In this document: one piece after another, positions 1 through 31,626 of the stretch
Position numbering within the stretch: position 1 is the first letter of the stretch
Layout: every line of letters starts with the position of its first letter
Virus record (IMG/VR): IMGVR_UViG_3300032323_000880
Span: 1 to 31,626 of that record
Length of the DNA stretch: 31,626 bases
Reading direction: 5' to 3' (one strand)
Source of the DNA: a virus
The notes under the pieces: model-generated
What the model saw: the letters and a program-made list of their open reading frames with translations, nothing else
Databases searched by the model: none
Told to the model about the DNA's origin: nothing
Translations under genes and position numbers: made by a program

Positions 1-123
1 TCCTACATCATTGATCGAGAAAAGGGCATCATGCCTCCGAAGGGATTTGAAGACATCTCAAATGGCTCATGGTTTGGGTCTTTCAAAGTTGATAATGAGA
101 AGATCTGGAATGAAGTGAAGGCA
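1..123. repeat. Terminal direct repeat, left copy (assembly closure)
   Basis: These 123 bases are identical to 31504-31626. The protease reading frame continues in register through either copy, so the simplest explanation is a circular assembly graph or circularly permuted genome with overlapping contig ends, rather than a biological long terminal repeat. The non-redundant genome is 31,503 bp. Confidence 0.95.
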
Positions 124-246
124 GGTACTTTCAAAGGCTTTTCTGTGGAGGGACTTTTCCGATATGAGAAGACCAATAAAGTAGTAACTCAGGAGGAGCA
201 GATCATGCAGCAGATCTTCAAGATACTTTCTCAAATTGAACATTAA
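1..246 (+). CDS. XkdF-like prohead protease, C-terminal part (continues from 30709 across the join)
   Basis: This is the 3' end of the gene that starts at 30709. Joined across the 123-bp overlap the product is 346 residues, and bases 1-246 encode about the last 81. The segment holds the conserved end of the XkdF/Peptidase_S78_2 fold, including NGSWFGSFKV and GFSVEG. The Ser of GFSVEG (about residue 313) is a candidate catalytic residue. The ATG at 31 is an internal Met, not a start. The gene lies directly upstream of the scaffold-like gene (23-bp gap), the usual protease-scaffold-capsid order. In capsid maturation such proteases digest the scaffold and themselves. Confidence 0.85.
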   Translation, partial: SYIIDREKGIMPPKGFEDISNGSWFGSFKVDNEKIWNEVKAGTFKGFSVEGLFRYEKTNKVVTQEEQIMQQIFKILSQIEH

Positions 247-269
247 AAATCAATTTAATATTTACAATT

Positions 270-860
270 ATGAACGCAAAAGAAGCACTAGTAGAAATCA
301 AAAAACTACTTTTCTCAGAGGCAGAAAAGCAGGCAGCCTTTGCACTTGTTGAAGGTAAACTTGTGGACGGCACAGTAGTGGCCTACGATCTTGAGGAGGG
401 TTCGATCTTTGTAATCGGTGAAGATGGGGCACAAATCCCTGCACCTGTTGGAGAGCATCAACTTGAGTCAGGTGAGGTAGTGGTAGTACTTGAGGAAGGT
501 AAAATTGCAGAGGTAAAGAAAGAAGAGCCTAAGATCGAAGTAGAGATTGAGGCTACTGCTGAAGTACCTGCTGAAGAAGATCCTAAGAAGGATGAAGCAA
601 TGGCCAAAGTAGAACAGGCTATGGGTGACCTTGAAAAAAAGGTAGAAGAATTGACTGCTAAGGTAAAGGCAATGGAAGAGAAAGCAGAAGAGGTTAAGGA
701 AGCGGTAAAGATGTCCGCAGTAGTACTTGAGTCTTTGGCAAAAGAACCAAGTGATAAGCCTATCACTAGCCCTAACCAATTTGCAAAGCAGTTGAAAGTA
801 GAAAAAAATGACAGGTACACCAACCTTCAAAGCGCATTTCAAAAATTAAAAAACAAATAA
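270..860 (+). CDS. Probable capsid scaffolding protein
   Basis: The 196-residue acidic protein is placed between protease and major capsid protein, where the scaffold lies in HK97-type head operons. Residues about 30-85 are beta-rich (VVAYDLEEGSIFVIGEDG). A Glu/Pro-rich linker follows, then a strongly charged coiled coil at about 110-150 (VEQAMGDLEKKVEELTAKV), and a basic C-terminal tail ending QKLKNK. A long helix with a basic C-terminus that binds capsid protein is the scaffold hallmark. No enzyme motif is seen. The assignment rests mainly on position and architecture, since scaffolds conserve little sequence. It is likely a substrate of the XkdF-like protease. Confidence 0.65.
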   Translation: MNAKEALVEIKKLLFSEAEKQAAFALVEGKLVDGTVVAYDLEEGSIFVIGEDGAQIPAPVGEHQLESGEVVVVLEEGKIAEVKKEEPKIEVEIEATAEVPAEEDPKKDEAMAKVEQAMGDLEKKVEELTAKVKAMEEKAEEVKEAVKMSAVVLESLAKEPSDKPITSPNQFAKQLKVEKNDRYTNLQSAFQKLKNK

Positions 861-864
861 AAAA

Positions 865-1821
865 ATGGCACTAGATTTATCAGGATTAACTAACTACGTT
901 AAAGAAAATGAATTGCAGTTGACTTCTGCAGCCATCTTCTCTGCGAAAACTGCTTCCCTTATCGAAGCACTTGGTAACGTTCAGGTCGGAGTGAAATCCG
1001 CTGAGACTATCAACATTATGACTACCGATGCGGTATTCCAGGCAGGCGGTACTTGCGGTTTCAACTCCTCTGGAACTACCACTATCACACAGCGTACTAT
1101 CACAGTAGGTAAAATCAAGATTCAGGAAAGCATCTGCCCTAAAGCATTCGAGGCTAAGTACACTCAGAAGGCTTTGAGAGAAGGTTCTACCTATGACTAC
1201 ATGGCATACGCTGCTGAATTCTCTGCTCAGAAAGTAGCGAGAATCGGTGCTGCCCTTGAGACTGCTATTTGGCAGGGAGATACCGGAAGCCAAAACGGAC
1301 AATTGAACAAGTTCATGGGCTTTGGTACTATCATCAATGCTCTTGGTTTTGGTGGTGCAGGTGACCCTATCAATGGTAACACAGGCAACCAGACTACCTT
1401 GACTTCTAGCAACGTGATTGCTGCTGTTGACATGGTATTCGCTGCCCTTCCTGCTGCCCTTTTGGACAAGGATGATGTAGTGATCTTCTGCGGTAATGAT
1501 ACTTTCCGTGAGTATGTTATTGCTTTGAGAGAGGCTAACTACTTCCACTACCCTGTAGATGCTGCTAACATGGAACTAGTAGTACCTGGCACAAACATCA
1601 AGTTGATCGGTGTTAACGGCTTGAATGGTACTGATTACCTAGTAGGTTTGTCTATGTCTAATATGTACCTAGGTACTGACCTTTTGAATGAGCAAGATCG
1701 TTTCGAATTGTTCTATGCAAAAGAGGCAGACGAAATGAGATTCGTAGTAGAATTTAAACTAGGATGTCAACTTGCCTTCCCTGACGAAGTAGTGTTCTGG
1801 AAGAAGTACGTTGCTCCTTAA
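865..1821 (+). CDS. Major capsid protein, HK97 fold
   Basis: The 318-residue protein has an N-terminal helical arm (about 1-60), then beta-rich and helical segments consistent with an HK97-type capsid subunit: an E-loop-like region with TTTITQRTITVGKIKIQES (about 71-90), a helix-rich P-domain (AAEFSAQKVARIGAALETAI), and a C-terminal A-domain with VVIFCGNDTFREYV. It is 4 bp downstream of the scaffold-like gene and is followed by a strong intrinsic terminator. Codon choice is uniform and G/C-richer than the early genes, as expected for a highly expressed gene. No extra N-terminal delta domain is present, consistent with a separate scaffold. Confidence 0.85.
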   Translation: MALDLSGLTNYVKENELQLTSAAIFSAKTASLIEALGNVQVGVKSAETINIMTTDAVFQAGGTCGFNSSGTTTITQRTITVGKIKIQESICPKAFEAKYTQKALREGSTYDYMAYAAEFSAQKVARIGAALETAIWQGDTGSQNGQLNKFMGFGTIINALGFGGAGDPINGNTGNQTTLTSSNVIAAVDMVFAALPAALLDKDDVVIFCGNDTFREYVIALREANYFHYPVDAANMELVVPGTNIKLIGVNGLNGTDYLVGLSMSNMYLGTDLLNEQDRFELFYAKEADEMRFVVEFKLGCQLAFPDEVVFWKKYVAP

Positions 1822-1831
1822 TTCAAATCAC

Positions 1832-1860
1832 GGGTAGGGGATTCACCCCTACCCTATTTT
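1832..1860 (+). terminator. Intrinsic terminator after the major capsid gene
   Basis: GGGTAGGGG (1832-1840) pairs perfectly with CCCCTACCC (1846-1854) around a 5-nt loop and is followed by TATTTT. This 9-bp GC-rich stem lies between two structural genes of the same operon, so it probably gives partial termination or 3'-end protection that sets a high capsid-to-downstream ratio. Confidence 0.85.
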
Positions 1861-1883
1861 ACTAATCTTTAAAAAAATAAAAT

Positions 1884-2387
1884 ATGGCTTGCGCATTAAC
1901 TCAGAACTATACCCTTGACTGCAAAGATTCTATCGGTGGTTTGAAGGCAGTATGGTTTGCAGCCGTAGAAGATATCGCATCTTGGACAGGTACTGCCGGA
2001 ACTTATACCGGTGTGACTATGGATTCAGGCAAATATTTCTGGAAGTATGACCTAGTAAAGGAATCTTCCAACTTTGCTGAAGCCGTGAATACCAACGTTC
2101 AGAATGGTACTGTATTCTACGCTCAGACCTTGGAGATCATCCTAAATAAATTGCAAGTGAACACTCGTAATGAGATCCTTCTACTTGCTAAGAATAGACT
2201 AGTAGCCCTTGTTCAGGACAATAACAATAAGACCTGGGTTTTAGGAATTGATAACGGACTTGATTTAACCGGTGGCGGTTCAGGATCAGGTACTGCATTT
2301 GGTGATCGAAATGGCTACACCTTGACATTCACAGGAAACGAGAAAGAACTTGCTGCCCTATTTACTGGCACTCCTCCTGTAGATTAA
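1884..2387 (+). CDS. Abundant structural protein (tail tube or capsid decoration candidate)
   Basis: The 167-residue protein belongs, by its look, to a family common in Bacteroidota phages. It begins MACALTQNYTLDCKDSIGG and ends with a Gly-rich segment (GIDNGLDLTGGGSGSGTAFG) followed by a beta-strand pattern GYTLTFTGNEKELAALF. It has no signal peptide and no membrane segment, and its codon use resembles the capsid gene. It is bracketed by two strong terminators (1832-1860 and 2411-2442), as expected for a protein needed in amounts different from its neighbours. A tail tube or head decoration role is inferred from size, beta content and position and cannot be decided here. Confidence 0.6.
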   Translation: MACALTQNYTLDCKDSIGGLKAVWFAAVEDIASWTGTAGTYTGVTMDSGKYFWKYDLVKESSNFAEAVNTNVQNGTVFYAQTLEIILNKLQVNTRNEILLLAKNRLVALVQDNNNKTWVLGIDNGLDLTGGGSGSGTAFGDRNGYTLTFTGNEKELAALFTGTPPVD

Positions 2388-2410
2388 TATTTGGTTTGTT
2401 GTTTAGATGT

Positions 2411-2442
2411 GAAAGCGCCTCCATTTTGGGGGCGTTTTTTTT
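2411..2442 (+). terminator. Intrinsic terminator after the second structural gene
   Basis: CGCCTCC pairs with GGGGGCG (one G-T pair) around a 5-nt loop and is followed by eight T residues. It lies between the structural gene ending at 2387 and the small protein gene starting at 2477. It also shows that the longer open frame beginning with TTG at 2396 is not the real start of the next gene. Confidence 0.85.
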
Positions 2443-2476
2443 GTGTACATACTTAATGGTTTTAATATTTAAAGGT

Positions 2477-2839
2477 ATGGTGATAATTGAGAAGGGTGCA
2501 AATAGCGTGATCTATATAGCCCTATTTGATAAACGAGAAACGAGCAGCAATACCTACACCTTTCTATTTCAGCATGAAGTAACAAAGGAGGAAGTGACTT
2601 TAACCCTTACAGATGTGAGTGATTTCAAAGATAGATACTCAGAATTTGCAATTAGTGAAGCATCCTTTACAAGTAGCACAGTAGGCTTTTGGCGGTACTA
2701 TGTTACCCAAACGGGAAGCGGTGCGGATGTTATTGCTACCGGTAAAATGGAGTTAACTGCACCGAATCTATCTACTACGGGAGTGGTAAGATACAACGGC
2801 TATAATGGTACTTATAAGACCTATACAACAAGCGCATGA
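2477..2839 (+). CDS. Small beta-rich structural protein of unknown function upstream of the portal
   Basis: The product is 120 residues starting MVIIEKGANSVIYIALF. The open frame extends upstream to TTG 2396, but that stretch is terminator hairpin, so ATG 2477 (or ATG 2456, seven codons earlier) is chosen. The sequence is a run of predicted beta strands with alternating hydrophobics (YTFLFQHEVTKEEVTLTL) and resembles small proteins encoded next to head genes in Bacteroidota phages. The stop overlaps the portal start (ATGA at 2836-2839), so translation is probably coupled. I do not recognise a specific function. Confidence 0.65.
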   Translation: MVIIEKGANSVIYIALFDKRETSSNTYTFLFQHEVTKEEVTLTLTDVSDFKDRYSEFAISEASFTSSTVGFWRYYVTQTGSGADVIATGKMELTAPNLSTTGVVRYNGYNGTYKTYTTSA

Positions 2840-4839
2840 TAAAGTTATTTAAGTTCGATCAAGTTCCTCTACCCGTTTACAAAGAAGTTAAGGGGAAGGA
2901 ATACGTTTACTACGGGGAGAAGAATGATTACCCAAACTACCTACTGCGGATCTACAACAATAGCGCAAAGAATAATGCTATTATAACAGGCAAGGTGGAC
3001 TACATCTGTGGCAATGGGTGGACTGTCAAGGCTGAAGATGAAATGCAGAAGGCTAAGGCATTCGGCTTGATTGATCGAATCAACACCAAGGATGAAAGCC
3101 TTAACGAGTTGACTAAAAAACTTGTTACCGATTTATCTATTTTTGGAGGCTACTACCTACAGGTAATCTGGACAAAAGGAACGGGTGAAATTGCAGAACT
3201 TTATCACGTTGACTACTACAAGGTAAGAACGAACCTAGACAATAGCGAATTCTACGTTTCGGATAATTGGATTAAGAATGACAATGTCAATCCAAGACCT
3301 GATTTTGAGACCTATCCTGCATTCGATCCTAATAATACCACAGGCACACAGATCCTGTACTTCAAAGAATACAGAGCAGGGGCAAATACCTACTCCCTAC
3401 CTGACTACAGAGGTGCGATATCCTACATTGAACTAGATATCTCTATCGGGGAATACCATTTGAACACGATTAATAACGGGATGTTCTCAAGTAAGTTAAT
3501 CAACTTGAATGGTGGTAAGGTAAGCCAGGAGGAAGAGGATAGAATCGAAAGACAATTCAAGGACAAATTCTCAGGATCAAAGAACGCAGGAAAATTCATG
3601 CTTGCATTCAATGATTCAAAAGAAAACGAGCCTTCAATAGTAGACCTTTCCGGTACTGAATTAGACAAGCATTTTGACCTATTAAATAAGACTGTTCAGC
3701 AGGAGATTTTTACAGGTCATAAGGTGACTAGCCCTATGCTTTTCGGGGTTAAAACAGAAGGTCAACTGGGCGGAAGAGCAGAACTTCGGGAAGCATCCGA
3801 ACTATTCCAGAACACCTATGTGAACGCAAAGCAGCAAAGCCTTGAAGAGGTAGTGAATTACCTTTTGAAATTCAATGACATAGTAGCAGAACTTGAGATC
3901 AAGAAAACTGAGCCTATTTCTTTCCAATTTAGCGAGCAGATTATTTCTACTAACATGACTCAGGATGAAATCCGTGAGAAGTTGGGACTTGCTCCAATCG
4001 AGAAGAAAGAAAGTCAAGGCGCACAGGACATCATCAACTCTTTGAACAGCCTTTCTCCATTGATTGCTACTAAGGTAGTTGAGAGTATGGATGTGAATGA
4101 ATTGAGGGGCTTGATTGGCCTACCTATTAAGACTGAGATAGTGACTCCTGAGAATATAGGTCAAGAACCTGCTGCTGCTTTCTCTGATCACCTACACCTT
4201 GAGTGTTCAATCTCAGAACACGATGCAGACATCCTAAAAAAGTTTGAAGGCAAAGGGGTATCAAAGGATAAATTCAAGGTGATTGAATCTTCAAAGATGC
4301 ACTTCTCAAGTATGGAAGACTTCATCAAGCAAGATCTATTTGCCGAGTACCTACTTAATGAGGTGCAGAAAAAGATCCTTACTCAGATTCAAAGAAATGA
4401 GGCTGTGACCATTCCGCAGATTGCAAAGGCAGTAGGCATAGATGAAGCATCTGTGATCTCAAGAATCAATACTTTGATAGATGACCAGGTGCTAGTGGAG
4501 AAGATTAGCCGTGAAGGCTTGATCACTAGATCGGTGACTCGTACAGGAGAGGCGGCTATTAAGAGGCTTCAACCTGTGACTTCCTTTAAGGTGCTTTATT
4601 CCTATGAGGAAAGACCAAACGTACCTGAAGCAAAGAGTGGATCACGTCCTTTGTGTGAGAAGTTGTACGGAAGCGGGCTATTCTTTACCAGAGAAGAGAT
4701 TCAAAACATATCCAATCAGTTAGGCTATTCGGTATTTCAACTTTGTGGAGGATGGTATACCAATCCAAACACGGGTAGAAGAACTCCATTCTGCCGTCAT
4801 GAGTGGAAAAGAAACGTAGTAGTAGAAAAGACATCATAA
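2836..4839 (+). CDS. Portal protein with C-terminal winged-helix and MuF-like segments
   Basis: The product is 667 residues. Residues about 1-410 have the portal layout: an N-terminal YYGEKNDYPNYL segment, the wing/stem region with NGGKVSQEEEDRIERQF, and HKVTSPMLFGVKTEGQLGGR before the crown, as in PBSX/SPP1-type portals that form the dodecameric DNA gate. Beyond a linker, about 505-580 looks like a winged helix-turn-helix (VTIPQIAKAVGIDEASVISR). About 583-667 carries RPLCEKL, YTNPNTGRRTPFCRHEW and similar motifs typical of the C-terminal part of MuF/gp7-type minor head proteins. No separate MuF gene was found, so the fusion may supply it. It lies downstream of the capsid gene rather than upstream, which is less common. 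It overlaps its neighbours at both ends by 1-4 bp. Confidence 0.8.
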   Translation: MIKLFKFDQVPLPVYKEVKGKEYVYYGEKNDYPNYLLRIYNNSAKNNAIITGKVDYICGNGWTVKAEDEMQKAKAFGLIDRINTKDESLNELTKKLVTDLSIFGGYYLQVIWTKGTGEIAELYHVDYYKVRTNLDNSEFYVSDNWIKNDNVNPRPDFETYPAFDPNNTTGTQILYFKEYRAGANTYSLPDYRGAISYIELDISIGEYHLNTINNGMFSSKLINLNGGKVSQEEEDRIERQFKDKFSGSKNAGKFMLAFNDSKENEPSIVDLSGTELDKHFDLLNKTVQQEIFTGHKVTSPMLFGVKTEGQLGGRAELREASELFQNTYVNAKQQSLEEVVNYLLKFNDIVAELEIKKTEPISFQFSEQIISTNMTQDEIREKLGLAPIEKKESQGAQDIINSLNSLSPLIATKVVESMDVNELRGLIGLPIKTEIVTPENIGQEPAAAFSDHLHLECSISEHDADILKKFEGKGVSKDKFKVIESSKMHFSSMEDFIKQDLFAEYLLNEVQKKILTQIQRNEAVTIPQIAKAVGIDEASVISRINTLIDDQVLVEKISREGLITRSVTRTGEAAIKRLQPVTSFKVLYSYEERPNVPEAKSGSRPLCEKLYGSGLFFTREEIQNISNQLGYSVFQLCGGWYTNPNTGRRTPFCRHEWKRNVVVEKTS

Positions 4840-5432
4840 TGAGCGCAAATGTTTTAATGATATCGGAACAATCCTTCAAGGATTTCACGGTAGCCTCCGC
4901 AAATATTGACCTGAAGAATGTTACTCAGGTGATTAAGATGACTCAGGATAGGTATATACATCCTATCTGTGGAACTGCGCTTTATGACAAGATCCTTCTA
5001 CTAATTTCAAACGGGACTATAGGTCAAGGAGGGAATGCAGTCTACAAGACTTTCCTAGATTCCTACTTAACAGATACCCTTTTCAACTATGTCCTAGGTG
5101 AATTGCCTATGGCTATGCAGTACAAGTTTGTGAATAAGGGGGTAGTAAAGCGCAAAAGCGAAAACATCACAGAGCCTACCTTCGCAGAACTTCAAAGCAT
5201 TTCTCAATACTACAAAAACTATGCTGAATGGTACGCAGAACGGGCAATAAATTACCTATGCGCTAACTCTGAGCAGTATCCAGAATACTTGAATCCTGGT
5301 AGTGATGTGACTACCATCCAACCTGTGAGCAATCAGTACAAGGTGGCTATCAATCTAGGACGTGGGGACTATGAAGATCACAGGCCATATAGCGAAAGAT
5401 ACCAAGGCAATCGATACAAAAAACCATTCTAA
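4839..5432 (+). CDS. Head-tail connector, DUF6712-like
   Basis: The product is 197 residues starting MSANVLMISEQSFKDFT. The open frame begins at 4803, but ATG 4839 overlaps the portal stop (TAATG), the standard coupling in this genome, and matches the family start. The sequence ISEQSFKDFTVASANIDLKN followed by an Ile/Tyr-rich helix (DRYIHPICGTALYDKIL) is characteristic of DUF6712 proteins of Bacteroidota phages, which occupy the gp6-like adaptor position after the portal. It is predicted mostly helical. The C-terminal 40 residues are polar and probably extended. The role as a neck ring below the portal is inferred from position and family. Confidence 0.7.
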   Translation: MSANVLMISEQSFKDFTVASANIDLKNVTQVIKMTQDRYIHPICGTALYDKILLLISNGTIGQGGNAVYKTFLDSYLTDTLFNYVLGELPMAMQYKFVNKGVVKRKSENITEPTFAELQSISQYYKNYAEWYAERAINYLCANSEQYPEYLNPGSDVTTIQPVSNQYKVAINLGRGDYEDHRPYSERYQGNRYKKPF

Positions 5433-5434
5433 AA

Positions 5435-5566
5435 ATGGCTTATTCTAAAAACGAAAAAAAGTTAAAAGAATTCCTAAGCAAGCAGCATGACATTAGTAGA
5501 CCTAGTCAAAAAGTTAAAAGCAATCCAAGAAGCGCACCCAATGATTCGAACCTTCGGAGAGGGTGA
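5435..5566 (+). CDS. Possible 43-residue basic peptide
   Basis: An ORF opens 2 bp after the connector stop with ATG 5435 (MAYSKNEKKLKEFLSKQ...). It overlaps the following gene by 80 bp in another frame, so its last 27 codons may be shadow. The start has an A-rich leader like other genes here, and the first 18 codons have no competing gene. It could be a translational leader for the gene at 5487 or a chance ORF. Confidence 0.3.
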   Translation: MAYSKNEKKLKEFLSKQHDISRPSQKVKSNPRSAPNDSNLRRG

Positions 5567-5924
5567 TATCTATGACTATGTAGATAATGGCGGAGAGATT
5601 CAGTACCCTGTACTTTGGACTGTGGTACGGCCTGCCATTTATAACTCTACTACTTTACGCTATGACCTAGTCCTTCTCTTTGCTGATCTACTAACGGAAG
5701 ACAAGAGTAACAGGCTACAAATTCAAAGTGATCAGATGCTTGTGGCTTTGGATGTGCTTGCAAAATTAAAACTTGATAATGACTACACCTTTAATACTGC
5801 TCCTAACTCGACTCTGGAATTTTTCCAAGAACGCTTTGATGACTTTACAGCCGGTGTATCAATCACTATACAGGTTACTGCTCCAATGCCTTTAAATATG
5901 TGCCAAATCCCTACCGAATCATAA
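5487..5924 (+). CDS. Tail completion/terminator-like protein
   Basis: The 145-residue protein has no signal or membrane segment. The N-terminal helix (MTLVDLVKKLKAIQEAHP), FGEGDIYDYVDNGGEIQYPVLW, then alternating strands with LFADLLTEDKSNRLQIQSDQ and a C-terminal strand (TAGVSITIQVTAPMP) fit a family found directly after the DUF6712 connector in Bacteroidota phages. The fold pattern (alpha-beta with long edge strands) and size resemble tail terminator or head-tail joining proteins. No experimental relative is known to me, so this is a position-based call. Confidence 0.5.
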   Translation: MTLVDLVKKLKAIQEAHPMIRTFGEGDIYDYVDNGGEIQYPVLWTVVRPAIYNSTTLRYDLVLLFADLLTEDKSNRLQIQSDQMLVALDVLAKLKLDNDYTFNTAPNSTLEFFQERFDDFTAGVSITIQVTAPMPLNMCQIPTES

Positions 5925-5925
5925 A

Positions 5926-6129
5926 ATGAATCTCTTGCAGAAAGATGAAATAGGAGTACCCTCTACACTTGTAGCAGTCCTTGCGAATGTTTTCCAAGCC
6001 ATAGGAATAGACTTCTTGAATGTGGTCTTGACTATGATCATTTCGCTGCTTTCAATCGTGTGGCTAGTATATAAAATCAAAAACGAAAAGGCAATTTTTG
6101 ATCAGAGAAAAGATGAAGAAAGCAAGTAG
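5926..6129 (+). CDS. Small membrane protein, holin candidate
   Basis: The 67-residue protein starts 1 bp after the previous stop. It has one weak hydrophobic stretch (about 12-28, PSTLVAVLANVFQAIG) and one strong membrane segment (about 31-52, LNVVLTMIISLLSIVWLVYKI), followed by a charged tail (KNEKAIFDQRKDEESK). That is the shape of small class II/III holins. It lies upstream of the amidase endolysin, separated by other membrane genes and the phosphoesterase. The holin role is inferred only from topology and neighbourhood. Its 3' end overlaps the small basic gene at 6113. Confidence 0.5.
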   Translation: MNLLQKDEIGVPSTLVAVLANVFQAIGIDFLNVVLTMIISLLSIVWLVYKIKNEKAIFDQRKDEESK

Positions 6130-6235
6130 TGTTCAGAAGGCTTCTGCATTTGGGAAGCGCAGAAAAGGGAAGGCTAAAAAATCCTATGCAAAAAACGAAA
6201 GCAGACCTAAAAAATATAGAGGTCAAGGCAGATAG
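6113..6235 (+). CDS. 40-residue basic protein ending YRGQGR
   Basis: ATG 6113 lies inside the end of the preceding gene (ATGA-type overlap region) and the ORF runs to TAG 6235. The product is 40 residues with about 17 Lys/Arg, no hydrophobic core, starting MKKASSVQKASAFGKRRKG and ending KKYRGQGR. Small basic proteins with an RGQGR end are, to my recollection, recurrent in Bacteroidota phages at this position. A role in nucleic-acid or virion binding is only a guess from charge. It overlaps its neighbours on both sides in different frames. Confidence 0.55.
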   Translation: MKKASSVQKASAFGKRRKGKAKKSYAKNESRPKKYRGQGR

Positions 6236-6365
6236 AAAACGCTTGACTATTTGGGCTATTTCTTTGATAGTGATAGCAAGTGTGGCGGCCTATGTTCTTG
6301 AGCCTGAATCTCTCAAATACTTTTTAGAGTTCCTTCATATCATTATCACATCCTTAGTCATCTAA
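6187..6365 (+). CDS. Small membrane protein, two predicted helices
   Basis: ATG 6187 gives 59 residues (MQKTKADLKNIEVKADRKR...). The frame is open from a GTG at 6129, but that stretch is already used by the basic gene at 6113 and reads as an unlikely RRLLHLG segment. There is a charged N-terminus, then hydrophobic helices at about 21-38 (LTIWAISLIVIASVAAYVL) and 44-59 (YFLEFLHIIITSLVI). Two short helices next to another membrane protein and before lysis genes suggest a holin or antiholin pair. The stop overlaps the next ATG (TAATG at 6363-6367). Confidence 0.5.
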
Positions 6366-7087
6366 TGGAGCAATACAGACCAAGATTAAATCAGCATGAA
6401 TGGGAGATCATTCAGGGAATTAGAAATGCAAAAAGAGGTGGTGGAGTTTTGGAGATTGGAGATCTGCATGAGCCTTTCTGTTTAGATGAATATTTAGATT
6501 TCTGCATTGAGCAGAAGCATAGATATAAAACTGAAAAGGTAGTATTCCTTGGTGATATCATTGACAATCACTATGCATCCTATCACGAAACAGATCCTGA
6601 TGGCATGAGTGCCTTGGATGAATTGAACCATGCTATAGATCGAATAAAAAAGTGGAGGGATGCTTTTCCTGAAGCCGTGGTGATTATTGGAAACCATGAC
6701 AGGCTAGTAATGAGAAAAGCCTACACGGCAGGGATTTCAAAGAAGTGGATTAAGACCTACAAGGAAGTACTTGAAACTCCAGGATGGGACTTTGTTGAGG
6801 AGCATATCCTTTATGACAATCTCTATGTTCATGGTGAACAGGGTACTGCTATAGCAAGGGCTAAATCGGATTTGATCTCTACTATTCAGGGTCATAGACA
6901 TACCGAAGCCTACACGAATTTCGCAGTAGGAAAGAACTTCAAACTATTTGGAAAGCAGGTAGGATGTGGAATTAATAAACAGACCTATGCCATGGCATAC
7001 GCAAAGGCAGGAAAGAAGCCTGCTATAGGTGTAGGCATAACCCTTGACTACGGAAAACTTCCATTTAATGTAATGATGGAACTCTAA
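6365..7087 (+). CDS. Calcineurin-like metallophosphoesterase
   Basis: The 240-residue protein carries all metallophosphoesterase motifs in order: GDLHEP (D33, H35), GDIIDNH (D64), GNHDR (N110, H111, D112), an HGEQG His (H156) and GHRHTE (H177, H179). These ligate two metal ions in phosphoesterases that cleave phosphomono- or diesters. The protein is cytosolic (no signal). Substrate is not evident. Phage enzymes of this kind may act on DNA ends or nucleotides. Its place between head/holin genes and the endolysin is common in Bacteroidota phages. It ends convergently with the HNH gene, overlapping it by 4 bp. Confidence 0.85.
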   Translation: MEQYRPRLNQHEWEIIQGIRNAKRGGGVLEIGDLHEPFCLDEYLDFCIEQKHRYKTEKVVFLGDIIDNHYASYHETDPDGMSALDELNHAIDRIKKWRDAFPEAVVIIGNHDRLVMRKAYTAGISKKWIKTYKEVLETPGWDFVEEHILYDNLYVHGEQGTAIARAKSDLISTIQGHRHTEAYTNFAVGKNFKLFGKQVGCGINKQTYAMAYAKAGKKPAIGVGITLDYGKLPFNVMMEL

Positions 7088-7584
7088 ACCACATGAGGCC
7101 AAAGTTTACCATTTAATATTTTTGAAATAGTTTGCTGAGTCATATTGAATTCTTTTGCTATATCCTTTTGATAGATTCCATTTCGTTCATTTCGAATAAT
7201 CCTGATCTGATCATCTGTTAATTTTGATTTGTGATTCCTTTGACCCTTTAGCATTACTCTCAATCCCGTTCTATCTGCGTGCCTCATATTTTCAGACCTG
7301 TTGCACCATTCAAGATTTGACAAATGATTATTTTTTTTGTTGCCGTCAATATGATTTATTTCATTTTTACCATTGACTATATCAAGAAAATTTAACCCTA
7401 CCAATCTGTGAACAGGAAAGGGATATTCTTTTCCATCCTTGAGAAGTTTAACTCGTAGATATCCTAGACTGGATTCTACATTTGTCATGATTAATTCCCT
7501 TCCTCTTTTCAATGATTTGACTCTTCCAAACGAACTGATTTGATAATGACCTTCAAATCCTTTGACATTTTTCCAAATTTCCAT
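7084..7584 (-). CDS. NUMOD4/HNH homing endonuclease
   Basis: This is the only minus-strand gene inside the late region. The start is taken at ATG 7584 (MEIWKNVKGFEGHYQIS), the canonical NUMOD4 start, rather than an upstream ATG at 7602. The product is 166 residues: NUMOD4 at about 1-50 (YQISSFGRVKSLKRGRE), HNH with H59 and NHIDGNKKNNHLSNLEW (78-94), then a C-terminal HTH at about 121-160 (IYQKDIAKEFNMTQQTISKI). Free-standing homing endonucleases cut an uninfected cognate site and spread by repair. Its isolated antisense location and lower G/C content than neighbouring late genes fit recent mobile insertion. Confidence 0.85.
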   Translation of the reverse strand: MEIWKNVKGFEGHYQISSFGRVKSLKRGRELIMTNVESSLGYLRVKLLKDGKEYPFPVHRLVGLNFLDIVNGKNEINHIDGNKKNNHLSNLEWCNRSENMRHADRTGLRVMLKGQRNHKSKLTDDQIRIIRNERNGIYQKDIAKEFNMTQQTISKILNGKLWPHVV

Positions 7585-7708
7585 AAAATAAAACCGCCCC
7601 ACTTCAAGGGGTAGCAGTCCCTATCCATGAGGCATTTGGTTTTTAGTTTTTTTGATCGCTGCTACCCGATAAACAAACATACTAAAAAAAATCTATATTT
7701 ACAATAGT
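7585..7708. other. Divergent intergenic region with inverted repeats (HNH leader / endolysin upstream)
   Basis: This 124-bp region lies between the divergent HNH and endolysin genes. GGGTAGCAG (7609-7617) and CTGCTACCC (7659-7667) form a 9-bp inverted repeat around 41 nt. On the minus strand a smaller CCCC/GGGG hairpin is followed by a T-rich run just before the HNH ATG, as in a translational or transcriptional leader. On the plus strand the A/T-rich sequence before 7709 holds TATATTTA (7694-7701), a partial -7 element without a clear -33. Confidence 0.5.
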
Positions 7709-8134
7709 ATGAAAAGAGCAATTAAGTATATCGCAATCCATTGCACAGCCTCACAACCTACTGCAACTGTGGCAGCCATTTTGAGATATTGGAGGGATCA
7801 TCTTGGATGGAAAAATCCTGGGTATCATTTGCTAATTGAACCCAACGGAACGATCCACAGGCTTCTTGATTTTAACGGAATAGCAAACGGGGTAAGGGGT
7901 TTCAATAAAGAGACTATTCACATTTCTTATATTGGTGGAATCACAAAGGCAGGAAAGCCTATTGACAACAGAACCGATGCGCAGAAAAAAGCAATTTTAT
8001 TGTGCATTAATGAGGTGATTGAGTGGGCAGATAATAAGAAACTAATCATTCAAGGTCACAGAGATTTCCCTGATGCACGAAAGGCTTGCCCTTGCTTTGA
8101 TGCAAAGGCGGAATACAGAGGGATCGTAAAATGA
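7709..8134 (+). CDS. N-acetylmuramoyl-L-alanine amidase (endolysin)
   Basis: The 141-residue protein is a single Amidase_2 (T7-lysozyme-type) domain. Zinc ligands can be placed at H11 (AIHCTAS), H117 (GHRDFP) and C127 (KACPCFD). Y39 in the GYHLLIEPNG segment matches the catalytic Tyr. These enzymes cut the amide bond between MurNAc and L-Ala in peptidoglycan. There is no signal peptide or wall-binding domain, so release through a holin is expected, consistent with the small membrane proteins upstream. The 3' end overlaps the next gene (ATGA). Confidence 0.9.
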   Translation: MKRAIKYIAIHCTASQPTATVAAILRYWRDHLGWKNPGYHLLIEPNGTIHRLLDFNGIANGVRGFNKETIHISYIGGITKAGKPIDNRTDAQKKAILLCINEVIEWADNKKLIIQGHRDFPDARKACPCFDAKAEYRGIVK

Positions 8135-8352
8135 AAGTAGAACTATCATTCAATCTACCTGAAGAAGAAGAAGACTTCCGAGCAGCCATTAATGGGCAGA
8201 AGTTAAGGTCTATCACTTATGACTTTGACCAATGGCTACGCAACCAAATCAAGTATGAAGATCTCACAGATGAGGAATATCAAACCTTGCAAAAATGCAG
8301 AGATCAGTTCAGGGCTATGTTTTACGATGAAGACCTATTTATAGTGCAATGA
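8131..8352 (+). CDS. Small acidic protein of a widespread phage family, unknown function
   Basis: The product is 73 residues, starting MKVELSFNLPEEEEDFRAAING. It has an N-terminal strand followed by helices (ITYDFDQWLRNQIKYEDLTDEEYQTL). Proteins of this size and pattern are common in phages of many hosts, but no activity is known to me. There is no membrane segment. It is translationally coupled by ATGA overlaps to the amidase upstream and the membrane-anchored gene downstream. Confidence 0.7.
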   Translation: MKVELSFNLPEEEEDFRAAINGQKLRSITYDFDQWLRNQIKYEDLTDEEYQTLQKCRDQFRAMFYDEDLFIVQ

Positions 8353-8897
8353 AAGAACTGCTTGACGATGAAAGAATCAGGATTGCTACCATCTCTTTTT
8401 TGATAGGGGTGATTCTTGCTTTTGTGCTATTCCCTAAACCAGAGGTAGAGACAGTCTACAAAACAGAAACGAAGGTAGAAACGGATACAATTTACTCTCA
8501 TATAGTGGATACTATTTATGTGCCAAAAACTAGGATAAAAACTCAGGTTTTAAGGGATACAGTCCTAAAAGAATATGAGCCTAAAATAAGCCTATTTAAG
8601 ACCTCTTTTCCTTCTGACTATGGAAGTACCCATGTGAGTGGTGAAGTCCTTGGAGAAGTCCTTAAAATGACTGCTACAAACGATTTCAAAATACCTGTGG
8701 TTACGAACACAATAACCGAAACAAAAACAGAGACAAAAGTCATAAAGCCGAAGGGGATCTACCTGGGTGCCGGAGTGAATTCTCTCTTGCAACCTAGCGC
8801 AAAAGTTTCTTACCTTGATAACAAGTACCTATTTGAATACCAATTCCAACCACTACATGGAGTGCATCAGGTAGGGGTATCTAAAAAATTGTTTTAA
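8349..8897 (+). CDS. Membrane-anchored DUF6808-like protein, spanin candidate
   Basis: The 182-residue protein has one N-terminal membrane helix (about 11-29, RIATISFLIGVILAFVLF), then a Thr/Glu/Lys-rich extended region with repeated V-x-T/K patterns (ETVYKTETKVETDTIY). The C-terminus (about 135-182) alternates hydrophobic residues and ends VGVSKKLF, resembling an outer-membrane-seeking beta hairpin with a terminal Phe. It follows the endolysin, so a function linking inner and outer membranes in the last lysis step is reasonable but unproven. Family naming is from recollection of Bacteroidota phage proteins. Confidence 0.5.
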   Translation: MKELLDDERIRIATISFLIGVILAFVLFPKPEVETVYKTETKVETDTIYSHIVDTIYVPKTRIKTQVLRDTVLKEYEPKISLFKTSFPSDYGSTHVSGEVLGEVLKMTATNDFKIPVVTNTITETKTETKVIKPKGIYLGAGVNSLLQPSAKVSYLDNKYLFEYQFQPLHGVHQVGVSKKLF

Positions 8898-9143
8898 ATG
8901 TGGATTGAAATCGAAGTCATGCTATCAGGTCAAACCATTGACTGGAAGTCTTTGGGTTTAGAAGTTCAGCATGAATGGTCAAGGCGGATGGTAAGGATAG
9001 GGGACATTCAATATGTGCAGGAGTTACTGCATGATATCCAGATCATCTACTTCTACGATAATACTTCCTGCTTGATCAAGGGAAGATATCAAGATATCCG
9101 GACTGAGATCCTGCACCTAGATCAGGAAAGTGACCTGGATTAA
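8898..9143 (+). CDS. Hypothetical protein, last gene of the late rightward block
   Basis: The product is 81 residues; ATG 8898 directly follows the preceding TAA. The sequence (MWIEIEVMLSGQTIDWKSLGLEV...) predicts an alpha-beta fold with VRIGDIQYVQELLHDIQIIYFYD and an acidic end. There is no signal, membrane segment or known motif. Its stop codon lies in the left arm of the hairpin at 9141-9163, which ends this transcription unit. Confidence 0.6.
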   Translation: MWIEIEVMLSGQTIDWKSLGLEVQHEWSRRMVRIGDIQYVQELLHDIQIIYFYDNTSCLIKGRYQDIRTEILHLDQESDLD

Positions 9144-9163
9144 TTCGGATTTTTTCCGAATTA
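9141..9163. terminator. Perfect hairpin between convergent genes, bidirectional terminator candidate
   Basis: TAATTCGGA (9141-9149) and TCCGAATTA (9155-9163) form a perfect 9-bp stem with a five-T loop. It includes the stop codon of the plus-strand gene and sits between converging operons. No T-run follows directly on either strand, so termination may be weak. Confidence 0.55.
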
Positions 9164-9257
9164 GCGCATGAATTTTTACTAAAAGTTAATGCATTTTTAT
9201 ATGCCAAAAGATATAATTTTTTAAGGATTTGGCAGATTATATGCAAATGAATATAGA
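9164..9257. other. AT-rich intergenic gap between convergent genes
   Basis: About 94 bp of A/T-rich sequence lies between the hairpin and the end of the minus-strand operon. I see no ORF, promoter consensus or further stable hairpin in it. Confidence 0.5.
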
Positions 9258-9575
9258 CTAGTCTTCATTTGCTATCCTATTTTTCAGCCTGTTTTCCCTG
9301 TTCCTTTTATACTTATCTTCAAGGGTTTGAATCTTGAGTAGAACTAGGTAACCTATCAAGTCATTGATTACATCTTCATCATCCTTTTCCAGACTTCCGT
9401 TTTTTATCCGCTTGAGTTTGTCATCTATCCGCACGAGTAGTCCGTCTTTTGCGGACAACTTAGAGAAAACCCCTAGCGGCTCAAGGGCAGAATTCCCGTA
9501 CTTGAGATTTTTAGTGATAAGCAGTTCACGGATTTCTAGTAGGTAGGAGGAAACCTTGTTTGCAAATTCATTCAT
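9258..9575 (-). CDS. Nmad1/DUF1599-like protein
   Basis: The 105-residue helical protein starts MNEFANKVSSYLLEIRELL. KNLKYGNSALEPLG (about 22-35), VRIDDKLKRIKNG (48-60) and EDVINDLIGYLVLLK (67-81) match the nucleotide-modification-associated domain 1 / DUF1599 pattern common in phages. This domain co-occurs with nucleotide metabolism and DNA modification genes in other phages, but its reaction is not established. It is the last gene of a three-gene minus-strand operon, and its ATG overlaps the stop of the 31-residue membrane gene upstream. Confidence 0.7.
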   Translation of the reverse strand: MNEFANKVSSYLLEIRELLITKNLKYGNSALEPLGVFSKLSAKDGLLVRIDDKLKRIKNGSLEKDDEDVINDLIGYLVLLKIQTLEDKYKRNRENRLKNRIANED

Positions 9576-9667
9576 GGGATAAGGTATTCAAAGATGGCTA
9601 TAACTATCAAGGCAAAGATAAGAGAAAATCCAACTACTTTAAAGAAGGATCTAGAACGTGAACTCAT
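9572..9667 (-). CDS. 31-residue single-pass membrane peptide
   Basis: ATG 9667 opens inside the end of the preceding minus-strand gene, and the TGA overlaps the ATG of the next one. The product has a basic start (MSSRSRSFFK) and then one hydrophobic helix (VVGFSLIFALIVIAIFEYLI). Overlaps on both sides and a positive-inside membrane helix argue for a real gene. It could be a superinfection or membrane-targeting peptide, but nothing specific is shown. Confidence 0.55.
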   Translation of the reverse strand: MSSRSRSFFKVVGFSLIFALIVIAIFEYLIP

Positions 9668-9902
9668 GGCACTCCTTGAAGGATTTGAACCTATCCCCTT
9701 TTAGGTATTGGCTTGATTTGAACTTTGACCTTCCCTTCTTAATTAGGAAGCCATCCTCAAAAAGGATGTAAAACTCATTCTCACTCACTACCTCATTGAA
9801 TTGAATGTAGTCTACCCACCATTCCGCAGGCTTGCGGTTTTCATCCATGACTTTTGAAACCCTTCCGTATCCAAACGGATTCAAGATCTCGATTTCTTCC
9901 AT
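9651..9902 (-). CDS. Hypothetical protein, first gene of the minus-strand operon
   Basis: The product is 83 residues from ATG 9902 (MEEIEILNPFGYGRVSKV...). The frame extends to a TTG at 9917, but the ATG preceded by an A-rich leader is the better start. The sequence is beta-rich with WWVDYIQFNEVVSENEFYILFEDGF and a basic C-terminus (KKGRSKFKSSQYLKGDRFKSF). No motif is recognised. It is transcribed away from the early rightward operon, so it is likely expressed early and separately. Confidence 0.55.
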   Translation of the reverse strand: MEEIEILNPFGYGRVSKVMDENRKPAEWWVDYIQFNEVVSENEFYILFEDGFLIKKGRSKFKSSQYLKGDRFKSFKECHEFTF

Positions 9903-10049
9903 AGTTTTTTTTGGCAAGTTATAAGGATAAAAAAGTACACTTGAAAAAAATATTACTTTTTGTGTAAAATTTTTTCATAAATATTTTTTTTTCTAATTTT
10001 TTCCTTCGATATTTGATTCATCAAACAGGGACATAAAACCAAAAGCACT
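9903..10049. promoter_or_regulatory. Divergent early promoter region with a palindrome at 10012-10025
   Basis: The 147-bp region is very A/T-rich and separates the minus-strand operon from the rightward early genes. On the plus strand GATATTTG (10008-10015) matches the Bacteroidota -7 element TAnnTTTG with one mismatch, about 35 bp before ATG 10050. A T-rich stretch stands in place of a -33. TTTGAT-TC-ATCAAA (10012-10025) is a perfect 6-2-6 palindrome that overlaps the -7 element and would suit a dimeric repressor. No clear minus-strand promoter consensus is visible. Confidence 0.45.
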
Positions 10050-10262
10050 ATGAAAGCAATCGAAAAAGTACAGCAGGAACTAAACAAAGTATTCGCAATG
10101 CAGGATCAACTTCAGAAAGAAGTTTGGACAAAGGAAAACTATCAGATCAATTCAATGAGAGAAGATATGCTTTCAGAAATGGCATCTACTCTTTCACAAG
10201 TATTGAGAAGCCTAGAAGAAGAAAATGAAGACTTAGAATTTATCAGCCTAAACGAAAGATAA
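10050..10262 (+). CDS. Small coiled-coil protein, first early gene
   Basis: The 70-residue acidic helical protein has heptad-like spacing throughout (IEKVQQELNKVFAMQDQLQKEV and MASTLSQVLRSLEEENEDLEF). There is no membrane segment or catalytic motif. It is the first gene after the putative early promoter and is followed by a UUCG-capped hairpin. I do not recognise a family. An oligomeric accessory role is all that the sequence suggests. Confidence 0.6.
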   Translation: MKAIEKVQQELNKVFAMQDQLQKEVWTKENYQINSMREDMLSEMASTLSQVLRSLEEENEDLEFISLNER

Positions 10263-10267
10263 AACAC

Positions 10268-10281
10268 AGCCCTTCGGGGCT
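10268..10281 (+). terminator. UUCG-capped hairpin, weak terminator or attenuator
   Basis: AGCCC pairs with GGGCT across a TTCG tetraloop, followed by TTACTTTAA. The stem is short (5 bp) and the T-tract interrupted, so it probably terminates only part of the transcripts between the first early gene and the next. Confidence 0.55.
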
Positions 10282-10302
10282 TTACTTTAAACCCTAAAAA
10301 AA

Positions 10303-10557
10303 ATGAACTACGAAACAGAAAATTTCTACGATCAAGAGATTGAATTCACCTACGAAGGTAGGGAGTACGTCTGGCAAGGAGACTACACCATAGAACATAC
10401 TGGAGAAGATGAAAGCGAGTACGCTCCTGCCTATGGAGAAATGGAGATTTGTATAGATCACACATCAAGCCTAATATGCTATGAGCAAGGAAAAGAGGTC
10501 ATCCCTACTAGATCTATGATGATGGCACTAGAAATCCAAATTGAAAGAAACTATTAA
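10303..10557 (+). CDS. Hypothetical acidic protein
   Basis: The 84-residue protein is rich in Glu, Tyr and Asp (MNYETENFYDQEIEFTYEGREYVWQGDY...). It predicts short beta strands followed by a C-terminal helix (TRSMMMALEIQIERNY). Its acidity is reminiscent of DNA-mimic or inhibitor proteins found early in phage genomes, but there is no motif to support that. It starts 22 bp after the UUCG hairpin in an A-rich leader. Confidence 0.55.
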   Translation: MNYETENFYDQEIEFTYEGREYVWQGDYTIEHTGEDESEYAPAYGEMEICIDHTSSLICYEQGKEVIPTRSMMMALEIQIERNY

Positions 10558-10579
10558 CCAAAACCAAATAAACAAACCA

Positions 10580-11131
10580 ATGGAAAAATCCAATTCAATT
10601 CAAAACCTTACCCAAGGACTAGCCAAGTTTCATGCTATGGTAGGTAAGATTAGCAAGGATGCAAAGAATCCTTTCTTCAAGTCCAACTATGCAAGTCTTC
10701 CTCACATCATCACGGAGATCTCAGAACCTATGGAGAAGGCAGGTCTAGTGATCTCTCAATTCCCTGATGGGGATGGGCTCACTACGATGCTAATTCACGC
10801 AGAGAGTGGTGAGTATTTATCAGCTACCTACACCTTGCAAGTAGTACGGCAGAACGATCCACAGGCTCAGGGTAGTGCCTTGAGTTATGCTAGAAGATAC
10901 GGATTAACTTCAGTCCTTAATCTAGCCATTTCAGATGATGATGCAGAGGCAGCAATGAAGCCTTTGAGACAAGCACCTGCACCTGCAAAGGTAGCACCTA
11001 CAGAAGCCCAATTTGCAGGCATAGTACAGTACTTGAATGGAACTCCAGAGCAGCAGAAGACAGCCAAGGAGGCACTAAAAAAATACACCTTAACCAAGGA
11101 GCAGCAAGAAATAATCGAAGGACTACTATGA
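10580..11131 (+). CDS. erf: ERF-family single-strand annealing recombinase
   Basis: The product is 183 residues from ATG 10580 (MEKSNSIQNLTQGLAKFHAMV). A TTG start 39 bp upstream overlaps the previous gene and is rejected. The family signature GSALSYARRYGLTSVLNLA lies at about 98-116, preceded by NPFFKSNYASLPHI (30-43), both diagnostic of ERF (P22) recombinases. These ring-forming proteins bind ssDNA and anneal complementary strands, which supports recombination and genome circularisation. A Pro/Ala-rich linker (about 130-143) leads to a small C-terminal helical segment. It is near the Gp157-like, SSB-like and RusA genes. The 3' end overlaps the next gene (ATGA). Confidence 0.9.
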   Translation: MEKSNSIQNLTQGLAKFHAMVGKISKDAKNPFFKSNYASLPHIITEISEPMEKAGLVISQFPDGDGLTTMLIHAESGEYLSATYTLQVVRQNDPQAQGSALSYARRYGLTSVLNLAISDDDAEAAMKPLRQAPAPAKVAPTEAQFAGIVQYLNGTPEQQKTAKEALKKYTLTKEQQEIIEGLL

Positions 11132-11373
11132 ATATCGTGAATGTGCTTGTACCGGATGCGTACAAATTGAAAAAAAGAAAGGATGGCACTTTCACATCTG
11201 TAATTGTAGATGAGGAAATAGATCCATTTAATGTAGAATTTATAGGAGGTGAATGTATCGAAATAGATACAAATGAAATGGCTTACATAACCCTGTCAAT
11301 AAATAACCTTTACCAGATTATTGACTTGATTGAAAAAGCAGAATACAAATATTCTAAACAAAGAAAAAAATGA
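11128..11373 (+). CDS. Hypothetical protein in the recombination cluster
   Basis: The 81-residue protein is coupled by ATGA to the ERF gene and to the Gp157-like gene. The N-terminal half is beta-rich (MNIVNVLVPDAYKLKKRKDG), with an acidic middle. The C-terminus is an amphipathic helix (SINNLYQIIDLIEKAEYKYSKQRKK) with a basic tail. No motif is recognised. Its tight position between two recombination proteins suggests an accessory role. Confidence 0.6.
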   Translation: MNIVNVLVPDAYKLKKRKDGTFTSVIVDEEIDPFNVEFIGGECIEIDTNEMAYITLSINNLYQIIDLIEKAEYKYSKQRKK

Positions 11374-11852
11374 ACCTATACCAGATCACACAGGAGGCGC
11401 AGTATCTTGCTGCCCTCCTTGAAACCGAAGAACTAACTCCAGAACTAGAGGCAGAACTGCTAATCAATCAGGAGCAACTACAGACCAAAGGTATAAACTA
11501 TGCGAAGGTGATAGCAAACTATCAAAGCGAAGCGGATCAAATAGATGCCGAAATCAAGCGACTCAAGGCTATGAAAGAAAGCAGAGATAAGAAGGTCACA
11601 TGGTTGACTGAAAGCCTTAAGAAAGCCATGCTAGTAAGCGGAATTGAGAAGATAGAAAGCCCACTATTCAAGATATCATTGAGAAGATCCGAGGCGGTGG
11701 AGGTAGAAATCCCAGAGGCTTTGCCGGTAGATTGGCAGGTAAAAAAGGTCACGATCACAGCGGATAAAGTAGCAATCAAAAAAGCAATCAAGGAAGGCTA
11801 CTCGATCACGGGTGCTAGACTAGTAGAAAACTTCAACCTATCAATCAAATGA
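11370..11852 (+). CDS. Siphovirus Gp157-like protein
   Basis: The 160-residue protein has the Gp157 layout. A long N-terminal helical coiled coil covers about 1-85 (INYAKVIANYQSEADQIDAEIKRLKAMKESRDKKVTWL). A conserved beta segment follows (KIESPLFKISLRRSEAVEVE, about 93-112), then VDWQVKKVTITADKVAIKKAIKEG and a C-terminal GARLVENFNLSIK. Gp157-family genes sit beside ERF/SSAP recombinases in many siphoviruses, and resistance to superinfecting phage has been attributed to the original member. The molecular activity is not known. Confidence 0.8.
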   Translation: MNLYQITQEAQYLAALLETEELTPELEAELLINQEQLQTKGINYAKVIANYQSEADQIDAEIKRLKAMKESRDKKVTWLTESLKKAMLVSGIEKIESPLFKISLRRSEAVEVEIPEALPVDWQVKKVTITADKVAIKKAIKEGYSITGARLVENFNLSIK

Positions 11853-11986
11853 GATACCTAGGAAAGCAAATTGAAAGACCTGGAGACCTTGCCCCAAAAG
11901 GGGTGAAGTCTACCTACCAAACAGAAAGACTTCCATTCAATGAAACCTTTGAAAGAATATGGCTGCTTGCAAATACCAAAGCCTAG
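11849..11986 (+). CDS. Small 45-residue protein
   Basis: ATG 11849 overlaps the stop of the Gp157-like gene (ATGA) and the ORF ends at TAG 11986, overlapping the next gene by 28 bp in another frame. The product (MRYLGKQIERPGDLAPKGV...) is polar with a C-terminal helix (NETFERIWLLANTKA). The ATGA coupling and the otherwise empty 106-bp interval support it. Function unknown. Confidence 0.5.
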   Translation: MRYLGKQIERPGDLAPKGVKSTYQTERLPFNETFERIWLLANTKA

Positions 11987-12288
11987 CACCCCTTGTGCGT
12001 GATCTATACACTCAAGGCTACACAAGGAATAAGATAGCCGAAATCATGGGGGTCAAGAATATAGTAGTACAGTACATCCTGTATAAGATTTTGCTAGTAA
12101 ACAAAAGCAATTCAAGAAGTAACTTGATGGAAGTGCTGCCAAAGGATCAGGTGAACAGGATTATTACCCTTTCGTGTTGGGGATACAATAACTACGAGAT
12201 TGCAGAGGATCTAGATTTGCCTGTGAAGAATGTCACTCTGGTGATCAAGGAAGCACGGAATAAAAAATTAATTCAAAAATTCTGCTGA
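11959..12288 (+). CDS. Tandem helix-turn-helix DNA-binding protein
   Basis: The 109-residue protein has two HTH-like units. The first is at about 9-40 (VRDLYTQGYTRNKIAEIMGVKNIVVQYIL). The second is at about 64-95 (VNRIITLSCWGYNNYEIAEDLDLPVKNVTLVI). Each has the Ala/Gly pattern of a resolvase-like or sigma region 4-like tri-helical fold. A basic C-terminus (KEARNKKLIQKF) follows. The target is unknown. Early position and an adjacent promoter (12294-12324) just downstream make a regulator plausible. Confidence 0.65.
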   Translation: MAACKYQSLAPLVRDLYTQGYTRNKIAEIMGVKNIVVQYILYKILLVNKSNSRSNLMEVLPKDQVNRIITLSCWGYNNYEIAEDLDLPVKNVTLVIKEARNKKLIQKFC

Positions 12289-12293
12289 TAAGT

Positions 12294-12324
12294 ATTGTTT
12301 ATTCTAAACTATTTATTAGTTTTG
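12294..12324 (+). promoter_or_regulatory. Bacteroidota-type promoter for the second early block
   Basis: ATTG (12294-12297), a 19-bp spacer, then TAGTTTTG (12317-12324) gives an exact TAnnTTTG -7 element with a near-exact -33. The gap between genes here is otherwise non-coding. AAACTA (12306-12311) and TAGTTT (12317-12322) form an inverted repeat reaching into the -7 element, a possible operator. Confidence 0.6.
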
Positions 12325-12357
12325 GCTATTCAATTACATCAACACACCAAAAACACC

Positions 12358-12459
12358 ATGAAAAAAGCACTTCAAATCACAGGCAAAATCCTCTACTTTA
12401 TAGTAGCCATGTCTCCAATCTTTGCACTTGGCTATATGCTAGGACTTAAATTAATCTAA
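12358..12459 (+). CDS. 33-residue membrane peptide
   Basis: ATG 12358 follows the promoter at 12294-12324 by about 33 bp and is preceded by an A/C-rich leader. The product MKKALQITGKIL... has a basic N-terminus and one hydrophobic segment (about 11-31, ILYFIVAMSPIFALGYMLGL). It is the only ORF filling the interval 12325-12473. Function unknown. Confidence 0.5.
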   Translation: MKKALQITGKILYFIVAMSPIFALGYMLGLKLI

Positions 12460-12473
12460 ACACAAAAAAACCT

Positions 12474-12779
12474 ATGGAAAATTTCAAAATCAAAATCACT
12501 CAAACTCAGGAAGTAGAGAGTGAAGTCTCAATCCCGAAGTACTTTACCTTGAATAAGTACTATCACTATAAACTGCTTTCAAATTCGGCAGTGATAGCAG
12601 TCAACTACTTTACGGATAAACTTGATAACTTGGTAGCCCTTGAATTATGGCCATCTATCAAGGTCGAACATATCAGATATGTTACCTACATTCTTAAATC
12701 TGATAACCTAGAAGAGATCACAGAAGAGGAATTCACTTCACACCTAAATGCTGCTAAAAAATTAATCTACTCGCTATGA
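12474..12779 (+). CDS. Hypothetical protein
   Basis: The 101-residue protein starts MENFKIKITQTQEVESEVSIP. It predicts an N-terminal beta region (EVSIPKYFTLNKYYHYKLL), a central alpha-beta part and a C-terminal helix (EEEFTSHLNAAKKLIYSL). The polar/aromatic pattern of the first 40 residues recurs in small Bacteroidota phage proteins, but no activity is known to me. It overlaps the next gene by ATGA. Confidence 0.6.
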   Translation: MENFKIKITQTQEVESEVSIPKYFTLNKYYHYKLLSNSAVIAVNYFTDKLDNLVALELWPSIKVEHIRYVTYILKSDNLEEITEEEFTSHLNAAKKLIYSL

Positions 12780-12979
12780 AAACTGACTCACAGACTGCCT
12801 TGATCAAGGGATGGCTATTGAATGGCTACTCAATCACCCAACTAGATGCCTTGAATATGTTTGGCTGCTTCCGGTTATCCGCAAGGATAGCCAATCTACG
12901 AGAGGAAGGGCTTGATATTGTCACCGACATGGTGAATGTAAATGATAAAAGAATAGCAAAATACTACCTGAACAAATGA
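12776..12979 (+). CDS. HTH_39-like helix-turn-helix protein
   Basis: The 67-residue protein is a single winged-helix-like domain: QTALIKGWLLNGYSITQLDALNMFGCFRLSARIANLREEG, then a short wing (LDIVTDMVNVNDKRIAKYYL). The pattern of ITxLDALxxFGCxRLxARIxxLR is diagnostic for the HTH_39 family found in phage early regions. Likely DNA-binding, target unknown. It is coupled on both sides by ATGA overlaps. Confidence 0.8.
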   Translation: MKTDSQTALIKGWLLNGYSITQLDALNMFGCFRLSARIANLREEGLDIVTDMVNVNDKRIAKYYLNK

Positions 12980-13341
12980 CCAGAGAAGAAATCATCACCG
13001 AACTAAACCACAGAAGTACTCAGAAGTACTTGGTGTATTTAGCCCTGCAAGAGATAATGCTTGACTACTATGAGGATGTCAAGATGCTCAAATTCTTTGA
13101 TCTTGATTTGCAGACCAAGCATAAGAACATGATCAATGCCCTGAAAAAAAAGTCTACGCAGGCTTTTAGATACCTTGAAGGGTATGATAATGGCGAAGCG
13201 ACTATCAAGCAGTTTCACGAATTTGTGACCTTATTTGAAAGACTGCACACGGCTATAGATTGCGGAGGTGCTGTGTTCCATGATTGCCTGAATGCTGTAG
13301 AAGAAATCCTTGATAGATACGATGGCAAAGAAACTAAGTGA
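12976..13341 (+). CDS. Hypothetical helical protein
   Basis: The 121-residue protein is predicted almost all helical (MTREEIITELNHRSTQKYLVYLALQEIMLDYY...). It has a basic patch in the middle (KHKNMINALKKKSTQAF) and a C-terminal Cys/Asp region (AIDCGGAVFHDCLNAVEEILDRYDGKETK). No known motif. It lies just before the small HTH gene and the structured RNA upstream of the replication initiator, so a replication-accessory role is possible. Confidence 0.6.
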   Translation: MTREEIITELNHRSTQKYLVYLALQEIMLDYYEDVKMLKFFDLDLQTKHKNMINALKKKSTQAFRYLEGYDNGEATIKQFHEFVTLFERLHTAIDCGGAVFHDCLNAVEEILDRYDGKETK

Positions 13342-13465
13342 AGAAGAAAAGGAAAGGATCTTTTCTCTTTGGCAGGACAGGGTGATAACTAAGGCTATAG
13401 CAATAGAAGTAGGTAGATCCTATAATACTGTCTATGTTTATTTAAAAAGTAGATATTTGATTTGA
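13322..13465 (+). CDS. 47-residue helix-turn-helix protein
   Basis: ATG 13322 overlaps the end of the preceding gene by 20 bp and the ORF ends at TGA 13465. The product (MAKKLSEEEKERIFSLWQDR...) is a compact HTH: helix 1 EEEKERIFSLWQ, then TKAIAIEVGRSYNTVYVYLKSR, resembling resolvase/transposase-type recognition helices. Its final codons overlap the TTTG -33 element of the promoter at 13461, so it may act locally on that promoter. Autoregulation is inference only. Confidence 0.6.
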   Translation: MAKKLSEEEKERIFSLWQDRVITKAIAIEVGRSYNTVYVYLKSRYLI

Positions 13466-13490
13466 TATTTGAAAAATAGTATTATATTCG
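13461..13490 (+). promoter_or_regulatory. Promoter of the structured RNA / initiator gene
   Basis: TTTG (13461-13464), an 18-bp spacer and TATATTCG (13483-13490) match the Bacteroidota promoter with one mismatch in the -7 element. Transcription would start near 13497. A direct repeat GATATTTGA (13452-13460 and 13464-13472) overlaps the -33, and the 11-mer GATATTTGATT at 13452 is also present at the other early promoter (10008-10018). Confidence 0.6.
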
Positions 13491-13496
13491 TGCATT

Positions 13497-13583
13497 CAAG
13501 AATCATTCCTGTGTGGAAGCGAGAATGATTCCATAGGTTAACTTAACCTGAGCCTGGCAGTCTTCCACCTGTCGGGCTTTTTT
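13497..13583 (+). ncRNA. Structured RNA with kissing loops and terminator (small RNA or initiator-gene attenuator)
   Basis: No ORF covers this stretch. Three hairpins can be drawn. H1 is GAATCATTC (13500-13508) with GAATGATTC (13523-13531) and a 14-nt loop. H2 is AGGTTA (13535-13540) with TAACCT (13544-13549). H3 is GCCTGGCAG (13552-13560) with CTGTCGGGC (13569-13577), two G-U pairs, then a T-run. The H1 loop contains GTGGAAG (13513-13519), exactly complementary to CTTCCAC (13562-13568) in the H3 loop, a 7-bp kissing interaction. With the promoter in place this gives an RNA of about 87 nt ending 8 nt before the initiator ATG. No known RNA family is recognised. Confidence 0.65.
13552..13583 (+). 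terminator. Intrinsic terminator just before the replication initiator gene
   Basis: A 9-bp stem (13552-13560 with 13569-13577, two wobble pairs), an 8-nt loop and six T residues form a good intrinsic terminator. Its loop carries CTTCCAC, which can pair with the loop of the first hairpin of the same RNA, so termination may be regulated. Confidence 0.75.
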
Positions 13584-13590
13584 ATTTACC

Positions 13591-14307
13591 ATGAAAAAAG
13601 AAGCGTACTATTTTTCCCATGATTCAAATGCAAAGGATGATCCTAAAATTTTGCAATTAAGGATGGAGATGGGATGGGAAGGCTACGGCCTTTTCTGGGC
13701 ATTGATTGAGATGCTGAGAAATGAATCTGATCACAAGATGCGAACGCATTACAAAAGCATTGCATTCGCATTGCATACGCAAGAGGATAGCATCAAAAAG
13801 TTAATTAATGATTTTGATTTATTCGCTATTGATGATCAGTACTTCTGGTCTGAAAGCCTTTTGAAAAGGATGGAGATGAAAGAATCTAAATCTGAAAAGG
13901 CTAGACAATCCGCCAAAAAACGATGGAATCAAGAGAATGATGCGAACGCAATGCGAACGCATAGCGATAGCAATGCAAATGCTATGCAATTAAAGGAAAG
14001 TAAAGTAAAAGAAAGTAAAGAAAATATCTTAACAGAGGAAAGCCATAATGAGATATTTAGAAAACTATGGGCTAGTAGTATTTGGCTTGAAGGAATAGCA
14101 ATAAAGAATAAAGTAAAAAAGGAGCAGGTACAAAATCACCTAAATGATTTTAGACTTGAATGCATCTTAAAGGATGAATTAAAGGTAGATGAAAAGGATG
14201 CAAAAAATCACTTCATTAATTGGATGAAAAGAGGAAACCCTATACCTGTGAAGGAAGAAACTGCACCTAAGTATGCAAAGTCTACGATTGAAAATAATTG
14301 GTGGTAA
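13591..14307 (+). CDS. DUF4373 (Lin1244/Lin1753-like) replication initiator
   Basis: The product is 238 residues. The N-terminal winged-helix domain at about 4-100 has the DUF4373 signature (YYFSHDSNAKDDPKILQL, GWEGYGLFWALIEMLRNE, YFWSESLLKRME). A Lys/Ser/Asn-rich linker (about 98-148) follows, then a C-terminal helical domain (WLEGIAIKNKVKKEQVQNHL, DAKNHFINWMKRG) as in Bacteroidota phage and plasmid initiators. It likely binds the origin and recruits the helicase encoded two genes downstream. The linker DNA carries 11-bp iterons (see separate entry). The start is set by the ATG directly after the terminator. It ends TAATG with the next gene. Confidence 0.75.
   Translation: MKKEAYYFSHDSNAKDDPKILQLRMEMGWEGYGLFWALIEMLRNESDHKMRTHYKSIAFALHTQEDSIKKLINDFDLFAIDDQYFWSESLLKRMEMKESKSEKARQSAKKRWNQENDANAMRTHSDSNANAMQLKESKVKESKENILTEESHNEIFRKLWASSIWLEGIAIKNKVKKEQVQNHLNDFRLECILKDELKVDEKDAKNHFINWMKRGNPIPVKEETAPKYAKSTIENNWW
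13738..14028 (+). other. Iteron cluster and A-rich stretch inside the initiator gene, candidate replication origin
   Basis: ATGCGAACGCA occurs at 13738-13748, 13940-13950 and 13951-13961, the last two in exact tandem. Diverged 11-bp units continue in the same phase at 13962-13972 (7/11), 13973-13983 (8/11) and 13984-13994 (6/11). Inverted related units with an 11-bp step lie at 13757-13769 and 13768-13780. An A-rich, purine-biased tract (about 13985-14028) follows. Since 11 is not a multiple of 3, the repeat is not explained by a peptide repeat. The arrangement resembles lambda, whose origin iterons and AT-rich region lie inside the O initiator gene. Confidence 0.55.
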
Positions 14308-14615
14308 TGGAAGCGAAAGACATACAAAAAATGAATGACCTGAATAGGGATATTTGGGGAATGATAGTACAGGCACAGCGAACTAAGAACTGGGCATTGA
14401 TTGAAGTCAACTTGAAGAGGCTCTATTCCTTACAAAAAAAATATATTAATTTAATCAATATCATGGATTATGAGGTAAAAGGTACTACATTGATGCTTCA
14501 AGATGAAATACGGGTAAGAAATCAATTCGAGAAGCAATGGTTCAAGGATGTAGCAGAAAGAAATCATGCCTACCAAGAGATGAAGGAAAACATAGATAAA
14601 CACTTTGCTGAATGA
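14307..14615 (+). CDS. Hypothetical helical protein between initiator and helicase, loader candidate
   Basis: The product is 102 residues from ATG 14307, which overlaps the initiator stop (TAATG). A TTG three codons earlier is rejected. It is predicted all-helical with a coiled-coil middle (WALIEVNLKRLYSLQKKYINLIN) and a polar C-terminus (FEKQWFKDVAERNHAYQEMKEN). No nucleotide-binding motif is present. Position between the initiator and the helicase suggests a helicase accessory or loader role, which is inference only. Confidence 0.6.
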   Translation: MEAKDIQKMNDLNRDIWGMIVQAQRTKNWALIEVNLKRLYSLQKKYINLINIMDYEVKGTTLMLQDEIRVRNQFEKQWFKDVAERNHAYQEMKENIDKHFAE

Positions 14616-15679
14616 AAAAGAAATCAGATAAGACCTTTGACCTGGACTTCTGCGAGGCATCTATCAAAACCTTTGCAGGGCAGAGAGATTCAATGCTGCA
14701 GAACTTCAGGAAAGGGAAGGAGTCAGGATCGAAGACCTATGTAAGGGATATAGATCAAATCAGTAGTGGAGGGATACAAAATAAAATGTGGTCTTGGAAG
14801 GCAGGAGAATTCAACCTGTGGACAGGATATAATAATGAAGGAAAGTCACAGTTCCTGATTTTTCTATGTGTACTCAAGGCAATAAATGAAGGGTGGAAGT
14901 TCGCTTTCTTCAGCCCTGAAAACTACCCTCCGGATGAATTCTTTGATGACATCATTCACACTATCCTAGGTAAAAGCACAGATAGATTCTACAAGAATTT
15001 TGATGTATCTGAGCAGGAATACTTGAAGGCTTTTGACATGGTGAAGGACTCCTTCTACTTTGTCTACCCTGAAAAGAATGGAGTGCCTGATTTTACTATC
15101 GAGCAGATTGAATCAGTCTTTGAATTCCTAGTATGGGAGAAAGATGTCAAGGCTGTGGTGGTAGATCCATACATAAAGATTAGGCACGAGATGACAGCAG
15201 GAGAACCTGAACACCTTTACGCTTCTAGGTTTATGATGGATAGGATCAACTTCACACGGAAGAATAATGTGTCCTATCACCTAGTCATGCACCAAACTAC
15301 ACCTAGAAAGGAGAAGGATGGAAACTACCCTCCACCTAGCCTATACCAAATCAAAGGTGGTGGAACATTTGCAGACTCTACAGATAATTCAATCAGCGTT
15401 TGGAGACCTAATAGGGCTACTGATCCAAATGATACCACAGTCATCATCAAAACGGATAAGATCAAGAAACAGAAATTGGTAGGAGTACCCTTTGAAATTG
15501 AGATAGACTTCAATAGAAAAAAGAACAGGTACATGGGCAAGGATGGCTTTGACTTCTTTGAGAATGCGAAAAAAGTAACCGGTTCTGAACCGGTTCAAGA
15601 ACCAAGAGTAGAGAAGTTCCACAGATCCGGAATAGAAGATTTTGAATTCAATCAAGAAGAAATAAACGCACCATTTTAA
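14612..15679 (+). CDS. Replicative DNA helicase, RecA-fold (DnaB/Twinkle-like)
   Basis: The 355-residue protein has Walker A GYNNEGKS (72-79), a catalytic-Glu position in FFSPENYP (E103), Walker B VKAVVVDPY (D185), H227-Q228 in VMHQTTP, and the DnaB/Twinkle-type GGGTFADSTDNSISVWR (249-265) with a candidate arginine finger. It lacks the DnaB N-terminal primase-binding domain, so primase recruitment is not apparent. It would form a hexamer that unwinds the fork with ATP. The last 25 residues are acidic/aromatic (IEDFEFNQEEINAPF). It is coupled to its neighbours by ATGA and TAAATG. Confidence 0.85.
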   Translation: MKKKSDKTFDLDFCEASIKTFAGQRDSMLQNFRKGKESGSKTYVRDIDQISSGGIQNKMWSWKAGEFNLWTGYNNEGKSQFLIFLCVLKAINEGWKFAFFSPENYPPDEFFDDIIHTILGKSTDRFYKNFDVSEQEYLKAFDMVKDSFYFVYPEKNGVPDFTIEQIESVFEFLVWEKDVKAVVVDPYIKIRHEMTAGEPEHLYASRFMMDRINFTRKNNVSYHLVMHQTTPRKEKDGNYPPPSLYQIKGGGTFADSTDNSISVWRPNRATDPNDTTVIIKTDKIKKQKLVGVPFEIEIDFNRKKNRYMGKDGFDFFENAKKVTGSEPVQEPRVEKFHRSGIEDFEFNQEEINAPF

Positions 15680-15856
15680 ATGAAAAAGATAATCCAGAGT
15701 TTCACCCCCTCAAAGCAGGATCTATTTAGCATACAGTCTACCTTGCTTTCGATCTTTACCCTGCTGCATTTTGAATTTGAAGTAGGATTTCTTTTCATGG
15801 TGATAGTAGCCCTGTACACTATCGGGATGGATCAAATCTATAAGGCTTGCAGATGA
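15680..15856 (+). CDS. 58-residue membrane protein
   Basis: ATG 15680 follows the helicase TAA directly and the stop overlaps the RusA start (ATGA). The product (MKKIIQSFTPSKQDLF...) has hydrophobic stretches at about 16-31 and 35-50 (FEVGFLFMVIVALYTIG), which could form a hairpin in the membrane. It fills the whole gap between two replication genes. Function unknown. Confidence 0.6.
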   Translation: MKKIIQSFTPSKQDLFSIQSTLLSIFTLLHFEFEVGFLFMVIVALYTIGMDQIYKACR

Positions 15857-16194
15857 TACAATTTAAGATCAATGAGAAGCCTCTTTCAGTCAATGGGGCA
15901 TTTCTAGGTAGGAAGATAAAGTCAGCAGCCTACAGGGAGCATGAAAAGACTATGCTTCTCAGAATGCCTGCAGGAAAAGTAGATCCTGATGTGATGCTTC
16001 GGGTAGAATTGTTTTTCGGGTTCAGTTCAAAAGCCTCCGATATTGACAACGGGATAAAAGTCACCCTAGACCTAGCCCAAAAAAAGTACGGCTTTAATGA
16101 TAAAATGGTCTTTGAGTTGAATGTCAGGAAGTGCATTGTGAAGAAAGGGGAAGAGTTCATTCAGATGGGGATCTATAAAATGTTACCTTTTTAG
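15853..16194 (+). CDS. rusA: RusA-like Holliday junction resolvase
   Basis: The product is 113 residues from ATG 15853 (MIQFKINEKPLSVNGAF). RusA-type features are the PLSVN start, the acidic cluster SDIDNGIKVTLD (D63, D65, D73) and FNDKMVFELNVRKCIVKKGEE (D83). The Asp residues bind Mg2+ and the dimer cuts four-way junctions, resolving replication or recombination intermediates before packaging. A TTG two codons upstream is possible but less likely. It lies in the replication operon after the helicase, and is the last gene before a promoter. Confidence 0.85.
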   Translation: MIQFKINEKPLSVNGAFLGRKIKSAAYREHEKTMLLRMPAGKVDPDVMLRVELFFGFSSKASDIDNGIKVTLDLAQKKYGFNDKMVFELNVRKCIVKKGEEFIQMGIYKMLPF

Positions 16195-16213
16195 ACAAAA
16201 TTCATCCTTTTAC

Positions 16214-16242
16214 CTTGGATATTAATTTTAATACTATATTTG
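16214..16242 (+). promoter_or_regulatory. Promoter and palindromic operator candidate before the Cro-like gene
   Basis: TATATTTG (16235-16242) is an exact TAnnTTTG -7 element. CTTG (16214-16217) lies 17 bp upstream as -33. TATTAA-TT-TTAATA (16220-16233), a perfect 6-2-6 palindrome, fills the spacer, a good location for binding by the small HTH protein encoded next. ATG 16260 lies about 18 bp downstream of the -7 element, giving a short leader. Confidence 0.5.
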
Positions 16243-16259
16243 AATAAATAACAAACCAA

Positions 16260-16466
16260 ATGAGTGTAGAAGAAGGAAGATTCATCAGACAAGCAAGAAA
16301 GAAAAGCGGATTTACTCAGTTAGAACTCTGCAAGAAACTAGGCATAAGCCATGCACCTATCAATCAAGTTGAAAATGGATGGGAATCTATCAGCCTATTC
16401 AATCTTAGAATGATCTGTGAGGCTATAGGATTGGAAGTTGTAATCAGAGAAAAGAAGCAGGCATAA
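16260..16466 (+). CDS. Cro/CI-type HTH_3 transcriptional regulator
   Basis: The 68-residue protein is one lambda-repressor-like domain: FIRQARKKSGFTQLELCKKLGISHAPINQVENG (helices 1-3) and LFNLRMICEAIGLEVVI (helices 4-5). It has no dimerisation or cleavage domain, so it is Cro-like. It probably binds the palindrome in its own promoter. With no integrase seen it is more likely a lytic timing regulator than a lysogeny switch. It follows the RusA gene after 65 bp. Confidence 0.75.
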   Translation: MSVEEGRFIRQARKKSGFTQLELCKKLGISHAPINQVENGWESISLFNLRMICEAIGLEVVIREKKQA

Positions 16467-16470
16467 AAAA

Positions 16471-16611
16471 ATGGCACTTCTTATCATCGTTTTAATCATC
16501 TCCATTTTATCTTTGATCATGTCTATCTTTTGGATTAGAGGTATAGACTACATGAAGGATAATTATCCTGATTATAATGGTGAAGATTTATTTGATGAAA
16601 ACAAGAAATAG
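16471..16611 (+). CDS. 46-residue membrane peptide
   Basis: ATG 16471, 4 bp after the previous stop, ends at TAG 16611, 2 bp before the next ATG. A strong N-terminal membrane helix (ALLIIVLIISILSLIMSIFWI) is followed by an acidic cytoplasmic or periplasmic tail (DYMKDNYPDYNGEDLFDENKK). It fits the spacing of its operon exactly. Function unknown. Confidence 0.6.
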   Translation: MALLIIVLIISILSLIMSIFWIRGIDYMKDNYPDYNGEDLFDENKK

Positions 16612-16613
16612 AA

Positions 16614-16865
16614 ATGCCTAGAATGCTGCCAAAATCCCGACTAGATTATTCCCTTGAGATCCGCTACAGGCTTTCAAGCGGGGAATGGTCTAAGTGGATG
16701 AATAAGGGAAAAGGTAGTTTTCAAAGTATCGAATTAGTGCAAAGTCAAATCAGGCTTCTAGCAGCCTCATATAAGGGCAGAGAGAAGGAAGTACGCTTTG
16801 AATGGAACGGATGGCTATGCGACTACGCAGGACTTCCCACAGGCGAAGTAATTAGCCTCAAATGA
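16614..16865 (+). CDS. Hypothetical protein
   Basis: The 83-residue protein (MPRMLPKSRLDYSLEIRYRL...) predicts a small beta-rich domain (LEIRYRLSSGEWSKWMNKG and EVRFEWNGWLCDYAG). The basic N-terminus and paired Trp residues suggest a nucleic-acid or protein binding surface, but no family is recognised. The stop overlaps the sigma-like gene start (ATGA). Confidence 0.6.
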   Translation: MPRMLPKSRLDYSLEIRYRLSSGEWSKWMNKGKGSFQSIELVQSQIRLLAASYKGREKEVRFEWNGWLCDYAGLPTGEVISLK

Positions 16866-17347
16866 AAGCGATTGGATGGCTATATGATCAGGAGTTTAAA
16901 TATGTTTTTCAGAACATAGGTAAAGACCTATGGGAAGATCTAAGGCAAGAGGTAGCGGTCATAGTCCTAGAATACGATCAGGAAAAACTCAGGGAACTAG
17001 AAGCCAAAGGAAAGCAGGTTTTCAAGTTCTGGATAGTTCGAATCTGCTGCAATCAAACCAATAGCAAATATGGGAAGTTCGGCAGGATGTATGCAGCCCT
17101 TGTGCCGGTTGAAGACATAGTCAAGTTCATTAAAGAAGAGGAGGAGATCGATAACAGCCAAGCGGTAGCAGACTCAATTTCAAAGATAGTAGAGGGGTTG
17201 TACTGGTACGATCAGGAAATACTCAAAATGTATGTGGAACTAGGTTCAGTTAGGAAGGTATCAAAGCAGACAGGCATACCACATACTTCAATTTTTATAA
17301 CCATTAAAAACATAAGAAAATGTATCAAGCAGCAGTTAGTATATTAG
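16862..17347 (+). CDS. Small sigma-70-like transcription factor, late-switch candidate
   Basis: The product is 161 residues. The N-terminal part resembles sigma region 2 (about 20-75: GKDLWEDLRQEVAVIVLEYD, FKFWIVRICCNQTNS). A variable acidic linker (91-100) leads to a region-4-like HTH at about 112-155 (WYDQEILKMYVELGSVRKVSKQTGIPHTSIF). The protein is smaller than ECF sigma factors and lacks an obvious region 3, as in phage-encoded late factors. It probably directs host RNA polymerase to late promoters, which should differ from the TAnnTTTG type. No experimental relative is known to me. Confidence 0.65.
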   Translation: MKAIGWLYDQEFKYVFQNIGKDLWEDLRQEVAVIVLEYDQEKLRELEAKGKQVFKFWIVRICCNQTNSKYGKFGRMYAALVPVEDIVKFIKEEEEIDNSQAVADSISKIVEGLYWYDQEILKMYVELGSVRKVSKQTGIPHTSIFITIKNIRKCIKQQLVY

Positions 17348-17586
17348 GATCAATCGGGATAACCTTGATTTACTTCTACATCCTGAATATTCCTGCCCTA
17401 TTTACAAGGGTAACAAAGCGGAAACTAGTCAAACCTTTCTCCTGCTCCTTCTGTATGTCCTTCTGGATCAGTCTCTTTTTTCTAATCTTGAAAACGGATT
17501 TACTATCTGCGATATTTATATCTAGTATAGTACCATTCGCCTACCTGATCTTTGAGGATTATTTCACTAATAAGTTTGAACTATGA
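17320..17586 (+). CDS. Membrane protein with CxxC motif
   Basis: ATG 17320 lies 28 bp inside the sigma-like gene. The 88-residue protein has hydrophobic segments at about 9-27, 44-58 (MSFWISLFFLILK) and 63-80 (SAIFISSIVPFAYLIF). A conserved PFSCSFCMSFW motif just before the second helix puts two Cys at the membrane face. PFSCSFC-type small membrane proteins are widespread in phages and of unknown function. The stop overlaps the next gene (ATGA). Confidence 0.65.
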   Translation: MYQAAVSILGSIGITLIYFYILNIPALFTRVTKRKLVKPFSCSFCMSFWISLFFLILKTDLLSAIFISSIVPFAYLIFEDYFTNKFEL

Positions 17587-17822
17587 CAGCAAAAGAAAAG
17601 GCTCAGGATTTAATATTTAATTTTATGTCAAATGAATCAGGATATGATTCAAATGATATGATTGACATTAGCAATTCAATAAAATTTTCAATTATTGCAG
17701 TGAATCAAATTATTGAAGAGATAATTGAAATTGATTCTCAAATGTCTGAAGGAGGGCTTATGGAGAAAAATTTAAAATATTGGTTAGAAGTAAAAAAACA
17801 AATAATAAACTATGACACCTGA
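17583..17822 (+). CDS. Small helical protein of a common Bacteroidota phage family
   Basis: The 79-residue protein starts MTAKEKAQDLIFNFMS and has a central helix (KFSIIAVNQIIEEIIEID) and the ending KYWLEVKKQIINYDT. Proteins with MTAKEKAxxL and YWxEVKxxI ends recur in early regions of Bacteroidota phages. Function is unknown. The gene is notably A/T-rich compared with its neighbours, which may mark recent exchange. It overlaps the next gene by 11 bp. Confidence 0.65.
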   Translation: MTAKEKAQDLIFNFMSNESGYDSNDMIDISNSIKFSIIAVNQIIEEIIEIDSQMSEGGLMEKNLKYWLEVKKQIINYDT

Positions 17823-18162
17823 AGATCACGAACTATTTAAGAAGCACTTTCATCTATATGAGTGCTACAAAAAGCACGCTTTCATTCGTAACTATTCCAA
17901 GGAAGTATATGCTGAACTTATTCACTTGTATACTACCTATGTCAACCCGAAGCACAACTTCAGCCATTGGTGCAGTTCATGCAGGGCTGAGTTAGTTAAT
18001 TACCTGTACGGATGGTATACCAATGACCAGAATACTACCTGGTACAGAAAGCAGCAAGAAGAGGAAGCAGCACAGGCTTTGCAGGAGGTAGAGGTAGCAT
18101 TCACCACAGAGGCACCGGTTATTGAAAACAAGCCAATCAAGAGAAGAAGAAAAACCAAATAA
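17812..18162 (+). CDS. Hypothetical protein with CxxC and basic tail
   Basis: The 116-residue protein begins with a helix rich in His and Tyr (MTPEDHELFKKHFHLYECYKKH) and carries HNFSHWCSSCRAELVNYLYGWY at about 49-70, whose His and CxxC could bind zinc. An acidic/Gln linker (about 80-96) and a basic tail (KPIKRRRKTK) follow. The tail suggests nucleic-acid binding. It lies next to the SSB-like gene. No specific family function is known to me. Confidence 0.6.
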   Translation: MTPEDHELFKKHFHLYECYKKHAFIRNYSKEVYAELIHLYTTYVNPKHNFSHWCSSCRAELVNYLYGWYTNDQNTTWYRKQQEEEAAQALQEVEVAFTTEAPVIENKPIKRRRKTK

Positions 18163-18169
18163 ATAACAC

Positions 18170-18451
18170 ATGGACAACAAACCAAAAACCAAACTAGGAA
18201 ACGGGAAGAAAAGAAGTGATTCTTGGATCACGGCTTCCCTATGCCTATCAGATGCCGAGGCTCACGCCTACACATACAACGGGAAGAAGTATTTGAATCT
18301 GAATATCAACATCTACGATAAGCCGAACGAATACGGCAAGGATGTAGCAATCAGTTTGAATGATTACAAGAAAGAGGAAGGGACAAAGCCACAGGTTAAC
18401 AAAATGCCTGCTACTCCTTACCAGGCAGAAGACTACGATCTACCCTTCTAA
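18170..18451 (+). CDS. SSB-like protein candidate with acidic-aromatic C-terminus
   Basis: The 93-residue protein has a basic N-terminus (MDNKPKTKLGNGKKRSDSW), a beta-rich core (ITASLCLSD, YLNLNINIYD, DVAISLND) and a disordered linker that ends EDYDLPF. This end closely resembles the SSB tail (DDDIPF type) that recruits replication partners. The core is short for a full OB fold (about 60 residues), so it may be a minimal ssDNA-binding or SSB-mimic protein. Context (ERF, RusA, helicase in the same block) supports an ssDNA role. Confidence 0.5.
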   Translation: MDNKPKTKLGNGKKRSDSWITASLCLSDAEAHAYTYNGKKYLNLNINIYDKPNEYGKDVAISLNDYKKEEGTKPQVNKMPATPYQAEDYDLPF

Positions 18452-18453
18452 CT

Positions 18454-18579
18454 ATGGCAAAGTTTAAACTAGAAGTTGAGGAAGGGTTCTATGAATCTGA
18501 CAGCCTTACATCCCTGATCCTTGAGGTGCTGAAGCATAGGTTCTGGCATCTCAGGACTCATGGCAAGTGGATGGATTAA
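18454..18579 (+). CDS. 41-residue protein
   Basis: ATG 18454 starts 2 bp after the preceding stop and ends at TAA 18579. The product (MAKFKLEVEEGFYESDSLTS...) has one strand followed by an amphipathic helix (LILEVLKHRFWHLRTHG) with His, Arg and Trp. It fills an otherwise empty interval. Function unknown. Confidence 0.5.
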   Translation: MAKFKLEVEEGFYESDSLTSLILEVLKHRFWHLRTHGKWMD

Positions 18580-18611
18580 AAAGAAAACATAAACATCAAA
18601 TCAAAAAAATC

Positions 18612-18806
18612 ATGTCAAACTTTCAATTGAATTTCAATAGCCCTAAAAAGGTAGTTAGCATCACACTAGATGAGGAAGAAGGAATCTTTCAACTTGCCTA
18701 CTTGTTTAAAAAGTTGCTAGATGATGCAGGGATAGCAAACAAAGTAGAGGAAAAAGAAGTAGAAGAACCTGAAGTGATTCAGCAAGGAAACGAAAAATTA
18801 GACTAA
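18612..18806 (+). CDS. Hypothetical protein before the terminase genes
   Basis: The product is 64 residues from ATG 18612 (MSNFQLNFNSPKKVVSITL...). The frame is open from 18567, but this would overlap the previous gene and begin with a lysine-rich stretch. It has a beta segment, a helix (GIFQLAYLFKKLLDDAGIAN) and a Glu-rich end (KVEEKEVEEPEVIQQ). No motif recognised. Confidence 0.55.
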   Translation: MSNFQLNFNSPKKVVSITLDEEEGIFQLAYLFKKLLDDAGIANKVEEKEVEEPEVIQQGNEKLD

Positions 18807-18828
18807 ACCTTTTACAAAATTTTACACT

Positions 18829-19164
18829 ATGAAAAAGCCTGAGAGATCTGTGATAGAACAAGCCATTGTCAAGGCATTTGGTAACCTCTCAGCGGCCTCA
18901 AAGTCTTTGGATATAGAAAGACCTACCCTTTATAAATGGATTGAACAGGATGGCTTAGAACAGGCTGTACAGGAAGGCAGGAATTCAAGGCTTGATTTTG
19001 TAGAAGGGAAACTAGATCAAAAGATTGATAGCGGTGATACTACTGCTATCATCTTCTTTCTTAAAACACAGGGGAAATCTAGGGGCTATGTAGAACGGCA
19101 GGAGATCACAGGTGCAGATGGCAAAAAGGTATTCGAGGTGAAGATAGTGGATGACAGTATCTAG
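18829..19164 (+). CDS. terS: Terminase small subunit
   Basis: The 111-residue protein has an N-terminal Fis/HTH-like domain (VIEQAIVKAFGNLSAASKSL, then ERPTLYKWIEQDG) for recognising the packaging site. A helical oligomerisation segment follows (NSRLDFVEGKLDQKIDSGDTTAIIFFLKTQGK), with a C-terminal strand. The phrase DTTAIIFFLKTQGKSRGY is typical of small terminases. The 3' end overlaps the large subunit by 14 bp. Confidence 0.85.
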   Translation: MKKPERSVIEQAIVKAFGNLSAASKSLDIERPTLYKWIEQDGLEQAVQEGRNSRLDFVEGKLDQKIDSGDTTAIIFFLKTQGKSRGYVERQEITGADGKKVFEVKIVDDSI

Positions 19165-20311
19165 CATCAAAACGAATAAGGTATTCCGCCATCTTGAAAG
19201 CAGTAAATCAAAGATAGTAGTTCAGCAAGGTGGCACTAGATCAGGGAAGACCTATAACATCCTTCTCTGGATCATTTTTTCATACTGCGAAAAGAACAGC
19301 GGTAAGATTATAACCATCTGCCGGAAGACTTACCCTGCTTTGAGGGGTACTGTCATGCGAGACTTTTTGACTATCCTCAAGGATCACGAGATCTACTCGG
19401 AAGATGACCACAGCAAGACTGCATCTGAATACAAATTGAATGGCAATACCATTGAATTCATTTCCCTTGATATGCCTCAGAAGATCAGGGGTAGAAAGCG
19501 AGATCTACTATTCGCAAATGAGGCTAATGAATTGACCTTTGAAGATTGGCAGCAGTTGCTTTTCAGAACCAATGAAAAGGTAATCATTGACTTCAACCCA
19601 TCTGAGGAATTCCATTGGATCTATGACCAGGTGCTACCTAGGAAGGATGTAGAATTCTATCAGACTACCTACAAGGATAACCCATTTTTAGGGGCTGAGA
19701 TCAAGGCAGAAATTGAAAGGCTCAAAGAGATAGATGAAAACTATTGGAGGGTCTACGGGCTAGGGGAAAGAGGGCAGAGCAGATCCCTAGTATATACCTT
19801 CAGTACTACCAAGCATATCCCGAAGGAGGCTAAACTTGTAGCCTATGGTTTGGACTTTGGATTTAGCAACGATCCTACGGCATTGGTGCGGACTTACATC
19901 CTTGAGGATTCCATGTATGTAGATGAATTGATCTACCGCACAGGCATGACCAATCAGGACATAGCAAAAGAAATGCAGAGCCTGGGGCTTGATAAGTCAA
20001 ATGAAATCTTTGCCGATTCAGCAGAGCCGAAAAGCATTGAGGAGATCTACCGGATGGGATGGAACGTGAAGCCTGTGGTGAAGGGTGCTATCAATCTAGG
20101 TATAGACATCATTCGCAGATACAAATTATTTGCAACGGAAGGAAGTTATAACCTGATTAAGGAACTGAGAAACTACAAATACATAGAGGATAAAAACGGG
20201 CAGATGACCAATAAGCCTGTAGATAATTTCAACCATGCTTTGGATGCACTCAGGTATTCGGTGGTGAATAAGATCTCGAATAGTCACCTAGGGAAGTACT
20301 CCTTCAGATAA
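19151..20311 (+). CDS. terL: Terminase large subunit, PBSX/Terminase_3 type
   Basis: The 386-residue protein has both domains. ATPase: Walker A GGTRSGKT (27-34), Walker B DLLFANEA with catalytic E124, and a coupling motif around FNPSEEF (148-154). Nuclease (RNase H fold): D235 in GLDFGFSNDPT, D289 in FADSAEPKS and D365 in NHALDALRY. It pumps DNA into the prohead through the portal and cuts concatemers. The nuclease family suggests headful (pac) or PBSX-like packaging, which fits the circularly closed assembly, but this was not shown. It is 386 residues, at the short end for the family. Confidence 0.95.
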   Translation: MTVSSIKTNKVFRHLESSKSKIVVQQGGTRSGKTYNILLWIIFSYCEKNSGKIITICRKTYPALRGTVMRDFLTILKDHEIYSEDDHSKTASEYKLNGNTIEFISLDMPQKIRGRKRDLLFANEANELTFEDWQQLLFRTNEKVIIDFNPSEEFHWIYDQVLPRKDVEFYQTTYKDNPFLGAEIKAEIERLKEIDENYWRVYGLGERGQSRSLVYTFSTTKHIPKEAKLVAYGLDFGFSNDPTALVRTYILEDSMYVDELIYRTGMTNQDIAKEMQSLGLDKSNEIFADSAEPKSIEEIYRMGWNVKPVVKGAINLGIDIIRRYKLFATEGSYNLIKELRNYKYIEDKNGQMTNKPVDNFNHALDALRYSVVNKISNSHLGKYSFR

Positions 20312-20343
20312 ATACATCAAACCTTAAAAATATATTTCTAATC

Positions 20344-20946
20344 ATGTGGGATAAATTGACTGTCGGGCAGTTCATCAGCCTGTACGATATCGAAACGAAC
20401 GCAAATCTGAATATCATTGAGAAGCAGGCAAAGATGCTTGCTATCGTGGAGGGTAAAAGTGAGGAGCATTATGATACCTACAAGTATAGGGACTTGATGC
20501 ACACCTACGCAGAGAAGTTGGATTTCTTCAATAATATTCCACAGACCAAACCTGTAGACTATTTGCAGGTAGGGGAGAATAGGTATAAATTCTGCCATGA
20601 ACTACACGAGATCACGGCAGGGCAGTACATTGACATCTTGGCTTTTAGTGGGGAGATTATGCAACTCAACAAAATTGCAGCGTGCTTCTTTCTACCGATG
20701 AAAGGCAAACGCTATCAGGGCTACGGGGTAGTACCTCATGACGTGGTGGCAGATGATTTGCTAGGGGCAAAATTCATAGAAGTATATGCTTGTATGCTTT
20801 TTTTTTGTCAATTATTCAGCGAATTAATAAGCAGTATCACAATTTACTCAATGGAGAACAAGGAGATGGCGAAGAAGGTAGTGGATTTATGGCAAGGTGG
20901 GGCTGGGTTTTTAGCACTAAGCAGGTCGCAGACTTCCAGAATATAA
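20344..20946 (+). CDS. Tail assembly chaperone, zero-frame product (lambda G-like)
   Basis: The 200-residue protein is likely the G-type chaperone that coats the tape measure before tail tube assembly. The helical N-terminus (MWDKLTVGQFISLYDIETNAN) and ITAGQYIDILAF are typical of Bacteroidota phage members. Near codon 153 the mRNA has a T9 run (20798-20806). After it the zero frame reads CQLFSELISS... to a stop at 20946. The real conserved C-terminal half is in the -1 frame (see next entry). The zero-frame tail may be the minor or the major product, depending on slippage rate. Confidence 0.7.
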   Translation: MWDKLTVGQFISLYDIETNANLNIIEKQAKMLAIVEGKSEEHYDTYKYRDLMHTYAEKLDFFNNIPQTKPVDYLQVGENRYKFCHELHEITAGQYIDILAFSGEIMQLNKIAACFFLPMKGKRYQGYGVVPHDVVADDLLGAKFIEVYACMLFFCQLFSELISSITIYSMENKEMAKKVVDLWQGGAGFLALSRSQTSRI

Positions 20947-21071
20947 AGGTGAATGATGCCTATGATTTGAGGGTAGTTGAGTACTTGAATACCCTAGCAT
21001 ATTTGAAGGATTACAACAAGGACAAAGAAGCACAATATAAAAAATGGTCGTTGCAACAAAGGCTCAAGTAG
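20799..21071 (+). CDS. Tail chaperone frameshift extension (lambda T-like)
   Basis: Slippage by -1 at T_TTT_TTT (20799-20805) joins the first about 154 codons of the gene at 20344 to this frame, giving about 242 residues. The extension ends VFSTKQVADFQNIKVNDAYDLRVVEYLNTLAYLKDYNKDKE, which looks like the T-domain of such chaperones. It has no ATG of its own (the frame opens with a TTG at 20790), so frameshifting is needed. The T9 run could instead be an assembly error, in which case the two frames are a single gene. Confidence 0.65.
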   Translation, partial: FFLSIIQRINKQYHNLLNGEQGDGEEGSGFMARWGWVFSTKQVADFQNIKVNDAYDLRVVEYLNTLAYLKDYNKDKEAQYKKWSLQQRLK

Positions 21072-21706
21072 CGAATATCACGATAGGAGGAAACACCCTT
21101 TCAGGTAATCAATATGTATTGAAGTTTGAAGAAATTCTACTTCAAAATGTTGAGAGTGCTTTGCTTCGACTTGGTTACAATTTAGCGGATAAACTTGAGG
21201 CGAATGCTCCAATGGATTCAGGTGCTATGAAGCGATCCTTTGGAGAGCCTAAAATCACAGAAACCAAAACAGGGTATAGAGTAGAGATTCCTACAGGTGC
21301 GGAGTACTATGATTATATTGACAAAGGGGTAAGGGGTGTTCAGCATTCGTTAAAAAATAAAAAGGTTTACCCAAATTCAAAAGGGGAATTCTATCAATTT
21401 GAAACCTACTTCATGCCATTGAAAGCCTTGGAACATTTAGAAGGGTGGATGCAACGCAAGAACATGGAGATAGATGCAAGGAATCTAAGAATAGGAGCAG
21501 GAGATGAAACCTTGAAAGGTAGAAGAATCCTTCCTCAAATCTCAAGTAGTGCTAAAAGAATGGCATACTACATCAAAAAGTACGGAATTGCAGGTAGAAA
21601 CTTTGTGAAAAAATCAGTAGATGAAGCAGCACCTCAGTTCAAAGTTGACATTCAAACTATAGGAATAGATTCAATCGTTTTAAGAATAAGCAAATTATAC
21701 CCCTAG
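21044..21706 (+). CDS. HK97 gp10-like head-tail joining / tail completion protein
   Basis: The 220-residue protein starts at ATG 21044, overlapping the frameshift extension by 28 bp. LEANAPMDSGAMKRSFGEPKI and YRVEIPTGAEYYDYIDKGVRG (about 50-100) match the HK97 gp10-like pattern (APxDTGxL with YxxYIDxG). Such proteins lie at the neck or tail end and complete the head-tail interface. The C-terminus is helical and lysine-rich (IKKYGIAGRNFVKKSVDEAAP). The last codons overlap the open frame of the next gene. Confidence 0.75.
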   Translation: MVVATKAQVANITIGGNTLSGNQYVLKFEEILLQNVESALLRLGYNLADKLEANAPMDSGAMKRSFGEPKITETKTGYRVEIPTGAEYYDYIDKGVRGVQHSLKNKKVYPNSKGEFYQFETYFMPLKALEHLEGWMQRKNMEIDARNLRIGAGDETLKGRRILPQISSSAKRMAYYIKKYGIAGRNFVKKSVDEAAPQFKVDIQTIGIDSIVLRISKLYP

Positions 21707-22875
21707 TAGAACCAAGCATAGACATCCTTCCGGCATTCAATCGGATTAACTACACGATAAGCAGCACGAACTCTGAGGAGATCGGTTTCAAGTATGTGGT
21801 CAAAGTTTACAACTCAGATGATGAACTCGTGACTACTGCATACTACGATAGCCCTGCTGATCCTGGAGATCCTGTAGAATTTGATGTCTCTAAATATGTC
21901 TCTGTTGACTTTACCTACAGCAAGGGATTCTATGAGACTGCTACTTCCTCAAGTTCAAAGAATGCTATCAAGGGATACTACCTGAAGTGCTACGAATACT
22001 ACGAAGTTGATGGGGAATTTGTGATAGTCCTAGCAAGCGAGGTAGTGAGTGAAACCAAGTACGCTTTCGCAGGTGCTTTGCCTTTGCTTGAGTTGAAGAA
22101 TTGGTACTCAGGACAGGCTCAGTATTGGGGATCTAGCAACACAGTATACAAGCCTTTGACGGCATGGGATACTATCAAACTAAGAGAGACCGATGCTCAG
22201 GTTTTTGGCTTTATTAACACAGGGCTTTTGACCAATGTAGAACTATTGGTAACATACAATAACACTACCACTCAGACCTACTATATCACACCTACCACAG
22301 TAACAAGCCCACATATTACCTATGTTCAGATCACTCCTTTGACCTATGGCGGTAGTGTGGCATCTATTCAACTCTTTGTAAATTGGAATAACGGATCTGC
22401 AAGGAGGTACAAATTTGCTACCCTATACACTCAATCCTGTGGCAGATACGATCCTATGCGGATAGCCTACCTGAATAAGTTCGGGGTTTATGATTTCTTC
22501 AACTTTGACCTAGTGAATAAGACTAGTTTTCAGATTGAAAAGAAGGGCTATGAGAGAAACTATAATGGGGATATATACGAGGCTAATGGGATAGTAGTGA
22601 AGAACGTGAACCCGATCTACTTCACAAAGGAAACGCAGAATTGGAGAATCATTTCGGACTACATCAACGATGTGCAGGCGGAACTTCTCAGGGAACTATA
22701 CTCTTCACCTTTGGTATATTTGAACTTGGTAAATGATAACTACATCACTCCTTCTTGGATACCGGTAAAGCCAAACGCTACCACATACGAGGTGAAGAAA
22801 ACGGCTTCGGATAAGTTATTCAACTTAGAAATAGACGTAGAATTCCAACTACTAAACACCAGACAGGTAATATGA
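21694..22875 (+). CDS. Distal tail-type protein, start codon unclear (ATT 21694 / ATA 21697)
   Basis: The frame is open from 21649, but ATG/GTG/TTG are absent until GTG 21796. The unmistakably protein-like segment LVEPSIDILPAFNRINYTIS lies before that GTG and matches the N-terminal pattern of Bacteroidota distal tail proteins (IPLxxPxxNxLPxxNPI...). A start at ATT 21694 or ATA 21697 would give MIPLVEPSID and about 393 residues. The rest is beta-rich (VKVYNSDDELVTTAYYD; WRIISDYINDVQAELLREL). It overlaps the next gene (ATGA). A base error near 21690 is the alternative. Confidence 0.65.
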   Translation: MIPLVEPSIDILPAFNRINYTISSTNSEEIGFKYVVKVYNSDDELVTTAYYDSPADPGDPVEFDVSKYVSVDFTYSKGFYETATSSSSKNAIKGYYLKCYEYYEVDGEFVIVLASEVVSETKYAFAGALPLLELKNWYSGQAQYWGSSNTVYKPLTAWDTIKLRETDAQVFGFINTGLLTNVELLVTYNNTTTQTYYITPTTVTSPHITYVQITPLTYGGSVASIQLFVNWNNGSARRYKFATLYTQSCGRYDPMRIAYLNKFGVYDFFNFDLVNKTSFQIEKKGYERNYNGDIYEANGIVVKNVNPIYFTKETQNWRIISDYINDVQAELLRELYSSPLVYLNLVNDNYITPSWIPVKPNATTYEVKKTASDKLFNLEIDVEFQLLNTRQVI

Positions 22876-25046
22876 GTGCAAGGCTATTTGTGGAAGGGAT
22901 CGAAGCGGATACCCTTGGAGACATTGACGTAGACTTCACCTTCTCGGTGGCGGATGTTAGTGATATTGAGAGGAGAAATACTTCCTATTCAAAGACTATT
23001 ATCCTGCCAAACACGGCAAAAAATCAAAGCCTTTTTGGGAACATCTTTGATATTTCGGTGAATAATGACTACTATGAGGAGGATGTAAATATCGGGGTAA
23101 ACTTCAACCCTGCTAAACAGGCAAAAGCGCAGATCTTCCTTGATAACGTTAAGATATTTGATGGCGTTTTAAGGATGTCTAAAATCAATTCTAGGGAAGG
23201 GGACATCACTTATGAGGTCAATATGTTCGGAAGGCTTCGGGATATCCTCCATGAGTTGGGTGATAAGACTCTTGCAGAACTAAATTTTGCAGACTATGAT
23301 CATGTCTGGAATAGAACCAATATTCAGAATTCATGGGGCAGGACTGAATGGGTAGAAGGAGCGCAGAACTATGTCTATCCCTTGGTAGATTACGGCTATA
23401 GTGTTGACTCAATCACCTACCCGATTAAGAACTTTAAGCCTGCTGTATTTGTCACCGAGATTCTGAAGCGAATCTTTTCCGAGGCTAACTTTCAACTAAC
23501 TGCACCTTTCTTTGAAAGTTTCTATTTTAGAAAGTTGCTACTGATTACGGCAGAGAAGACCATCACAAGAGAAAGCACAACCCTACTCAATCAGACTACT
23601 AATCTATTTCAGCAGGAGGTAACTACTGATCCTGACTTTACCCATCTTCTAGGATTTACTTCCGTAGAGACTTCAGGCTTCACGATTACTAACTCAGGCA
23701 CTCGATTCACATGGAATAAAGCGCAGCCTTTAAACACGGGATTAAACCTAAATTTTAGGATATTCTTGGAGGCTTTGCAGGGCTACACAGATAATGTCTG
23801 GACAGTCTCAGTTTTAAAGAATGGCTTAGAAGTTTTGTACAGCAGCAAGTTAGTTTCCTTTATTTCTTCCGGTCAAATCTATGCTTGGGATGTCTCAATA
23901 AGTGGAGGCATTGATCTTGCATTGAATGACTACTTTGAAATCAGGCTAACCGGAGACATTGCAGGATCAGGAACTAACACCCAACTTCAGACCGAGGTAG
24001 TGATTCAGCCTGGAGGAACATTTAAGATAGGTAACACAGTACCTGTGGCGGTAGAACTTGAGGAAGGGGATACCATGAAAATAGGATACACCTTGCCAAA
24101 GTCAATGAAGCAGCGGGATTTCTTGAAGTCTATCATTTCGATGTACAATCTTTATGTAACTCAAGACAGGCTTCGGACAAATGTTCTTGAAATCGTGCCC
24201 TACAATGAGTTCTACAGAACCTTTAAAGATCAGGCACTTGATTGGAGTGATAAACTAGACCAATCACAGGACATTACTATAACCCCTCTTTCTGAACTAT
24301 CGGCAAAGGAATACAGATTGACCTTTGATAATGATTCTGATTATTGGAGTACTTCCTATAGAACCAAATTCAATGAGGCTTATGGGGAATCTAGGACTAT
24401 CATAGACAATGATTTTATACTTGATACAAAGACTGTGAAGGTGGTCTTTGCCCCTCCGGTAATGCGTGAACAGGTAGCAGGAAGAATCATGATTCACCTT
24501 TACAAGGTAGAGAATGGGGTCAAAGTACCTGACAACTTCAAGCCTAGAATAGCGTATTGGAAGCCACAGGTTGAATGTCCTTCTTGGAATATCGGCTATG
24601 CTTCGGGGAATATTGCCTATACTACCTATCCCTATGCAGGTCACCTAGATGATCCTATCGAGCCTTCTACAGATGTGCTGTTTTCCTTCCCTAGAGAGGT
24701 CTATTTCAGCATTGGTTTATACCCTCAAAATAATAACCTATACACGGAATATTACGAGGGGCTAATCACTTCGATAGGTGACAGAAATAGTAGGCTTTTG
24801 GAGGGGTATTTCTACCTAACTCCTACCGATATTTCAAACCTTGATTTCAGGACTATTGTGAAGGTAGGTGTTCACTACTTCCAACTTGAGAAGGTGGATA
24901 AATACAACCCGATAGCGAACGGACTTTCCTACGTTTCACTATTCAAGATCCTGAGAAATATCAGCCCTGTGGACTATGACTACATCCTTCTTGAGAATGA
25001 TGCCTATATGCTACAGGAAAACGGAAGTTCTAGATTTTATATTTAA
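22872..25046 (+). CDS. Tail hub-like protein of Bacteroidota siphoviruses
   Basis: The 724-residue protein starts MSARLFVEGIEADTLGDIDV with DVSDIERRNTSYSKTIILPNTAKNQSLFGNIF (about 28-60), the characteristic start of a family that follows the distal tail protein in Bacteroidota phages. It is mostly beta-rich. Internal MKQRDFLKSIISMYNLYVTQD (about 413-433) resembles hub proteins. It probably forms the tail tip between the distal tail ring and the fibre. No peptidoglycan hydrolase domain was seen. The C-terminal ending SRFYI is family-like. Confidence 0.7.
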   Translation: MSARLFVEGIEADTLGDIDVDFTFSVADVSDIERRNTSYSKTIILPNTAKNQSLFGNIFDISVNNDYYEEDVNIGVNFNPAKQAKAQIFLDNVKIFDGVLRMSKINSREGDITYEVNMFGRLRDILHELGDKTLAELNFADYDHVWNRTNIQNSWGRTEWVEGAQNYVYPLVDYGYSVDSITYPIKNFKPAVFVTEILKRIFSEANFQLTAPFFESFYFRKLLLITAEKTITRESTTLLNQTTNLFQQEVTTDPDFTHLLGFTSVETSGFTITNSGTRFTWNKAQPLNTGLNLNFRIFLEALQGYTDNVWTVSVLKNGLEVLYSSKLVSFISSGQIYAWDVSISGGIDLALNDYFEIRLTGDIAGSGTNTQLQTEVVIQPGGTFKIGNTVPVAVELEEGDTMKIGYTLPKSMKQRDFLKSIISMYNLYVTQDRLRTNVLEIVPYNEFYRTFKDQALDWSDKLDQSQDITITPLSELSAKEYRLTFDNDSDYWSTSYRTKFNEAYGESRTIIDNDFILDTKTVKVVFAPPVMREQVAGRIMIHLYKVENGVKVPDNFKPRIAYWKPQVECPSWNIGYASGNIAYTTYPYAGHLDDPIEPSTDVLFSFPREVYFSIGLYPQNNNLYTEYYEGLITSIGDRNSRLLEGYFYLTPTDISNLDFRTIVKVGVHYFQLEKVDKYNPIANGLSYVSLFKILRNISPVDYDYILLENDAYMLQENGSSRFYI

Positions 25047-25051
25047 GAATT

Positions 25052-28000
25052 ATGGCAGATAAGAGAATAAGTCAACTGATTGAGAGAACGGACATTGCTA
25101 ATAACGATGTCCTTCCTATAGTAGCAAGCGGTGCTACCACTACGAACAAGGTAACTGTATCAACCCTTCAGGATTGGATGCAAGATAACCTAGATGTGGG
25201 GGTCACTTCAGTAGGTCTTTCAGTACCTTCTGCCTTTACTGTATCTGGAAGCCCTGTAACTACTAGCGGAAATATCACTATTTCAGGAGCAGGTACTACA
25301 GCGCAGTACATCCGAGGTGATGGTAGCCTAGCAGACTTCCCTTCAAGTTTAGGTGGAGGCGGTGCTTCCGTTTCTTACTACCTAAATGGATCAGTATCTC
25401 AGGGTACTATCGGAGGGATTGCTTACAGAGAAATGAATAAGACTCCTATTTTTGGAGCAGGTACTGATATCACAATATCTTCAAATGGATATGTAGCCTC
25501 ATTCATTACGGATGCAGGTGATCCTGCTTTGCTTGAAATCCCTGCGGGGAATTGGAACTTTGAAACCTATCTTTCTGCATCTTCAGGAGGCGGTAGCCCT
25601 ACTTTCTATATTGAACTTTACAAGGTAAACTCAGGCGGAACGGCTACTTTGATTGCTTCTAATTCAGGCACTCCTGAATCGATTTCTTTGGGGACAAATA
25701 TCAACCCTTATTTCTCAGCACTTGCAGTACCTACTACTACTCTAGCATTAACGGATAGACTTGCTATTCGGATTTATGTAACTCCTGCAGGTAGGACTAT
25801 CACTTTGCACACGGAGAATAGTCACCTTTGTCAAATCATAACCACATTCACCACAGGATTAACTGCCTTGAATGGGTTGACTGCTCAAGTGCAGAACTTC
25901 GCAACGGGTACAAGTGGCACGGATTTCAATATCTCAAGTTCTAGCACTACCCACACTTTTAATCTACCTACTGCATCTTCTACGAATAGAGGTGCTTTGT
26001 CTTCTGCTGATTGGATCACTTTCAATGGAAAGCAGAATGCTATCACATTAACTACTACGGGATCAAGTGGTGCTGCTACTTTAGTAGGTAGTACTTTAAA
26101 CATTCCAAACTACACTACTGCAATGCAGAACCAATATGTACCTTATGTGGGTGCTATTGGAAATGTAACTCTAGGGGCGAATAATATGTCTGCCTCAAAT
26201 GTTTTAGTAGATGGAGCAGCGACTACTTCGGGTGGATTCTTAGGATTCAAACAGGCTTCTAGTGTTGCTACAGGTCAAGGAGGCTATACATCAATTTCTG
26301 CCATTGGAACGAATGAGATAAAATTCTCTTTTGCACAGCCTACAAATTTCAAGGAATTCTCCTTCAGCACTCAATCAATTACGGCAGGAGTTTCAGGAGG
26401 TAGAATATACACTTTGCCCGATGCTTCGGGAACTTTGGCATTGACTAGCAACCTATCTGCCTATCTGCCTTTGACAGGTGGTACTTTGACAGGTGCTTTG
26501 AACGGGACAAGTGCTGCTTTTACTGGCACATTATCAGCAGGCCAATCAACATTTACCCATGCAGATACACCTCTAAGATTAAACAATGCAGGAGGTCAAT
26601 TTACTCAATTAGATTTTCAAAATAACGGAACTCAAAAGGGTGCTATTTGGTGGAATAATTCAGCAAATAGTTTGAATCTATTTACAGGAGTAACTGCATT
26701 ATCCCTAGCCTCCACAGGCGCGGCTACCTTCTCAAGCAGCGTGACGGCAGTACAAGGAAACTTTTATCAAAGTGCATCAAGTGGTAATGCAATACAATTA
26801 AGGAATAGAAACTCAAATCAAACTTGGGGGCTAGTAGTTGATACTGATGCCGTAGATGATAAGAATCTAGGTTTTTACACAGGTTCTGCTTATGCTTTAA
26901 GATTAAATGCAACATCAGGCTCGGCTACCTTCTCAAGTAGCGTGACGGCTAATGTGGTTAATACATTAACTTCAGGAGGATTTAGTTCAACTTCTTTTCC
27001 ATTAAACGCATCATTATCAAGTAATGCATCTGCTTCATCTGTTGCACCTGTTGCTAGGTTCTCAAATAATGGAGGTGGATTTGTTACTAAAATAATGCTT
27101 TCAGATAATAACAGGGGTGATGCATTTATCACTCATGTTGCAGGGAGTGCATTTATTCCAAGTTCTCGATGGTTAGGATTTGGAGTTGATGCTGTTGACC
27201 AAATGGTTATTAATGCCTCCGGCAACGTAGGCATAGGCACGGCTAGTCCTAGTTCATCAGTTAAATTTAATGTTTTTGATTCTTCCGCTAATGGTGATAT
27301 TGCGTTATTTTCAACAGACGCAACTAAGGCGGATATCTGGTTAAAGGATGTAAATACAAGTGCTGGATCGGTAAGGTTAAGAAGTGAATCGAATGCATTA
27401 GTTTTTAACGCAGGAGGAAACGAACGAATGCGCATCACTTCCACAGGCACAGTAGGTATAGGTACATCTAGTCCAAGTTCTACCTATATTTTAGATGTTC
27501 ATACAAATAACTCAGTTTATAATACTAGATTTTATCAGCCCTCTTCATCTACTTCTGCTTATAATTCTATAATTATAACAGGCGCAATGACAAGCGCAGT
27601 AGGTTATGCAGGGATAGGAGGAAGTGCTACAGGTAATACTTCTTTTAGAGATAATTTTGTAGTTGGTACTCAATCAAGTCATCCTTTAGTTTTAAATACC
27701 AATGACACCGAAAGAATGCGCATCACTTCGGGGGGTGCAGTAGCAATCGGTGCAACTTCTACAAACGGAAGACTAGGTGTAAGAGGTACTACCAATGATT
27801 CATCAGCCTACGCATTTGAAGCAGCAAACTCAAGTGGTAACTCTTTGTCTTTAGTTAGAAATGATGGATTAATTATATTTCCTTCACTTGTTTCTACATT
27901 TACTACAGGATCAGCAGCAAATATGTTTGTAAGTCCTGGAGATGGTGCTATATATAGATCTACTTCATCTATTAAATACAAGAAAAATGTAGAGGATTAT

Positions 28001-28246
28001 GATAAGGGATTGACTGAAGTGATGCAAATGAGACCTGTATTTTATGAAGGAATTTCTGAATCAGATGAATGTAAAATATTTGCAGGTTTAATTGCAGAAG
28101 AAGTCCATGATTTAGGCTTAACTGAATTTGTGCAATACGCAGAAGATGGAAGTCCTGATTCATTAGCCTATCAAAATATGGTAGCACTACTTATCAAAGC
28201 AATTCAAGAACTTAAAGCAGAAATAGATTCACTTAAAACCAAATAA
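25052..28246 (+). CDS. Tail fibre / receptor-binding protein with S74 auto-chaperone
   Basis: The 1064-residue protein begins MADKRISQLIERTDIANNDVLPI, a virion-attachment type N-terminus. Long Ser/Thr/Gly-rich beta segments follow, with repeated collagen-like or trimer motifs: GNVGIGTASPSS, TVGIGTSSPSS, ERMRITSTG, ATFSSSVTA. The C-terminal about 93 residues (972-1064) are a Peptidase_S74 domain: SSIKYKKNVEDYDKG, FAGLIAEEVHDLGL and a final coiled coil IQELKAEIDSLK. S74 domains trimerise the fibre and then cleave themselves at a Ser (S972/S973 region) with a Lys. The likely receptor is a host surface glycan. Confidence 0.85.
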   Translation: MADKRISQLIERTDIANNDVLPIVASGATTTNKVTVSTLQDWMQDNLDVGVTSVGLSVPSAFTVSGSPVTTSGNITISGAGTTAQYIRGDGSLADFPSSLGGGGASVSYYLNGSVSQGTIGGIAYREMNKTPIFGAGTDITISSNGYVASFITDAGDPALLEIPAGNWNFETYLSASSGGGSPTFYIELYKVNSGGTATLIASNSGTPESISLGTNINPYFSALAVPTTTLALTDRLAIRIYVTPAGRTITLHTENSHLCQIITTFTTGLTALNGLTAQVQNFATGTSGTDFNISSSSTTHTFNLPTASSTNRGALSSADWITFNGKQNAITLTTTGSSGAATLVGSTLNIPNYTTAMQNQYVPYVGAIGNVTLGANNMSASNVLVDGAATTSGGFLGFKQASSVATGQGGYTSISAIGTNEIKFSFAQPTNFKEFSFSTQSITAGVSGGRIYTLPDASGTLALTSNLSAYLPLTGGTLTGALNGTSAAFTGTLSAGQSTFTHADTPLRLNNAGGQFTQLDFQNNGTQKGAIWWNNSANSLNLFTGVTALSLASTGAATFSSSVTAVQGNFYQSASSGNAIQLRNRNSNQTWGLVVDTDAVDDKNLGFYTGSAYALRLNATSGSATFSSSVTANVVNTLTSGGFSSTSFPLNASLSSNASASSVAPVARFSNNGGGFVTKIMLSDNNRGDAFITHVAGSAFIPSSRWLGFGVDAVDQMVINASGNVGIGTASPSSSVKFNVFDSSANGDIALFSTDATKADIWLKDVNTSAGSVRLRSESNALVFNAGGNERMRITSTGTVGIGTSSPSSTYILDVHTNNSVYNTRFYQPSSSTSAYNSIIITGAMTSAVGYAGIGGSATGNTSFRDNFVVGTQSSHPLVLNTNDTERMRITSGGAVAIGATSTNGRLGVRGTTNDSSAYAFEAANSSGNSLSLVRNDGLIIFPSLVSTFTTGSAANMFVSPGDGAIYRSTSSIKYKKNVEDYDKGLTEVMQMRPVFYEGISESDECKIFAGLIAEEVHDLGLTEFVQYAEDGSPDSLAYQNMVALLIKAIQELKAEIDSLKTK
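26721..26748 (+). repeat. Direct repeat in the fibre gene, copy 1
   Basis: These 28 bases recur at 26922-26949 with one mismatch, 201 bp (67 codons) apart, and encode the ATFSSSVTA module. It is more G/C-rich than the sequence around it. Confidence 0.8.
26922..26949 (+). repeat. Direct repeat in the fibre gene, copy 2
   Basis: Second copy of the 28-base repeat at 26721-26748 (one mismatch). It is a plausible recombination point for exchange of the fibre segments between the copies. Confidence 0.8.
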
Positions 28247-28253
28247 AAACAAA

Positions 28254-28400
28254 ATGAAAATCACGCTAACAGAAGACCAAATCAAAATGCTAGAAGCATG
28301 GGCGCAAGAGTTGCCTACAAAGTACGGGATGTCCTTCATCCAATTCCTAGCACAGCAAGTGCAGGAGCAGAACCCGAAGGAAGAAGTAGAAGCAGAGTAG
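28254..28400 (+). CDS. 48-residue protein between fibre and tape measure
   Basis: ATG 28254, 7 bp after the fibre stop, ends at TAG 28400. The product (MKITLTEDQIKMLEAWAQEL...) is helical, with an acidic C-terminus (QVQEQNPKEEVEAE). It is followed by a hairpin. It could be a fibre accessory or a tail assembly factor, but this is only position-based. Confidence 0.6.
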   Translation: MKITLTEDQIKMLEAWAQELPTKYGMSFIQFLAQQVQEQNPKEEVEAE

Positions 28401-28408
28401 TAAACAAA

Positions 28409-28432
28409 TGGGGAATTCTTGGGGATTCCCCA
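28409..28432 (+). terminator. Hairpin before the tape measure gene
   Basis: TGGGGAAT (28409-28416) pairs exactly with ATTCCCCA (28425-28432) around an 8-nt loop. Only AAACCTTT follows, so termination would be weak. RNA processing or attenuation before the tape measure gene is possible. Confidence 0.5.
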
Positions 28433-28453
28433 AACCTTTAAAATACCTATCCA

Positions 28454-30697
28454 ATGGCTGAAGAAAATAAGATCATTTTAGATGCGGATGTCAAACCCCT
28501 AAAGAAACAATTAAGGGAAGCGACTCAAGAACTACAAGTTGCACGGCAGAAATACGGGGAGTTTTCCAATGAAGCGACAAATGCAGCGCAGAAGGTAGCA
28601 GGCATCCGTGATGAGATTGATGCAGCAAATGAGGCGGCTCAGTTATTTGATCCAGGCAAAAGGTTTCAGGCATTAACTACAGCAGCCTCCACAGCAGCGG
28701 GAGGGATTGCAGCGGTTCAGGGTGCTATGGCTTTATTCGGCAACCAATCTGAAGAGGTAGAAAAGGCACTCCTAAAAGTTCAGGGTGCTATGGCACTTTC
28801 TCAGGGACTTTCTCAATTGAAGGATATTGGAAAAGTAGGTGAGCAGTTGAAGATATCCTTTCAAGGATTGACGGCAGGGGCAAACGGATTCAAGAAGGCT
28901 TTGATCTCTACCGGTATCGGTGCTTTGGTAGTGGCTGTGGGTCTACTTGTAGCCTATTGGGAAGACATTATGTCTTTGGTCAATGGTGTAAGCAGCGAGC
29001 AAAAGAAACTAAATGAAGATGCTTTAAAAAATCTAGAAATACAGCAGGGAAAACTTGATACAATTGAGAGCCAAACCAACCAACTAAAACTTCAAGGCAA
29101 ATCTGAAAGGGAAATACTTGACATAAAAATAGCCCAAACAGATGAAGCAATAAAGGCTGCTGAAATAAATCTGATAAATGCTGAGAATACAAAGAAAGCA
29201 CAACTAGAAGCAGCAAAAAGAAATCAGGATATAGTAAAGGGAATAATTAGTTTCCTTAATACACCAGTAAAAATCCTTTATCAGGCTGTAGATGCCTTAA
29301 CTCTTGGTTTAAAACAGACAGGAGTTTTGGCGGAGTCTACTAATTTAATGGAATTGTATGAAAAGAATTTTGATACAATAGCCGGAGACATGGCTTCATT
29401 CATTGGATTTGATCCTGCCGCAGTTGAAGAAGAAGGAAATAAAACAGTAAAAGAAGCAGAGAATCAACTCAATAAATTAAAGGAGCAAAGAGCAGGTTAT
29501 GAATTGTCAAAGATAGACCTTCAGAAACAAGGAGCAGAAAAGGCAAGTGCAGAAAGAGAAAAGCAAAGCCAAAAGGAGATGGAGGCTGAGGCTATCCTAC
29601 AGGAGGCTAGAAACAAGATGCTATCTGAGCAGTTGCAACAAGAGGAAGCAATTAAGAAAACCTACGATGAAAAGCAGAAGAAACTAGATGAAGCAGGAGT
29701 GAAGGATGATGGCAGTTTAGCAGAAGCAAGAAACAAAGAACTGCAAGCGGTAAGGGATAAATTCCAAAAGGATGAAGCCGAGAAAGAGGCAGAATTCCAA
29801 AAGCAATTAAATGAGATTAGAACTCAAACTAGGCTTGAAGGTATCAAGGATGAAAACGAAAAAGCAAGGGAGCAGATCCTGATAGAATACCAAAAGCAGA
29901 GAGATGAAATTCTAAATAACGAGAAACTAACTTCAGAGCAAAAGACTGCCCTACAATTAGAACTTGCACAGCAAGAAAAGCAGGCTTTGGATGCACTTCA
30001 GCAAACCATTGATGAAGCAAATGCTATAAAAGAACTAGAGAAACTTGATGCTAAAATGAAGGAAAGTGAATTGGATTTGCAAATGCAAAGGGATTTACTA
30101 AGCCAAAAAGAAGCACTAAATAAGCAGTACTATGAAAGCGGTAAGATAAGTGAAGAAGAATATACAAATAATGTCAGGGCAAATTCTGAGGCTAGGAAGG
30201 AACTTGATAAGCAAGAATATGAACTAAAAATTGCACAGGCACAAGCAGCATCAAACGTTCTAGGTGCATTGGCTGATCTTGCAGGGAAAAGAACAGCAGC
30301 AGGTAAGGCTTTGGGTATTGCGGCTGCTTTGACAAATACCTATGTAGGTGTGTCTGAGGCACTATCTGCTAAATCAGTTTTACCTTCTCCTTTTGATGTT
30401 GTGGCAAAGGTAGCAAATGTGGCTACAGTTCTTGCTTCAGGATTGAAAGCGGTAAAGGCAATCACGGCAGTACAAGTACCAGGAGGTGGTGGAGGTGGTG
30501 GTGCGGTATCTGCTCCTAGTATTAGTGCATCTGCACCTACAACATCTCCTTCTTTACCTTCAATAGGATCAAGCCCTGTGACTGCCCTAGGTGCAGCCAT
30601 GCAGCAGCAGCCTCCGGTACGTGCTTATGTGGTAGAAAGCGAAGTCACAGGAACTCAGAAGAGGGTAGCAGATATTGAACGTAGAGCAGGATTTTAA
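28454..30697 (+). CDS. Tape measure protein
   Basis: The 747-residue protein has long charged coiled coils (about 10-60, 180-260 and 335-600) and a hydrophobic membrane-type segment at about 149-168 (ALISTGIGALVVAVGLLVAY). A second Ala-rich hydrophobic region follows at about 605-670, then a Gly run (VPGGGGGGG) and a Ser/Pro-rich region, and a polar C-terminus. This is the layout of siphovirus tape measures, which set tail length and enter the host envelope at injection. By length, a tail of about 110 nm is expected if the usual 0.15 nm per residue holds. Its separation from the chaperone gene by the tail tip and fibre genes is unusual. Confidence 0.85.
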   Translation: MAEENKIILDADVKPLKKQLREATQELQVARQKYGEFSNEATNAAQKVAGIRDEIDAANEAAQLFDPGKRFQALTTAASTAAGGIAAVQGAMALFGNQSEEVEKALLKVQGAMALSQGLSQLKDIGKVGEQLKISFQGLTAGANGFKKALISTGIGALVVAVGLLVAYWEDIMSLVNGVSSEQKKLNEDALKNLEIQQGKLDTIESQTNQLKLQGKSEREILDIKIAQTDEAIKAAEINLINAENTKKAQLEAAKRNQDIVKGIISFLNTPVKILYQAVDALTLGLKQTGVLAESTNLMELYEKNFDTIAGDMASFIGFDPAAVEEEGNKTVKEAENQLNKLKEQRAGYELSKIDLQKQGAEKASAEREKQSQKEMEAEAILQEARNKMLSEQLQQEEAIKKTYDEKQKKLDEAGVKDDGSLAEARNKELQAVRDKFQKDEAEKEAEFQKQLNEIRTQTRLEGIKDENEKAREQILIEYQKQRDEILNNEKLTSEQKTALQLELAQQEKQALDALQQTIDEANAIKELEKLDAKMKESELDLQMQRDLLSQKEALNKQYYESGKISEEEYTNNVRANSEARKELDKQEYELKIAQAQAASNVLGALADLAGKRTAAGKALGIAAALTNTYVGVSEALSAKSVLPSPFDVVAKVANVATVLASGLKAVKAITAVQVPGGGGGGGAVSAPSISASAPTTSPSLPSIGSSPVTALGAAMQQQPPVRAYVVESEVTGTQKRVADIERRAGF

Positions 30698-30708
30698 TAG
30701 TTAAGGAT

Positions 30709-31626
30709 ATGGAAAAGAAACTACCACTATATGAAATGATGATTGGGGATACTATTGAAGGGGATGAAGAAGTAGACTTCATTGCCCTAGTAGAATACCC
30801 TGCAATTCAAAAAAACTTTTTAGCCTTTTCGCAGCAGTTCGTAGAGCCTAGCCAAGGTGAAAGCAAAGAAGACTTTCTACCTAGATGCATTGAATACATG
30901 ATCAATGAGGGTAAGGAATCAGATCAGGCGGTGGCTATCTGCTCGACTCAATGGGAAGGAAGATTCCAAGAGGATTCTTATAATGATTATCCTCAATCAG
31001 CAAAGGATAATGCCGAAAGGGGTATCCGTTTGAATGAGGCAATAGGGAATAGATGCGCTACTCAGGTAGGAAAGGTTCGTGCGACTCAAATAATGAATGG
31101 TGAAAACCTATCAAGAGAGACCATCCGAAGAACATACTCCTACCTCAGTAGGGCTTCCGAGTACTATAACCCTGAAGATACCGAAGCCTGCGGGACTATC
31201 TCTTATCTTTTGTGGGGTGGTGAGCCTATGCTTAGATGGGCAGAAAGCAAAATGAATCAGGAAGATTTTCGTGCTGTAGGTTTTAATAAGTTTAGCATTG
31301 AAAACCAAGATCAAAGAATCGTGACTGGGCCTCTAATGGTAGCGGATCTACCGATCTATAGAAGGGATCAGGATGAGGAGTACTACGTTTCTTTCTCTGC
31401 TGCCGAGATCAAAAAGATAGTACAGAGATTCTTTAAGAAAGGCTACCAATCCAAGGTAAATGTAGAACATTCTACTCCTGTAGATGGTGTCTATATGTTT
31501 GAATCCTACATCATTGATCGAGAAAAGGGCATCATGCCTCCGAAGGGATTTGAAGACATCTCAAATGGCTCATGGTTTGGGTCTTTCAAAGTTGATAATG
31601 AGAAGATCTGGAATGAAGTGAAGGCA
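30709..31626 (+). CDS. XkdF-like prohead protease with inserted Cys-rich and LSRETI modules (continues at 1-246)
   Basis: ATG 30709 lies 11 bp after the tape measure stop. The gene runs to the end of the window and continues at base 1 (346 residues in all). The N-terminus (about 1-45) and the C-terminus (about 185-346) form the XkdF/Peptidase_S78_2 protease: IVTGPLMVADLPIYR, NVEHSTPVDG with candidate catalytic H254, GSWFGSFKV, GFSVEG. Between them, about 57-84 is a Cys-flanked segment (PRCIEYMINEGK, AVAICSTQW), and about 98-182 carries GKVRATQIMNG, LSRETIRRTYSYLSRA and CGTISYLLWGGEPML. Both modules recur in other phage head proteins. It makes the first cut in head maturation; the role of the insertions is not known. 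Confidence 0.8.
   Translation, partial: MEKKLPLYEMMIGDTIEGDEEVDFIALVEYPAIQKNFLAFSQQFVEPSQGESKEDFLPRCIEYMINEGKESDQAVAICSTQWEGRFQEDSYNDYPQSAKDNAERGIRLNEAIGNRCATQVGKVRATQIMNGENLSRETIRRTYSYLSRASEYYNPEDTEACGTISYLLWGGEPMLRWAESKMNQEDFRAVGFNKFSIENQDQRIVTGPLMVADLPIYRRDQDEEYYVSFSAAEIKKIVQRFFKKGYQSKVNVEHSTPVDGVYMFESYIIDREKGIMPPKGFEDISNGSWFGSFKVDNEKIWNEVKA
31504..31626. repeat. Terminal direct repeat, right copy (assembly closure)
   Basis: Identical to bases 1-123. See the left copy. Confidence 0.95.

Follow-up and report, generated by a model that had tools for sequence, protein, structure and literature searches.

In the attenuators of the plasmids pT181 and pIP501, a terminator lies just before the start codon of the replication initiator and kissing hairpins control termination, which requires an antisense RNA made from the opposite strand (PMC5703833, PMC3753616). 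In phage P4, the CI RNA is processed out of the same transcript and stops replication-gene expression by pairing with complementary leader sequences outside itself, and Gifsy-1 IsrK is a short RNA at a terminator that is accompanied by a read-through mRNA (PMC4825925). The C4 antisense RNA of phages P1 and P7, which has complementary loop sequences and targets the ant mRNA, plays a role in heteroimmunity (PMC12197685) and appears in the motif list of PMC2864571. The window analysed here, the whole 31,626-nt stretch of the virus record IMGVR_UViG_3300032323_000880, likewise has an intrinsic terminator directly before the start codon of a replication initiator and, as in P4 CI and P1 C4, complementary segments within one predicted transcript ahead of replication genes (Table 1). 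Unlike pT181 and pIP501, it carries both loops in a single sense RNA. No conserved antisense promoter was found: antisense boxes of the type searched for, TAnnTTTG, were scattered in 19 of 101 family members and in 63 of 729 control stretches. Whereas CI pairs with sites outside itself and C4 with the ant mRNA, here both partners belong to one ~89-nt RNA and one of them is the loop of the terminator. By analogy, the element would work most like the plasmid initiator attenuators (pT181, pIP501) and the phage leader RNAs (P4 CI, IsrK).

Two further RNA types resemble the element in outline. The phi29-type pRNAs have complementary loops that are maintained by covariation and can pair between copies, and type III toxin-antitoxin loci show the same order of promoter, structured RNA, terminator and then gene. 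The pRNAs are longer, fold around a three-way junction and are linked to packaging, whereas the element consists of three tandem hairpins with replication genes downstream. It also lacks the RNA repeats and the endoribonuclease toxin gene of type III loci, its downstream genes encoding initiators, primases, DUF3223, MT-A70 or HNH proteins instead. To our knowledge, a kissing contact between a 5' hairpin and the loop of the same RNA's terminator has not been described before; a partial search of the literature turned up no example. Rfam gave no gathering-score match in the window and none up to E = 1 in 13400-13650, and the RNA itself went unmatched in nine diverse loci; this sets the element apart from C4 and pRNA and bears out an earlier note on this DNA, made from the sequence alone, which had recognised no known family. 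Elsewhere in one related locus (L182:389-425) Rfam reported a DUF805b RNA at 40 bits.

Table 1. Features in and around the RNA element, numbered from the first base of the window.
Feature	Position	Strand	Basis or remark
Small ORF, 47 aa, ending just 5' of the promoter	13322..13465	+	HTH-like by eye (MAKKLSEEEKERIFSLWQDRVITKAIAIEVGRSYNTVYVYLKSRYLI)
-7 box TATATTCG, Bacteroidota-type promoter	13483..13490	+	fits flavobacterial TAnnTTTG
Structured RNA (predicted +1 to end of T-run, ~89 nt)	13495..13583	+	promoter position, fold, terminator scan, covariance model
Hairpin 1	13500..13531; stem 13500-13508/13523-13531	+	9 bp; two more inner pairs beyond a C.A mismatch
Loop 1 kissing core GTGGAAG	13513..13519	+	exact complement of 13562-13568
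Hairpin 2	13535..13549; stem 13535-13540/13544-13549	+	6 bp; fold
Hairpin 3, intrinsic terminator stem-loop	13550..13579; stem 13550-13560/13569-13579	+	11 bp including G-U; terminator scan
Loop 3 kissing core CTTCCAC	13562..13568	+	exact complement of 13513-13519, 7 nt
Terminator U-tract	13578..13583	+	T-run, from sequence
Replication initiator, Lin1244_N + DUF7833, first gene after the terminator	13591..14307	+	Pfam; PHROG 2562 'replication initiation protein'
Helicase-like ATPase, same operon	14612..15679	+	PHROG primase/helicase and DnaB-like families

The element has a predicted folding energy of -37.5 kcal/mol (z = -4.4), and none of 200 shuffled sequences was equally stable. All three hairpins that the earlier note had drawn in 13497-13583 were recovered, the third with a longer stem than the 9 bp given there. 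The 7-nt loop complement that it had pointed out is exact, and we estimate the chance of such a complement between loops of this size at about 1 in 1000. The intrinsic terminator with its T-run, also claimed there, was recovered as the sole terminator that the scan called in 12800-14500. Several G-U pairs in hairpin 3 indicate an RNA of the + strand. A covariance model (R1, with the window itself in its training set) matched 13492-13582 at 82 bits, and minus-strand matches of the model proved to be mirror images of the hairpins. A protein-coding element was rejected, as most members have no stop-free frame. Loop 3 (13561-13568 in the window, and its homologues) reads CUNNNAC, resembling a tRNA anticodon loop, and is mirrored by GUNNNAG in loop 1, where the middle base of NNN is almost always G; some alleles correspond to no usual bacterial anticodon.

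The Bacteroidota promoter proposed directly upstream is supported by TATATTCG, which matches the flavobacterial -7 box TAnnTTTG; as this box was mapped at -12 to -5 (PMC9723704), transcription is predicted to start ~5 nt before hairpin 1. Promoters of this type are not modelled by the sigma-70 scan. Across the family, 97 of 103 members have TAnnTTYR 18-36 nt 5' of the loop-1 core, compared with mostly 0-3% of control stretches (20% in one set), and the box of flavobacterial consensus keeps a near-fixed distance of 19-26 nt ahead of the core. The members listed all end in a T-run, from which the ATG of the first gene is separated by a median of 7 nt. None of 101 members has a TAnnTTTG box inside the RNA or between it and the gene, and the short gap leaves no room for a second operon promoter. 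Barring a promoter within the first gene, operon mRNA, whether begun at the promoter of the RNA or at one upstream, should have to cross the terminator, in keeping with the read-through that had been suggested for initiator transcripts. A short ORF similar to the 47-aa ORF of the window also precedes the promoter in the main-group loci.

Relatives were fetched from IMG/VR by similarity of the initiator protein; the RNA was not used, so retrieval was unbiased towards pairing. All 49 loci that matched over the full N-terminus carry the element immediately 5' of the initiator gene. These contained 31 distinct RNAs, every one with an exact complement of 7-9 nt between loops 1 and 3 and no core mismatch. 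The covariance model also recovered the element in loci fetched via the downstream ATPase and via DNA patterns. Among the ATPase loci the RNA was called in 99 of 114, and only two others reached far enough upstream: L302, where the model found the RNA, and L308 (record G024), where the initiator operon is kept with no model match for the RNA upstream. The RNA is thus not essential in every phage, and L308:1700-3010 is a natural RNA-less relative with the same initiator-ATPase operon. A DNA pattern that left three loop bases free returned 22 loci, 20 of them members in which all free bases were complementary; the other two were chance matches in one same coding sequence, without complement. Our exact-complement caller presupposes loop pairing and was used for anatomy only, not as proof.

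Altogether there are ~100 distinct members, including GC-rich phages with quite different genes, and 32 of 34 records searched hold a single copy of the RNA. The contigs come from metagenomes, and many loci duplicate one another, being copies of a single contig. On these sequence comparisons the RNA family is well supported, and it occurs in many phages that apparently infect Bacteroidota, as judged from promoter type and protein families. Searches of other collections added no members. A pattern scan of 84,980 species genomes gave 21 matches, which we judged non-members (only 3 had complementary free bases); a second model (R2) found two weak matches without loop complement in 790 genomes under strict filters and with no positive control. 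Named phages gave no nucleotide match, and in Tenacibaculum phage JQ there was only a weak match in which the exact loop complement was not seen.

Compensatory change in the three stems and the loop-loop pair had been named as the check on the proposed structure, and the family passed it strongly. In alignment A1 both sides had changed in 16 of 35 pairs (shuffled mean 10.3), and in A6, a broad alignment of 29 sequences, in 27 of 33 (shuffled mean 22.1); 0 of 500 shuffles reached the observed count in either. Covariation scores were 0.264 for A1 (shuffled 0.117) and 0.510 for A6 (shuffled 0.193), and the A1 pair counts were also well above slid controls. All three stems covary, with double changes in 7 of 12 pairs of hairpin 1 in A1 and 11 of 12 in A6, and in 5 of 10 and 7 of 9 pairs, respectively, of hairpin 3. 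Hairpin 2 is the least conserved helix (71-80% of cells paired in A1 and A6), while the kissing helix is 93% paired in A6. Family-wide, 11 different kissing sequences occur with the complement retained throughout; the protein-retrieved set alone contains the cores GTGGAAG, GTAGGAG, GTGGTAG, GTGAGAG and GTCGGAG. Between L003 and L264, one A/T swap in loop 1 is matched by a compensatory one in loop 3, and only one base differs outside the loops in the stretch compared. The contact with the terminator loop is in this way backed by compensatory change, and the loop alleles amount to ready natural compensatory mutants. The family also offers short, possibly orthogonal terminator-kissing parts.

We favour the reading, to which we assign a probability of roughly 45%, that promoter, RNA and terminator form a leader that attenuates the phage replication operon, with the kissing contact tuning termination. 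Structure, loop-loop pairing, promoter-terminator anatomy and position are read directly from the DNA, and it is because the anatomy is that of a terminator-bearing operon leader that attenuation comes first. Transcription from the Bacteroidota-type promoter would yield the three-hairpin RNA, with a 7-bp kissing contact between loop 1 and the terminator loop. Most polymerases would stop at the terminator and release a short stable RNA, and those reading through would make the replication-operon mRNA. The contact between loops 1 and 3, whether made inside a single RNA or by a finished RNA with a nascent leader, would set or tune termination and thereby limit or time expression of the replication genes. 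As the terminator loop is itself the pairing partner, the contact could affect terminator folding, which it might speed, stabilise or hinder. Production of the RNA, the extent of read-through, the sign of the effect and any relevance of pairing in trans are inferences. The family thereby hints at control by RNA of replication genes in phages of Bacteroidota, a phylum in which little is known of how phages regulate their genes.

There is no clear sign of an ordinary two-state attenuator, since the 5' arm of hairpin 3 is mostly free in nascent folds (mean unpaired 0.73; below 0.5 in 17 of 102) and no conserved alternative (antiterminator) fold was found. By crude geometry, a folded hairpin 2 with the shortest linkers, of 3-4 nt, spans ~50-56 Å, and a coaxial arrangement of hairpin 1, kiss and hairpin 3 needs ~80 Å. 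This is suggestive only, but a coaxial intramolecular contact would seem strained with hairpin 2 folded; the strain would be eased if hairpin 2 opened, the RNA bent strongly or two copies dimerised.

The genes that follow the RNA bear on its function. The earlier note's identification of a replication initiator behind the terminator stands (Table 1). Its proposal that the RNA controls the dose of this initiator is not supported, because the same RNA heads unrelated first genes and G024 keeps the initiator operon without it. Across members the first gene encodes Lin1244_N/DUF7833, DUF6291, a DnaD-like helicase loader, a VapE-like or BT4734-type primase, DUF3223, MT-A70 or HNH; it is usually a replication gene, and its identity is interchangeable. 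L387, L388 and L400 have identical RNA bodies, as far as compared, ahead of unrelated genes, so dosing of the window's initiator is not the common function. Relative to the window, L050, L051, L136 and L200 have the N-terminal part of the initiator swapped among unrelated types (Lin1244, DUF6291, DnaD-like), and the C-terminal part of the L051 initiator still matches that of the window. In L182 (2909-3427) an HNH-like endonuclease gene directly follows the RNA and precedes what by eye is a replication-type gene, giving the impression of an insertion between the two.

These contexts bring in the main rival of attenuation, a close one: that the RNA is itself the product, an autonomous small RNA acting in trans on a target in the host or the phage, with its location ahead of the operon serving timing only and the kissing contact giving a compact, nuclease-resistant fold or a homodimer. 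We consider this possible without preferring it. Promoter, RNA and terminator make a complete small-RNA gene, loop sequence and initiator type assort, and the RNA also stands ahead of HNH genes in L182 and L183. RNA bodies that differ by 0-2 bases between unrelated flanks argue the same way; such near-identity of whole RNAs exceeds what a simple terminator needs, and equally fits a trans-acting RNA. The L183 context (6381-6984), where the RNA lies away from an initiator, after a gene that by eye is helicase-like and ahead of an HNH-like gene and virion-type genes, counts against attenuation. On the other hand, a third site complementary to the loop core showed no excess in 20 phage genomes, and the RNA keeps its place at the head of the replication operon even where the genes are unrelated, a constancy not called for by action purely in trans.

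Kissing alleles are scattered on the ATPase tree, needing 21 changes where 7 is the minimum, and many pairings of allele with initiator type are seen, for which reason coevolution of the loops with one initiator type was rejected. The scatter is consistent with allele-specific copy sensing or exclusion, in which finished RNAs pair with nascent leaders or, as closed dimers, with the RNAs of a co-infecting phage, after the manner of copy-control and immunity RNAs, and alleles diversify against cross-talk; the lack of any core mismatch among the 31 protein-retrieved sequences agrees with this, P4 CI and IsrK (PMC4825925) are precedents, and the crude geometry would favour a dimer or an open hairpin 2. 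We nevertheless hold it to be distinctly unlikely: exchange of whole RNA-initiator blocks by recombination scatters alleles too, the idealised geometry would admit intramolecular contact given a strong bend, and no lysogeny gene appeared in the subset of window proteins scanned. The scatter probably owes something both to block recombination and to repeated compensatory change. A bolder version, rather unlikely in our view, would place this RNA in a new class of phage regulators, with a 5' hairpin that kisses its own terminator loop and a private, switchable code of 7 bases by which copies identify one another in trans, a phage-specific copy-sensing or exclusion signal at the head of the replication operon.

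A role at a replication origin, with the terminated RNA or its transcription helping to open or prime an origin inside the downstream initiator gene, appears very improbable. It would accord with the position of the RNA ahead of replication genes, with iteron-like repeats inside the initiator gene (window 13737-13993, ATGCGAACGCA-like units, family D1) and with lambda, whose pO promoter close to the origin sets a precedent (PMC12197685). Against this, the RNA ends at its terminator ~150 nt before the first repeat block, and the replication genes are unrelated in other members, where no origin was mapped. Further upstream of the replication genes, the window encodes an Erf-like single-strand annealing protein and then a Mu Gam-like end-protection protein (10541-11849), and an HNH endonuclease gene on the minus strand (7084-7602) adjoins an amidase gene.
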